A DNA stretch of 64,000 nucleotides. Origin: Pseudomonas rhizosphaerae (GTDB lineage Bacteria; Pseudomonadota; Gammaproteobacteria; Pseudomonadales; Pseudomonadaceae). Below the pieces are notes generated by a model. The model saw nothing but the letters and a program-made list of their open reading frames with translations. It did no database searches and was not told the origin of the DNA. Within the stretch, counting starts at the first letter, position 1. Each line of letters opens with the position of its first letter. Position numbers and translations under genes: made by a program. Positions 1 to 64,000 of the stretch are shown here, one piece after another. The DNA is taken from NCBI RefSeq assembly GCF_000761155.1, contig NZ_CP009533.1:4081001-4145000 (forward strand), given 5' to 3'.

Positions 1-1
1 C

Positions 2-982
2 GGTACCACCGGCCGCCTGCTGGCCATCGGCGTGCTCAGCGGCCTTGCCCTGGCGATCCACCCGCTGACGCTGGTGGTGCTGTTGCCGCTGTACGTGCAT
101 CTGGCCATGCAACACAAGCTGCGCCTGCTGCTCGTCCTGCCTGGCATTGCCTTGGGCTTTGCCCCTGCTTTGCCTGCCGTCGTCAACGACCTGGACAGCG
201 GCATGAATCTGTTCGAGATCATCCGCCGTTACCTGGCCGGTCCCGATCAGCTGGCGATCATTCCCGGCGGCCGCAACGACACGTTGTGGCGTTTCGACGA
301 CATGTGGCACGAGAAGAACGCGGTGGTGCTGCTGGGATTGTCCCTGATCGGCCCGCAGTTCCTCGGCCTGCTTGTGTGGCCGAAAACCCGCGCCCTGCAA
401 GTGCTGTGGGCCGCGCTGCTGCTCAACTTCCTGTTCGCCGTGTCCTACGGCGTATTCGACCGCTTCACCCTGTTTCTGCCCGGCATCGCACTGGCCAGCA
501 TCCTGGGCGTCGCTCACTTGGCCAAGTACCTGCCTAACAATCGTTTCGGCGTCGCCGCGCTCTACCTGTCGATCGTGGCCGGGCCGACGGCCATGCTGTC
601 GATGTGGGGGCTGTACGCCAACGGCTGGGTCAAGCTGCCAACCCACACCGAAGCGCTGCCGTTTCGCAACGACATCCGCTACTACCTGGTGCCCTACCTG
701 GAGGACCGCTCCGCAGAACAATTCGCCCGCACCTACGAAACCCTGGTGCCACCCGGCGCCCTGGTCGTCGCCGACACCACCCCTCTGGGCGCCCTGCGCT
801 CCGCGCAGGCCAACGGCGCGCTGCGCGGCCGCATCCTGCAAGGCTGCGAACAGAGCACCAACATCCCGCCCTACCTGAACGGCGCCGGCGCCTTTCTGCC
901 ACGCACTAGTTTCTGCGGGAACATTGGCGAGCAATTCACGTTGCAGGAAAATTTGCTGGGGTTTCGCCTGCAGGCGAAGTGA
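2..982 (+). CDS. Polytopic membrane protein, 5' end outside window
   Basis: The reading frame is open from the first bases of the window, so the N-terminus is missing. About 326 residues are visible. The first two thirds contain several hydrophobic segments separated by short polar loops, and the last ~120 residues form a soluble tail. The hydrophobic stretch after the motif LAIHPLTLVVLLP resembles the multi-pass part of GT-C/DUF2723-type membrane proteins, but no catalytic motif is in view and this is only a resemblance. It ends about 110 bp before hipB and shares its strand. Base composition matches the core genome. Confidence 0.6.
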   Translation, partial: GTTGRLLAIGVLSGLALAIHPLTLVVLLPLYVHLAMQHKLRLLLVLPGIALGFAPALPAVVNDLDSGMNLFEIIRRYLAGPDQLAIIPGGRNDTLWRFDDMWHEKNAVVLLGLSLIGPQFLGLLVWPKTRALQVLWAALLLNFLFAVSYGVFDRFTLFLPGIALASILGVAHLAKYLPNNRFGVAALYLSIVAGPTAMLSMWGLYANGWVKLPTHTEALPFRNDIRYYLVPYLEDRSAEQFARTYETLVPPGALVVADTTPLGALRSAQANGALRGRILQGCEQSTNIPPYLNGAGAFLPRTSFCGNIGEQFTLQENLLGFRLQAK

Positions 983-1048
983 GTATTTCTGGAAAAACTC
1001 AAACGCTGCACTTTGCGCCGGCCGCAGCTTTATTTTCGCAGGAGTTAG

Positions 1049-1084
1049 GTATACGTTACATTGACCTTACCTTGTCACGTATAC
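1049..1084. promoter_or_regulatory. Dyad operator candidate upstream of hipB
   Basis: An 8-bp perfect inverted repeat, GTATACGT at 1049-1056 and ACGTATAC at 1077-1084, is separated by 20 bp and ends 5 bp before the hipB start codon. A TTGACC hexamer lies between the arms at 1061-1066. HipB-type antitoxins repress their own operon by binding dyads in the promoter, so autoregulation at this site is a reasonable inference. No strong ribosome binding site is seen between the dyad and the ATG. Confidence 0.5.
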
Positions 1085-1089
1085 AGAAC

Positions 1090-1341
1090 ATGGACTACGA
1101 GCTCATTACCACCCGCTTGGGCAAGCAGATCAGGCAACGGCGCCTCAATCGCGGGATGACACAAGCCAAGCTCGCAGAGTTGGCCCGTGTCACGCGGCAG
1201 AAGGTCATCGCGATCGAGAAGGGCGATCTCTCGGTTGGCATGACCGCCTATGCGCGCGTGCTCGCTGCGCTGAATTGCGAACTCACGGTCATACCTGCCG
1301 TGCTGCCCACGCTGGATGAAATTCACGGGATATTCGACTGA
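1090..1341 (+). CDS. hipB: HipB-like XRE-family antitoxin
   Basis: This encodes an 83-residue helix-turn-helix DNA-binding protein, the expected antitoxin partner of the kinase encoded next. The HTH is visible at about residues 11-60 (RGMTQAKLAELARVTRQKV, then AIEKGD). The ATG at 1090 is preferred over the frame opening at 979 because the upstream residues have no family character and the operator-like dyad lies directly before 1090. The stop codon overlaps the hipA start by one base (TGATG), indicating translational coupling. Known HipB proteins dimerise, bind operator DNA and neutralise HipA; that role is inferred here from family and context. Confidence 0.8.
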   Translation: MDYELITTRLGKQIRQRRLNRGMTQAKLAELARVTRQKVIAIEKGDLSVGMTAYARVLAALNCELTVIPAVLPTLDEIHGIFD

Positions 1342-2537
1342 TGCCGACCCTACTGCAGGTTTCAACCCCGGAAGGAGAGAGCGGAAGAGTGATGCGCAGC
1401 GAAGATGACTACATCTTCCGTTATCGCGACGACGCCGCCGCGCACAGCGCGATCAGTTTGCTCATGCCCCCGCGAATGAATGAATACCGCCATCGCGAAC
1501 TTCATCCCATCTTTCAGATGAATTTGCCTGAAGGTTACGTGCTGGAGCAGCTGCGCAATCGCCTGGCCAAGGTGACGAACGTCGATCCGATGCTGCTCCT
1601 GGCTCTTTCAGGCAGCAGTTCGCCCGTCGGGCGAGTCGCAGTCAACTCGGCGGAAGTCGATGCGCTGTTGCAACGCCAACAGTTCCCCGGAGAAAGGCTG
1701 GATGAGATCCTCGCCTGGGATGGTGCAGAGGACATCTTCGCCGGGCTGGTCGATCGCTACATCCTGCGTGCCGGCATCTCTGGGGTGCAACCCAAGGTGC
1801 TGGTACCCGAGCATCCCGACCACGCGCCGCAGCGATTCACCTCGAAAACGTCCGAACTGATCATCAAGAGCGGCCGAGATGAATTCCCTGGCCTGGCGAT
1901 CAATGAGTTTCTCTGCATGTCCGTGGCCAAGGCCTCTGGAATCGTCGTGCCGGAATTCTACCTGTCCGATAACACCAAACTGTTCGTCATGCGCCGCTTT
2001 GATCGGGACAAACAGCTCAACCCTATCGGCTTCGAGGACATGACCGCACTCATGGGCTTGGCCGCCGAACAGAAATACAGCAAGAGCTACTCGTCCATTG
2101 CCAGAGCCATCCGTATGTTCTGCGCCCCTGACCAGATAGAGCATTCGCTGTCTCAGCTATTCGCTATCGTGACTCTCAGCTGCATCGTCGGCAACGGCGA
2201 TGCCCATCTGAAAAACTTCGGACTGCTCTACGCCAATCCCGCCCAGGGCGATGCACGGCTTGCACCCGCCTACGACATCGTCAACACCACGGCCTATATT
2301 CCTGACGATGTACTGGCACTGGACCTGATCGGCAACAAATCGATGTTCGCCTCGCGACAGGGCTTGCTGGATTTCGCACAGCTCTGTGGTGTGGAGCAGC
2401 CGCAAGAAGTTATCCGCACGCAATTGCAAGCGTTGGAGCAGGTGCTGGCGAGCTCGGGTGAGGTGACGGAGAAAGCGCGGCACGTGGTCAGCGCAATACA
2501 GCGCAGTGCCGATCCCTTCAGGCAAACATTTGGGTAG
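1341..2537 (+). CDS. hipA: HipA-like serine/threonine kinase toxin
   Basis: The product is a 398-residue HipA-family kinase, close to the usual length. An N-terminal HipA_N-like region (about 10-105) is followed by the kinase fold. Visible landmarks are SGVQPK, containing the regulatory autophosphorylated serine, FVMRRFDRD, the catalytic-loop motif GNGDAHLKNF and the metal-binding motif APAYDIVNTT. In E. coli the family phosphorylates glutamyl-tRNA synthetase and causes growth arrest and persistence; other members have different targets, so the target here is unknown. All key residues appear intact, so an active toxin is likely. The gene converges on the NERD gene with 37 bp between stops. 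Confidence 0.88.
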   Translation: MPTLLQVSTPEGESGRVMRSEDDYIFRYRDDAAAHSAISLLMPPRMNEYRHRELHPIFQMNLPEGYVLEQLRNRLAKVTNVDPMLLLALSGSSSPVGRVAVNSAEVDALLQRQQFPGERLDEILAWDGAEDIFAGLVDRYILRAGISGVQPKVLVPEHPDHAPQRFTSKTSELIIKSGRDEFPGLAINEFLCMSVAKASGIVVPEFYLSDNTKLFVMRRFDRDKQLNPIGFEDMTALMGLAAEQKYSKSYSSIARAIRMFCAPDQIEHSLSQLFAIVTLSCIVGNGDAHLKNFGLLYANPAQGDARLAPAYDIVNTTAYIPDDVLALDLIGNKSMFASRQGLLDFAQLCGVEQPQEVIRTQLQALEQVLASSGEVTEKARHVVSAIQRSADPFRQTFG

Positions 2538-2574
2538 TTTGCCTTCAATGAAGAGTCTGATGGAGCGCAGCACC

Positions 2575-3345
2575 TTAGAGACTTTGCATGACTCGACACT
2601 TGGGAAAAGCTGAACAGCCCCAAAATTGCTGACCGACATTAGCGCCCGTTTTCCGCGTGCGAACGACCAGCGCACTGCCGCACTTCGGGCAACAACGTTC
2701 AGCGCTGGGGTCACTGCGACGCTTGAGGTGTTGCACGTGTTCGCGATGAGTCGCAAAGCTCGGTGCCAGACGCCCGGTCTTCAGTGCTTGCAACATGTCA
2801 TCGACTTCGGTCTCACTGAAAACCACCTGCCGAAACGACTTGATATAGCGGATGAAGCCAATGCCCCGAGTCACGTTGGCCGGCATCTCGGTCTTGAACG
2901 TACTGCCCCCAACGAACGTGATGACCGAATGCAGGTGCGCAGGGTCGATACCCAAAGTGGCTTCCAGCGCCTTCAGATGTTTGTAGTTCTGCCGAAGGGG
3001 ATTCTGGAATTTGAAACTGCGCTTGGGAAACTTTTGCGTCCACTGCGCCTGGTGCTCGGTACCGAAAATCCAGCCGCTCATGTTCTTCGTTTCCAACACG
3101 AAAATGCCATGGATCGAGAGAAACACATGATCGATCTGCGTCGTGCCGTCAGGCGTGGTCAAGGTGACGTTGTGCAGACGGCGATAGACCTGCCCGTCCA
3201 GTTGCCAGTGCGCAAACAGGCGCACCAACAACTCGCCGATATGACCCTTGGCCCATGGCGATTTGAACAGCGCGATAAGCAACAGGAACGGGATAGCCCA
3301 GCTCAACATGCCCCAGAGCTGGGCGATGACAGGTGTGAAGTCCAT
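2575..3345 (-). CDS. NERD-domain protein with C-terminal topoisomerase-type zinc ribbon
   Basis: This 256-residue protein has one N-terminal hydrophobic segment (about 10-28), a NERD nuclease-related domain (about 32-150, with GHIGELLV, TQIDHVFLS and VLETKNMSGWI, the E-x-K/IDH pattern of this fold) and a four-cysteine zinc ribbon at the end (CCPKCGS, then WGCSAFPKCR). NERD domains belong to the restriction-endonuclease-like superfamily, and the zinc ribbon resembles those of topoisomerase I. A membrane-anchored DNA-acting role is plausible but the biological function is not established. It is monocistronic and converges on hipA. Confidence 0.8.
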   Translation of the reverse strand: MDFTPVIAQLWGMLSWAIPFLLLIALFKSPWAKGHIGELLVRLFAHWQLDGQVYRRLHNVTLTTPDGTTQIDHVFLSIHGIFVLETKNMSGWIFGTEHQAQWTQKFPKRSFKFQNPLRQNYKHLKALEATLGIDPAHLHSVITFVGGSTFKTEMPANVTRGIGFIRYIKSFRQVVFSETEVDDMLQALKTGRLAPSFATHREHVQHLKRRSDPSAERCCPKCGSALVVRTRKTGANVGQQFWGCSAFPKCRVMQSL

Positions 3346-3630
3346 TTCTCAACCTTGATGACAGTAATGATTCCAGCGTGGCTGGTTGTGCAGCAACGCC
3401 GGTGAACAGCCCAAGGGTCTTGCTGCCCAAAGGATTGCAAGATCAAATCGACCCGTGCTCTACCTGTGATCACGGTTGGCTGCTACAAATTGAAAGCTAT
3501 TGACCTTTTCCCAGCTTATTTCTGAAGACGGCGCTTCAACATGAAGTCTGTGCATCGTGTGGTCTGGGATGTGCGATCTTGAAAAACACTTTGGCGTGGT
3601 GTTCGGACCAAACTGAGTGCTTGGCTTCAC
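3346..3630. other. Intergenic stretch, no gene seen
   Basis: This stretch lies between the NERD gene start and the terminator remnant of the tRNA locus. It contains the NERD upstream region. No convincing ORF, RNA or repeat was found. Confidence 0.6.
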
Positions 3631-3655
3631 AAAAAAAGCCGCGCAAAGCGCGGCT
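3631..3655 (-). terminator. Original rho-independent terminator of the tRNA gene
   Basis: On the minus strand an 8-bp perfect stem (AGCCGCGC/GCGCGGCT, arms 3637-3644 and 3648-3655, loop of 3) is followed by seven T. It is now separated from the intact tRNA by the inserted element. The copy brought by the element at 13153-13171 keeps the stem but not the T-tract. Confidence 0.75.
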
Positions 3656-3710
3656 CTCAAAGCTTGGTGGGCCCAGCAGGACTCGAACCTGCGACCAAGG
3701 GATTATGAGT
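3635..3710. repeat. Left attachment repeat (attL) with displaced 3' half of the tRNA gene
   Basis: These 76 bp match 13151-13226 without gaps at 74 of 76 positions; the last 48 bp (3663-3710) are identical. Positions 3665-3710 are the tRNA 3' half from anticodon loop to CCA. After 3710 the sequence diverges from the tRNA, so this copy is not a functional tRNA. Such partial tRNA duplications are the usual product of integration by tRNA-targeting tyrosine recombinases. Confidence 0.92.
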
Positions 3711-4022
3711 TGCTGGGCGACCATGTATGCCTAGTGAAGTCGTTCTTAGCTGAACGTAGGTTGGCATAGCTGGAGGCACCGTAGTATATGGTGTTGAGTG
3801 TAGTTTGAATTAGTTGACAGAAGCTAGGTGCCGTACCGTAGCTGTACCGAATTTTCACTGCCGACGATTCTACGATGCCAACGCTCTCCCAGCTCCAAAG
3901 TGCCAAGCGGTGACTGCTCTCTAAGCTATGTGAGCAGCTATTATCGGCACCGCCCTGCTGCGGGGAATGTGACCAGCCCCTATCGACAGGCTTTATCCTA
4001 GGGGCTCGTAATCTATCCGAAG
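3711..4022. other. Non-coding left end of the element
   Basis: These 312 bp between attL and the end of the giant gene have no supportable ORF. They contain a pair of CTGTACC-like words (around 3833-3852) resembling words near the right end (around 13090-13110), which could be integrase arm sites, and an inverted repeat just after the giant gene. A non-coding RNA cannot be excluded: some defence RTs use an adjacent RNA template. Confidence 0.45.
3975..4006 (-). terminator. Inverted repeat downstream of the RT gene, terminator-like
   Basis: AGCCCCTA at 3975-3982 and TAGGGGCT at 3999-4006 form an 8-bp perfect stem with a 16-nt loop. It begins 17 bp after the stop codon of the giant gene on the minus strand. 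There is no T-tract, so termination activity is uncertain. Confidence 0.4.
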
Positions 4023-7000
4023 TTATTTGGTCCATGAAGGGACTGAGATGTTGGGTAACGCCTCACCCTCCCGCAACGTCATATCGGCCTCTAGCCAGTC
4101 GTAAAGTGCCGGAGAGCAGAGCAGGTCTAGCTTAACTACCGATGAAAAAGGCTGTTGGTGTCCATTGTTGAAGAAAGAGTTTGCTCGCTCAAGAATCGCT
4201 TTCCCATCAGTAAAGTATTTACTGAAGTTAATGATAAAGTCGTTGTCGACATCATTATTTATACTTTGCGTGATAAGTTGCCAGAACTCATTTCGACTTT
4301 TAAGTCGTCCACCCAATCGCTGACCCTGATTAATTCTTGCAATATTGTTATGGTCAACCTGAACTGCGTCACAGAGAGTTTGGTCCAAGCTTGTTTCGTC
4401 GACAGTTTCAACGATTGGTAGGTATGCCACTAGCTGTAAGGGAACTGGCAGCATCTGAGGTCTAGGTTTGCCTTCAAGCATGTTATGAGGATCGATATCT
4501 GCGATCACCAATGCTTGATCAATTTCGCTCAGTGGGTCATGTTTGCTATTATAGTAAATTCCTTTTGACCAGCCATGGTATGGCGTAATGGTCTCAATGT
4601 AACCGTGAGAACCAGCCCCTGTTTTCCAGCTCTCTCTGCCAATAAAACAACTGCCACCCTTAAGCCCAGATCCTACGCCATTGATAAATACAGTTGTAGT
4701 GCCGGCGGCAAGCAAGCCAGCTTGGCCTGCTATCCAATAATCAGCAGTACGAGTGGTCGCGGCAGGTACGATCAAAATTGATCGTCTAGAGTCGGCACCA
4801 CCAGGCTTGGAACAGACCGAAAGCCATTTAGATAGTAGTTTGAGATCCGCCCAGACTTGAGCTTCTGCAGCGCCGAAGCCAAATCTTGCACACATTGAAA
4901 CATAATCTCTTGCCATCTCTGGAATGTTGGTTGGGCTCGTGAACAGGAAAATCTCAGAGCATATCAGCTCCATGAAATTCGCAAGTGGCAACTCTGTGTT
5001 GGCTAGCAACTTAACAACACCATCAGCGTCCAGATCCCAATTTGCACGTCTCAATTCATCTATTATTTTTCCGGGCATGAACAGGGGGGTGAGAGGATCA
5101 GTTCCAGGCCGGATGAACTCATTTAGAGCTACTGATCGGTATTTCTTTGATCTGCCCCATTGCAATACAATGCCCTTGTCAATCTTGTCACTCAAGGACA
5201 TAGCATCTTCATTTGTTTTGGGTGCAAGCGGTTTGAGGCATTCGGCAATATCACGCGGTACGGGCCACAAGAGGTTGAGGCTCGCGCTTTGTTTTAGGGG
5301 GGGCGGACCGGAGTCGAAAGCTAAAAATGTTCCTGCTAAAACCGCTACCGTCTTTCCGGGTAAGCACTCTTCTTTTAACCACTTAACAGTTTCTGCACGG
5401 ACTGAGTATTCAGGAAGTATCAATAAGTCCACGCCAAATGACTGGCATGCGTTCACTGCGTTGAGCAATAATCGCCGACGACGAAGCTCACCCCAGCTGG
5501 GTAGGGAAATATTTTCGTTTTTCCATAGGTGGTGTTGACCGGCAGATTCAGTTGCATTCAAAAGGGCTTGATAGGGAGAGTTATATAGGCGTTTAAGTTC
5601 TTTTAAAACTGCTGGTTTACAGACGGAACTGAAAGGCCATTTTTGTGGGGTGGCCTCCACCATAGGGTGTGCATAGCTCAGCTCTTGGTCCCACTGAAAT
5701 AGAGCTACCCGAACATGGGCAGGGTTTTTATTGGACTTCCTATCGCTCCAGGCTGTTAGCTGGCTATTTCTAAATGAATTCTTTCGGGCGTTGAGTGTTG
5801 CGTCGGTAAGCGGTAGTTTTTTATTGTGTGTTGTATTACGCTCAGTATCTATTTTATCAAAGCTGTCTTCAGTGCTAGTTTGGTTTGGGGTTGGTATTAA
5901 TTGTGTGTCTGCTAAGGCAGTCTCGGCCTCAGGCTCAGCAGTTTCAAGAATCGGTGAAATATCTATGGGTGCGCTTTCAGAACCCTGCTCGCTAGGACCT
6001 AATACAGTGTTGTGCTTGCTGTCTACATTTTTAGTCTCGGCATAAGGCGATTCCAAGTCCTTACATAGTGCAATTGATGCGAAAGGCTCGCCTAGTACTG
6101 ATATAGAAAGCAGGCGTTGACTGTTTTTTTCGTAAATCTCGCTCCATACACGTACGATTCTACGGTCTTGATCAAAACACTCCTCAACGTGGCGAGCACG
6201 CAATGGGTATTGCGAGATCATCCATGGCTTTATATCCCATGCAAGTCCTCTTGAGTCAGTGAAGCGTTTGGTTTGAGCATTGAAGCCGTATGATTGTTGC
6301 GTAACCAAAATTACCTGGAGACCAAGCGCGGAATCTAAGTTTTTGATTAGATTGCTGACGTTCTCTAATAATTCTATATTTAGGGTATCAAAAACTTTTT
6401 CGCTGATATCAAAGAAAGGCCAGTCGCTTGCGTCCACCGCAGTTGAGTCTTTAGTAGTGAGGCCCGCTAATGCTGTAGCGTATTTTCTTATTTCTGTGCT
6501 GATTTCTTCTGGGATTTGTGGCTCGCCGTTGTCGTCCAACCTCATTCGGTGTCCGAGATGTGATACGAGTACCCGGAAATGGTCGAGGAGGCTTACATTT
6601 TCATCAGTGGTTTTATCTGTTGTCGCCGGTTCGGATAAAACTGCTGTGGCAGGGGGAAGCTCCCATTCCGCTGGAAAATCAAATCCCTCAAAGCGTGCAA
6701 ACCCCCCGTGGCTTCTTAGTGAAGCTATAATCCCCCGTAGAGCAACAGCGATACCAATACCTACAATTCCAGCTCGAAAAATCTTCCACGCAAAAATTGG
6801 AGAGAGTTTTTCTTCTTCATCCATCGACCATATGCTTCTGGCAAGGGTCAAGACCCCACTCAGGTCTCTCCTCAGGCCACTGACTGCTGTAGTCGGTGCA
6901 GCAATGACCTCACCTATGCTTAAGGGTAGTTTCGTTAGAACCCTGTCGGCGACCGCACGTAGAAATACCGTGAGCTCTGTGACCTCAATATTTTTCTCAT

Positions 7001-10000
7001 AGCGGACGCGCATTCCCGCAGTTTCGGTTTCAGTGGCAAGCAGATGCATTAGCTGCATCTTTGTACTATCTGAGTCTTCCGGAAAATGCTCCAATAACTC
7101 AAGCGCACGTTCAACACTTGCCGGAAGAAAACTTGGGGGCATAACGCGCCGCCCTATTTGTGAGTTAGCAAAGGCACCCCTCAGTTTACGAAGTTGGCTT
7201 CGTAGCACGTACTGTGACGGGGCGGCAAGCGTTGTCGCATCCAAAGGTATTTCGGATTCGGAGGAGCTAAATTTAGCAATATCGTCGTGCAGGCCTATGT
7301 AATCGCTTAGCGCAACCCCGGCTCGCCACAACTGGGCTTCGTATATCGGTATCTCAATGGTTCTTAGGGCCCGCCCACCGTCTCTTACAAATGCTCGGTT
7401 TCCTACTTCTCCTTTCGTTACGCCCTCACAAATTAGGTAGCAGTTCCCAGAGGTCATATCTGTGGCAAGGTATGGCCAAGCGGGTATAAGCTCTAAACCA
7501 TCATTTTGCCTCTCGTATTCAGCCATTATTACCACAATGGCTCTATATAGTGAGGCTACGTGCTTCAATCCCTGAATAGCGGAAGGGAAACCGGTTGACG
7601 GTTTCTCAAATACCTCCAACAAAAGATTTTTCGGGACTTCTGAGTTTGATCGAAGTATGGCGGATTGAGGTTGGGCTTCGGTGTTCCATGTGGGTGTAAG
7701 CACAACTACGCCCGCAGAGTTTGCACCAAAAAAGTCTAGAGATGTGGTATTGGTTTTAGTTGAATCTATTTCATAGCACTCAAACGAGCTGATTTTTTTG
7801 ATTTTGTTTTCTGAGGAGCTATCGATCTGGCAAGCAACTATACGTTGCTGATTGACGCCAGGAAGAGGGGGCATGACTAATAGTTTTTTACCAGCTTCTA
7901 GAGGACAAAGTAAGCGCGCTCTATTTGAGAGAATCTGTATTATGCTTTCCCGAGGGACTAATGCAACCAAAATCTGAATTGCTAAGCCGGAGTATCGATT
8001 CTCTGTTTTTGAGAAAAACTCAAGATCGCTATCGCTGCCATCGGATGGCAGTAAATACCGGAAGAACTCATAAGAAGCGGCGTGATTAGGTCTGATGCTC
8101 TTTTCTATAGATTGGAACTGAGTGACATATGAACTCAATGGGTCGGATCCGCTGGACTGATCCGCGAGCATGAAATCTTCTACTGCGGCATGGAACCAGT
8201 TGAAGGGTTGCCAGGAGCGAATATACATTGATCGCTCTGCGTAGGATTTAGTTCTACGAACGGGCATTCCGCACGATTTTGACGCTTTCCATTCGAGGAG
8301 ATCTAGTCTTTTATCTATCTGGTGCTTAAGCGTAGAGCTGCTTTCAAGAGCATGCAGTTTGAACCGCTCCCCAAGCACGGTTCTAGCTAGGAAAGAGATG
8401 CGTTTGTGCCGAACGGTATTTTCTAAAGCAGTTAAACCCGATTGGAGGCTATTTTTATGATCTATAAGCTTTTCCAGTCCCTCAAGTGCGAACAGATTCG
8501 GTGCCTCCCATCCGAAACTATCCGGGTTTAACTGCCACCCACACTCCTCAGTACATTCCTTCCAATAGCGATCATAAATTTCCCACGCTAAATCTGCCGC
8601 ATCGCTTGGATCAATGTCAGCTGAGAGGAGGTCGGATGCTACAACGTACCATATTAGCCTTGCTCCCTTTGCAAGCTCGCTAGAACGTAAATCCATAGCT
8701 AGGAAGGACGTTTTCACTGTTTGCAAGATTATTTCTATTGGGCTTTTGTATATCTCCCAATTTGATAGCAGTTGCAGGGCAGATTGTCTATCTGAGGGGG
8801 GAGTGCCTGACCAAAACTCCCACCCCGCTTCACCATCGCCAGCCAACGGTGGTTCCCACGCTGGACCAGATGCTTCTAAAGCTCGCCCTTGATTTGCATA
8901 ATCTGCAAATTCCTCAGCAGACATTGGCGGAATAGCGTCAGCTTTCGCGACCAACGCCAGGTCTAAGCTCCGAGTTTTTTGATCAACTAGCTCTCTCAGT
9001 TCCTCAAGAAGTACGGAGCTGCTAGCTAGTAAAACTATGTCATCTACATACCTTGCATACCCTAGATGAGTTTCCCCGTCTACATTGTATTTGTTCATCA
9101 TTTCCAGTGCCGCGAGATCTACTGGAAACAAAGCCACTGAGCCTAACCATGCTGAGATTACTGGGCCTTGAGGAATACCGCGTAAGGGATCTGATTTATT
9201 AATTCTCCCGTTATCAGGGCTAAGGTATGGGTAGCCAAAGAGCATGTCGCATAATTGCTCGACAATTATTGCGGATTTGTCCGCTGCTTCATCCGCAGAT
9301 GCTTGTATTTTCATCAGTTCAGCAAACGCCGGTGCATTATCAGCGACAGTTTCCAGAGCTTGTTGTATAAATGGTTGAATGCTGTCTCTTACGACGTGTC
9401 TGCGGATGCGGTCGTAATATCGACTGACATCGAGGCGGATAACATGCACGTAATTTATAGATTTGGCTTGATTTTTAAGGGACTGCATAAAGTCTCGCCA
9501 GCAGTCTAGGAACGGACGAAACATTCCCTGATCTGAAGCTGGCTGCCTGCCCTCAATAACCTCCATATCAATTTGATAGGCGAAACTTAGCGTCTGTTCA
9601 AGTATAATAGGTTGGGTGTTATCTGAGGGGGTAGATATTCCTGTCGTAACAGTTTTTCTTTCTTCGCGGTAATAGCGGACAGCTGGTATGCACTGGCTGA
9701 ATGCTGTAACACCGAGAGCGGAAGCATCCCAGCGTTCTGTAAGTAGCTCATTTAGTAAGTACTGATGCGCTATTAAATCCTCAGGTTGAGGCATCACCTT
9801 TAATCTCGGCTCTTCTGCGCCGAAGGACCTCGGCACCCATACGGCCTCGAACGGGTCGATGGGTCCATGTATTTCATTAGCCAATCGTTCAGCGAGCAAC
9901 ACATTGAATGCACTTGCCGCAATATCTAACCGCTCCCATTTTGATTCTTCGCAGGGCAACTCTCCTCTTCGTGAGCCCATATAGGCGAGCAGTCGGGCGT

Positions 10001-11516
10001 GGTTTAGTCTGGTGCCTGAGTTGGTAAGATAACATTCCGATGGAGCGGCTTCAGTCGCAATGTCGACACTTAAAAAATCAATCCATTCTATTTGAGCCGC
10101 CGAGTCAAGATCTGTTCGGCCATTTAAAAAAAGGTCGCTTGATTGGAGATGGGGGTTGGCTACAACTTTCCTGAGTTCAGCACGAGTTTTCTCAAATGAC
10201 CTGTATTTTCGAGAGCGACTGGCACTGTTCCACTTTAGATTTTCAAGCAGTTCGTCGGCATGCACACCAAACTGATTTGCTAGTACTGCTACTACAGGTC
10301 CATAGGTGGAAACATCGATAAGTGACTTGGCCTGCGGCGCGGACAAATTTCTCAAATATTCGTCAGGATCTTTTATGCTTGTGTTTGAATGGTCTGCGCT
10401 TGTAAGCTGAGCAGTAGTAGGCCATACAAATACCACGTCGAGATTAGCGCCTAAGAATTTTAGTACAGCCTCGGATGCTCCTCTTAATCCCGCTTCATCG
10501 CGATCAAAACAAATACAGATTGTCAAAGAGGCTAGCTTTGAAGGGAGCGTGTCGCTAAGCCCTTTCATAATCTTAATTTGTTCTTTGCTAATTGATGTTC
10601 CCATTACTGCTACTGCAGGAAATCCCAAGCTTTCCAATCTTAGAGCGTCAAAAAATCCTTCGCAGATATATAAGCGTAGATCTGTTTCGCCTCGCTTAGC
10701 CAATGCTCGTAGAGTGGTTGTAGCTTGCTCTATTCTAAAAATAGCTTTGGATTTTGGAAAGTTTTTTGAGAATAGGTATTTTGCTGGTTGCTCATCTACC
10801 GCCCGGGCGGCAAGGCCTAGTAGTTTTTTCTGATCGTCTCTTATCGGGAATACGATTCGATCCCCTGAAAAAAAGTCTATATAGTTGTTGTCGTGGATTG
10901 ACTGTAGATTTAAATAGTAGTTTTGGAACCCCGAGCTTGGAAGGATTTTGCGTATTAGGTTCGCTTCTTCCAATGTTGCTGCTAATTCACGCTTCGTTCC
11001 AAAATCTTTTCTTGAGGAAACCTGTTTAGATAGTGAGTTTTTGTGTGCGTATATGAATCCTGCATCTTCCATCAAAAAAATATCAAGCTTGCGATCAGTC
11101 ACCCAGTTAGCTAGTCGTTGCTTGTCATTGCTTAACAGGTATAACTTATAAGCTTGCGCAAGCCCTGAGCCTTCTGGCTGCTCAGGCTGCATAGCCTTCT
11201 GTTTTCTCGCCCTATTTACAGGGGTGGTAGTAGAGTTTGGTGACAGCCACTCTAATGCACCTTTGAAATCGATATGAAGAACTCCCTTCACCAGATCGAT
11301 TGCATCTCCATGTTCACCGCAGGCAAAGCAGTGGTAATGCTGTCCAGAATTATCTCTGCTCGTATCAATTAGAAGGGAAGGAGTTTTATCGTCATGGAAC
11401 GGGCACAGCGTGAGCTTGCGCGTAGCTGATTCGCTCCTAAGCGCCATACCCAATCGCTCTGCCACCTTGTCGATTTCGATCTCAAGCAGCAGTTTCTCAA
11501 CGTTGATACGGGGCAT
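4023..11516 (-). CDS. Giant DnaG-like primase / reverse transcriptase / nitrilase fusion
   Basis: The product has 2,497 residues from the ATG at 11516, chosen because AAAGGA lies just upstream; an in-frame ATG at 11573 would add 19 residues but has a weak site. Domains in order: CHC2 zinc finger (C38, H41, C63, C66); primase core with RIVFPIRD at about 220; TOPRIM with E286 in ICEGFFDAL and D338/D340 in FDRDEAG; reverse transcriptase with motif A IRLDVSRYYDRI (D696), motif B RGIPQGPVIS (about 780) and motif C YARYVDDIVLLA (D825, D826); an unassigned middle from about 880 to 1810 with a hydrophobic segment near 1580-1600; an acidic low-complexity linker to about 1925; and a nitrilase-like domain with E2036 in LPEYS, a Lys pair near 2125 and C2186 in LICSE. 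Every motif of the primase half has a counterpart in the host DnaG in this window. RT plus C-terminal nitrilase is the DRT1 defence layout; phage defence is inferred. No frameshift is seen. Confidence 0.9.
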   Translation of the reverse strand: MPRINVEKLLLEIEIDKVAERLGMALRSESATRKLTLCPFHDDKTPSLLIDTSRDNSGQHYHCFACGEHGDAIDLVKGVLHIDFKGALEWLSPNSTTTPVNRARKQKAMQPEQPEGSGLAQAYKLYLLSNDKQRLANWVTDRKLDIFLMEDAGFIYAHKNSLSKQVSSRKDFGTKRELAATLEEANLIRKILPSSGFQNYYLNLQSIHDNNYIDFFSGDRIVFPIRDDQKKLLGLAARAVDEQPAKYLFSKNFPKSKAIFRIEQATTTLRALAKRGETDLRLYICEGFFDALRLESLGFPAVAVMGTSISKEQIKIMKGLSDTLPSKLASLTICICFDRDEAGLRGASEAVLKFLGANLDVVFVWPTTAQLTSADHSNTSIKDPDEYLRNLSAPQAKSLIDVSTYGPVVAVLANQFGVHADELLENLKWNSASRSRKYRSFEKTRAELRKVVANPHLQSSDLFLNGRTDLDSAAQIEWIDFLSVDIATEAAPSECYLTNSGTRLNHARLLAYMGSRRGELPCEESKWERLDIAASAFNVLLAERLANEIHGPIDPFEAVWVPRSFGAEEPRLKVMPQPEDLIAHQYLLNELLTERWDASALGVTAFSQCIPAVRYYREERKTVTTGISTPSDNTQPIILEQTLSFAYQIDMEVIEGRQPASDQGMFRPFLDCWRDFMQSLKNQAKSINYVHVIRLDVSRYYDRIRRHVVRDSIQPFIQQALETVADNAPAFAELMKIQASADEAADKSAIIVEQLCDMLFGYPYLSPDNGRINKSDPLRGIPQGPVISAWLGSVALFPVDLAALEMMNKYNVDGETHLGYARYVDDIVLLASSSVLLEELRELVDQKTRSLDLALVAKADAIPPMSAEEFADYANQGRALEASGPAWEPPLAGDGEAGWEFWSGTPPSDRQSALQLLSNWEIYKSPIEIILQTVKTSFLAMDLRSSELAKGARLIWYVVASDLLSADIDPSDAADLAWEIYDRYWKECTEECGWQLNPDSFGWEAPNLFALEGLEKLIDHKNSLQSGLTALENTVRHKRISFLARTVLGERFKLHALESSSTLKHQIDKRLDLLEWKASKSCGMPVRRTKSYAERSMYIRSWQPFNWFHAAVEDFMLADQSSGSDPLSSYVTQFQSIEKSIRPNHAASYEFFRYLLPSDGSDSDLEFFSKTENRYSGLAIQILVALVPRESIIQILSNRARLLCPLEAGKKLLVMPPLPGVNQQRIVACQIDSSSENKIKKISSFECYEIDSTKTNTTSLDFFGANSAGVVVLTPTWNTEAQPQSAILRSNSEVPKNLLLEVFEKPSTGFPSAIQGLKHVASLYRAIVVIMAEYERQNDGLELIPAWPYLATDMTSGNCYLICEGVTKGEVGNRAFVRDGGRALRTIEIPIYEAQLWRAGVALSDYIGLHDDIAKFSSSESEIPLDATTLAAPSQYVLRSQLRKLRGAFANSQIGRRVMPPSFLPASVERALELLEHFPEDSDSTKMQLMHLLATETETAGMRVRYEKNIEVTELTVFLRAVADRVLTKLPLSIGEVIAAPTTAVSGLRRDLSGVLTLARSIWSMDEEEKLSPIFAWKIFRAGIVGIGIAVALRGIIASLRSHGGFARFEGFDFPAEWELPPATAVLSEPATTDKTTDENVSLLDHFRVLVSHLGHRMRLDDNGEPQIPEEISTEIRKYATALAGLTTKDSTAVDASDWPFFDISEKVFDTLNIELLENVSNLIKNLDSALGLQVILVTQQSYGFNAQTKRFTDSRGLAWDIKPWMISQYPLRARHVEECFDQDRRIVRVWSEIYEKNSQRLLSISVLGEPFASIALCKDLESPYAETKNVDSKHNTVLGPSEQGSESAPIDISPILETAEPEAETALADTQLIPTPNQTSTEDSFDKIDTERNTTHNKKLPLTDATLNARKNSFRNSQLTAWSDRKSNKNPAHVRVALFQWDQELSYAHPMVEATPQKWPFSSVCKPAVLKELKRLYNSPYQALLNATESAGQHHLWKNENISLPSWGELRRRRLLLNAVNACQSFGVDLLILPEYSVRAETVKWLKEECLPGKTVAVLAGTFLAFDSGPPPLKQSASLNLLWPVPRDIAECLKPLAPKTNEDAMSLSDKIDKGIVLQWGRSKKYRSVALNEFIRPGTDPLTPLFMPGKIIDELRRANWDLDADGVVKLLANTELPLANFMELICSEIFLFTSPTNIPEMARDYVSMCARFGFGAAEAQVWADLKLLSKWLSVCSKPGGADSRRSILIVPAATTRTADYWIAGQAGLLAAGTTTVFINGVGSGLKGGSCFIGRESWKTGAGSHGYIETITPYHGWSKGIYYNSKHDPLSEIDQALVIADIDPHNMLEGKPRPQMLPVPLQLVAYLPIVETVDETSLDQTLCDAVQVDHNNIARINQGQRLGGRLKSRNEFWQLITQSINNDVDNDFIINFSKYFTDGKAILERANSFFNNGHQQPFSSVVKLDLLCSPALYDWLEADMTLREGEALPNISVPSWTK

Positions 11517-11630
11517 TCCGATTCCTTTCGCTTTGGACCTGAGGGTGGGCAGAGATGCCGCCATAGCCATCATATCTTCATATCTGTCGGTCGCCCATGT
11601 CCCCTTCTATCCCTGATTCCGACCTGAAGG

Positions 11631-11659
11631 TCTATTGTGGTCCCTGTCCTGCCGATCAA
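11631..11659 (-). promoter_or_regulatory. Sigma-70-type promoter candidate for the RT gene
   Basis: On the minus strand TTGATC (11659-11654) and AATAGA (11636-11631) are separated by 17 bp. A start near 11624 would leave a leader of roughly 108 nt before the chosen ATG. A 5-bp-arm dyad, GACCTGAAGGTC, overlaps the expected start region. This is a pattern match only. Confidence 0.35.
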
Positions 11660-11707
11660 GTCATCGTGGTTTGACCTGGCGGCGAACAGAACTCCGTTGC
11701 TTACATC

Positions 11708-11723
11708 TACCCCCCAGGGGGTA
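11708..11723. repeat. 7-bp-arm inverted repeat upstream of the RT gene
   Basis: TACCCCC and GGGGGTA flank two bases. It lies about 50 bp upstream of the promoter candidate and could be an operator. No matching regulator gene remains in the element. Confidence 0.35.
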
Positions 11724-11791
11724 AGGTTAAGCGGGCAGAATCGGTTCACTAAGGAGGAACGATCAATAAATCATGGTCACCGGTGTAGTGG

Positions 11792-12954
<1,163 letters not shown>

Positions 12955-13018
12955 CGAACACCTCTGTGTGGCGAGCATTCTCGCCTAAATGGGTGTCCGG
13001 CTTCATTAGACCACTACA

Positions 13019-13053
13019 CAAGTGCCGGAAGGGGTTTTGACGAGAGTAGCCAT
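13019..13053 (-). pseudogene. Integrase N-terminal stub, truncated by the IS
   Basis: An ATG at 13053, preceded by AGGAGC, opens a frame reading MATLVKTPSGT, which stops making sense exactly at the IS end. This is the start expected for a phage/island tyrosine integrase common in Pseudomonas (the next residue is normally W, and the remaining TG before the IS fits a TGG codon). The gene reads away from attR, the usual orientation. The remaining ~300 or more codons are absent on the other side of the IS, so the gene is deleted rather than merely interrupted. Identification rests on an 11-residue match from memory. Confidence 0.65.
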
Positions 13054-13150
13054 GAGAGGGTGCTCCTAGGCGGCTGGCGAACCAGCACTGTACCTAAATT
13101 GTACCCTTGGACCATAGGACTGTATCTGAGATGGTCCCGCTAGAAACGCG

Positions 13151-13257
<107 letters not shown>

Positions 13258-13271
13258 CAGAAGGCCGCCGA

Positions 13272-16200
13272 TTATAGCGATGGATTGCAGGGAGTGCTAT
13301 CCGAAAAATCTGTAAGGCGCATACGAAGAAAGGTCGCGGCGAAGCGGTCGGGGGGCAGGGGGAGGCTGACGAGGTAGCCCTGGATCTGCTCGCAGCCTTC
13401 GCGGGCGAGGAATTGCTGCTGTGCAGCGGTCTCCACGCCTTCGGCGATGACGGTCAGTTGCATGCTGCGGCCCAGGGCGATGATGGCCCGTACGATGGCG
13501 GCATCGTGGGGGTCGTCGGGCAGGCCGCGGACGAAGGACTGGTCGATCTTGAGAATGTCCAGCGGTAGGCGCTTGAGGTAGCTCAGTGACGAGTATCCGG
13601 TGCCGAAGTCGTCGATGGCCAGCTGCACGCCCAGGCGCTTGAGCTGGTGCAGCACCACCAAGGCTTCCTCGGTCTGGCTCATGATGAAGTTTTCGGTGAT
13701 CTCCAGCTGCAACGACTGCGGGCGCAGATCGCTGTCGGCCAGAAGGCTCTCGATGCGCTTGAGCAGGTTGGGTTGGCGCAACTGGGCGCCGGCCAAGTTG
13801 ACCGACAGCGGACCGAACTCGTGGTACAGCCGTTTCCACTCGCGCATCTGCCGGCAGGCCTGCTCCAGCACCCAGTCGCCGAGCTGCAGGATCATGCCGT
13901 TCTCTTCAGCCAGCGGAATGAATTGCTCGGGCGGCACGTCGCCGAAATTGGGGTGCTTCCAGCGGATCAGCGCTTCGGCGCCGACCAGGCGATCCGAGTC
14001 GATGCTGAATTTGGGCTGGTAGCTGAGGCTCAGCTCGTCGCGCTCAATGGCTCGGCGCAGCTCGTGTTCCAGGGCGATGCGCGTGGTTGCCTGGGTGGTG
14101 AGGTCGCGGGTGTAGCTCTCCACACGGTTGCGGCCCTTGGCCTTGGAGCGGTACATGGCCGCATCGGCGTTCTTCACCAAGGTGGCGACATCGCTGCCGT
14201 CCTGGGGGTACAGGCTGGTGCCGATGCTGGCGCTGGTGAAGAACTCATGGTCGCCGGCCTGGAAGGGCGCGGCGAAGCAGGCCAGCACCTTGGCGGCGAT
14301 ATGCTCCGCATCGCTGGCCTGAGCCAGGCCCGGCAGCAGAATGATGAACTCGTCGCCGCCCAGGCGCGCCACGGTGTCGATGTCGCGTACCTGCTCCTTG
14401 AGGCGCTGGGCGATGCCCTTGAGCAGCAGATCGCCAACGGGGTGGCCCAGGCTGTCGTTGATGTGCTTGAAGCGGTCGAGGTCCAGGAACAGCACTGCGC
14501 CCTGGCCGCCAGTATCGCTCTGGTTGGCCAGGGCGGCGGCCAGCCGGCTTTCGAACAGGGTGCGGTTGGGCAGGCCGGTCAGGGGGTCGTGGTGCGCCTG
14601 ATAGTCCAGCCGCGCCTGGGCGTGCTTGAGGCTGGAAATGTCGGCGAACACGGCGACGAAATGGGTGATCGCTTCTTCGCTGTTGCGCACCGAGCTGATG
14701 GTCAGCCAGCTGGGGTACAGCTCGCCGTTCTTGCGCCGGTTGCAGATCTCGCCCTGCCAATGCCCCTCGGCGGCCAGGCGATGCCACATGGCGATGTAGA
14801 ACGCACTGTCGTGCTGGCCCGAGGCGAGCAGGCGCGGGGTCTGGCCCAGCACCTCTTGCTCGGAGAAACCGGTGATCTCGGTGAAGGCGCGATTGACCAT
14901 GCTGATGCGTTGCTGGGTGTCGGTGATCAGCACTCCTTCGGCGGTGCTCTCGAACACCGTCGCCGCCAGCACCAGCTTGTGCTGCATCTGGTGGCGCTCG
15001 GTGATGTCCCGGACGATCGTCAGCATGCAGGCGTCGCCACCGATCGGCAACGGACGCACCGACACTTCACACAGAAGCACTTGACCATCGATGCGCCGGA
15101 CGCGGCAAGCGAAGTCGCGGACGAAGCCTTGGCGCTGAAGCTTTTCCAGCAGGCGCTTGCGCTCATTGGGGTCGGCCCAGATGCCCAGTTCGAGGGTCGA
15201 ACGATCCAGCGACGTCTTGCTCTTGTGGCCGGTCATGATGCTGAAGCCTTCATTGACCTCGATCAGCAGTCCGTCGCTCTGACGGGTCAGCAACATGCCG
15301 TCGGGCGACGCGTGGAACGCCTTGGCGAACTTCTCCTCGGAAATCTGCAGGCGTTGCTGGGTCTGCTTGAGCTCGCTGATGTCGCGCACCACCACGACCA
15401 TGGCCGCCGTGGTTTCCAGCTGGAGCGGCTCGGCCGAGAGCAGCCCGGTGAAGCGCTGGCCGTTGTCGCGGCGGAAGGTCATCTCGAGGTTGCGCACGCT
15501 GCCGCCCTGCAAGCGCTTGAGCAGTCGCGGCGCGACGCCGTCCACGCCCCAGATATCGAGCTCGGCTGCGCGCCGCCCGACCACCTGCGCCGCCTTGAGG
15601 CCGATCTGCTCTTCGAAGGCTTCGTTGACCTCCAGCAGGCAGCCGTCGCTGAGCCGTGCGATGACCAGAATGTCGGGGCACTGGCGGAACACCGAAGCGA
15701 ATTTCTGCTCGGACAGGCGCTGGGCTTCTTCGATCTTCTTGGTTTCGCTGATATCGATCATCAGGCCGCGCATCACTGGGCGCAGGTCGTGCTTGATCAG
15801 GCTGACGATGTCGCGCACCCACAGGCTGCGCCCGTCGGCGGTGATTACGCGGTATTCAAGGACATGCCCTACGCCTGCGGCGGTCTGCTCCGCACAATAG
15901 TCCCGTGCCCAGCGGGCGTCCTCCGGGTGCAGGATGCTCAGCCAGAAGCCAGGCTCCAGCCAACGTTGCAACGGGTAGCCAAGCAAGGCCTCGGCATGGG
16001 GCGAGACATAACTGTAGGTGTAGTCGGTGGTGTCGGCTTCCCAGGCGATGGCAGACAAGCTCTCCACCAGGCCACGATAGTGGTACTCGCTGCTGCGCAG
16101 CTCATGCTCCAGGGCGATGCGCTGGGTGATCTCCGACGTCAGGCGACGGTTGATGCGGATCACCACGCCCAGGGCTATCACCAGCATGACCAGGCCTGGC

Positions 16201-16442
16201 AGACCGTAGAGCAGGATGCTGTACCAGTCGCGGGTAGGCGCAGCCTCGACCGAGGTAGCCTCGCTGGTGGTCAATGCGCGGCCGTTCGTCGAAGCAGCCG
16301 ACACAGGACGAGCGTCGGCCACATCCGCATGCAATGACGTGCGTTCAGGTTGCCCAGGCGGGTAACCCGCAGGAAGAAGGGTGTCGGCGATGGCTGGCCC
16401 GGCGAGCGAAATCAGCAGGACAAGTGCCGGCAGTCGATGCAT
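13272..16442 (-). CDS. PAS/GGDEF/EAL cyclic-di-GMP turnover protein, RmcA-like
   Basis: This 1,056-residue protein begins at an ATG with GAGG upstream and a signal-peptide-like start (MHRLPALVLLISLAGPAIA). A short periplasmic stretch, a membrane helix (about 73-100) and four PAS domains (about 115-610, the first three introduced by similar YHYRGL/EEKFAxxF-type motifs) follow. The GGDEF domain has an intact RLGGDEF at about 696, and the EAL domain has GAEALIRW at about 822 and DDFGTGYSSL. It is adjacent to rpoD like P. aeruginosa PA0575 (RmcA), but lacks the large periplasmic binding domain of that protein. It may make, degrade or sense c-di-GMP; net activity cannot be read from sequence. Confidence 0.88.
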   Translation of the reverse strand: MHRLPALVLLISLAGPAIADTLLPAGYPPGQPERTSLHADVADARPVSAASTNGRALTTSEATSVEAAPTRDWYSILLYGLPGLVMLVIALGVVIRINRRLTSEITQRIALEHELRSSEYHYRGLVESLSAIAWEADTTDYTYSYVSPHAEALLGYPLQRWLEPGFWLSILHPEDARWARDYCAEQTAAGVGHVLEYRVITADGRSLWVRDIVSLIKHDLRPVMRGLMIDISETKKIEEAQRLSEQKFASVFRQCPDILVIARLSDGCLLEVNEAFEEQIGLKAAQVVGRRAAELDIWGVDGVAPRLLKRLQGGSVRNLEMTFRRDNGQRFTGLLSAEPLQLETTAAMVVVVRDISELKQTQQRLQISEEKFAKAFHASPDGMLLTRQSDGLLIEVNEGFSIMTGHKSKTSLDRSTLELGIWADPNERKRLLEKLQRQGFVRDFACRVRRIDGQVLLCEVSVRPLPIGGDACMLTIVRDITERHQMQHKLVLAATVFESTAEGVLITDTQQRISMVNRAFTEITGFSEQEVLGQTPRLLASGQHDSAFYIAMWHRLAAEGHWQGEICNRRKNGELYPSWLTISSVRNSEEAITHFVAVFADISSLKHAQARLDYQAHHDPLTGLPNRTLFESRLAAALANQSDTGGQGAVLFLDLDRFKHINDSLGHPVGDLLLKGIAQRLKEQVRDIDTVARLGGDEFIILLPGLAQASDAEHIAAKVLACFAAPFQAGDHEFFTSASIGTSLYPQDGSDVATLVKNADAAMYRSKAKGRNRVESYTRDLTTQATTRIALEHELRRAIERDELSLSYQPKFSIDSDRLVGAEALIRWKHPNFGDVPPEQFIPLAEENGMILQLGDWVLEQACRQMREWKRLYHEFGPLSVNLAGAQLRQPNLLKRIESLLADSDLRPQSLQLEITENFIMSQTEEALVVLHQLKRLGVQLAIDDFGTGYSSLSYLKRLPLDILKIDQSFVRGLPDDPHDAAIVRAIIALGRSMQLTVIAEGVETAAQQQFLAREGCEQIQGYLVSLPLPPDRFAATFLRMRLTDFSDSTPCNPSL

Positions 16443-16548
16443 GGCAGCCTCGTTGGACCAGCGCAAGAAGGGCCAGTGTAGTCGGGCGCGACGGCCATCG
16501 GGAAGAGGGGGGACTAACAAACTTTCAGGCCATCGATCCATGATGCAA

Positions 16549-16571
16549 AACCCCCGACAGGGCCGGGGGTT
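16549..16571 (-). terminator. Rho-independent terminator after rpoD
   Basis: An 8-bp stem AACCCCCG/CGGGGGTT with a 7-nt loop is followed by TTTT on the minus strand. It is 23 bp after the rpoD stop and separates rpoD from the downstream co-oriented GGDEF/EAL gene. Confidence 0.8.
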
Positions 16572-16594
16572 CTGGTGGTGCTCGTCGATGAAGC

Positions 16595-18439
<1,845 letters not shown>

Positions 18440-18506
18440 AACACCCTATCCACTGAAGGTCTTGGCGGGCAAAAAACAAGCCGAGGATTATACCCGAGCT
18501 AGGACC

Positions 18507-20480
18507 TCACGCGCCAGTTGAGGTCGGGGTTTGTGCGTGAACATTGCGGCTGAGAAGCTCGCGCAGTTGATTCTTTTCTTCTGCGCTCAGTTCACTCTGT
18601 CTTGATTTTCTGAGCAAATGCTCGAGACAACGCTCGCGTTGGCGAGCGGACAAGCTAGTTATAGTGTCGAAAAACTGTTGTTCAAGGTTATCGGCATCGA
18701 TCAGCCATTCTTTCTCGGCCAGTGCCCGCAGCAATTTGCCCTGTTCGGTGCCGTGCCAGCGTGCGATCAACTGCAGTGAGCGTAGCTTGGGATTCTTCTG
18801 CAGGGCTTCGAGCAGTGCCACCAGCAACTGCGCATGCAGCTGTTCTTCGTCGGCAAAGTGGCTGACGTCCTCGACCTTCTCCGCCAATTGCGGGTAGTGC
18901 AGCAAGGTGCGCAGCGCGCTCAGCGTGGGCGGCTCGACCGTTACCGGTGTCCGCGGCTGCGGGCGCGGCTCGAAATCGCGCTTGCCCTTGCCTTTCCACG
19001 GCTTGTCTTCCCACTTCTTGCCTTCCCACTTTTTGCCGGGGGACGTAGCCGATGTCCATTGTTGCTGTGGTTCGAAGGCGGGCGGTGCGTGAAAGTCACT
19101 GAAGTCCGGTGAATAACCGGGCATCGAACCGTAGTCGGCCATCGGATCATGGCTGGGCATGGGCGCCGCGGGAGCGCTTTGCACCAGTTGGCTGACGGCC
19201 TCACCACTCAAACCGGTGATCTGGCTCAGGCGGTTGCGCATCAAGGTACGCAGATTGGCGCCCGGCACCTTGTCGATCAGCGGCGCGGCCAGTGTCGCCA
19301 TGTGCGCCTTGCCTTCGAGCGAGCGCGGGTCGGCCTCTTCGGTCAGTTGCTGGAAAAAATAATCGGCCAGCGGCTGTGCATGTTGATTGATGCGGGCCCG
19401 GAAAGCGTCGGTGCCTTCGGAGCGCACCAGGGTGTCCGGGTCTTCGCCTTCGGGCAGGAACAGGAAACGCGCCTTGCGCCCATCCTGCAGGCTCGGCAAC
19501 GCGGCCTCCAGCGCGCGCCAGGCAGCGTTGCGGCCTGCCTGGTCGCCGTCGAAGCAGAACAGCACGCTGGGCACCACGCGGAACAGGCGTTTGAGGTGCT
19601 CCTCGCTGGTGGCTGTGCCCAGGGTCGCGACGGCGTTGCGCAGGCCTTGCTGGGCCAGGGCGATGACGTCCATGTAGCCCTCGACGACGATGATCTCGTC
19701 CAGGTTGCGGTTGTGCTTGCGCGCCTCGTACAGGCCGTACAGTTCCTGGCCCTTGTGGAACACCGGGGTTTCCGGCGAATTCAGGTACTTGGGCTTGTCG
19801 TCGCCCAGCACCCGGCCACCGAAGGCGATGACGCGTCCGCGGCTGTCGCGGATGGGAAACATCACACGGTCGCGGAAACGGTCGTAGCGCTTGCCCGAAT
19901 CGGCGTTTTCCACCAGCAGGCCGGCATCGATCATGGCCTTCTGCTGCAGGCTGTCGCTGCTCAAATGCTTGAACAGGTTGTCCCAGCCGGGCGGTGCGAA
20001 GCCCAGGCCGAAATCGCGCGCGATTTCGCCGGACAGGCCGCGGCCCTTGAGGTAGTCGACCGCCGCCCGGCGTTGCGGATGGCCCTTGAGCGCCAGGCGA
20101 TAAAACTCCGCAGCGGCTTCCAGTAATGGGTACAGCGGCGAGTCGGTGGGCTGGCGCGGTTTGCTGTTGCGCCCGCTGTCTTCGCGCGGCACTTCCATGC
20201 CGGCAGCCTTGGCCAGTTCCTCGACGGCCTGGGGAAAGTCCAGGTTGTCGTGGTCCATGATGAAGCCAAGGGCGTTGCCACCGGCGCCGCAGCCGAAACA
20301 GTAATAGAACTGCTTGTCGGGGCTGACGCTGAAAGAGGGGGTCTTTTCCTTGTGGAAAGGGCAGCAGGCCGTGTAGTTCTTGCCGGCTTTCTTCATTTGC
20401 AGACGCGACTGCACCACATCGACGATGTCGGTGCGGTTGAGCAGGTCGTCGATGAAGCCTTGGGGAATCAGCCCGGCCAT
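18507..20480 (-). CDS. dnaG: DNA primase DnaG
   Basis: The 657-residue primase makes RNA primers for chromosome replication with the DnaB helicase. It has an N-terminal CHC2 zinc finger (CPFHKEKTPSF, then YYCFGCGAGGNA), the core motif RVMFPIRDSRGRVIAFGGR, and TOPRIM residues in VVEGYMDVIAL and CFDGDQAG. A proline/lysine-rich linker (about 440-510) precedes the C-terminal helicase-interaction domain. It lies between rpsU and rpoD. No gatB/yqeY-family gene lies between rpsU and dnaG, which some pseudomonads have. It is a useful internal reference for the primase half of the giant island protein. Confidence 0.98.
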   Translation of the reverse strand: MAGLIPQGFIDDLLNRTDIVDVVQSRLQMKKAGKNYTACCPFHKEKTPSFSVSPDKQFYYCFGCGAGGNALGFIMDHDNLDFPQAVEELAKAAGMEVPREDSGRNSKPRQPTDSPLYPLLEAAAEFYRLALKGHPQRRAAVDYLKGRGLSGEIARDFGLGFAPPGWDNLFKHLSSDSLQQKAMIDAGLLVENADSGKRYDRFRDRVMFPIRDSRGRVIAFGGRVLGDDKPKYLNSPETPVFHKGQELYGLYEARKHNRNLDEIIVVEGYMDVIALAQQGLRNAVATLGTATSEEHLKRLFRVVPSVLFCFDGDQAGRNAAWRALEAALPSLQDGRKARFLFLPEGEDPDTLVRSEGTDAFRARINQHAQPLADYFFQQLTEEADPRSLEGKAHMATLAAPLIDKVPGANLRTLMRNRLSQITGLSGEAVSQLVQSAPAAPMPSHDPMADYGSMPGYSPDFSDFHAPPAFEPQQQWTSATSPGKKWEGKKWEDKPWKGKGKRDFEPRPQPRTPVTVEPPTLSALRTLLHYPQLAEKVEDVSHFADEEQLHAQLLVALLEALQKNPKLRSLQLIARWHGTEQGKLLRALAEKEWLIDADNLEQQFFDTITSLSARQRERCLEHLLRKSRQSELSAEEKNQLRELLSRNVHAQTPTSTGA

Positions 20481-20787
20481 GGCGTTCTCTTTATCAGCAG
20501 CCCAGGAGCGGAAGTGTACCCATTGGAAATCGGTCTGGCAGGTTTTGTAGCGCAGATTTCTATGTCGGAAACGTCTGTACGTTCAACGGCGCCTGTGGCG
20601 GCAGTCGAAGGAAGGCGTGGCCAACGGAATAAGTGTGCTCGTCTGCAGCCTTGCAAGGCTCGTCAGAATGACGTGCACGACCTGGCAATGAAGCCAGTTC
20701 TGACGGTTGAGGCGGGGTACTGCGGCAACTGCCGGCAGCCCGGCTTTGGGCCGGGCAAGGCAGAAGCTTGCAACGAATGTCTGTGTA
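20481..20787. other. rpsU-dnaG intergenic region
   Basis: This 307-bp stretch contains a strong hairpin near rpsU and no supportable gene. It presumably contains dnaG leader sequences and promoters for dnaG/rpoD. Short frames on either strand have no family character. Confidence 0.55.
20738..20756 (-). terminator. Hairpin downstream of rpsU, attenuator candidate
   Basis: A 7-bp stem GCCCGGC/GCCGGGC with a 5-nt loop lies about 30 bp after the rpsU stop, without a T-tract. In E. coli a partial terminator sits between rpsU and dnaG and lowers dnaG expression relative to rpsU. The same role here is inferred from position. Confidence 0.45.
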
Positions 20788-21003
20788 TTAGTACAGACGA
20801 ACGGCGCGGCGCTGTTCGCGCTGGACTTTCTTGGCGTGACGTTTAACAGCGGCTGCTGCCTTGCGCTTACGCTCCGAAGTCGGCTTCTCGTAAAATTCGC
20901 GGCTACGAACTTCAGCCAGTACACCGGCTTTTTCGCAGGAGCGCTTGAAACGACGCAGAGCTACGTCGAAGGGTTCGTTCTCTTTAACTTTGACGGCTGG
21001 CAT
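20788..21003 (-). CDS. rpsU: 30S ribosomal protein S21
   Basis: This is a 71-residue basic protein of the small subunit involved in mRNA recruitment. The sequence [20 protein letters not shown] and the Arg/Lys-rich C-terminus ([17 protein letters not shown]) are characteristic, and the length is standard. It is the first gene of the rpsU-dnaG-rpoD group and is divergent from tsaD. Confidence 0.98.
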
Positions 21004-21073
21004 CCAGAGCTACCTTCATTCATTACCGGGGTCGACATCTCATGGCAAAAGCGCGCATAAGTACGTCGGTTTT

Positions 21074-21098
21074 TAAGGGTTGCGGATGTTAACCCTTA
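21074..21098. promoter_or_regulatory. Dyad in the rpsU/tsaD divergent region
   Basis: TAAGGGTT at 21074-21081 and AACCCTTA at 21091-21098 are perfect 8-bp arms around 9 bp. It lies between the divergent rpsU and tsaD genes, closer to rpsU. The function is unknown; it may be an operator or a leader hairpin. Confidence 0.35.
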
Positions 21099-21199
21099 CC
21101 CAGCAGGAATGCAAAGCCTCTGATCGAAAAGCGCTGGTCGGTGCCTTGCTCGACGACTATCATGCGCGCCTTCGAATAGAGCTCCACAAGGCCTGGGCC

Positions 21200-22225
21200 A
21201 TGCTAGTACTGGGATTGGAAACGTCCTGCGACGAAACCGGTGTCGCATTATACGACAGTGAACGCGGCCTGCTGGCCGACGCACTGTTCAGCCAGATCGA
21301 CCTGCACCGCGCCTACGGCGGAGTGGTGCCCGAGCTTGCCTCGCGCGACCACGTCAAGCGCATGCTGCCGCTGATCCGCCAGGTGCTGGCCGAGGCCGAC
21401 TGCGCGGCGACCGAGATCGACGCCATCGCCTATACGGCCGGCCCCGGCCTGGTCGGGGCGCTGCTGGTCGGCGCGTCCTGTGCGCAGGCACTGGCATTCG
21501 CCTGGGACATACCGGCCCTGGGCGTGCACCACATGGAAGGCCATCTGCTGGCACCCATGCTGGAAGAACAGCCGCCGCAGTTTCCGTTCGTCGCCTTGCT
21601 GGTGTCCGGCGGCCATACGCAGCTGGTGCAGGTCGATGGCATCGGCCAATACGCTTTGCTCGGTGAAACGCTGGACGATGCGGCCGGAGAAGCTTTCGAC
21701 AAGACCGCCAAGCTGATCGGTCTGAATTACCCGGGCGGCCCTGAAATAGCTCGCCTGGCCAAACAGGGCGTGGCGGGGCGTTTCACCTTCCCGCGGCCGA
21801 TGTGCGACCGCCCCGGTCTGGATTTCAGCTTCAGTGGCTTGAAGACCTTCGCCCTCAACACCTGGCAGCAGTGCCGCAGCGCCGGCGACGACGGCGAGCA
21901 GACCCGCTGCGACATCTCCCTGGCTTTCGAACAGGCGGTGGTCGATACGTTGACCTACAAGTGCCGTCGAGCCTTGAAGCAGACCGGCCTCAAGCGCCTG
22001 GTGATCGCCGGCGGGGTGAGTGCCAACCAATCGTTGCGCCAGGGCTTGGAAAAGATGCTGGGCGAGCTGGGCGGCAATGTCTATTACGCCCGTCCGCAGT
22101 TCTGTACCGATAACGGCGCGATGATCGCCTATGCAGGTTGTCAGCGTTTGCTGGCCGGGCAGCAGGAAACTCTGGCCATCAGTGTCCAGGCCCGGTGGCC
22201 GATGGAGCAATTGCCGGCGCTGTGA
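21200..22225 (+). CDS. tsaD: tRNA N6-threonylcarbamoyladenosine transferase TsaD
   Basis: The 341-residue Kae1/TsaD ATPase-fold enzyme transfers the threonylcarbamoyl group to A37 of tRNAs reading ANN codons, together with TsaB and TsaE. The start at 21200 is chosen because the family begins [17 protein letters not shown]; a longer in-frame opening upstream has no family character. The metal-binding histidines are in HHMEGHL, and nucleotide-binding glycines in [10 protein letters not shown] and [10 protein letters not shown]. It is divergent from rpsU, a very common arrangement. Confidence 0.97.
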
Positions 22226-22244
22226 GAGCGCTCGGCCAGCTTGT

Positions 22245-22814
22245 TCAGAAGTGACGCTCGCGGCCAGCGAACAGATCGCGCAGGTTGCCGCGGTGGCGCC
22301 AGATGACCAGAATCGTCAGCACGCTCATTGGCAGCAGGGCGTCCGGCCGCTGCCAGGCCAGCAAGGGCAAGGTCAGTGGGGTGGCGATCAGGGCAGCCAA
22401 AGAGCTGGTGCGGGTGAGCCGAAAGGTCAGCGCCCAGGCAATCATCGCCAACAGCGCAGCAGGCGGGTACAGGCCCAGCAACAGGCCCGCCGAGGTGGCC
22501 ACGCCCTTGCCGCCCTTGAAGCGGAAATACAGCGGGAACAGGTGGCCGACCACCGCGCAGAGCCCGATCCAGGCTTGCTGTGCGAGCGTCATCCCCGCTG
22601 CCCCGGCAACCAGTACCGGCAGCAAACCCTTGCACAAGTCGCCGAGCAGAGTGAGGATGGCGAGCTTCTTGCCGGCCAGGCGCAGCATGTTGGTCGCGCC
22701 GGCGTTGCCCGAACCGCTCATTCGCGGGTCGGGCGTGCCCGTCGCGCGGCTGAGCACGATTGCGAAGGACAGCGAGCCGAGCAGGTAGGCGCCCAGCGCC
22801 AGCAACCAGAACAT
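22245..22814 (-). CDS. plsY: Glycerol-3-phosphate acyltransferase PlsY
   Basis: The 189-residue membrane enzyme acylates glycerol-3-phosphate using acyl-phosphate, the first step of phospholipid synthesis. Several hydrophobic helices alternate with conserved cytoplasmic motifs: [13 protein letters not shown] (motif 1) and [12 protein letters not shown] (motif 2). It converges with tsaD (19 bp between stops) and is divergent from folB. Confidence 0.95.
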
Positions 22815-22890
22815 GCTTATTATTTCCAGATATGGAAATCCTTGATTCTAACGGCGCCTGGCGCCCTTGTCGTGCTGCGGAGTGAAGTGC

Positions 22891-23244
22891 TTGGACAGAG
22901 TGTTTATCGAAGGTCTTGAAGTCGACACGGTGATCGGCGCCTACGATTGGGAACGTGACATTCGTCAGTGCCTGCGCCTTGACCTGGTGTTCGCCTGGGA
23001 CAACCGTCCGGCCGCGGCGGGCGACGACCTGACCTTGGCACTGGATTACGCCACCGTGTCGCAGCGGGTGCAGGCATTTGCCGCCCAGGCTCGCTTCGAG
23101 CTGGTCGAGACCTTCGCCGAGCGCCTTGCCGAGCTGTTGATGAGCGAGTTCGACATTCCCTGGCTGCGGCTCAAGGTCACCAAGCCAGGCGCCGTTGCGG
23201 CGGCGCGGGGCGTCGGCGTGGAGATCGAGCGCGGATGTCGCTGA
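22891..23244 (+). CDS. folB: Dihydroneopterin aldolase FolB
   Basis: This enzyme of folate biosynthesis cleaves 7,8-dihydroneopterin to the hydroxymethyl pterin used by FolK. The protein is 117 residues from a TTG start with GGAG 9-12 bp upstream; the family begins MDRVFIEGLEVDTVIG, so a TTG at 22867 (eight more residues) is less likely. The catalytic Glu is in VIGAYDWER and the Lys in LRLKVTKPGAV. It overlaps folK by 10 bp. Confidence 0.93.
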   Translation: MDRVFIEGLEVDTVIGAYDWERDIRQCLRLDLVFAWDNRPAAAGDDLTLALDYATVSQRVQAFAAQARFELVETFAERLAELLMSEFDIPWLRLKVTKPGAVAAARGVGVEIERGCR

Positions 23245-23750
23245 ATCGAATCTACCTAGGCCTGGGCAGCAACATTGATCGCGAGCGCCATCTGTGCGCA
23301 GGGCTCGATGCGTTGGCCGCCTTCCTCGTGGACATGCGCTGTTCGGCTGTATTCGAAAGTCAGCCAGTGGGCATCAAGAGCGGACCGTTTTTCAATCTGG
23401 TGGTCACGGCGCTGACCGACCTGCCGTTGACGGAGCTGGATCGGCGGTTGAAATTCATCGAGGCCGACAATGGCCGCTATGCCCCGGACCGCAAGGGCCT
23501 GCCGCTGGATATCGACGTGTTGTTGTACGGCGACCTGGTCGGCAACTTCGACGGGCTGATACTGCCGCGTGCCGAAATCCTGAAAAACGCGTTCGTGTTG
23601 TGGCCATTGGCGTTGATTGCGCCGGAGTTGGTGCATCCGGGTGCAGGTGTGAATCTTGGCCGGCTATGGCGCGAGGCGAGTATCGACCAAGTGTTGGCAC
23701 CTGTCCCCTTCCAATGGCGCGGACAGCAGTTGACGCCTGCCACGCTTTAA
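23235..23750 (+). CDS. folK: Hydroxymethyldihydropterin pyrophosphokinase FolK
   Basis: This 171-residue enzyme transfers pyrophosphate from ATP to 6-hydroxymethyl-7,8-dihydropterin. The family motifs are IYLGLGSNIDRERHL at the N-terminus, FESQPVG, FFNLVV, and LPLDIDVLLYGD (metal-binding aspartates). It overlaps folB and so is co-expressed. Some residues usual at the active site (the typical GPRTLDLD) are replaced by RKGLPLDID, which may indicate the divergent FolK paralogue found next to folB in pseudomonads. Confidence 0.9.
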   Translation: MSLNRIYLGLGSNIDRERHLCAGLDALAAFLVDMRCSAVFESQPVGIKSGPFFNLVVTALTDLPLTELDRRLKFIEADNGRYAPDRKGLPLDIDVLLYGDLVGNFDGLILPRAEILKNAFVLWPLALIAPELVHPGAGVNLGRLWREASIDQVLAPVPFQWRGQQLTPATL

Positions 23751-23761
23751 ATCGCTTGCGC

Positions 23762-23837
23762 CCTCTTCGCGGGCAGAGACCCGCTCCCACAGGGACGTGT
23801 GATCACTTGTGGGAGCGGGTCTCTGCCCGCGAAGAGG
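23762..23837. repeat. REP-type 30-bp perfect inverted pair (REPIN)
   Basis: Arms 23762-23791 and 23808-23837 are exact reverse complements of 30 bp with a 16-nt spacer. The arm contains TGTGGGAGCGGGT and CCCGCGAAGAGG, the signature of P. putida-type REP sequences. It lies between the convergent folK and cca genes and could act as a bidirectional terminator or mRNA-stabilising hairpin. Confidence 0.9.
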
Positions 23838-23866
23838 CCCGCAAAGCCACCCTCAACCACCCCCAT

Positions 23867-25090
23867 TCAAACCTCCGCCTTGTACTCCTTCAACACCTCC
23901 AACCGCGCCCGCTTCAGCGCCTCACCCAGCGCCTGCCCCTTGAACCCCTGGGCAACCAGCGGCTGAACCGCCACCCCCCGCGCCGCCGCGGCCGCGCCGC
24001 GCAGATAATCCGCCTGGGGGTACTCCCGCGCCTCGAACCCCAACCGTCCGCGCGCATCCATCTCACACGCCATGATGAAATCCTCGAAGCGCTGGGGACG
24101 GCGGTACACGTCGAAATTCTGCAACAGCTCCAGCAACGTCGACGGTTTGAGCTCCAGAGCCCGATGCCCATGGGTGTGGTATTCACCCACCAGCACCGCC
24201 AGTTCCTGGCAATCCCTGGGCACCTTGAAGCGCTCGTTGACCGCCTTGATCAGCTTCACGCCGCGCTGCTCGTGAGCGATATGCCGCGGCCACTCGCTGG
24301 GTCGCGTGGTGCCCTTGCCCAGATCATGCAGCAGGCACGCCCAGCGCACGGCCAGCGGCTGGTCATGGCGCGCGGCCTGCTCCAGCACGCTCAGGGTATG
24401 CACCCCGGTGTCGATCTCCGGGTGATGGGCAGGCGGCTGCGGCACGCCAAAAAGAGCGTCTACCTCGGGCAGCAGTTGCTCCAGCGCTCCACAGTCGCGT
24501 AGCACCTGAATGAACACATGAGGGTGCGCCTCCATCAACGCTCGGGAAATCTCTTTCCAGCTGCGTTCGGCCGTCAGGGCCTGCAACTCGCCCGACTCGC
24601 TCAGCTGGCGCATCAGTTGCAAGGTCGGTTCGGCCACGCGAAAACCCAGCCCGGCGTAGCGGGCAGCGAAGCGTGCAACCCGCAGTACGCGCAGGGGGTC
24701 TTCGATGAAGGCGGGGGAGACGTGCTTGAGCAGGCGGTCGCGCAGGTCCTGCTGACCACCGTAGGGGTCGATGATCCGGCCGTCGTCGTCCTCGGCCATG
24801 GCATTGATGGTCAGGTCGCGCCGCGACAGGTCCTGTTCGAGGGTAACGTCGGGGCTGGCGTGGAACACGAAACCGCCGTAGCCGCGGCCACTCTTGCGCT
24901 CGGTACGCGCCAGGGCATATTCCTCGCCGGTCTGCGGATGCAGAAACACCGGGAAATCGCTGCCGACCGGCCGGTACCCGTCAGCGAGCATTCGTTCCGC
25001 GCTGGCACCCACGACCACGCGATCGATGTCGGTGACAGGTATACCCAGAAGGCGATCGCGCACCGCGCCGCCCACTTCATAGATCTTCAT
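23867..25090 (-). CDS. cca: CCA-adding multifunctional tRNA nucleotidyltransferase
   Basis: The 407-residue enzyme adds or repairs the 3' CCA of tRNAs. The start at 25090 is preferred over 25126 because GGAGG lies upstream and the family begins [16 protein letters not shown]. The nucleotidyltransferase site (DIDRVVVG), the motif [12 protein letters not shown], and an HD phosphohydrolase domain ([11 protein letters not shown], following [14 protein letters not shown]) are visible. The HD domain gives phosphatase/phosphodiesterase activity in the E. coli enzyme. Confidence 0.96.
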
Positions 25091-25156
25091 TGCAACACCT
25101 CCGATGGCCGCGAAGGATAACACCAAGCCATCGAAGGTTTGCCCAGTGCGCCGGCC

Positions 25157-26719
25157 TCAGAGGTGCACGACGTTGAGGTCCGCCCGCCCATGGCTGCCGT
25201 CCGTGTGCTCGTTGCGCGGCGGCACGTGGTGCGTCTTGACCAGTTGATCGCCCTGCAGCGTCTCCAGATGGATGTCGAAGCCCCACAAACGGTGCAGGTG
25301 CTTGAGCACTTCCTCGGTGGATTCACCCAGCGGCTTACGGTCGTGTTGCTGATGGCGCAGGGTCAATGAGCGGTCACCGCGCCGATCGATGCTCCAGATC
25401 TGCACGTTGGGCTCGCGGTTGCCCAGGTTGTACTGCGCCGCCAATGTTTCGCGAATCGTGCGGTAGCCGTTTTCGTCGTGGATCGCGGGCACCAGCAGTT
25501 CGTCGCGCTGGTCGTCGTCCATGATGCTGAACAGCTTCAGGTCGCGCATCACCTTGGGCGACAGGTACTGCAGGATGAAGCTCTCGTCCTTGAAGCTGCT
25601 CATGGCGAACTTGATCGTCGACAGCCAGTCGCTTCCGGCAATGTCGGGAAACCAGTGGCGATCTTCGTCGTCCGGCCGTTCGCACATGCGCCGTATGTCC
25701 CGGTACATGGCAAAACCCAGCGCGTAGGGGTTGATGCCGTTGTAATAGGGGCTGTCGAAGCCTGGCTGGAACACCACGCTGGTGTGCGACTGGAGAAACT
25801 CCATCATGAAGCCGTCGGTGATTAGGCCCTCGTCGTAGAGGTCGTTCATCAGGGTGTAGTGCCAGAACGTCGCCCAGCCTTCGTTCATCACCTGGGTCTG
25901 ACGCTGGGGGTAGAAGTACTGGGCGATCTTGCGCACGATGCGCACGATCTCGCGCTGCCACGGCTCGAGCAGCGGCGCGTGTTTCTCGATGAAGTACAGG
26001 ATGTTCTCCTGCGGCTCGGCCGGGAATCGGGCGTTGTCTTCCTCACGGTTCTTGTCGGCGCCTTTGGGGATGGTGCGCCACAGATCGTTGATCTGGCGCT
26101 GCAGGTGCTCTTCGCGATCGGCCTGGCGGCGACGCTCCTCTTCCGCGGAAATCGGATACGGCCGCTTGTAGCGGTCGACGCCGTAGTTCATCAGGGCGTG
26201 GCAGGAATCGAGCAGGTCTTCCACGGCATCGATGCCATGGCGTTCCTCGCACTTCATGATGTAGGACTTGGCGAACACCAGGTAATCGATGATCGAGCTG
26301 GCGTCGGTCCAGGTGCGGAACAGGTAGTTACCCTTGAAGAAGCTGTTGTGCCCATAGCAGGCGTGGGCTACCACCAATGCCTGCATGCAGATGGTGTTCT
26401 CTTCCATCAGGTAGGCGATGCACGGATCGGAGTTGATGACGATTTCGTAGGCCAGCCCCATCTGACCGCGCGTGTAGGATTTCTCGGTGCTGAGAAAGTG
26501 TTTGCCGTAGGACCAATGGTGATAGCCCAAAGGCATGCCGACCGAAGCATACGCATCCATCATCTGCTCGGCTGTGATCACCTCGATCTGGTTGGGGTAG
26601 GTGTCCAGCGCATAGCGCTCGGCGATGCGGCTGATTTCCCGGTCGTAGGTCTGGATGAGCTCGAACGTCCATTCCGAGCCCGTGGAGATGGGTTGACGCT
26701 TCTGCTCTCTGGCGGTCAT
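25157..26719 (-). CDS. SpoVR family protein
   Basis: This 520-residue protein belongs to the SpoVR family (YcgB of E. coli), conserved together with PrkA and YeaH. The motif [16 protein letters not shown] and [11 protein letters not shown] are typical; the HExxH-like EGWATFWHY region suggests a metal-associated site, but no enzyme activity is established. Its start overlaps the yeaH stop (ATGA), so the genes are translationally coupled as the last gene of prkA-yeaH-spoVR. Confidence 0.93.
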
Positions 26720-27990
26720 GTCGCTAACCTGCGCTGGAAAAGTTCACGAAAGACCGGATAGATATCCCCGGCCGACACCAGCTGTTGCTGGGCGAACGTA
26801 TCGGCGAACGACTCGCTGATGCGTTCGTATTCGTACCACAAGGCCTGATGTTCGCGCGGCGTGATCTCCACATAGGTGTAGTACTGCACGAACGGCATGA
26901 TCTGCTTGGTGAGGATTTCCCGACAGATGGGCGAGTCGTCGTTCCAGTTGTCGCCGTCCGAGGCCTGGGCGGCATAGATGTTCCATTCGTTTGTCGGGTA
27001 GCGCGCCGCCATGATTTCCTGCATCAGTTTCAGCGCGCTGGACACGATGGTGCCGCCGGTTTCGCGGGAATAGAAGAATTCTTCCTCGTCGACTTCCCGA
27101 GCGCTGGTGTGATGGCGGATGAACACCACCTCGATCTTGTCGTAATTACGCTTGAGAAACAGGTACAGCAGGATGAAGAAACGCTTGGCGATGTCCTTGG
27201 TGGCCTGAGTCATGGAACCGGACACGTCCATCAGGCAGAACATCACGGCCTTGGAACTGGGGTTGGGGTGTTTCACCAGCAGGTTGTATTTCACGTCGAA
27301 GGTGTCGAGGAAGGGCACTCGGTGGATGCGGGCGCTGAGCTTCTCGATTTCCCCCATCAGAGCCTGGATATCGCCGAAATTGTCTGGCTCTTCGATCTTC
27401 AGGCGTTCGAGCTCGAGCTTGGCTGCTTTGAGCTTGGCGCGGCTGCTGCCCGAGAGTGCGATGCGCCGCGCGTGGGCGGAACGCAAGGTGCGGATGATGT
27501 TGATGCGCGAGGGATTGCCCTCGTTGCTGATCCCGGCGCGCACCGTCTTGTAGGTGTCGGTGCCGCTGAGGTTGCGTTTGACCAGGTTGGGCAGTTCGAG
27601 GTCCTCGAACATGAATTCGAGGAATTCTTCCTGGGTGATCTGGAAGACGAACTCGTCCATGCCCTCGCCGGAGTTGCCCGCCTTGCCGGGCCCTTTTCCG
27701 CCACCACCGCCGCCTTGCGGGCGGGCGATGTGTTCACCGGCCGTGAACTCCTTGTTGCCGGGATGCACGACGGTCTGCTTGCCACCACGGCCGTGGTGCA
27801 ACACCGGCTCGTCGATGTCGCGACCGGGAATGCTGATCTGCTCGCCGTGTTCCATGTCGGTGATGGAGCGGCGGCCGACCGCTTCTTCCACGGCCTTCTT
27901 GATGTGGTCACGGTAACGCCGCAGAAAGCGCTGGCGGTTCACCGTGCTCTTGTTCTTGCCATTGAGGCGTCGGTCGATCACATAGCTCAT
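26716..27990 (-). CDS. yeaH: YeaH/DUF444 family protein with VWA-like domain
   Basis: The 424-residue protein starts at [15 protein letters not shown] behind GGAGG; an in-frame opening at 28023 is rejected. It carries a central Gly-rich stretch (around 86-96, GGGGGKGPG) and a C-terminal von Willebrand A-like region with the MIDAS-type motif LMDVSGSM. It is the partner of the PrkA kinase; in E. coli yeaGH are stress and stationary-phase genes. The molecular role is not known. Confidence 0.93.
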
Positions 27991-28094
27991 TAGGCCTCCG
28001 GGCAGCCTGGCTGCAAGCCACAAGTCGAGAGCGGCGAGGGTGCCAGGCGATTGCGCATGCCTGAATCCCTCGCTGCCTGAAGCTTACCGCGCGA

Positions 28095-30017
28095 TCACTG
28101 CGACTTCCTGACCCGCAGATACCACTCGGACAGCAGGCGCACCTGCTTGTCGGTGTAGCCACGCTCGACCATGCGAGTGACGAAGTCGTTGTGCTTCTGC
28201 TGGTCTTCCTTGCTGGCCTTGGCGTTGAAACTGATGACCGGCAGCAGGTCCTCGGTGTTGGAGAACATCTTCTTCTCGATCACCACCCGCAGCTTCTCGT
28301 AGCTGAGCCAGGTCGGGTTCTTGCCATTGTTATTGGCTCGTGCGCGCAATACGAAGTTGACGATCTCGTTGCGGAAATCCTTCGGATTGCTGATGCCGGC
28401 TGGCTTCTCGATCTTCTCCAGCTCTTCGTTGAGGGCTACCCGGTTGAGGATCTCGCCGGTTTCCGGGTCGCGGTATTCCTGATCCTGAATCCAGAAATCG
28501 GCGTACAGCACGTAGCGGTCGAAGATGTTCTGGCCGTACTCGCTGTAGGATTCCAGGTACGCAGTCTGGATCTCTTTGCCAATGAACTCGATGTAGCGCG
28601 GCGCCAGGTATTCCTTGAGGAAGCGCAGGTAGCGCTCGCGCACTTCGGCAGGGAATTGTTCCTGCTCGATCTGCTGCTCCAGTACATAGAGCAGGTGCAC
28701 CGGGTTGGCGGCGATCTCATGCGGGTCGAAGTTGAACACCTTGGACAGGATCTTGAAGGCGAAGCGTGTCGACAGGCCATTCATGCCTTCGTCCACGCCT
28801 GCCGTGTCGCGGTATTCCTGGATCGACTTGGCCTTGGGGTCGGTGTCCTTGAGGTTCTCGCCGTCGTACACGCGCATCTTGGAGTAGATATTGGAGTTGT
28901 CCGGCTCCTTGAGCCGCGACAGCGTGGTGAACTGGGCCAGCATCTTCAAGGTGTCGGGAGCGCAATGGGCCTTGGACAGCGAGCTGTTGAACAACAGCTT
29001 GTCGTAAATCTTGATCTCGTCGCTTACCCGCAGGCAGTAAGGCACCTTGACGATGTAGATCCGGTCGATGAACGCCTCGTTGTTCTTGTTGTTGCGGAAG
29101 CTGTGCCACTCCGATTCGTTGGAGTGCGCCAGCAGGATGCCTGAATAGGGAATCGCGCCCAGGCCCTCGGTGCTGTTGTAGTTACCTTCCTGCGTAGCGG
29201 TCAGCAGCGGATGGAGCACCTTGATCGGTGCCTTGAACATCTCGACGAATTCCATCAGCCCCTGGTTGGCGCGGCACAGGGCACCGGAATAGCTGTAGGC
29301 GTCGGCATCGTTCTGCGGGTATTCCTCCAGCTTGCGGATGTCCACCTTGCCCACCAGCGCGGAGATGTCCTGGTTGTTCTCGTCGCCCGGCTCGGTCTTG
29401 GCCACGGCGATCTGGTTGAGGATGGAAGGGTAGAGCTTGACCACGCGGAACTGGCTGATATCGCCACCGAATTCGGCCAGGCGCTTGGTGGCCCAGGGCG
29501 ACATGATGGTGCTCAGGTAGCGCCGTGGAATGCCGAAGTCTTCCTCCAGGATCTCGCCGTCCTCGGTAGCGTTGAACAGCCCCAAGGGCGACTCGAACAC
29601 GGGCGAGCCCTTGATCGCGTAGAACGGGACCTTCTCGATCAGCTGCTTGAGCTTCTCGGCGAGCGATGACTTGCCCCCGCCTACCGGGCCGAGCAGGTAC
29701 AGAATCTGTTTCTTTTCTTCCAATCCCTGCGCGGCGTGGCGGAAGTACGACACGATCTGGTCGATGCACTCCTCCATGCCGTGGAAGTCTTCGAAGGCGG
29801 GGTAGCGGCGGATCACCTTGTTGGAAAAGATGCGCGACAGCCTGGAATTGGTCGACGTATCGAGCAATTCGGGCTCCCCTATCGCCATCAGTATCCGTTC
29901 AGCGGCGGAGGCGTAGGTGCTACGGTCCTTTTTGCACAGCTCGAGGTACTCCTGTAACGAGAGCTCTTCCTGGCGTGTGGATTCGAAGCGTTGTTGGAAG
30001 TGGCTAAAGATACTCAT
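28095..30017 (-). CDS. prkA: PrkA-type serine protein kinase / AAA ATPase
   Basis: The 640-residue protein has an AAA-like N-terminal part with Walker A LLGPVGGGKSSLAEKL near 110 and the PrkA C-terminal domain. E. coli YeaG is the orthologue and is a kinase linked to nitrogen starvation and stationary phase. It is the first gene of the three-gene operon, with about 100 bp to yeaH. RpoS-type control is known for the E. coli genes but is not visible here. Confidence 0.94.
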   Translation of the reverse strand: MSIFSHFQQRFESTRQEELSLQEYLELCKKDRSTYASAAERILMAIGEPELLDTSTNSRLSRIFSNKVIRRYPAFEDFHGMEECIDQIVSYFRHAAQGLEEKKQILYLLGPVGGGKSSLAEKLKQLIEKVPFYAIKGSPVFESPLGLFNATEDGEILEEDFGIPRRYLSTIMSPWATKRLAEFGGDISQFRVVKLYPSILNQIAVAKTEPGDENNQDISALVGKVDIRKLEEYPQNDADAYSYSGALCRANQGLMEFVEMFKAPIKVLHPLLTATQEGNYNSTEGLGAIPYSGILLAHSNESEWHSFRNNKNNEAFIDRIYIVKVPYCLRVSDEIKIYDKLLFNSSLSKAHCAPDTLKMLAQFTTLSRLKEPDNSNIYSKMRVYDGENLKDTDPKAKSIQEYRDTAGVDEGMNGLSTRFAFKILSKVFNFDPHEIAANPVHLLYVLEQQIEQEQFPAEVRERYLRFLKEYLAPRYIEFIGKEIQTAYLESYSEYGQNIFDRYVLYADFWIQDQEYRDPETGEILNRVALNEELEKIEKPAGISNPKDFRNEIVNFVLRARANNNGKNPTWLSYEKLRVVIEKKMFSNTEDLLPVISFNAKASKEDQQKHNDFVTRMVERGYTDKQVRLLSEWYLRVRKSQ

Positions 30018-30330
30018 GACGTCACCTCGCTCGATACGTGGAGCCGACGTCGGATCACTCAGTTGATGCTGGCGGTCACCAAACCCCTCGGTGGCCGTAT
30101 ACCCCCCAGAACACCCATGTAGTCTTGACCGATTGACCCGCGCGCCGGTGTACCGGCTCTCCCCTGTTATGGATGGCCTGCACTAAAGGATAGTTGGTTA
30201 TCGAGGACTTCAAGGGCGGATGCGCAATTAACTGCCGCGCGGCTTTGCGCCAAGGCGGCTAACGCCCCATGGGGCGCGGCGTGGGCGCGCAAAAAAAAAA
30301 TTTTGCCACGCCTGCACCTTCGTCAGGTAT
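30018..30330. other. prkA upstream region
   Basis: This 313-bp gap between glpE and prkA has no supportable gene. It contains a 14-bp perfect palindrome CGCCCCATGGGGCG at 30263-30276, a run of ten A at 30291-30300 followed by TTTT, and GGCGTGG/CCACGCC-type pairing around that run that may terminate glpE transcription. The prkA promoter should lie in the part nearer 30017; no clear -35/-10 or -24/-12 pair was found. Confidence 0.5.
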
Positions 30331-30651
30331 TCACGCTTGGCTGGTTTCGTTCGGAAAGGTGCTGCGCCACAACTCGAAACCGCCATCCAGGCTGTAGACA
30401 TCGGAGAATCCCTGGCTTACCAGGTAGGCGGCAGCACTCTGGCTGGAGTTGCCGTGGTAGCACACCACGACCAGGGGTTTGTCCAGGTCGGCCGCCGTGA
30501 TGAAACCGTGCAGCGAGTGGTTGTCCAGGTGCGTGGAGTCGGTGATGTGCGCGGCTGCATACGTCTGCGGGTCACGGATGTCTACCACCACGGCGCCTTG
30601 TTCGCGCAGGCTCTGGGCTTGTTGCGGAGGGATGCGTTTGAATTCGGTCAT
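30331..30651 (-). CDS. glpE: Thiosulfate sulfurtransferase GlpE (single rhodanese domain)
   Basis: The 106-residue protein starts at [13 protein letters not shown] behind AGGAGC; earlier in-frame starts run antisense-like through apaH and are rejected. The rhodanese fold is seen with [15 protein letters not shown] and the active-site loop [14 protein letters not shown], where Cys carries the persulfide. It transfers sulfane sulfur from thiosulfate to acceptors such as cyanide or thioredoxin. It follows apaH by 28 bp. Confidence 0.93.
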
Positions 30652-30679
30652 GGGCAGGCTCCTGGGCTGGTCGCCCATT

Positions 30680-31561
30680 CTAGCGGTTGTCGCTCGGGGG
30701 AGGGAAATCCGCCGCGCGGGTCGCTGCGGGCACGTCTGCATCGCCCTTGTCGGTGCACGTGCACGACAGGCGTTCGCCACTGTCGACGTTGAGCAGCGTC
30801 ATCGCACCGCCCCACACGCAACCGGTGTCGAGGGCGAACACGCCAGGCTCATCGCAACGGCCTTCCAGGGCTGCCCAATGACCGAAGATGATCCTCAGAT
30901 CGCGGGTCTTGCGTGCCTTGTGCGCGAACCAGGGCGCGTAGCCGGGCAGGGCGGTGTCCGCGCCTTCCTTGCCCTTGAGGTCGAGCTTGCCGTCGGCGGT
31001 GCAGAAGCGCATGCGGGTAAAATAGTTGGTGATCACCCGCAGGCGCGCGGCGCCCTGCAGTTCCTTGTCCCACTTGTTCGGCTCGTTGCCGTACATGCCA
31101 TCCAGATACGGCTGGAACAGGTTGTCGTCACGCAGCGCCGTCTCGACCTCGGCGGCAAGGCGCAAGGCCTTGCGCAGCGACCACTGCGGTGGGATTCCGG
31201 CATGTACCAGGACGGCATTGCGTTGCTCGTCGTAGTGCAGCAGTTTCTGCCGGCGCAGCCAATCGAGCAACTGCGGGCCATCGGGTGCATCGAGGATTTC
31301 GCGCAGGGTGTCGCCGCGCTTGAGCCGTTCGGCGTTGTTGGCCACTGCCAGCAGGTGCAGGTCGTGGTTGCCCAGTACACACACCAGTGAGTCGCGCATG
31401 GCATACAGATAGCGCAGGGTTTCCAGCGAACTCGGCCCCCGGTTGACCAGGTCGCCGACCAACCACAGCGTATCGTTCGCAGGATCGAAGGCGACCCGTT
31501 GCAGCAGGCACTTGAGGGGCTCTAGACAGCCCTGCAAATCGCCGACGGCGTACACCGCCAT
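30680..31561 (-). CDS. apaH: Symmetrical bis(5'-nucleosyl)-tetraphosphatase ApaH
   Basis: This 293-residue calcineurin-type metallophosphatase splits Ap4A into two ADP and also removes Np4 RNA caps in E. coli. Metal-ligand motifs are [30 protein letters not shown] and LVHAGI. The start at 31561 overlaps the apaG stop by one base (TGATG). A longer in-frame opening upstream only shadows apaG. Confidence 0.96.
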
Positions 31562-31941
31562 CAGTGCAGCGCGCCTGGCACGGCGAGGCGAAACGGCGCG
31601 ATCACCGCCTCGAACTGCTTGCCGTCTGCGGCCTGCATCTGATAACTGCCCTGCATGTTGCCTACGGTGGTGGCCATCACCGTACCGCTTGAGTAGGTGT
31701 GGCTCGCGCCTGCGGCGATCAGCGGTTGCTGACCGATGACACCGGCGCCACGGACCTCTTCGACCTTGCCGTCGCCATCGGTGATGACCCAATGGCGTGA
31801 CAGCAGGCGAGCCGGTAGCTGTCCGCTGTTGAGCACGGTCACGGTATAGGCGAAGGCAAAGCGTTGCTGCTCGGGTTGCGACTGTTCTGGCAGGAAGCGG
31901 GTCACGACGCTGACGTCGATCTGATAGCGAGGATCGGACAT
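31561..31941 (-). CDS. apaG: ApaG (Co2+/Mg2+ efflux-associated) protein
   Basis: The 126-residue fibronectin-III-like protein matches ApaG in length. Features seen are the [20 protein letters not shown] start, [20 protein letters not shown] and a GxGxxG-like stretch ([11 protein letters not shown]). Its biochemical role is unclear. It is coupled to apaH and lies downstream of rsmA, as in enterobacteria. Confidence 0.95.
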
Positions 31942-32047
31942 GCAAGGGGCCTTGAAAGCGAGAGCGAATGTAGCCGGCGTCGGCCGGTTCAGGTCAGTCT
32001 AGGTCAAATAGAGGGCCTGTGGACCAACGGGTGGTCCACGTTAGAGG

Positions 32048-32854
32048 TCAGAGTGCGTCGCTTCGTTCGGCCAATTGATCGGCCAGGCGTACGAAAGCCG
32101 CCAGGTCGAGCTGCTCGGGCCGCAGGCTGCCGTCGACGCCGGCCGCTTCGATCGCCTCATTGGGCAGCAATGCCTTGAGCGTATTGCGCAAGGTCTTGCG
32201 GCGCTGGTTGAAGGCTTCGCGCACCACGCGCTCAAGCAGGCGGTGGTCCTTGGCCGGGTGGGGCAGGGTGGTATGAGGCACCAGTCGCACGATGGCCGAG
32301 TCGACCTTGGGCGGCGGGTTGAACGCGCCTGGCCCGACGTTGAACAGGTGTTCGACGCGGCAATGGTACTGGACCATGATCGACAGCCGACCCCAATCAC
32401 CACCGCCAGGGCCTGCGGCCATGCGCTCGACCACTTCCTTCTGCAGCATGAAATGCATGTCGCGAATCAGGTGGGCGTTGTGCAGCAGGTGGAAGATCAG
32501 CGGTGTGGAGATGTTGTACGGCAGGTTGCCGACCACGCGCAGGGTGGCAGGCTCTGCACCCAGGCTTGTGAAGTCGAACTTCAACGCATCGCCCTGATGC
32601 AGGCGAAAATTATCCTTGCCGGCGAACTGCTGGTTGAGAATCGGCACCAGGTCCTTGTCCAGTTCCACCACGTCCAGCTGCGCGCCGCTGTCCAGCAGGC
32701 CTTCGGTCAGTGCACCCTGGCCCGGTCCGATTTCCAGCAGGTGTTCGCCGGGTTTGGCATGGATGGAGCGCAGGATACGGTCGATGACGCCGGCGTCATG
32801 CAGGAAGTTCTGACCAAAGCGCTTGCGCGCCCGGTGTTGGTATTGCTCGGTCAT
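32048..32854 (-). CDS. rsmA: 16S rRNA dimethyladenosine transferase RsmA (KsgA)
   Basis: The 268-residue SAM-dependent enzyme dimethylates two adjacent adenosines near the 3' end of 16S rRNA (A1518/A1519 in E. coli). The start at 32854 overlaps the pdxA stop (TAATG). Motifs are ARKRFGQNFLHD, the SAM site LLEIGPGQGALTEGL, and VVGNLPYNISTPL (the NLPY catalytic motif). Confidence 0.97.
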   Translation of the reverse strand: MTEQYQHRARKRFGQNFLHDAGVIDRILRSIHAKPGEHLLEIGPGQGALTEGLLDSGAQLDVVELDKDLVPILNQQFAGKDNFRLHQGDALKFDFTSLGAEPATLRVVGNLPYNISTPLIFHLLHNAHLIRDMHFMLQKEVVERMAAGPGGGDWGRLSIMVQYHCRVEHLFNVGPGAFNPPPKVDSAIVRLVPHTTLPHPAKDHRLLERVVREAFNQRRKTLRNTLKALLPNEAIEAAGVDGSLRPEQLDLAAFVRLADQLAERSDAL

Positions 32855-33840
32855 TAAAATGTCTCGGCCATTCGATAGGCAGTGTCGAGGGCAACGCGCA
32901 GGCTGCCGGTGTCGATCTTGCCGGTACCGGCCAGGTCGAGGGCGGTGCCGTGGTCCACGGAGGTGCGGATGATCGGCAACCCGAGGGTGACGTTGACCGC
33001 CGCGCCAAAGCCTTTGTACTTGAGTACGGGCAGGCCCTGGTCGTGATACATCGCCAGCACCGCGTCGCAATGCTGCAGGTATTTGGGAGTGAAGAGCGTA
33101 TCGGCGGGCAGCGGCCCGCGCAGATCCATGCCTTCGGCGCGCAGGCGCTCCAGGGTAGGCTCGATGATGTCTATTTCTTCGCGACCCAGATGGCCACTCT
33201 CGCCGGCATGTGGGTTGAGCCCGCAGACCAGAATGCGCGGGCGAGCCAGGCCGAACTTGCGCTGCAGATCAGCATGCAGGATGCGCGTGACGCGCTCCAG
33301 GCGCTCGGCGGTGACCGCATCGGCCACCTCGCGCAGCGGCAGGTGAGTGGTCACCAGTGCCACCCGCAGGTCGCCGGTGGCCAGCATCATTACCACTTGT
33401 TCGGTGGCCGTGAGGTCGGCAAGAAATTCGGTGTGTCCGGAAAATGCGATTCCGCCGTCGTTGATGACGCCCTTGTGTACCGGTGCGGTGATCATGCCGG
33501 CGAACAGACCGTCGAGGCAGCCCTGTGCCGCACGGATCAGGGTTTGCAGCACGAACGCGGCATTGGCCGTATCCAGCTGGCCTGTGCGTACAGGCGCGCC
33601 CAGCGGCGTGTCCCATACGTACAGGCTGCCCGCTGGCGCGGGATGGTCGGGGAGGGCGTCGGCATCGACTTCCAGCAAACTGACGGCCAGCCCCAATTGC
33701 GCGGCCCGCTCGACGAGCAGGTCACGGCTGGTGATGGCAATCAAGGGATGTGGCTGGGGTTGCGCGGCGAGCAGCAGGCACAGGTCTGGACCTATGCCCG
33801 CCGGCTCGCCGGGCGTCAATGCGAAACGCTTGGGTGTCAC
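32854..33840 (-). CDS. pdxA: 4-hydroxythreonine-4-phosphate dehydrogenase PdxA
   Basis: This 328-residue NAD-dependent enzyme of pyridoxal phosphate synthesis begins with a GTG ([19 protein letters not shown]). Other motifs are the metal-binding [20 protein letters not shown], and [11 protein letters not shown]. It overlaps surA by four bases (GTGA) and rsmA by one, so translation of surA-pdxA-rsmA is coupled. Confidence 0.96.
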
Positions 33841-35165
33841 TGTGCAGCCTGGTCGGCGCCAGGCAGCTTGATTTCAACGTAGGCTTCGTCGCGGATCTGG
33901 CGCATCCAGGTCTGCAGCTCTTCGTCATACTTGCGGTTGCGCAACACGGTCATCGCCTGCTGATCGCGGGCCTGCTCGGTGTTGTCGGTCGCGCGGCGGC
34001 CGAGTACCTGCAGAACGTGCCAGCCGAACTGCGTCTGGAATGGACGCGAGACCGATTCCACCGGCGTCGAGGCCATGGTTTCGCGGAACTCGGGCACCAG
34101 CGACTGCGGGTTGACCCAGTTCAGGTCACCACCGTTGAGTGCCGAGCCTGGATCTTCCGAGAAATTCTTCGCCAAGGTGGCGAAGTCTTCGCCGTTCTCG
34201 ATGCGCTCATACAGTTTGCGCGCCAGCTCTTCGGTCTGGGCCGGACTGCGAATCTCGCTCGGCTTCAGCAGAATATGACGTACGTGCACTTCGTCGACGG
34301 TTTGAGTCGCACCACCGCGTTTGTCCAGCACCTTGAGGATGATGAAGCCCACGGGCGTGCGCACCGGCTGCGTGACATCCCCAACCGGCATGCTGCTGAG
34401 CATGCGGTCGAAAGGTGCCGGCAACTGCGCCGGCTTGCGCCAGCCCATGTCACCGCCCTCCAGGGCGTTCTCGCTCGACGAACTGGCAATCGCCAGCTTG
34501 TTGAAGTCGGCACCCTGCTTGAGCTGGCGATAGATGTCTTCGGCTTTGCTGGCCGCCGCCTGAATGGCCGCTGCACTTGCGCTTTCCGGAACCTGGATCT
34601 GGATGTTGGCCAGGTGCAGTTCTTCGGACAGCTGCATCTTGCCCAGGTCCGAGGCGAGGAAGTTCTTCACTTCCTGCTCCGACACCTGAATGCGCTCGGC
34701 CACGCGCCGCTGACGTACGCGGCTGATGATCATCTCGCGCTTCACCTGCTCGCGCGCATCGTCATACGACAGGCCGTCGCGCGCCAGGGCGGCACGGAAC
34801 TGCTCGGTCGACATGTTGTTGCGCTGGGCGATGGTGGCAATGGCACCGTTGAGTTCTTCGTCGGTGATGCGAATGCCGGAGCGCTCGCCGATCTGCAATT
34901 GCAGGTTCTCGACGATCAGGCGCTCCAGCACCTGCTGTTCCAGGACGCTGGCTGGAGGCACGCCACCACTGCCGCCACGCTTGGCGATGGTTTGCTGCAC
35001 TTCCTTGACGCGCTGGTCGAGCTGGCTTTGCATGACCACGTCGTTGTCGACGATGGCCACGACGCGGTCCAGCTGTTGCACCGCGGCGTGCGCCGTGGTG
35101 CTCAGCAGCATGGCGCCCAGCACGACTGGGCGCAGCAGATCACATAGCTTGGTCTTCACGTTCAC
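33837..35165 (-). CDS. surA: Periplasmic chaperone and peptidyl-prolyl isomerase SurA
   Basis: The 442-residue protein escorts outer-membrane proteins through the periplasm. It starts at GTG 35165, inside the last 26 bp of lptD; a second GTG two codons on is possible. A signal peptide (ending TTAHA) is followed by the N-terminal chaperone domain and two parvulin domains (first around 185-280, second around 295-390 with [13 protein letters not shown]). One of its best clients, LptD, is encoded directly upstream. Confidence 0.96.
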
Positions 35166-37902
35166 GATAACCTTGAATGCCCTTGTCGAGGAAACCCTCG
35201 ACCTTATTGCCTACCACGCCACCGAGGCCCTTCAGCACGATTTGCAGGAAGACGCCATGGTCGCCTTTTTCGTTCTGCGGGGCGGCCTGGCTGTATTCGT
35301 CGTAGTCAACCCAGTAGCGGTTGATCAGACGCATCTTCCAGCAGCAGTTGTCGTATTCGAAACCACCAAAGGCTTCCAGCGTGCGGTTGCGGTTGTAGTC
35401 GAACTGCCAGCGGCTGATGACGCTCCACTGCGGCACGATCGGCCACATGACCGAGAAGTCATGCTGCTGGATCTTGTAGTAGTCCTTCACGTAGTTCGGA
35501 TCGCCCGGCTGACCGTAGTCGCCACCGAAGGTCCAGCGACCGGTCGCCGAATCGTAGTGGACGGTGTCGTCGCGGTAGCGATAGCCCAGGTTGACCACCT
35601 TATTGGGGTTGTCTTCAGGCTGGTAATGGAACATCGCGCTGCCCGAACGAGTGCTGCGGCTGTCCGGATCCCAGTTGAAGTCCGAGCTGAAGCGCCAGTC
35701 GCGGTTGAAGCGGTATTCGTATTCCAGCGCGTACGGTGAAACGTTGGCCTGGGCATCGTCGCGGGTCTTGAAGTCGACGCCCGGCAGCTGCACTTCACGA
35801 TCCTTGAAGTACACAGCCTGGCCGACGCTCACACGCTGACGCTCGAAGCCGTTTTCTTCGATCCAGCGGCTGGTCACGCCCAGCGACAGCTTGTTCTCGT
35901 CGCCCACGCGGTCGGAACCGGTGAAGCGGTTTTCGCGGAACAGCGAGCCGTAGCTGAAAGTGGTTTCCGAGGTGTCGAACACCGGAATGTCGGTCTGGTC
36001 TTCCTCGGGTACATAGAGGTAGAACAGGCGCGGCTCCAGGGTCTGGCGGAAGTTGGTGCCGAACATCTGCGTGTCGCGATCGAAATACAAGCCGCTGTCG
36101 ATGCTGGCGATCGGTACGCCGCGGTTCTGCGAGCTGCCGTATTTCTCGTCGGCCAGCAGGCTGTTCTTGCCCTGGCTGTCCAGGTCCAGATCGTACTGGG
36201 TGTACTTGTACTTGAGCGACGGACGCACGAAGCCCCAGTTCCAGTTCAGCGGCAGCGCCACGCCCGGTTCCAGGTTCAGGCGGTTGCCGTTGGCACGCGC
36301 CAGGCCCAGAACGTTGTTGTCGATGCGACGCTCGCCGAAGCCGTCTTCATTGATGAACGTACCGGTGCGCAGATCACGTTCGAAACGAACGATCTCGCTG
36401 TTGTAGGTAAAGTCCAGACCACCCGGATGGTAGGGCAGCGCACCGGTGAAGGTGATCTGCGGCATGCGGTTGTACGGGGTGATGTCGGCCACGGTCGCCA
36501 GCTTGTACGCCTGGGCGTTCAAACGGGCGGTGTAGGTATCGCCACGATAGGTCAGGGCACCCTGCTGGTTGATCCAGTCGGTGCGCTCGACGCCGATCTG
36601 GTCGGACTGCAGGTCCTGGAAGTAGTAAGGATCGCTGATGTCGGTGTAGTCGACTTCAGTGGTCAGGCGCGAATCCAGGCCACCCTTGTGCTGCCAGTTG
36701 ACCATCCAGCGCGTCTTGTCGTAGTCGGACTGCAGACGGCGATCGTCATTCTCGTCGTTGAGGTACGCACCGCCGAACTGGCCTTCGCTGGTCTTGGTCA
36801 GGTAGCGGAATTCGCCTTCCATCATCACGCCGCGCTTGGCCATGTAGCGCGGGTACAACGTGGCGTCGTAGTTGGGCGCCAGGTTGAAGTAGTACGGGGT
36901 GACGAGGGTGAAACCGCTGTCGCTGTCGGTGGCGAAGGACGGCGGGAGGAAGCCGGACTGGCGACGGTCGTCGATCGGGAAGTAGATATACGGCGTGTAC
37001 AGCACCGGAATATCCTTCACACGAAGGGTGACGTTGGTCGCGGTGCCGAAGCCAGTGGCCGGGTTCAGCGTGATGTTGTTGCCCTTGAGCTGCCAGGCGT
37101 TGCTGTCCGGCTCGCAAGTGGTGTAGGTACCGTCCTTGAGGCGGATGATCGCGTTCTCGGCGCGCTTGGCGTACAGCGCGTTGCCGCGGATACGCGACTT
37201 GTGCAGCACATACTCGGCGTTGTCGACCTGCGCTTCGCCGGTGTCGAGCTGGACCTGGGCGTGGTCGCCCACCACCAGTGCGCCGTTGTCGCGCAGCTTG
37301 ACGTTGCCGTTGAGCTCGCCGCGGTTCTCGGCCTGATGCAGGCTGGCCTCGTCGGCCTCGATCTGCATGCTGCCCTGGCGCATCACCACGTCACCGGCCA
37401 GCGAAGCAACTTGCTCCTCGGTCTGGTAGCGCGAAGCCTTAGCGCCGATGAAGGTCGGTGCCTCGCTCTTGGGCGTGTTGTCGTTCATGCCCGGGCGCAC
37501 CGGCTCGATGTACGCACCGGAACAGTACGGTCCGGTTTCGGCCAACTGGGCGGCGGTCAGCTTGCTGCGCGGCACCCAGTCGAGATGGCTGTAGTCGGGG
37601 CTGCGCGAGCTCAGGCCGCGGCCCTTGCTCTGCGTGACCGCCACCGGCCCGACGGTTTTCTCTTCGCGCGAAGAGGCACCGCTGCCATCGCTGGCCACTG
37701 CGGCACCATCGTGCACGGGACGCGGCGGCAACTGCGCGGCGGGAGCCTTGGGGTTGCAGTCCCAGGCACCGGCAGCGGAGACTTGGCAGTCGAATTGCTC
37801 AGCAGCAAAGACGAACTGGGTGGCCATGGGTTGCATCACCAGCAAACCGCCAGTGACCAGCAACGGAAATTTTTTACGAAACGCGGGGGATTTCAATGCC
37901 AT
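35140..37902 (-). CDS. lptD: LPS-assembly outer membrane protein LptD
   Basis: The 920-residue protein inserts lipopolysaccharide into the outer leaflet together with LptE. The start at 37902 ([15 protein letters not shown]) is chosen because a signal-peptide-like region follows directly, ending FVFAA. A Pseudomonas-type N-terminal extension precedes the OstA/jelly-roll domain (about 165-280, [19 protein letters not shown]), then the LptD beta-barrel (about 300-900, rich in aromatic alternation). It is divergent from amgK and overlaps surA. Confidence 0.96.
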
Positions 37903-38032
37903 CTTATTAGTCCGGGCTTCCTGCGTGCCATCTTGCCCGCGGGGGGGCCGCACGCCTCTCGATGGTCTGAAAAAGATGCTGGATAATAAAGCATGACCCG
38001 CTTGACGGCTAGCGCCGTCGGAGACCCTTGCA

Positions 38033-39702
<1,670 letters not shown>

Positions 39703-39703
39703 T

Positions 39704-40471
39704 ATGTTGTGGCCCACCACGGTAGTCGGCGCGGCAGCAGGTTATGCCGTCGCTGACATTCCAGGGGCGCTGCTGGGCCTGGTGCTCGGTCAGGCGCTGG
39801 ATCGACACCTCAGGTTGCAGACCTGGGGTGAGCTGAAGGACAGGCTCAAGGGCAAGTCGGTGCTGCGCGACCAAGAGCTGTTGTTCGTGCTCCTGGGCCG
39901 AGTGGCCAAGGCCGAAGGGCAGGTGCTGGCGGCGCATATCCAGCAGGCGCGCCTGGAGATGCGCTCGCTGAACCTCAACGAACAGGCACGTCGACGCGCC
40001 ATCGGTGCGTTCAACCGAGGCAAGGCAGGCGGCGATCAGCTGCGCGGCCACTTGCTGCGCCTCAAGCATCAACCCAATTCGGCCGAGGGTGTGTTGCGTG
40101 CCTGTTGGCGGATGGTCTGGGCCGATGGTCAGGCCGGGACCGCCGAGCGCGAGCTGGTGGTCACCTGGGGCAAGTGGCTGGGCTGGTCTTCGGCGCGTGT
40201 GCAGGGGCTGGGGCAGGACTACGAGCCGCGTCACAAGCCAGTGGCCAAGCGTGGCGGCGCCTACGAGGAAGCGATGCGCCTGCTCGGCGTTTCGTCGACC
40301 ACCGAACCCGACCAGATCAAGCGCGCCTACCGGCGTCTGCTGAGCCGTCATCATCCCGACAAGCTGGTGGGCGGCGGTGCGACTCCGGCGCAGATTCGCG
40401 AAGCGACCGACCGTACCCGCGAGCTGCACAACGCCTACAGCCTGATCCGCGAGCGCCGCGACCTGCGTTAG
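39704..40471 (+). CDS. djlA: DjlA-like membrane-anchored DnaJ co-chaperone
   Basis: This 255-residue protein has an N-terminal hydrophobic segment (about 5-30, containing VGAAAGYAVADIPGALLG), a central TerB-like helical domain (about 50-170, DQELLFVLLGRVAKAEGQV and ADGQAGTAERELV), and a C-terminal J domain (about 190-255) with the HPD motif in RHHPDKLVGGG. It would stimulate DnaK at the inner membrane. It begins two bases after murU, so it is probably co-transcribed. Confidence 0.9.
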   Translation: MLWPTTVVGAAAGYAVADIPGALLGLVLGQALDRHLRLQTWGELKDRLKGKSVLRDQELLFVLLGRVAKAEGQVLAAHIQQARLEMRSLNLNEQARRRAIGAFNRGKAGGDQLRGHLLRLKHQPNSAEGVLRACWRMVWADGQAGTAERELVVTWGKWLGWSSARVQGLGQDYEPRHKPVAKRGGAYEEAMRLLGVSSTTEPDQIKRAYRRLLSRHHPDKLVGGGATPAQIREATDRTRELHNAYSLIRERRDLR

Positions 40472-40502
40472 CAGGCGGATCGGGCAGCGATCGCGCAGTC
40501 GC

Positions 40503-41447
40503 CTACTGCGCGCTCAATGCGCCCTTGACCCGCCTGAACAGTTGCTCGGCCTGTGCGGCCTTGTCCGGCAGCGACTTGAGCGACACCTGGGAATACGTCA
40601 CACCTTTGTGCCGCTTGCTTGCCTGCAGGCGCAGTTGCGCGGCGGCCGCTGCCGCCTGACGATCGCTGTAGAAAATATCCGTAGTCGGTACCTTGAGCAG
40701 CGCGGCCAGTTCGTCGATCTGCTGGGGCGCGTTGTCCGGTGTGCGGGTATCCACCAGCATCAGCTTCTGGACGTGCGCCGGCTGCCGCTCGGCCATGTAG
40801 CGGGTCGCCCAGTAGGCGCCGCTGCCGTGCCCCAGCAGCACGATGCTGCGTGAATTGTGCTGCTGGGCGAACGCGATACCCGCCTCGATGCGCGCGAAGA
40901 TGCGCTCGGCGTCTACCTGCATCGGGTCTTGCAACTGAACTTCAGTGCTGGCCGTGTCGGCATCCTGCGCAGTGGCCTTTTCTACCCCTGCTCCGGCATC
41001 CGGCGGCGTCGCCTGAGTTTCAGTGGTCACCGGCAGCGGCGGCTTCTCCGCTGGCCGGGCCGAAGGCATCTGGCTGACCAAGTCTGGCAGGCTGAGGCTC
41101 AGGCTGTTGAACGCGGCATCCGGCAGCTTGCGCCGCAACGGCCCCACACCCTGGGGCCAGTCGGCGCTTTCCCCCGCGCCCGGCACGATGATCACTGTGC
41201 CCTGAGCATCCGCGGTATTGGCCGGGCGCCACAACGACAGGAACTCGTCGCTGCCAGCCTGCAACTGCTGCTGTTCGCTGGCGGGCAACTGACGTTCCAG
41301 TGCTTGCGCATCTTCCACGCTTCGCTCCAGCAAAGGCTGGCGAACATCCGCGGCCTCCTTGGCAGGCGCGGCCTCTTCGGCCAGGGCAACGCCGTGCAGG
41401 GGAACGAGCAGTGCCAGGCAGACAGCGCTTAGTCGAACAACTTTCAT
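40503..41447 (-). CDS. DUF3530 family periplasmic alpha/beta-hydrolase-like protein
   Basis: The 314-residue protein has a signal peptide (MKVVRLSAVCLALLVPLHG, cut near VALA). An alpha/beta-hydrolase-like core shows VIIVPGAGESADWP near the oxyanion region and IVLLGHGSGAYWATRY, where the nucleophile Ser of a GxSxG-like motif is present as GHGSG. An Ala/Pro-rich central insertion (about 130-180) is probably disordered. The substrate is unknown. It converges with djlA and is divergent from the sensor kinase gene. Confidence 0.8.
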   Translation of the reverse strand: MKVVRLSAVCLALLVPLHGVALAEEAAPAKEAADVRQPLLERSVEDAQALERQLPASEQQQLQAGSDEFLSLWRPANTADAQGTVIIVPGAGESADWPQGVGPLRRKLPDAAFNSLSLSLPDLVSQMPSARPAEKPPLPVTTETQATPPDAGAGVEKATAQDADTASTEVQLQDPMQVDAERIFARIEAGIAFAQQHNSRSIVLLGHGSGAYWATRYMAERQPAHVQKLMLVDTRTPDNAPQQIDELAALLKVPTTDIFYSDRQAAAAAAQLRLQASKRHKGVTYSQVSLKSLPDKAAQAEQLFRRVKGALSAQ

Positions 41448-41630
41448 CGGTGCTTCCCTTTCAAATGCTTTGCGTCCGAATGAATGATTCGCTTCCTTGA
41501 TACCGGTGAGGGTAGGGCTGCCATCAACGCAATCTGACAGGTGATCCCGTTCTCGCGGATAATCTCCAGGCCGGTCGAAATCCGAAGCCTAAAGCTTAGT
41601 GCCATTCACGCAAAGGTCGTTCATACCGAA

Positions 41631-43688
41631 ATGTGCTCACTGCTGCGCCGCCTTTCCCTGCTGGGCTGGTTGTGCCTGCCACTGCTCGTGCACGGCGCTT
41701 CTGCCGTGCCCAGCCCGAAACTGCCTCTCGATGCCGAGCAGAGCCACTGGCTGGACGCCCACCGCACCTTGCGTGTAGGGCTGGTGCTGCAACAGCCCTA
41801 TGCGCAACTGGACCGTCGCCTGGGTCAGTTGTCCGGCGTCAATGTCGACCTGATGAACTGGCTGGCCAACGCCATGCAAGCGCAGTTGACCTGGCGCAAC
41901 TACACCGACCAGGCGGCCCTGGAGCAGGGCTTGCGCGCGGGCGAAGTGGACCTGGCGCCGGGTCTGGCGCAAACGCCTGCGGGATTGAAGCTGTGGCAGT
42001 TTTCCGACCCCTACCTGCGCGTGCCGCAGTTGTTGGTCGGCGAGCGTAACGGCGAGATCGCGATCGACCTGGAGAAACTGTCCCCCATCGACCGGGTGGC
42101 CGTGCGTATGCCTGGCGCCGTGGCCGACTATCTGCGCAACACCTACAGCGACCTCAACCTGCAAGGAGTGCCACTGGAGCGCCAAGCCTTGCAGTTGCTG
42201 CTCAGCCAGCAGGCACGCTATGCCGTGGTGGACGAGGCGCAGTGGGGTCGACTGTCCCGCGAGGCCGAGTTCGACAGCTTGATGGTGGTCGGCGACATCG
42301 GCTATCCCCAACTGCTGCGGGTGGCAACCCGGCGTGACTGGCCGCAGTTGGCGCACATCGTCACCGCAGCGTTGGAGTCCTTGCCCGCCAGGGACCTGGA
42401 ACGGCTGCACGAGCGTTGGTTGCAGCCCCAGTCTGCACGCCTGAGCGAGTCCCGGGGGTTCTGGCAGAACCTGTGTCTGCTGCTGGCGCTGATCGCAGTG
42501 GTCAGCGTCGTCTCGCTGATCTGGCAGCGCCGCCAGGTCCATGCCCTGGAACGGCAACTGCTGGCAGCCCGAGAAGACCTGGCACAACGTACGGCGAGCG
42601 AGGAGGCCTTGCGGGTCAATCAGTTTTCCATCGAACAAAGCACCGTCGGCATTCTCTGGGTGAACTGGGACAGCCATGTGCGCTACGCCAACCGTGCCGC
42701 CGAGCGCATGCTCGGCTACGGCACCGGCGCCGTGGTGGACAAGCCCCTGGTCGACTTCGAACCGGGCCTGAGCATGGATCGCTGGCTGAACCTGTGGCGG
42801 CTGGCGCGGACCAGCGAAGACGCTGCGCAAACCTTCGAAACCCAGTGCGTGCGGGCCGACGGCAGTATCCTGCCCACCGACGTCTCGCTGAGCTTCCTGC
42901 GCTTTCGCGAAGCCGAATACCTGGTGGTCTACCTCACCGACGTCACCGAACGGCGCCGCGCCCTGGCTGCGCTGCAACACAGCGAAGCCCAGCTGCGCGA
43001 GCTATCGGCGCATCTGGAAACTGTGCGCGAAGAAGAAAAGGCGCGCATTGCTCGGGAAGTTCATGACGAGCTGGGGCAGATACTTACGGTGCTGAAACTG
43101 GAAACATCCATGTGCGAACTCGCCTACGCCGACCTCGACAGCGGGCTGCGCGAGCGCCTCAACAGCATGAAGCGCCTGATCGCCCAGCTGTTCCAGCAGG
43201 TGCGCGACGTCGCCACCGCCTTGCGTCCACCGATCCTGGACGCTGGCATTGCCTCGGCCATCGAATGGCAAGCCCATCGCTTCGAAGAACGCACCCAGAT
43301 CCCCTGCCTGGTCAGCGTCCCGGAGCAACTGCCCGCGCTGGACGACGCCAAGGCAGTCGGTCTTTTCCGCATCCTGCAAGAGGCGCTGACCAATGTCATT
43401 CGCCACGCCCAGGCGCATACTGTGCAAATTGACCTGAGCCAGACAGGGCATGACCTGCACCTGTCGATCGTCGACGACGGTTGCGGCTTCGACCCGGCGC
43501 GGGTGAGCCCGCTGTCGTTTGGCCTGGTCGGCATGCGTGAACGGGTGCTGATGCTCGGGGGGCGGCTCGAACTGAGCAGCCAACTGGGGGAGGGCACGGC
43601 CCTGACCGTCACCGTGCCGTTGACTGAGACTGAGACTGAGACTGTGCCGTCGAATGACCGTACCGTCGAACCGATTTCCGGAGAGTAG
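41631..43688 (+). CDS. agtS: Hybrid-sensing histidine kinase, AgtS-like
   Basis: The 685-residue sensor starts at MCSLLRRLSLLGWLC, a signal-peptide start chosen over an in-frame ATG at 41541. A periplasmic substrate-binding-protein-3-like domain (about 35-265) is followed by a membrane helix (about 281-300), a PAS domain (about 335-450) and a HisKA_3 domain with the phospho-acceptor in AREVHDELGQ. The ATPase shows LFRILQEALTNVIRHAQ and DDGCGFDPA. The NarL/UhpB-type architecture pairs it with the next gene. Position before a polyamine/4-aminobutyrate-type ABC transporter and rpe matches P. aeruginosa agtS. A (ACTGAG) repeat near the C-terminus encodes Thr-Glu repeats. Confidence 0.82.
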   Translation: MCSLLRRLSLLGWLCLPLLVHGASAVPSPKLPLDAEQSHWLDAHRTLRVGLVLQQPYAQLDRRLGQLSGVNVDLMNWLANAMQAQLTWRNYTDQAALEQGLRAGEVDLAPGLAQTPAGLKLWQFSDPYLRVPQLLVGERNGEIAIDLEKLSPIDRVAVRMPGAVADYLRNTYSDLNLQGVPLERQALQLLLSQQARYAVVDEAQWGRLSREAEFDSLMVVGDIGYPQLLRVATRRDWPQLAHIVTAALESLPARDLERLHERWLQPQSARLSESRGFWQNLCLLLALIAVVSVVSLIWQRRQVHALERQLLAAREDLAQRTASEEALRVNQFSIEQSTVGILWVNWDSHVRYANRAAERMLGYGTGAVVDKPLVDFEPGLSMDRWLNLWRLARTSEDAAQTFETQCVRADGSILPTDVSLSFLRFREAEYLVVYLTDVTERRRALAALQHSEAQLRELSAHLETVREEEKARIAREVHDELGQILTVLKLETSMCELAYADLDSGLRERLNSMKRLIAQLFQQVRDVATALRPPILDAGIASAIEWQAHRFEERTQIPCLVSVPEQLPALDDAKAVGLFRILQEALTNVIRHAQAHTVQIDLSQTGHDLHLSIVDDGCGFDPARVSPLSFGLVGMRERVLMLGGRLELSSQLGEGTALTVTVPLTETETETVPSNDRTVEPISGE
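43624..43647 (+). repeat. ACTGAG simple repeat inside the sensor kinase gene
   Basis: Three exact copies of the hexamer ACTGAG plus a degenerate fourth (ACTGTG) lie near the 3' end of the coding region, encoding alternating Thr and Glu after the ATPase domain. Copy-number change would not alter frame. Confidence 0.7.
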
Positions 43689-43692
43689 CCCG

Positions 43693-44322
43693 ATGATTCG
43701 AGTGCTGGTGGCCGAAGACCACACCATCGTGCGTGAAGGCATCAAGCAATTGCTTGCCCTGGCCAAGGACCTGGTGGTGGCAGGCGAGGCGGGCAACGGC
43801 GAGCAGTTGCTGGACATCTTGCGCTGCACGCCTTGCGACGTGGTCCTGCTGGACATCTCCATGCCCGGCGTCAACGGTCTGGAGGCCATTCCACGGATCC
43901 GCGCCTTGAGCCATCCGCCGGCCATTCTGGTGTTGTCCATGCACGACGAGGCGCAGATGGCCGCTCGCGCATTGAAGGTCGGCGCGGCCGGTTACGCCAC
44001 CAAGGACAGCGATCCGGCTCTGCTGCTGACCGCCATCCGTCGAGTGGCAGCGGGCGGACGCTACATCGACCCAGCCTTGGCTGACCGCATGGTTTTCGAA
44101 GTCGGCCTCACCGATGCCCGCCCACTCCATGCCTCGCTGTCAGAGCGCGAGTTCTCGGTGTTCGAGCGCCTGGCCCAAGGCGCCAACGTCAATGACATCG
44201 CCCAGCAGTTGGCGCTGAGCAGCAAGACCATCAGCACCCACAAGGCGCGCCTCATGCACAAGCTCAACGTGGCTTCGCTGGCCGAGCTGGTGAAGTACGC
44301 CATGGAGCACAAGCTGGTCTGA
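43693..44322 (+). CDS. agtR: NarL/LuxR-family response regulator, AgtR-like
   Basis: The 209-residue regulator starts at MIRVLVAEDHTIVREG behind GGAGAG; an earlier in-frame start within the kinase gene is rejected. The receiver domain (1-120) has the phospho-acceptor Asp in VVLLDISMPG and Lys in GYATKDSDP. The LuxR-type HTH is at about 145-205 (SEREFSVFERLAQGANVN, then SSKTISTHKARLMHKL). It begins four bases after the kinase stop. It probably regulates the ABC transporter that follows. Confidence 0.88.
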   Translation: MIRVLVAEDHTIVREGIKQLLALAKDLVVAGEAGNGEQLLDILRCTPCDVVLLDISMPGVNGLEAIPRIRALSHPPAILVLSMHDEAQMAARALKVGAAGYATKDSDPALLLTAIRRVAAGGRYIDPALADRMVFEVGLTDARPLHASLSEREFSVFERLAQGANVNDIAQQLALSSKTISTHKARLMHKLNVASLAELVKYAMEHKLV

Positions 44323-44397
44323 AAACGACCACCAAACCCAGGTTCCTGCCATCCAGCCGCTCTAATGCATCTTGCCCATGCTCAAGGGCGACATCTG

Positions 44398-44415
44398 TGT
44401 AGGGCAATCCCTACC
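44398..44415. promoter_or_regulatory. Dyad upstream of agtA, candidate AgtR site
   Basis: GTAGGG (44399-44404) and CCCTAC (44409-44414) are a perfect dyad around CAAT. It lies about 50 bp upstream of a promoter-like pair TTGCAA (44461) and TAGGCT (44483) with a 16-bp spacer. This arrangement suits an activator binding upstream of -35, and the response regulator gene is adjacent. Untested inference. Confidence 0.4.
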
Positions 44416-44523
44416 CACAATCTTCCACATTGCCCATGGAAATCTCTCCCAGCCCCCGATTTGCAAGGGCTGCAGCCTTCTCTAGGCTTGCACCCACGGC
44501 AGTCATTCAACGAAGGTGTGGGC

Positions 44524-45639
44524 ATGAGCGAGGCAAGCGCAAAGTCGGACGAGATCCTGGTCAGCTTCCGTGGCGTGCAAAAAAGCTATGACGGTGAAAA
44601 CCTCATCGTCAAAGACCTCAATCTGGACATCCGCAAGGGCGAGTTCCTCACGCTGCTCGGCCCGTCCGGTTCCGGCAAGACCACCAGCCTGATGATGCTG
44701 GCGGGGTTCGAAACCCCTACTGCAGGTGAAATCCAGCTGGCCGGCCGCTCGATCAACCATGTGCCGCCGCACAAACGCGACATCGGCATGGTGTTCCAGA
44801 ACTACGCGTTGTTTCCGCACATGACCGTGGCGGAAAACCTGGCCTTCCCGCTGTCCGTGCGCGGTCTGAGCAAGACCGACATCAGCGAGCGGGTCAAACG
44901 CGTGCTCGGCATGGTCCAGCTCGATGCGTTCGCCCAGCGCTATCCGGCGCAATTGTCCGGCGGCCAGCAGCAGCGCGTGGCGCTGGCCCGCGCCCTGGTC
45001 TTCGAACCGCAACTGGTGCTCATGGACGAACCCCTGGGTGCGCTGGACAAGCAACTGCGCGAGCACATGCAGATGGAGATCAAGCACCTGCACCAGCGCC
45101 TGGGCGTGACCGTGGTGTACGTGACCCACGATCAGGGCGAAGCCCTGACCATGTCCGACCGCGTGGCCGTGTTCCATCAAGGCGAGATCCAGCAGATCGC
45201 CCCGCCGCGTGCGCTCTACGAAGAGCCGAAGAACACTTTCGTCGCCAACTTCATCGGCGAGAACAACCGTATCAACGGACGCCTGCTCAGCCGTGATGGC
45301 GAGCGTTGCATCGTCGAGCTGCCACGCGGGGAAAAGGTCGAGGCGCTGGCGATCAATGTCGGCCAGGTGGGCGCCCCGGTGACCTTGTCCATTCGTCCCG
45401 AGCGGGTTCGCCTCAACGGCCACAGCGGCGAGTGCATCAATCGTTTCTCGGGGCGCGTGGCCGAATTCATCTACCTGGGCGACCACGTACGTGTCCGCCT
45501 CGAGGTATGTGGCAAGACCGATTTCTTCGTCAAGCAGCCCATCGCCCAGCTCGACCCGGCCTTGGCCGTGGGCGATGTGGTGCCGCTGGGCTGGCCCCTG
45601 GAGCATGCCCGCGCTCTGGACCCGTTATTGGAGCAGTGA
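44524..45639 (+). CDS. agtA: ABC transporter ATP-binding protein, PotA family (AgtA-like)
   Basis: This 371-residue ATPase energises the importer encoded downstream. The start at 44524 follows AAGGTG; the frame opens further upstream without family character. Walker A LLGPSGSGKTTSLMML, signature LSGGQQQRVALARAL, Walker B LVLMDEPLGALD and the switch His in YVTHDQGEAL are all present. A C-terminal TOBE-type regulatory domain (about 265-365) is typical of spermidine/putrescine-type importers. In P. aeruginosa the equivalent operon imports 4-aminobutyrate and delta-aminovalerate. Confidence 0.92.
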   Translation: MSEASAKSDEILVSFRGVQKSYDGENLIVKDLNLDIRKGEFLTLLGPSGSGKTTSLMMLAGFETPTAGEIQLAGRSINHVPPHKRDIGMVFQNYALFPHMTVAENLAFPLSVRGLSKTDISERVKRVLGMVQLDAFAQRYPAQLSGGQQQRVALARALVFEPQLVLMDEPLGALDKQLREHMQMEIKHLHQRLGVTVVYVTHDQGEALTMSDRVAVFHQGEIQQIAPPRALYEEPKNTFVANFIGENNRINGRLLSRDGERCIVELPRGEKVEALAINVGQVGAPVTLSIRPERVRLNGHSGECINRFSGRVAEFIYLGDHVRVRLEVCGKTDFFVKQPIAQLDPALAVGDVVPLGWPLEHARALDPLLEQ

Positions 45640-45750
45640 AGGCTTCATCGCAAAAGGTGTATCGCAGAAGTTGTTGCAACCGTACGCAAACGATCAGAGG
45701 CGAACCCATCGCCCCGCGCTTGACCCACATGCACTTGGAGAGACGATTAA

Positions 45751-46785
45751 ATGCTCAAGCACTTGAAATTGACCGGGCTTGCACTCGGCCTGTTCTGGGC
45801 CGGCCAAGCGCTGGCCGCTACCGACCTGACCGTGGTGTCCTTCGGCGGGGCCAACAAGGCTGCCCAGGTCAAGGCGTTCTACGAACCGTGGGAAAAGGCC
45901 GGTTCCGGCAAGATCATCGCCGGTGAATACAACGGCGAAATGGCCAAGGTCAAAGCCATGGTCGACACCAAGAGCGTGTCCTGGGACTTGGTGGAAGTCG
46001 AGTCGCCCGAGCTGTCCCGCGGTTGCGACGAAGGCATGTTCGAAGAGCTCGATCCGGCCCTGTTCGGCAAGCAGGACGACTTCGTCAAAGGCGCCATCCA
46101 ACCCTGCGGCGTCGGCTTCTTCGTCTGGTCCACCGTGCTGGCGTACAACGCCGACAAACTCAAGACCGCACCGTCCAGCTGGGCAGATTTCTGGAACACC
46201 AAAGAGTTTCCCGGCAAGCGTGGCCTGCGCAAGGGCGCCAAGTACACCCTGGAATTCGCCCTGATGGCCGACGGCGTCGCACCCAAGGACGTGTACTCGG
46301 TGCTCGCCACCAAGGCCGGCCAGGACCGCGCCTTCAAGAAGCTCGATGAGCTCAAACCCAGTATCCAGTGGTGGGAAGCCGGTGCCCAGCCACCGCAATA
46401 CCTGGCCTCGGGCGACGTGGTCATGAGTTCGGCCTACAACGGGCGCATCGCTGCAGTGCAGAAGGAGAGCAACCTGAAAGTGGTCTGGAACGGCGGCATC
46501 TACGACTTCGACGCCTGGGCCATTCCCAAAGGTGCCAAGAATGTCGAGGCCGCCAAGAAGTTCATCGCCTGGTCGGTCGCGCCACAGCAGCAGAAGACCT
46601 ATTCGGAGAACATCGCCTACGGCCCTGCCAACACCCAGGCCGTACCGCTGCTGAACAAGGACATTCTCAAGGACATGCCGACCACGCCGGATAACATCGT
46701 CAATCAGGTGCAGATCGATGTGAGCTTCTGGGCCGATAACGGCGAGCAACTCGAGCAACGCTTCAATGCATGGGCGGCCAAGTAA
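45751..46785 (+). CDS. agtB: Periplasmic polyamine-family substrate-binding protein (AgtB-like)
   Basis: The 344-residue protein has a signal peptide (MLKHLKLTGLALGLFWAG, cleavage near ALAA) and the PotD-like binding-protein fold, starting TDLTVVSFGGANKAAQVKAF. It would deliver the substrate to the two permeases encoded next. Ligand choice cannot be read from the sequence; 4-aminobutyrate/5-aminovalerate is inferred from the agt operon context. A strong hairpin follows the gene. Confidence 0.9.
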   Translation: MLKHLKLTGLALGLFWAGQALAATDLTVVSFGGANKAAQVKAFYEPWEKAGSGKIIAGEYNGEMAKVKAMVDTKSVSWDLVEVESPELSRGCDEGMFEELDPALFGKQDDFVKGAIQPCGVGFFVWSTVLAYNADKLKTAPSSWADFWNTKEFPGKRGLRKGAKYTLEFALMADGVAPKDVYSVLATKAGQDRAFKKLDELKPSIQWWEAGAQPPQYLASGDVVMSSAYNGRIAAVQKESNLKVVWNGGIYDFDAWAIPKGAKNVEAAKKFIAWSVAPQQQKTYSENIAYGPANTQAVPLLNKDILKDMPTTPDNIVNQVQIDVSFWADNGEQLEQRFNAWAAK

Positions 46786-46804
46786 TACGCGTCACGGCAC
46801 CCTG

Positions 46805-46825
46805 GGCGCGCCTGCCGGGCGCGCC
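46805..46825 (+). terminator. Intercistronic hairpin after the binding-protein gene
   Basis: GGCGCGCC at 46805-46812 and again at 46818-46825 (self-complementary) form an 8-bp stem around TGCCG, followed by TCTTT. Partial termination or 3'-end protection would explain higher expression of binding protein than permeases, a common arrangement. Confidence 0.5.
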
Positions 46826-46857
46826 TCTTTCGACCTGAATGATTCGCGGAGTTGACC

Positions 46858-48105
46858 ATGGCCGTCGCAGTGCCTCTCAAACAGGACGCCAGCCTCACCC
46901 TGAAACAGCGCCTGTCCCGGGCCGAACGACTCAACCGCTGGAAAGCCCAGGCGTTGATCGCACCCCTGGTGCTGTTCCTGCTGCTGGTTTTCCTGGTGCC
47001 CATCGCGGCGCTCTTGTACAAAAGCGTCGGCAACCCCGAGGTGGTCGAAGGCATGCCGCGTACCGTGGCCGCCGTCACCGCCTGGGACGGCAAAGGCTTG
47101 CCCGATGAGCCGGTGTATCGCTCGCTGGCCGAGGACCTTGCCGAGTCACGCAAGAATCAAAGCCTGGGCGATCTGTCCAAGCGCCTGAACATGGAACTGG
47201 CCGGCTACCGCAGCCTGCTGGCGAAAACCGCTCGCGCCTTGCCGTTCCAGACCGAGCCGGCTTCCTACAAGGAAGCGCTGCAGGCACTCGACGAGCGCTG
47301 GGGCGACCCGGCCTATTGGCAGGCGATCCGCCGCAACACCAGCGCCGTCACCCCGTTCTACCTGCTGGCCGCAGTCGATCACCGCATCGATGATCTGGGC
47401 GAGGTGGCACCTGCCACGCCGGATCAGGCCATCTACCTGGACATCTTCGCCCGCACGTTCTGGATGGGCCTGGTGATCACCGCCATCTGCCTCGCGCTGG
47501 CCTACCCCTTGGCCTACCTGCTGGCCAACCTGCCGACCCGGCAGAGCAATCTGTTGATGATTCTGGTGCTGCTGCCGTTCTGGACATCCATCCTGGTGCG
47601 CGTCGCTGCATGGATCGTGCTGCTGCAATCGGGCGGCCTGATCAACAGCGCATTGATGGCCATGGGCATCATCGATAAGCCGCTGGAACTGGTGTTCAAT
47701 CGCGCCGGCGTTTACATCTCCATGGTGCACATCCTGCTGCCGTTCATGATCCTGCCCATCTACAGCGTGATGAAGGGCATTTCGCCCACCTACATGCGCG
47801 CTGCCATTTCCCTGGGCTGTCATCCGTTCGCCAGCTTCTGGCGTGTGTACTTTCCGCAGACCTACGCCGGTGTCGGTGCTGGCTGCCTGCTGGTCTTCAT
47901 TCTCGCCATCGGCTACTACATCACGCCGGCGCTGCTCGGCAGCCCCAACGACCAGATGGTCAGCTACTTCGTGGCCTTCTACACCAACACCAGCATCAAC
48001 TGGGGCATGGCGACCGCTCTGGGCGGCTTGCTGCTACTGGCCACCGTGGTGTTGTACCTGATCTATAGCTGGCTGGTCGGCGCCAGCCGCCTGCGCCTGA
48101 GCTGA
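46858..48105 (+). CDS. agtC: ABC transporter permease, PotB family (AgtC-like)
   Basis: The 415-residue permease starts at ATG 46858 behind GGAG (an in-frame TTG at 46852 is less likely). It has a membrane helix near 35-60, a long ~120-residue soluble insertion, and then five or so helices. The EAA-type cytoplasmic loop is at YMRAAISLGCHPFASFWRVY. The long insertion after TM1 is usual for this subfamily of PotB-like permeases in pseudomonads. Confidence 0.9.
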   Translation: MAVAVPLKQDASLTLKQRLSRAERLNRWKAQALIAPLVLFLLLVFLVPIAALLYKSVGNPEVVEGMPRTVAAVTAWDGKGLPDEPVYRSLAEDLAESRKNQSLGDLSKRLNMELAGYRSLLAKTARALPFQTEPASYKEALQALDERWGDPAYWQAIRRNTSAVTPFYLLAAVDHRIDDLGEVAPATPDQAIYLDIFARTFWMGLVITAICLALAYPLAYLLANLPTRQSNLLMILVLLPFWTSILVRVAAWIVLLQSGGLINSALMAMGIIDKPLELVFNRAGVYISMVHILLPFMILPIYSVMKGISPTYMRAAISLGCHPFASFWRVYFPQTYAGVGAGCLLVFILAIGYYITPALLGSPNDQMVSYFVAFYTNTSINWGMATALGGLLLLATVVLYLIYSWLVGASRLRLS

Positions 48106-48116
48106 GGAGTACTGTC

Positions 48117-48941
48117 ATGACGAGCCCTTACCTTTCGCCCATCGAGCGCGTGTGGTTCTACAGCCTGCGCATCCTCTGCGGCCTGATCCTGCTGTTCCTG
48201 ATCCTGCCGGTGCTGGTGATCATCCCGCTGTCGTTCAACTCGGGCAGCTTCCTGGTGTATCCGCTGCAGGGCTTTTCGCTGCACTGGTACCAGGATTTCT
48301 TCGGTTCGGCAGAATGGATGCGCGCGTTGCGCAACAGCGTGATCATCGCCCCGGCGGCCACGGTGGTTGCCATGATTTTCGGCACCCTGGCGGCCATCGG
48401 TCTGACCCGCGGCAATTTTCCCGGCAAATCCCTGGTGATGGCCTTGGTCATCTCGCCGATGGTGGTGCCGGTGGTGATCATCGGCGTGGCCAGCTATCTG
48501 TTCTTCGCCCCGCTGGGCATGGGCAACAGTTTTCTCTCGCTGATCGTCGTGCACGCGGTGCTGGGCGTACCCTTCGTGATCATCACCGTGTCGGCGACGC
48601 TGCAGGGGTTCAACCACAACCTGGTACGGGCCGCGGCCAGCCTCGGTGCCTCGCCGGTGACCACGTTCCGCCGGGTGACCCTGCCGTTGATTGCCCCCGG
48701 CGTGATTTCCGGCGCGCTGTTCGCCTTCGCCACCTCGTTCGATGAGGTAGTGGTGACCCTGTTCCTGGCGGGCCCAGAGCAGGCCACCTTGCCCCGGCAG
48801 ATGTTCAGCGGCATCCGCGAAAACCTCAGCCCGACCATCGCCGCCGCCGCGACCCTGCTGATCGTCTTCTCGGTGTTGTTGCTGCTGGTGCTGGAATGGT
48901 TGCGCGGGCGCAGCGAAAAACTGCGTACCGCTGCGGTTTGA
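48117..48941 (+). CDS. agtD: ABC transporter permease, PotC family (AgtD-like)
   Basis: The 274-residue inner-membrane protein has about six helices and the EAA loop at LVRAAASLGASPVTTFRRVT. It completes a binding protein, two permeases and an ATPase set. It begins 11 bp after agtC, behind a GAGG site, and ends about 75 bp before rpe. Confidence 0.92.
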   Translation: MTSPYLSPIERVWFYSLRILCGLILLFLILPVLVIIPLSFNSGSFLVYPLQGFSLHWYQDFFGSAEWMRALRNSVIIAPAATVVAMIFGTLAAIGLTRGNFPGKSLVMALVISPMVVPVVIIGVASYLFFAPLGMGNSFLSLIVVHAVLGVPFVIITVSATLQGFNHNLVRAAASLGASPVTTFRRVTLPLIAPGVISGALFAFATSFDEVVVTLFLAGPEQATLPRQMFSGIRENLSPTIAAAATLLIVFSVLLLLVLEWLRGRSEKLRTAAV

Positions 48942-49016
48942 CAGGGCTTGTTCGCCCGCTCATCCCAGCTGAGCTACAATGCGCGCCACCGTGATTCCAG
49001 CCTGAATAGGTGCGCC

Positions 49017-49691
49017 ATGCAGCCCTTCGCAATTGCCCCGTCCATCCTCTCTGCGGATTTCGCCCGCCTGGGTGAGGAAGTCGATAACGTGCTCGCCGCC
49101 GGCGCCGATATCGTCCACTTCGACGTGATGGACAACCACTACGTCCCCAACCTCACCATCGGCCCGATGGTCTGCGCGGCGCTGCGCAAGTACGGCGTCA
49201 GCGCGCCCATCGATGTCCACCTGATGGTCAGCCCCGTCGACCGCATCATCGGCGACTTCATCGAGGCAGGTGCCAGCTACATCACCTTCCATCCCGAAGC
49301 GACCCAGCACATCGACCGCTCGCTGCAACTGATCCGCGAAGGCGGCTGCAAGGCCGGCCTGGTGTTCAACCCGGCCACCCCGCTGAACCTGCTCGAATAC
49401 GTCATGGACAAGGTCGACATGATCCTGTTGATGAGCGTCAACCCTGGTTTCGGCGGCCAGAAGTTCATTCCCGGCACCCTGAACAAACTGCGCGAAGCGC
49501 GCGCCCTGATCGACGCCAGCGGGCGCGACATCCGCCTGGAAATCGACGGCGGCGTCAACGTGGCCAACATTCGCGAGATTGCTGCAGCCGGTGCCGACAC
49601 CTTCGTTGCCGGCTCGGCCATCTTCAATGCGCCCGACTACCGCAATGTGATCGAGCAAATGCGCACGGAATTGACGCTGGCCCGCTCATGA
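49017..49691 (+). CDS. rpe: Ribulose-phosphate 3-epimerase Rpe
   Basis: The 224-residue TIM-barrel enzyme interconverts ribulose-5-P and xylulose-5-P. The start at 49017 gives the family N-terminus [19 protein letters not shown]. Metal/catalytic residues are in [31 protein letters not shown] and LEIDGGV. It overlaps gph by four bases (ATGA). Confidence 0.97.
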
Positions 49692-50506
49692 GCGCCCTGG
49701 AGCGGCTGTTTCCCGGCAACCTGCCGCGCCTGGTGATGTTCGACCTGGACGGCACCCTGGTGGATTCGGTACCCGACCTGGCTGCCGCCGTCGACACCAT
49801 GCTGGCCCAAATGGGCCGCGAGCCGGCTGGAATTGAAGCGGTGCGCGAGTGGATCGGCAACGGTGCCCGCGTGCTGGTTCGCCGCGCCCTTGCAGGTAGC
49901 TTCGATCACGCGCACATCGACGAGGCGCAAACCGAGCACGCCCTGGAGCTGTTCTCGGCGGCCTACGCCGCACACCACGCCTTGACCCAGGTGTACCCGG
50001 GCGTGCACGAAACCCTCAAGTGGCTGCACAAGAAGCGCGTGAAGATGGCCCTGATCACCAACAAGCCGGAACGCTTCGTCGCGCCCCTGCTGGATCAGAT
50101 GGGCCTGGGGCGCTACTTCAAGTGGATCATCGGCGGCGACACCTTGCCCCAGCAGAAGCCCGATCCGGCAGCCTTGCTGTTCGTCATGAAAATGGCCAAG
50201 GTCAAGGCGCAGCACGCCTTGTTCATCGGCGACTCGCGCAGCGACGTGCAAGCCGCCAAGGCCGCCGGCGTGACCTGTATCGCGCTTAGCTACGGCTACA
50301 ACCATGGCCGGCCGATCGCCGAGGAATCACCGGCGCTGGTCATCGACGATCTGCGCGCGCTGATGCCTGGTTGCTTCGATCCGGCCACTGGGATAACGTT
50401 GGCCCACGGCAACTCCCCCGCTCATAGAGATTCCATCGTGGTGGTCACTCGCAAACTCTGGATGAAAGTCATCAAGGCCCTGGCCCGCTGGCGTTGGCGC
50501 GCCTGA
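49688..50506 (+). CDS. gph: Phosphoglycolate phosphatase Gph
   Basis: This 272-residue HAD hydrolase dephosphorylates 2-phosphoglycolate. HAD motifs are [11 protein letters not shown] (nucleophile Asp), ALITNKPE, and [12 protein letters not shown] preceded by QQKPDP. It has a C-terminal tail of ~45 residues beyond the usual end (basic, ALARWRWRA). It is coupled to rpe and followed by trpE. Confidence 0.94.
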
Positions 50507-50565
50507 CTTTCCTGCTCCAGCGTTTGCCCACAGACCGTTCGACCCCTCCATCACGAGGCTGAATC

Positions 50566-52044
50566 ATGACCCGCGAAGAATTCCTGCGCCTGGCTGCCGA
50601 AGGCTACAACCGTATCCCGATGGCCCACGAAACCCTGGCCGACTTCGACACCCCGCTGTCCATCTACCTGAAACTCGCCGACCAGCCCAATTCATATCTG
50701 CTGGAATCGGTGCAGGGCGGCGAGAAGTGGGGCCGTTACTCGATCATCGGCCTGCCGTGCCGTACCGTCCTGCGCGTCCACGGCTACCATGCCAGCGTGA
50801 CCTGTGACGGCATCGAGATCGAAGCCTGCGAAGTCGAAGACCCCCTGGCCTTCGTCGAGACCTTCAAGGCGCGCTACAACGTGCCGACCATCGCTGGCCT
50901 GCCACGCTTCAACGGCGGCCTGGTGGGCTATTTCGGCTACGACTGCGTGCGCTACGTCGAGAAACGCCTGGGCCAGTGTCCGAATCCGGATCCGCTGGGC
51001 GTTCCGGACATCCTGCTGATGGTCTCCGACGCCGTGGTGGTGTTCGACAATCTGGCGGGCAAGATGCACGCCATCGTCCTGGCCGATCCAGCCCAGGCGG
51101 ATGCCTACGAGCAGGCCCGCGGCCAGCTCGACGCCTTGATGGAACGCCTGCGTCAGCCCATCGCCCCGCGCCGCGGGCTGGACTTCAATCGCCCGCAGGC
51201 TGGTGACCCGGTGTTTCGTTCCAGTTTCACCCAGTCCGACTACGAAGCCGCTGTCGACACCATCAAGGAGTACATCCTGGCGGGCGACGTCATGCAGGTG
51301 GTGCCGTCGCAGCGCATGTCCATCGACTTCAAGGCCGCGCCGATCGATCTGTACCGCGCGCTGCGCTGCTTCAATCCAACGCCCTACATGTACTTCTTCA
51401 ACTTCGGCGATTTCCACGTGGTCGGCAGCTCGCCCGAGGTGCTGGTGCGGGTCGAGGACGACCTGATCACCGTACGGCCAATCGCCGGAACGCGCCCACG
51501 TGGCGCGACCGAAGAAGCCGACCATGCGCTGGAAGTCGACCTGCTGTCGGATGACAAGGAAATCGCCGAGCACTTGATGCTGATCGACCTGGGCCGCAAC
51601 GACGTGGGCCGGGTATCGGAGGTCGGTTCGGTGAAGCTGACCGAAAAGATGGTCATCGAACGTTACTCCAACGTGATGCACATCGTGTCCAACGTGACCG
51701 GCCATCTCAAGCAGGGCCTGACTGCCATGGACGCGCTGCGCGCGATCCTGCCGGCAGGCACCTTGTCCGGTGCGCCGAAGATCCGCGCCATGGAAATCAT
51801 CGACGAGCTGGAACCGGTCAAACGCGGTGTCTACGGCGGTGCGGTCGGCTACTTCGCCTGGAACGGCAACATGGACACCGCGATCGCCATCCGCACTGCG
51901 GTCATCAAGAACGGCGAGCTGCACGTGCAGGCCGGCGGCGGCATCGTGGCCGACTCGGTGCCGGCCCTGGAATGGGAAGAGACGCTGAACAAGCGTCGCG
52001 CCATGTTCAAGGCCGTGGCCCTAGCCGAGCAAGCGCCAGACTGA
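50566..52044 (+). CDS. trpE: Anthranilate synthase component I TrpE
   Basis: The 492-residue enzyme converts chorismate to anthranilate using ammonia from TrpG. The N-terminal domain has the feedback-site region [16 protein letters not shown]; the catalytic domain shows [22 protein letters not shown] and [13 protein letters not shown]. In Pseudomonas trpE is separated from trpGDC; here trpG follows after a 77-bp gap. No leader peptide with Trp codons was seen upstream. Confidence 0.97.
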
Positions 52045-52067
52045 TACCGGACCCGGCAAGCCAGTGT

Positions 52068-52091
52068 CCACCGGTTGCAGCCAACCGGTGG
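52068..52091 (+). repeat. trpE-trpG intercistronic hairpin
   Basis: CCACCGGTTG and CAACCGGTGG are perfect 10-bp arms around CAGC. There is no T-tract. It lies 24 bp after the trpE stop and may be a weak terminator or an RNA processing/stability element. Confidence 0.6.
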
Positions 52092-52121
52092 TCCGTCAGC
52101 AGATTCGAGAGGTTAAGCCCC

Positions 52122-52721
52122 ATGCTGCTCATGATCGACAATTACGACTCCTTTACCTACAACGTCGTCCAGTACCTGGGCGAGCTCGGCGCCGACGTCA
52201 AGGTCATCCGCAACGATGAACTGACCATCGCCGAAATCGAAGCCCTGGCGCCGGAACGCATCGTCGTCTCGCCCGGCCCCTGCACACCCAACGAAGCCGG
52301 TGTCTCCCTCGACGTGATCCGGCACTTCGCCGGCAAGCTGCCCATCCTTGGCGTCTGCCTGGGCCACCAGTCGATCGGCCAGGCGTTCGGCGGCGACGTG
52401 GTACGCGCTCGCCAAGTCATGCACGGCAAGACCAGCCCGATCACCCACACCGACCTGGGCGTATTCGAAGGCCTCAACCATCCGTTGACGGTCACCCGCT
52501 ATCACTCCCTGGTGGTCAAGGCTCAGACCTTGCCCGAGTGCCTGGAACTGACGGCCTGGACCACCCGCGAAGACGGCACGGTAGACGAGATCATGGGCCT
52601 GCGGCACAAGACCCTGAACGTCGAGGGTGTGCAGTTCCATCCCGAATCGATCCTGACCGAGCAAGGCCACGAGCTGTTCGCCAACTTTCTCAAGCAGACC
52701 GGCGGCAGCCGCCAGGGCTAA
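52122..52721 (+). CDS. trpG: Anthranilate synthase glutamine amidotransferase TrpG
   Basis: The 199-residue class I glutaminase subunit supplies ammonia to TrpE. The start at 52122 gives the family N-terminus [14 protein letters not shown], behind GAGAGG. Catalytic residues are Cys in [11 protein letters not shown] and His in [10 protein letters not shown]. It is the first gene of trpGDC, 9 bp before trpD. It may be shared with 4-aminobenzoate synthesis (PabB) in this genus. Confidence 0.97.
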
Positions 52722-52730
52722 GGAATTTCC

Positions 52731-53780
52731 ATGGATATCAAAAGCGCGCTGACCCGTATCGTCAGCCAGCTGGACCTCACCACCGAGGAAATGCGCGCGG
52801 TAATGCTCGACATCATGACCGGCCAATGCAGCGAAGCGCAGATTGGCGCCTTCATGATGGGCATGCGCATGAAAAGCGAGACCATCGACGAGATCGTCGG
52901 CGCCGTGACGGCGATGCGCGAACTGGCGAGCAAGGTCGAACTGCGCACCCTGGACAAGGTGGTCGACATCGTCGGCACCGGTGGTGATGGCGCCAACATC
53001 TTCAACGTGTCCACCGCCTCGGCGCTGGTGATCGCGGCGGCTGGCTGCACCGTGGCCAAGCATGGCAATCGCGCAGTGTCGGGCAAGAGCGGCAGTGCCG
53101 ACTTGCTCGAAGCTGCCGGCGTCTACCTCAATCTGGACGCCACTCAGGTGGCCCGTTGCATCGACAGCGTCGGCATCGGCTTCATGTTCGCCCAGGCCCA
53201 TCACAGCGCCATGAAGCACGCGGCCATTCCGCGCCGCGACCTGGGACTGCGAACCCTGTTCAACATGCTCGGCCCGCTGACCAACCCTGCTGGCGTCAAG
53301 CATCAGGTAGTCGGGGTGTTCACCCAGGCCCTGTGCCGTCCGCTCGCCGAAGTGCTGGCGCGCCTGGGCAGCAAGCATGTACTGGTGGTGCACTCGCGCG
53401 ACGGCCTGGACGAATTCAGCCTGGCCGCGCCGACCTTCGTCGCCGAACTCAAGGATGGCGAGGTGACCGAGTACTGGGTCGAGCCTGAAGATCTGGGCAT
53501 CAGGAGCCAAAGCTTGCACGGGCTCGTGGTCGACAGCCCGGCGGCTTCCCTGGAACTGATTCGCGACGCACTGGGGCGGCGCAAGACCGAGCAAGGCGAA
53601 AAGGCTGCCGAAATGATCGTGCTCAACGCCGGCGCAGCGCTGTACGCAGCCGACGTGGCGAGCAGCCTGAAAGAAGGCGTGGCCATGGCCCACGATGCCT
53701 TGCACACTGGCCTGGCCCGTGAAAAGCTCGAGGAACTGGGTGCCTTCACCGCCGTATTCAAGCAGGAGAACGAAGCATGA
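52731..53780 (+). CDS. trpD: Anthranilate phosphoribosyltransferase TrpD
   Basis: This 349-residue enzyme joins anthranilate to PRPP. Motifs are [36 protein letters not shown] and GPLTNPA. It overlaps trpC by four bases (ATGA). Confidence 0.97.
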
Positions 53781-54577
53781 GCGTGCCTACGGTTCTTGAG
53801 AACATACTCGCGCGCAAAGCCCAGGAAGTGGCCGAGCGTCGCGAGCGAGTCGGCCTGGCCGAACTCGAGCGCCTTGCCGCCGCAGCCGATGCGCCGCGTG
53901 GTTTTGCCCAGGCCTTGATCGCCCAGGCCGCCTCGAAGCGCCCGGCAGTCATTGCCGAGGTCAAGAAAGCCTCGCCCAGCAAGGGGGTCATCCGCGAACA
54001 CTTCGTGCCCGCCGACATCGCCAGCAGCTATCAGAAGGGCGGGGCTACCTGCCTGTCGGTGCTGACCGACATCGACTATTTCCAGGGTGCCGACCTGTAC
54101 CTGCAGCAGGCCCGCAGTGCTTGCCAGCTGCCGGTCATCCGCAAGGACTTCATGATCGACCCCTATCAGGTGGTCGAGGCACGTGCATTGGGTGCCGACT
54201 GCATCCTGCTGATCGTTTCGGCGCTGCAGGATACGCAGATGGCCGAGCTCGCCGCTGTGGCCAAAGGCGTCGGCCTCGACGTGCTGGTCGAAGTCCACGA
54301 CGGCGATGAGCTGGAGCGCGCACTGAAAACCCTGGACACCCCGCTGGTCGGCGTCAACAACCGCAACCTGCACACCTTCGACGTCAGCCTGGAAACCACA
54401 CTCGATCTGCTGCCGCGTATCCCGCGCGATCGCCTGGTGATCACCGAGAGCGGCATCTTCAACCGTGCCGATGTTCAGCTCATGGAAATCAACGGGGTCT
54501 ACTCGTTCTTGGTCGGCGAAGCGTTCATGCGCGCCGAAGATCCAGGCACGGAGCTACAGCGCCTGTTCTTCCCCTGA
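53777..54577 (+). CDS. trpC: Indole-3-glycerol phosphate synthase TrpC
   Basis: The 266-residue TIM barrel closes the indole ring. Family motifs are [43 protein letters not shown] and VNNRNLHTF. It is a single-function enzyme (not fused to TrpF), as in other pseudomonads. Confidence 0.97.
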
Positions 54578-54620
54578 TCCAACGGCCGTCTTGGCCTTCA
54601 CTACGCACGAGTCTCGCCCC

Positions 54621-55310
54621 ATGCTTCAGCATTTGCCTACGGAACAGGGTTTGCGCGCCGAGCAGGATCTGCTGGGCAGTGTCTGCAGGGGTGAGCAGGC
54701 GTGGGGCCTGCTGTTCTGGTGCCCCACCGACCGCACCCTGGTCATGCCGCGACGCATGAGCCGCCTCGAGGGCTTCGAACAGGCCAGCCTGGCATCGGCC
54801 GCCAGCGGCTGGCCGGTGTTGCTGCGCGAGACCGGCGGCGAACCGGTGCCACAATCGCCATCGACCATCAACGTCGCCCTGGTGTATGTCGCCCCGCAGC
54901 ATGAAGGCGATCAGCACCGTATCGAAACGGCCTACCGCCGGCTGTGCCAGCCCTTGCTCGATGCCCTCGAACGACTCGGTGGCAGCGCGTCGTTGGGTGA
55001 AATAGAAGGGGCCTTCTGCGACGGCCGCTTCAACGTCAATCTCGACGGGCGCAAATGGGTGGGCACGGCGCAACGCTGGCGCCAGGGCCTGAGCGGTACG
55101 CGCCCAGTGGTATTGGTGCACGGGGCGATGTTGATGGAGGATGAGCGCGAAGCCATGGCGGCCACCGTCAATCTGTTCAATCAACGGTGCGGTCTGGAAG
55201 ACCGGGTCAAGGCCGCCAGCCATATCGCGCTGCACGAGCGCCACCCTGCTCCAGACCTGATCGACGAGCTGTACGCTGTCTATACTCGGATGCTGACGGC
55301 CCTGGTCTGA
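54621..55310 (+). CDS. Lipoate-protein ligase A-like / octanoyltransferase-fold protein
   Basis: The 229-residue protein has the biotin/lipoate protein ligase fold: an early conserved Arg-rich region (TLVMPRRMSRLEGFEQA), a central VNVDL-like strand region, and the motif NVNLDGRKWVGTAQRW, which holds the lysine contacting the acyl-adenylate. It is shorter than full LplA and lacks the C-terminal accessory domain, so it may be an amidotransferase/octanoyltransferase-like protein. The true substrate is unknown. It sits between trpC and crp. Confidence 0.72.
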   Translation: MLQHLPTEQGLRAEQDLLGSVCRGEQAWGLLFWCPTDRTLVMPRRMSRLEGFEQASLASAASGWPVLLRETGGEPVPQSPSTINVALVYVAPQHEGDQHRIETAYRRLCQPLLDALERLGGSASLGEIEGAFCDGRFNVNLDGRKWVGTAQRWRQGLSGTRPVVLVHGAMLMEDEREAMAATVNLFNQRCGLEDRVKAASHIALHERHPAPDLIDELYAVYTRMLTALV

Positions 55311-55320
55311 ACCCTCGCTG

Positions 55321-55959
55321 TCAGCGCGTGCCGAACACCACCATGGTCTTGCCTTTCACATGGACCACGCTGCGTTCTTCCAGATCCTTGAGCACGCGGC
55401 CGACCATCTCCCGGGAGCAGCCCACGATCCGGCCGATTTCCTGACGGGTGATCTTGATCTGCATGCCGTCGGGATGGGTCATGGCGTCGGGCTGCTTGCA
55501 CAGATCGAGCAGGCACCGAGCCACCCGTCCGGTCACGTCGAAGAACGCCAGGTCGCCGACCTTGCGCGTCGTGTCGCGCAGGCGCTGCGCCATCTGCCCA
55601 CCCACGGCGTAGAGCATGTCCGGGTCCTGTTGGGCCAACTCGCGAAACGCGGAATAGCTGATCTGCACGACTTCGCATTCGGTCTTGGCGCGCACCCGCG
55701 CATTATGTGGCTGCGTGCCGCTGGCTGACTGAAACAGCCCCAGCTCACCGAAGAAATCGCCGGCATTAAGGTAGGCAATTACCAACTCCCGACCTTCCTC
55801 CGCTTCGATCACCACCGTCGCCGAGCCTTTGAGAATCAGCGAAAGCGTGTCATCCCGCGCACCGGCGGCGATCAAGGTGGTCTTGGCGGCAAACCGATAA
55901 CGCTGACCCTGCGCGAGCAGCTTTTCGAGGTTCTTGATCTTGTGCGCGGCAGCGGTCAT
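55321..55959 (-). CDS. crp: cAMP-responsive regulator Crp/Vfr
   Basis: The 212-residue CRP-family regulator has a cyclic nucleotide-binding domain (1-125, with LNAGDFFGELGLF and the phosphate-binding Arg/Ser region ARVRAKTECEV) and a C-terminal HTH (TRQEIGRIVGCSREMVGRVL). The DNA-binding half is typical of Pseudomonas Vfr/Crp, and the N-terminal half diverges somewhat as in P. putida Crp. It is divergent from osmC and converges with the lipoate-ligase-like gene (10 bp between stops). Confidence 0.94.
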   Translation of the reverse strand: MTAAAHKIKNLEKLLAQGQRYRFAAKTTLIAAGARDDTLSLILKGSATVVIEAEEGRELVIAYLNAGDFFGELGLFQSASGTQPHNARVRAKTECEVVQISYSAFRELAQQDPDMLYAVGGQMAQRLRDTTRKVGDLAFFDVTGRVARCLLDLCKQPDAMTHPDGMQIKITRQEIGRIVGCSREMVGRVLKDLEERSVVHVKGKTMVVFGTR

Positions 55960-56160
55960 GGCTTGGTTCCGGAAAGGGCAATCGATCTTGCATAGATCAC
56001 GGCGATACGCCAGTACATTGGCGTCAGCTTATCAGACACCTAGTGGGGTCACACGCCATTTAGACTGCCGGACTTGCGATTCGAGCGCCAGGGTCTCGCG
56101 AATTGTTACAGGTGGGCTGTGTTAAGCTCACCCGCTTTATGAACACGGGAGTCCGGAAAG

Positions 56161-56583
56161 ATGAAGGCGCGTATTCAGTGGGCCGGCGAGGCCATGTTTC
56201 TGGGCGAATCGGGCAGCGGCCATGTCGTGGTCATGGACGGACCTCCCGAAAGCGGCGGTCGCAACCTGGGCGTGCGCCCGATGGAAATGCTGCTGCTGGG
56301 CCTGGGTGGCTGCAGCAACTATGACGTCGTCAGCATTCTCAAGAAATCGCGCCAACCCATCGAAAGCTGCGAAGCCTTCCTGGAAGCCGAACGCGCCACC
56401 GAAGACCCCAAGGTCTTCACCAAGATCCACCTGCACTTCGTGGTCAAGGGCCGCGGTTTGAAAGAAGCCCAGGTCAAACGTGCAGTGGAACTGTCGGCCG
56501 AGAAGTATTGCTCCGCATCCATCATGCTGGGTCGCGCTGGCGTGGACATCACCCATGACTACGAAATCGTCGAACTGGGCTGA
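56161..56583 (+). CDS. OsmC family protein
   Basis: The 140-residue protein belongs to the OsmC/Ohr-like peroxidase family. It has MEMLLLGLGGCSNYDVVSIL with the first reactive Cys, and the second Cys is in AEKYCSASIML. These thiol-peroxidases reduce organic hydroperoxides; this clade (YhfA-like) has no settled substrate. Divergent from crp with about 200 bp between the starts. Confidence 0.9.
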   Translation: MKARIQWAGEAMFLGESGSGHVVVMDGPPESGGRNLGVRPMEMLLLGLGGCSNYDVVSILKKSRQPIESCEAFLEAERATEDPKVFTKIHLHFVVKGRGLKEAQVKRAVELSAEKYCSASIMLGRAGVDITHDYEIVELG

Positions 56584-56643
56584 CTTCAAGAACAAATGAA
56601 AAGGGCGCTCATCGAGCGCCCCTGTCCTACCTGCCGCACACTT

Positions 56644-57291
56644 TCAAATGCGGTAGGTGCTCTTGGTCATGACCTTGGCCAGCAAACTCATGCCAAAGCG
56701 CAGCGGTGCCGGAAACCGCGCCCCGCCAGCGTCAAGCGCCGATTCGGCATGGGCTTGTTCATCACTGCGCATCTGCGCCAGGATCGCCCGCGACTTGGCG
56801 TCCTCGGCAGGCAGCTGCAGCAGGTGTTCGTCCAGGTGCTTGACCACCTGGTGCTCGGTCGCCGCCACGAAGCCCAGGCTCACTCGGTCGCTGATGATGC
56901 CTGCCGCCGCACCGATGCCGAACGACATCCCGTAGAACAGCGGATTGAGCACGCTGGTGTGGCTGCCCAATTGCCGAATGCGCTGTTCGCACCAGGCCAG
57001 GTGGTCCACTTCCTCTTCTGCCGCATGCTCCATGGCCTTGCGCACCTGAGGCAGCTTCGCGGTCAGCGCCTGGCCCTGGTACAGCGCCTGCGCGCAGACC
57101 TCGCCGGTGTGGTTGATGCGCATCAGCCCAGCCACGTGCCGGCTCTGTTGCTTGTCCATCGTCACCTCGGGCTGGACCACGGCTGGCGACGGTCGCGACG
57201 GATGACCGCTGAACGGCAGCAGGGTGCGCATGGCCGTGTCGGCCTGCAGCAGCAATCGATCGATGGGCGAGTAGTGACGCTGGGTTGCCAT
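56644..57291 (-). CDS. coq7: 2-nonaprenyl-3-methyl-6-methoxy-1,4-benzoquinol hydroxylase Coq7
   Basis: This 215-residue di-iron hydroxylase carries out a late step of ubiquinone synthesis. The start at 57291 lies behind GGAGGTG; an upstream in-frame ATG is rejected. Iron-ligand motifs are [28 protein letters not shown] and [11 protein letters not shown], plus [13 protein letters not shown]. The protein contains an N-terminal ~50-residue stretch before the ferritin-like bundle, as in other pseudomonads. Confidence 0.95.
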
Positions 57292-57369
57292 GGGGCACCT
57301 CCGTTGAAAACCTGGCCTGCATGTTGGCGTACAAGCACGGCGCCTGGCCATGTCTTGCACGAAGATCGC

Positions 57370-57708
57370 TTAACCGGGCGGCCAGTTCATCTGGCGCTGC
57401 CCCAGCACATGCATGTGTATGTGGTAGACGGTCTGACCGCCCAGTTCGTTGCAGTTCATGACCACCCGGAAGCCTTCCTCGCAACCCAGCTCCTTGGCCA
57501 GCCGCTGGGCGGTGAACAGGATATGTCCAGCCAGGCCCTTGTCGTCTTCGGTCAAGTCATTGAGCGTGCGGATGGCTTTTTTCGGGATGACCAGAAAATG
57601 CACCGGCGCCTGTGGCGCGATATCGTGGAAGGCCAGTACCTGGTCGTCCTCGTAGATGATCCTGGCCGGAATCTCCCGGTTGATGATCTTGGTAAACAAA
57701 GTATCCAC
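57370..57708 (-). CDS. HIT-family nucleotide-binding protein (HinT-like)
   Basis: The 112-residue protein starts at GTG (MDTLFTKIINREIPARI). The histidine triad is HIHMHVLG. HinT-type proteins hydrolyse adenosine phosphoramidates, but the physiological substrate is rarely known. It lies between coq7 and an SDR gene, all on the minus strand. Confidence 0.93.
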   Translation of the reverse strand: MDTLFTKIINREIPARIIYEDDQVLAFHDIAPQAPVHFLVIPKKAIRTLNDLTEDDKGLAGHILFTAQRLAKELGCEEGFRVVMNCNELGGQTVYHIHMHVLGQRQMNWPPG

Positions 57709-57777
57709 AATGCATCTCCATGGCAGTCGAAGGTTCAGTGTACTGAGGCTTGTGCCCAGCGCCCAGCCTTGCGGGCC

Positions 57778-58551
57778 TCAATGAGGGGCAAAGGCTTTGT
57801 TGACCCGTCCGCTCACGATGCGCGTCAGCCAGCGCGAACCTACGCGCGCCGCCCTGGCCAGCCACGCATTGCGCCGTCCGGGCACGATCACCGCACGATT
57901 GCGGTCCAGCGCCCGCACCGTGTGCAGCGCCACCTGCTCGGCATCCAGCACCAGGGAGCTGTCCGTCAGGCGCGGAATCCGCCGCTGGCTCGAGCGTACC
58001 GGCCCGGGGCACAGCACCGAAACCTTGACCCCGGTCTGCTTGAGTTCCTCGCGCAGCCCTTCGGAAAAATGCAGCACGTAGGCCTTGCTGGCTGCATAGC
58101 TGCTCATCCACGGGCCGGGCTGGAACGCGGCCAACGAGGCAACGTTGAGAATCTGCCCGCCACCCTGCACGGCCATGGCATTACCCAGGGCGTGACAGAG
58201 GCGGGTGAGGGCCAGAATGTTCAGTTCGATAAGGTCTTGTTCCTGGCTCCAGTCCTGGGCCAGGAAGTGTCCATAGGAGCGCACGGCCGCGCAGTTCACC
58301 AACAGGTCGATCTGGCGTTCGCTCTCTTCCAGTTCGAGCAGGAAGCCCGACAAGCGCAGGGGTTCGCCCAGGTCGCAGGCCCGAAACAATACTTCCACAC
58401 CAAAGCGCTGGGTCAATTCAGCGGCAATGATTTCCAACTGGTCACGCTGGCGCGCCACCAGAAGCAGGCTGCGGCCACGCCTGGCCAGGGCTTCGGCCAT
58501 GGCCAGGCCCAGGCCTGCCGACGCGCCTGTGATCATGGCATAACGGGTCAT
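57778..58551 (-). CDS. Short-chain dehydrogenase/reductase
   Basis: The 257-residue Rossmann-fold protein has the cofactor motif TGASAGLGLAMA, the NCAA-type motif (LLVNCAAVRSY), and the catalytic YAASK motif with the Ser in LNVASLAAF. The start at 58551 follows GGAG; earlier in-frame ATGs exist. Substrate unknown. The basic C-terminal tail is typical of the DltE/YqjQ-like subgroup. Confidence 0.88.
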   Translation of the reverse strand: MTRYAMITGASAGLGLAMAEALARRGRSLLLVARQRDQLEIIAAELTQRFGVEVLFRACDLGEPLRLSGFLLELEESERQIDLLVNCAAVRSYGHFLAQDWSQEQDLIELNILALTRLCHALGNAMAVQGGGQILNVASLAAFQPGPWMSSYAASKAYVLHFSEGLREELKQTGVKVSVLCPGPVRSSQRRIPRLTDSSLVLDAEQVALHTVRALDRNRAVIVPGRRNAWLARAARVGSRWLTRIVSGRVNKAFAPH

Positions 58552-58645
58552 CTCATTCTCCATACCCCCGCCAGGCAAGCTGGCGCGGTTTCATATGGAC
58601 AGTCTACAGGGCGCACCCGCTTTGAGCGCGCTGCGTGTGCAGGCC

Positions 58646-59071
58646 TCAGAACGGCTTGACCACCACCAGGATCACCACAGCCAGCAGGATCAGCACTGGA
58701 ATTTCGTTGAACCAGCGGTAGTACACATGGCTGCGTTTGTTCTCGCCACGTGCGAAGCGCTTCATCTGCGCGCCGCACACGTGATGGTAGCCGGTCAGCA
58801 ATATGACCAGGGTCAGCTTGGCATGCATCCACCCCTGGCTCATCCAGCCCGGCGACAGTGCAATCAGCCAGATACCGAAGACGAACGTGGCGATCATCGC
58901 CGGGGTCATGATGCCGCGGTAAAGCTTGCGCTCCATGACGGCAAAGCGTTCGCGGCTGACGGTGTCCTCGCTCTGCGCGTGGTAGACGAACAAGCGAGGC
59001 AGGTAGAACAACCCGGCAAACCAGCAGACAACGCTGACGATATGCAGAGCCTTGATCCATAGATAAAGCAT
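58646..59071 (-). CDS. hemJ: Protoporphyrinogen IX oxidase HemJ
   Basis: The 141-residue membrane protein has four to five hydrophobic segments and the conserved start MLYLWIKALHIVSVVCWFAG, with FYLPRLFVYH following. HemJ oxidises protoporphyrinogen IX in heme synthesis. The start at 59071 replaces a longer in-frame opening at 59131. It was long annotated as CopD-like in databases. Divergent from argC. Confidence 0.9.
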   Translation of the reverse strand: MLYLWIKALHIVSVVCWFAGLFYLPRLFVYHAQSEDTVSRERFAVMERKLYRGIMTPAMIATFVFGIWLIALSPGWMSQGWMHAKLTLVILLTGYHHVCGAQMKRFARGENKRSHVYYRWFNEIPVLILLAVVILVVVKPF

Positions 59072-59205
59072 TTTCGGTCTTCTCAGGTTCACGGTAGCGT
59101 CGATAGTAGAGTCTGTCGGCGTTCGCGTCATCTCAACGGTTGTGACTCAAGCCCCAGGCCCCTATCATCGAAGGCTTTCCAGTCGCATCGTGAAGAGGGC
59201 AGTGT

Positions 59206-60240
59206 ATGGTCAAGGTCGGTATCGTCGGCGGCACGGGTTACACCGGAGTCGAACTGCTACGTCTGCTGGCGCAGCATCCGCAGGCGCAGGTAGAGGTCAT
59301 CACCTCCCGATCCGAGGCTGGCCTGCCGGTTGCCGACCTGTACCCCAACCTGCGCGGTCACTACGACGGCCTGGCGTTCAGCGTCCCGGACATCAAGACC
59401 CTGGGTGCCTGCGACGTAGTGTTCTTCGCCACGCCCCACGGTGTCGCCCACGCCCTGGCCGGCGAGCTGCTGGCGGCGGGTACCAAGGTCATCGACCTGT
59501 CCGCCGACTTCCGCCTGCAGGATGCCGATGAATGGGCCAAGTGGTACGGTCAGCCGCACGGTGCGCCCGAGCTGCTGGCCGATGCCGTCTATGGCTTGCC
59601 CGAGGTCAACCGCGAGCAGATCCGCCAGGCGCGCCTGATCGCCGTGCCAGGCTGCTATCCGACGGCCACCCAGCTGGGCTTCCTGCCGCTGCTCGAGGCT
59701 GGACTGGCCGACAACACGCGTCTGATCGCCGACTGCAAGTCGGGCGTCAGTGGCGCGGGTCGCGGCGCCAGCGTAGGTTCACTGTTCTGCGAAGCTGGCG
59801 AAAGCATGAAGGCCTATGCGGTCAAGGGGCACCGTCACCTTCCCGAAATCACCCAAGGCCTGCGTCGCGCCGCCGGTGGCGAGGTGGGTCTGACCTTCGT
59901 CCCCCACCTCACGCCCATGATCCGCGGCATCCACTCCACACTGTATGCCACGGTCGTCGACAAAACGGTCGATCTGCAGGCCCTGTATGAAGCGCGCTAC
60001 GCCGATGAACCCTTCGTCGACGTCATGCCGGCCGGCAGCCACCCCGAAACCCGCAGCGTGCGCGGCGCCAACGTCTGCCGCATCGCCGTGCACCGCCCCC
60101 AGGGTGGCGACCTGGTGGTCGTGCTTTCGGTCATCGACAACCTGGTCAAAGGCGCGTCGGGCCAAGCCGTGCAGAACATGAACATCCTGTTCGGTCTGGA
60201 CGAACGCTTCGGTCTGTCCCACGCCGGCATGCTGCCCTGA
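59206..60240 (+). CDS. argC: N-acetyl-gamma-glutamyl-phosphate reductase ArgC
   Basis: The 344-residue NADPH-dependent enzyme makes N-acetylglutamate semialdehyde for arginine synthesis. Motifs are [28 protein letters not shown], and the active-site Cys in [11 protein letters not shown]; a second conserved region is KGHRHLPEI. It is monocistronic and ends in a strong terminator. Confidence 0.97.
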
Positions 60241-60260
60241 CCATTTCCGCAGCATCGCCC

Positions 60261-60283
60261 AGAGGCCCGCATTGCGGGCCTCT
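60261..60283 (+). terminator. Rho-independent terminator after argC
   Basis: A 10-bp perfect stem AGAGGCCCGC/GCGGGCCTCT around ATT is followed by TTGCTTT. Confidence 0.85.
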
Positions 60284-60381
60284 TTGCTTTAGCCACTGGC
60301 TAATTCTTGACCATTTTCGTAGGAGAAGAGGATAATGCCGCCATTGAGCATTATGACGGCGTACGCCGGGAGAACTTCTAC

Positions 60382-60732
60382 ATGAGCGTCGAATCCTTTA
60401 CCCCCATGGCTTTGCAATTCACCCAAGGGGCTGCCATCAAGGTCAAGACCCTGGTCGATGAAGAGGGTAACGATCGCCTCAAGCTGCGCGTCTTCGTCAC
60501 CGGCGGCGGCTGCTCGGGCTTCCAGTATGGCTTCACCTTCGATGAAGACGTTGCCGAAGACGACACCATCGTCGAGCGCGAAGGCGTCAGCCTGGTGGTC
60601 GATCCCATGAGCTTCCAATACCTGGCCGGCGCACAGGTCGATTACCAGGAAGGTCTGGAAGGTTCGCGGTTCGTCATCAACAACCCCAACGCCAGTACCA
60701 CCTGCGGCTGCGGTCAGTCCTTCTCGATCTGA
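60382..60732 (+). CDS. erpA: Iron-sulfur insertion protein ErpA (A-type carrier)
   Basis: The 116-residue A-type carrier delivers Fe-S clusters to apoproteins. The start at 60382 follows GGGAG; an in-frame opening at 60307 is less likely. The three ligand cysteines are in [12 protein letters not shown] and [12 protein letters not shown]-type carriers in the genus are essential or important for IspG/H maturation. Confidence 0.95.
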
Positions 60733-60746
60733 CCAACCGTCCATGA

Positions 60747-60774
60747 AAAACGCCGTGCAAATGCACGGCGTTTT
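60747..60774. terminator. Bidirectional terminator between erpA and anmK
   Basis: Stem AAAACGCCGTGC/GCACGGCGTTTT (12 bp) around AAAT has A on one side and T on the other, so it works for both convergent genes. Confidence 0.88.
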
Positions 60775-60792
60775 CATTTCAGGTTTCACGTT

Positions 60793-61887
<1,095 letters not shown>

Positions 61888-63351
61888 TCAGCGCTTGCTC
61901 GCCAGCAGGGTCGTACGCTCCACATCCATCTTCGCCATCAATGGCTGGCTCAGCTGGTTGAAGCGCTGTTTCTCGGCCTTGGCAATCGGATCGGCCATCG
62001 GCAACTTCTGACCCAGTGGATCGACGTGTACACCGTTGACCTGGAACTCGTAGTGCAAGTGCGGCCCGGTGGACAGGCCGGTGGTGCCGATATAGCCAAT
62101 CACCTGACCCTGCTTGACGCTGCCGCCGGTCTTGATGCCTTTGGCGAAGCCCTGCATGTGCCCGTACAGCGTGGTGTAGCTGTTGCCGTGCTGGATGATG
62201 ACGGTGTTGCCGTAGCCGCCACGACGACCGGCCAGGGTGACCTTGCCATCACCGGCAGCCTTGATCGGCGTACCGCGCGGCGCTGCATAGTCCACGCCTT
62301 TGTGCGCGCGGATCTTGTTCAGGATCGGGTGCTTGCGGCCCATCGAAAACCGCGAGCTGATGCGGGCGAAATCCACCGGTGTGCGGATGAACGCCTTGCG
62401 CATGCTGTTGCCATCGGCCGTGTAGTAATTGCTGTTGCCCTGCTTGTTGGTATAGCGAACTGCGGTATAGGTCTTGCCGCGGTTGGTGAAGCGCGCGGCA
62501 AGGATGCCGCCGGTACCGATCACCTTGCCATTGAGTACGCGCTGCTCGTAGATGATGTCGAACTCGTCGCCCTGGCGGATATCCTGGGCGAAGTCCACGT
62601 CGTAGCCAAAGATGCTGGCCATGTCCATGGTCTGGCTGTGCGACAGCCCTGCGCGTGCCGCGGACTGCGACAAGGAGTTCTTGATGACGCCATGTGCATA
62701 GGCCTCACGTGTGACCGGCTTGCTGGTTTCACGCTCGAAGGCAAAGCCAGTGCTGGCCTTGGTCAGCCTGATCGTATCCAGATCGCTGACCTTGCTGTGC
62801 AGGCTGAGCAATTCGCCTTCCGGCGACAGCTCGAATTCCAGCAGTTGCCCGCGCTTGAGCTGGGTGAACTGCTTGGCCTTCTTGTCGCTGCCTACCACTT
62901 CAGCCACGGTCGAAGCGGGCAGGCCCACTTTCTCGAACAGGGTGGAAAGCGTATCGCCTTTGGCTACCACAACCTGGCGATGCCCAGGCTCTTTCTTGGC
63001 AGCAGCGACTTCCTTGGCAGTGGTTACTTCCTTGGTGGCTGCGATCGGGGTTGCAGGCGTCACCGTTGGCTGTGCGGCTTGCTCAATGTCTGTCGAGGCG
63101 GAGGTTTCGATTTGGGCGAAAGGAGCGGGGGCAGCCTGTTCGGCGACTGGAGCGATGGGAGCGTCCTGTTCGGCGTCCTTGAGCTGCTCCATGGGGGCCG
63201 GCATGTCGAGGCTCGTGGTGGTGCGTTTTGCTTCTACGTCGCTGGAAGGAAACACCAGCAAGGCAAGGCTGAGGAGGGCGGCTATGCCGCTGGCAGCCAC
63301 GAGGTGGCTCTTCGGATAAAGCGGCGGCGCTTTAGGCGGTTGCTTGGTCAT
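61888..63351 (-). CDS. M23 family metallopeptidase (murein endopeptidase, MepM-like)
   Basis: The 487-residue protein starts at MTKQPPKAPPLYPKSH, with one N-terminal membrane anchor (about 16-36). A long Ala/Thr/Glu-rich periplasmic linker is followed by a LysM/OapA-like domain (HRQVVVAKGDTLSTLFEKVG at about 120-165). The C-terminal lytic M23 domain has metal ligands in HKGVDYAAPRGTP and GPHLHYEFQ. It probably cleaves peptidoglycan cross-links during growth. No clear ribosome binding site precedes the ATG. Divergent from tyrS. Confidence 0.92.
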   Translation of the reverse strand: MTKQPPKAPPLYPKSHLVAASGIAALLSLALLVFPSSDVEAKRTTTSLDMPAPMEQLKDAEQDAPIAPVAEQAAPAPFAQIETSASTDIEQAAQPTVTPATPIAATKEVTTAKEVAAAKKEPGHRQVVVAKGDTLSTLFEKVGLPASTVAEVVGSDKKAKQFTQLKRGQLLEFELSPEGELLSLHSKVSDLDTIRLTKASTGFAFERETSKPVTREAYAHGVIKNSLSQSAARAGLSHSQTMDMASIFGYDVDFAQDIRQGDEFDIIYEQRVLNGKVIGTGGILAARFTNRGKTYTAVRYTNKQGNSNYYTADGNSMRKAFIRTPVDFARISSRFSMGRKHPILNKIRAHKGVDYAAPRGTPIKAAGDGKVTLAGRRGGYGNTVIIQHGNSYTTLYGHMQGFAKGIKTGGSVKQGQVIGYIGTTGLSTGPHLHYEFQVNGVHVDPLGQKLPMADPIAKAEKQRFNQLSQPLMAKMDVERTTLLASKR

Positions 63352-63561
63352 AGGTGATTTTTTGACTTTTAAAGATGGAAAGATGAGATGAATGACATGA
63401 TGAAGATGAAATAACTGTATAAAATATAACCAAAACCCCTCCAAAGCAAGCTCGCAGACGTTTGCTTGGCGCCAATGAGTCACATCTGTGCTCGCGCCTT
63501 GTATTTGACCCGTGATCTTGTATCGTTGGCCCCTTTGAATCTGAGCGTTGTAGGACCCTAT
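63352..63561. other. M23 peptidase/tyrS divergent intergenic region
   Basis: This 210-bp AT-rich stretch contains AT-rich runs near 63360-63430 (TATAAAATATAAC at 63417-63429) that may hold -10 elements for both divergent genes. No gene is seen. Confidence 0.45.
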
Positions 63562-64000
63562 ATGAAGTCTGTTGAAGAGCAGCTGGCGCTGATCAAGCGC
63601 GGCACTGAAGAGGTGCTGGTCGAATCCGAACTGGTCGAGAAGCTCAAGCGCGGTCAGCCTCTGCGTATCAAGGCAGGCTTCGATCCCACCGCTCCGGATC
63701 TGCACCTGGGTCATACCGTGCTGATCAACAAGCTGCGGCAGTTCCAGGAACTGGGTCACCAGGTCATCTTCCTTATAGGCGACTTCACCGGCTCCATCGG
63801 TGACCCCAGCGGCAAAAGCGCCACGCGCCCACCACTGACCCGCGAGCAAGTGCTCGAGAATGCCGAGACCTACAAGGCTCAGGTATTCAAGATCCTCGAT
63901 CCGGCCAAAACCGAAGTGGCGTTCAATTCGACCTGGATGGACGTCCTCAGTCCTGCCGACTTCATTCGCCTGGCTTCGCAGTACACCGTGGCGCGCATGC
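63562..64000 (+). CDS. tyrS: Tyrosyl-tRNA synthetase TyrS, 3' end outside window
   Basis: The first 146 residues are visible from ATG 63562 (TAGGA upstream). This class I synthetase shows the HIGH-like motif [11 protein letters not shown] and [12 protein letters not shown], then [13 protein letters not shown], typical of the TyrS branch that is common in pseudomonads. It charges tRNA-Tyr. The C-terminal anticodon-binding and S4 domains lie beyond the window. Confidence 0.95.

Follow-up and report, generated by a model that had tools for sequence, protein, structure and literature searches.

A UG29 gene is the cargo of a small island at tRNA-Met

The stretch of Pseudomonas rhizosphaerae DNA analyzed here (64,000 nt of contig NZ_CP009533.1, positions 4,081,001 to 4,145,000; hereafter the window) contains a gene at 4023..11516 on the minus strand that encodes 2497 amino acids in a single open frame, with its stop codon at 4023-4025. 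Translation from an in-frame ATG at 11573 would lengthen the protein by 19 residues (full frame from the first ATG, 4023-11573, minus strand); we preferred the start at 11516, from which all residue numbers are counted, because 92 of the 113 long homologues among the matches listed start in the same alignment column. An artefact of two fused frames is ruled out by the lack of an internal stop and by homologues of equal length.

The RT_UG29 profile of PADLOC (PADLOC-DB PDLC03767, filed under DRT) matched residues 1-2496 over profile positions 1-2278 of 2280 (E=0, 2529 bits), with no difference from the UG29 family detected in the window protein, which by its sequence is a member of UG29. A first-pass annotation had read a primase, a reverse transcriptase (RT) and a nitrilase in the one frame, and profiles as well as predicted folds bear out this reading (see below). 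The novelty that it implied does not hold: the family is not new, because PADLOC-DB 2.0 (2023) already contains this full-length UG29 profile. In the literature searched (the 2022 UG/Abi classification paper lay outside that search), we found no study of mechanism and no defence test of UG29, and a search combining primase, nitrilase, DnaG and DRT returned no title or abstract start that describes a primase-RT-nitrilase fusion. New here are the near-invariance of the three active sites, the lack of a recurring neighbour, the Ser/Tyr residue 883 and the status of the gene as island cargo.

A small island integrated at tRNA-Met carries UG29, the gene being the cargo of a 9.5-kb insertion between two repeats of the tRNA-Met 3' end. 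The intact tRNA-Met(CAT) lies at 13181..13257 on the minus strand (ARAGORN; Rfam RF00005 with 74.4 bits at 13184-13257). On its side, a 76-nt att-like direct repeat (13151..13226) comprises the 3' part of the tRNA and a downstream hairpin; a distal copy of tRNA-Met 3' end and following hairpin, 97% identical, is found at 3635..3710. The 32-mer at the tRNA 3' end occurs exactly twice in the 4.685-Mb genome, both times at an island end, and the GC content is ~44-50% over 4-12 kb vs 53-67% in the other 1-kb blocks of the window.

Next to the UG29 gene, an IS3-family insertion sequence occupies 11784..13018 on the minus strand (IS3 transposase profile, E 4.5e-79; terminal inverted repeats with 32-nt arms, 81% complementary), and IS3 copies on plasmids match it over 1235 bp at ~80% identity. 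The element cuts off a short open frame that starts beside tRNA-Met (13019..13053, minus strand) and of which only the first residues remain; these presumably resemble an integrase N-terminus. As IS3 interrupts the frame next to the tRNA, the island may be unable to excise alone. No island gene was recognized besides UG29, IS3 and the cut-off frame, and Rfam at gathering thresholds found only the tRNA; flanking DNA similarity is limited to subsets of loci, and an associated non-coding RNA is not established. A small frame at 3703-4035 on the minus strand was considered as a partner gene and rejected, because it has no Pfam, PADLOC or NCBIfam match and runs into the att copy, and also because no neighbour family recurs across loci. 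Just outside the att-like repeat lie a HipB/HipA-like pair (979-2537, plus strand), in which an HTH protein precedes HipA_C, and a protein that combines a NERD domain with a zinc ribbon of the topoisomerase type (2575-3345, minus strand).

The protein joins a DnaG-type primase, a reverse transcriptase and a nitrilase-superfamily domain

All parts of the protein are encoded on the minus strand. It starts with a DnaG-type CHC2 zinc-binding domain (11232..11516; residues ~1-95, with C38, H41, C63 and C66; Pfam PF01807, E 1.1e-14), followed by a DnaG RNA-polymerase and TOPRIM core (10056..11186; residues ~111-487) with R220, R238, K246, K255, E286, D290, D338, D340 and D383 as key residues. Profiles and predicted fold thus recover the zinc-binding domain, the RNA-polymerase domain, TOPRIM and the catalytic residues of DnaG, at a score of 157.8 bits vs the 283.6 bits of the NCBIfam dnaG equivalog cut-off. 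The same parts, including a catalytic TOPRIM, are found in bacterial DnaG (2au3, 5guj and the host DnaG at 18507-20480); after them the host protein runs on to residue 657, and in UG29 the RT takes the place of this further part. The RTasDnaG-like profile (PADLOC-DB PDLC03800, also under DRT) matches residues ~5-402 with E 5e-53 but represents a separate family of 550 positions. It shows a weak second match at the nitrilase end, where residues 2338-2402 (window 4311-4505) align with profile positions 365-429 (E 5e-5), hinting that split versions of a UG29-type system may exist.

The RT domain (8637..10028; residues ~497-960) bears D696, GIPQGP at 780-785 and Y823-V-D-D826. The middle region that follows (6066..8636; residues ~961-1817) is mostly helical with few short strands in the predicted secondary structure; residues 1201-1297 fall between the predicted models, and profile comparison of the region with DRT1 and UG5 gave no convincing match. 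A linker predicted to be disordered (5820..6065; residues 1818-1899; pLDDT <50), gappy in the alignment, leads to the nitrilase-superfamily domain (4458..5768; residues ~1917-2353), which has both the fold and the Glu-Lys-Glu-Cys active site of that superfamily (E2036, K2124/K2125, E2133, C2186). The protein ends in a conserved tail (4026..4112; residues 2469-2497), in which P2469 is kept in 108, D2473 in all, V2492 in 107 and W2495 in 109 of the 113 homologues among the matches listed.

The three active sites are near-invariant

A search of ~5.8 billion proteins, in which 7979 candidates were scored, yielded 153 homologues, and the best 120 of these 153 were used. We aligned the window protein with the 113 homologues longer than 2350 aa among the matches listed (114 rows; 31-97% identical to the window protein). 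Primase residues R220, R238, K246, E286, D290, D338, D340 and D383 are invariant in this alignment, with Arg replacing K255 in two rows; so are D696, GIPQGP and YVDD of the RT and E2036, K2124, K2125, E2133 and C2186 of the nitrilase. In the zinc-binding domain, C38, C63 and C66 are kept in 113 of the 114 rows, the sole miss being the N-terminally truncated row P0074, and H41 is kept in 110, with Asn in three and P0074 again as the fourth miss.

A second set of 32 genome loci, which partly overlaps the first, extends down to 22% identity. The nitrilase is reached in 27 of the 32, and these keep all tested positions except R220, which is Gly in two Lachnospiraceae loci; with this same exception, the active sites are kept in the loci at 22-27% identity, among them records titled as a deltaproteobacterium, Lachnospiraceae and Planctomycetaceae. 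In four loci with an early end (L007, L021, L023 and L028) the primase and RT positions are kept, save for K255, which is Arg in L028. A Stenotrophomonas MAG (L029, 10001-17047) holds a broken UG29 copy, whose longest frame is partial around the RT and has YVDD changed to HVDD. The analysis did not include loci L072-L074 or the DRT1 fragments L043-L046.

Because the active sites are near-invariant in the 113 homologues and in other phyla, none of the three enzymes looks dead or vestigial. A vestigial primase in particular is ruled out, its active site being invariant, with few exceptions, in the 114 rows and in the genome loci. The same residues bear on the idea that the primase core is mainly a sensor of single-stranded (ss) DNA or of the phage replisome, which switches the RT-nitrilase part and makes little or no primer. 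Such a sensor would suit the presence of the zinc-binding domain, and escape mutants of the antiviral RT system DRT1 map to the T4 ssDNA helicase Dda (PMC13275509), so that a related system could sense ssDNA. A pure sensor would nevertheless have no need of the TOPRIM acidic residues, Arg238 and Lys246, all invariant, nor of the nearly invariant Lys255, and we regard this explanation as quite unlikely.

UG29 is patchily distributed and lacks a recurring neighbour

UG29 is patchy in its distribution, with 3 of 199 genomes of the genus carrying it, the window's own included. For the surroundings of the gene, each locus contributed up to six frames that were 150-1500 aa long and no more than 5 kb away, picked by length from fetched stretches, some of them shortened at contig ends; this gave 151 frames, of which 140 were scanned, as 11 of the longest were omitted for size. 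Judged on these frames, no neighbour family is present in more than 5 of 33 loci (window included), and thus no accessory gene recurs. Among the families listed, a phage integrase domain was found in three of the 140 frames and rve in three. The best 25 of 159 PADLOC profiles include, as raw counts, mad3 three times, TniQ and LmuB twice each, and type I specificity, JetA, HerA and SoFic once each. A tRNA-Met is present in the fetched stretch of three of the 32 other loci (L006, L013 and L019). Three Pseudomonas loci (L002, L006 and L019) have 70-85% identical DNA just downstream of UG29, which suggests that they may share a common mobile unit.

Two plasmid records matched the RT piece; measured against the entire protein, their matches extend over 87% and 61%. 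The plasmid pPNAP05 (NC_008761.1, 1-23482) holds a relative whose sole annotation is 'CHC2 zinc finger domain-containing protein', with a NACHT protein, a tyrosine recombinase, a nuclease and a PIN/VapB pair as neighbours. A record named for Cyanobacteria phage AS-1 (DQ115810.1, contig_3, 3-1373) contains a 456-aa piece matching UG29 with 458.6 bits, which by eye stops short beside a transposase-like frame; this record may be contaminating bacterial DNA.

The position of the gene between tRNA att-like repeats together with an IS, and relatives on plasmids, such as that on pPNAP05 two genes from the tyrosine recombinase, would also fit a protein for replication or maintenance of a mobile element rather than for defence. 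We consider this improbable, given that plasmid records number only two, that of 98 stretches of viral contigs that matched a pattern none was confirmed as UG29, and that no phage record covers 80% of the protein. Moreover, no further gene was recognized in the island apart from the IS and the cut-off frame, a nitrilase would have no obvious role in replication, and restriction, mads, Jet and HerA families are among the neighbours in other genomes. From its context and relatives, UG29 very probably has an antiviral role.

UG29 resembles DRT1 in layout and DRT7 in carrying a primase

The first-pass annotation had likened the protein to nitrilase-bearing DRT systems, and in kind the likeness stands. 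It had labelled DRT1 as class 1; PMC13275509 places DRT1 in class 3, there defined by an RT with a nitrilase or phosphohydrolase in one protein, a combination that UG29 also has. DRT1 (UG1; PDB 9YFD) and UG29 both run from RT through a helical region to a C-terminal nitrilase in one chain, and share an RYVDD motif C (four DRT1 loci compared), a conserved C-terminal tail and a hydroxyl within a disordered stretch that follows motif C, albeit in a different serine context. In DRT1, defence needs both the RT and the nitrilase site and takes the form of abortive infection (PMC13275509). UG29, however, is twice as long, begins with a complete DnaG core and has a far more extended middle, and the middles do not align. 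The Drt1a profile reaches 39.9 bits on the RT segment only and does not match along its length, and the nitrilase of UG29 compares weakly with those of DRT1 and UG5 (probability 40% and 44%, respectively), whereas UG5 vs DRT1 gives 98.6%. Drt1a was found in 7 of 398 genomes of the phylum (E<=1e-20) and in 0 of 185 of the class (E<=1e-60), where the control was silent as well and absence is not implied; the same reading applies to RTasDnaG-like (0 of 274 genomes, E<=1e-75) and UG10_large (0 of 219, E<=1e-30).

Kinship of the UG29 RT to those of DRT1 and UG5 was established neither by profile comparison nor by a tree. Among PADLOC RT profiles, UG19, UG35, UG17, UG20 and UG21 all outscore Drt1a on the RT piece. 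When the UG29 RT profile was compared with single sequences, two DRT1s scored best (88.5 and 78.2) and other RTs scored up to 76.3, but the remaining two DRT1s ranked lower (69.3 and 61.7), so that the ranking does not discriminate. In a tree of UG29, UG1, UG5, UG17 and unlabelled RTs (L049 and L058 omitted as near-copies), UG29 forms one group (support 100/100) outside DRT1 and UG5 (fork support 88/84); under constraint, a clade of UG29, DRT1 and UG5 was not rejected (p-AU 0.33), and UG29 with DRT1 alone gave p-AU 0.16. Solved structures were searched twice by profile, and 9YFD was matched in one of these searches, over the RT only (E 0.0014); its absence from the fold-search matches listed carries no weight for or against kinship. 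A search with the RT piece alone gave 23 matches, mostly short or partial proteins, which were set aside.

DRT7/UG10 shares with UG29 the fusion of an antiviral RT to a primase; there, an RT is joined to a primase-polymerase fold (PMC13213688, citing a preprint), and concerted priming and reverse transcription have been suggested for UG10 (PMC8934634). The UG10 primase is an archaeo-eukaryotic AE_Prim_S/PrimPol (PMC8934634, PMC13174585), in contrast to the bacterial DnaG/TOPRIM of UG29, which has an unrelated fold. In UG29, the RT alone is matched by UG10 profiles, and the protein does not contain the AEP module of DRT7/UG10.

Residue 883 is a candidate protein-priming site

Ser883 (codon TCT, 8868..8870, minus strand), 57 residues after Asp826, is a candidate for a protein-priming hydroxyl, because this position is only Ser or Tyr in homologues and lies in a low-confidence loop after YVDD (predicted loop 881-907, pLDDT <50). 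In its column, 97 of the 114 rows, window protein included, have Ser and the other 17 have Tyr (96 and 17 in the 113 homologues among the matches listed); it is the sole exclusively Ser/Tyr column of the protein among columns filled in >=95% of rows. In the genome loci, which partly overlap the 114 rows, Ser is found in 28 of 32 and Tyr in four, including Lachnospiraceae, Planctomycetaceae and Pedosphaera. In these loci, Ser is always encoded by TCN and Tyr always by TAY, codons that differ by a single base; on a quick tree built from the 114 rows, a minimum of five Ser/Tyr changes is required. Constancy of the Ser codon was dropped as evidence of its own, since a control (L029 omitted) shows that other conserved serines also keep one codon class. 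Taken together, the sequences suggest that residue 883 may be the protein-priming residue; Y647, Y701 and Y820 are further invariant hydroxyls and also possible primers.

There is precedent for such priming. DRT1 and DRT5 are reported to form covalent protein-DNA adducts without added template, and the DRT1 priming residue, Ser402, follows Asp325 by 77 positions and falls in a segment unresolved by cryo-EM (PMC13275509); AbiK primes from Tyr44 within a long loop (PMC9508834), and tyrosine priming is probable for DRT9 (PMC12483538). According to PMC13275509, Ser402 is not conserved across other class 3 DRTs. UG29 and DRT1 differ in sequence around these residues, so the parallel between residue 883 and Ser402 is one of analogy.

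The fused primase invites another explanation, which the first-pass annotation had put forward, namely that the DnaG core makes an RNA primer that the RT extends to cDNA, with no protein hydroxyl needed. Primase and RT are indeed adjacent, the RT match starting ~10 residues after the primase match ends, and the primase site is invariant. DnaG, however, requires an ssDNA template, and a template RNA was not found, the tRNA being the only Rfam hit at gathering thresholds. RT-primase-polymerase fusions of the DRT7/UG10 type exist (PMC13213688; PMC8934634), but published work on DRT1, DRT5, AbiK and DRT9 (PMC13275509, PMC9508834, PMC12483538) points to protein priming, as does the Ser/Tyr-only position 883 after motif C. 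Self-priming by primase-made RNA is accordingly less likely than protein priming, and we deem it unlikely overall.

A tentative model for UG29

Of the explanations weighed, the best is that UG29 would be a complete one-protein, nitrilase-bearing antiviral RT system that works like DRT1, and as a whole we give it an even chance. Against it stand the tree, which does not join UG29 with DRT1 and UG5, the weak nitrilase match and the differing context of Ser402. Its parts differ in strength: the nitrilase is probably the effector; protein priming of the UG29 RT is favoured, with somewhat less assurance; and it appears evenly poised whether ssDNA is where the primase acts or whether it starts the RT strand. 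If the RT is protein-primed, the DNA product or phage ssDNA is the likelier target of the primase, ahead of a first primer for the RT.

In such a DRT1-like system, the RT would use its own residue 883, Ser here and Tyr in some relatives, to begin a DNA chain, much as DRT1 uses Ser402, and the DNA product would remain covalently tethered to the UG29 protein. The DnaG core would lay short RNA primers on ssDNA, be it the tethered strand or exposed phage ssDNA; once RNA-primed, the tethered strand could be converted to a duplex through extension by the RT. Phage infection might then alter the product or the oligomer and thereby activate the C-terminal nitrilase, which would shut down the cell by abortive infection, as reported for DRT1. 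In its most explicit form, UG29 would be a machine of two polymerases, in which the RT lays down one strand on Ser/Tyr883, DnaG RNA-primes the second, and the duplex licenses or restrains the nitrilase as a suicide enzyme. We put this forward as possible but doubtful. If true, antiviral RTs would have acquired PrimPol (in DRT7) and DnaG (in UG29) in separate events, to serve one and the same purpose.

Antiviral RTs are proving to be makers of unusual DNA, and a primase is now associated with two types of them. In UG29, one self-contained gene, the purpose of the primase can be addressed through a few point mutants (E286, D825/D826, S883 and C2186). UG29 would be a case in which an antiviral RT has captured a replication-type DnaG primase and kept it catalytically intact across several phyla.
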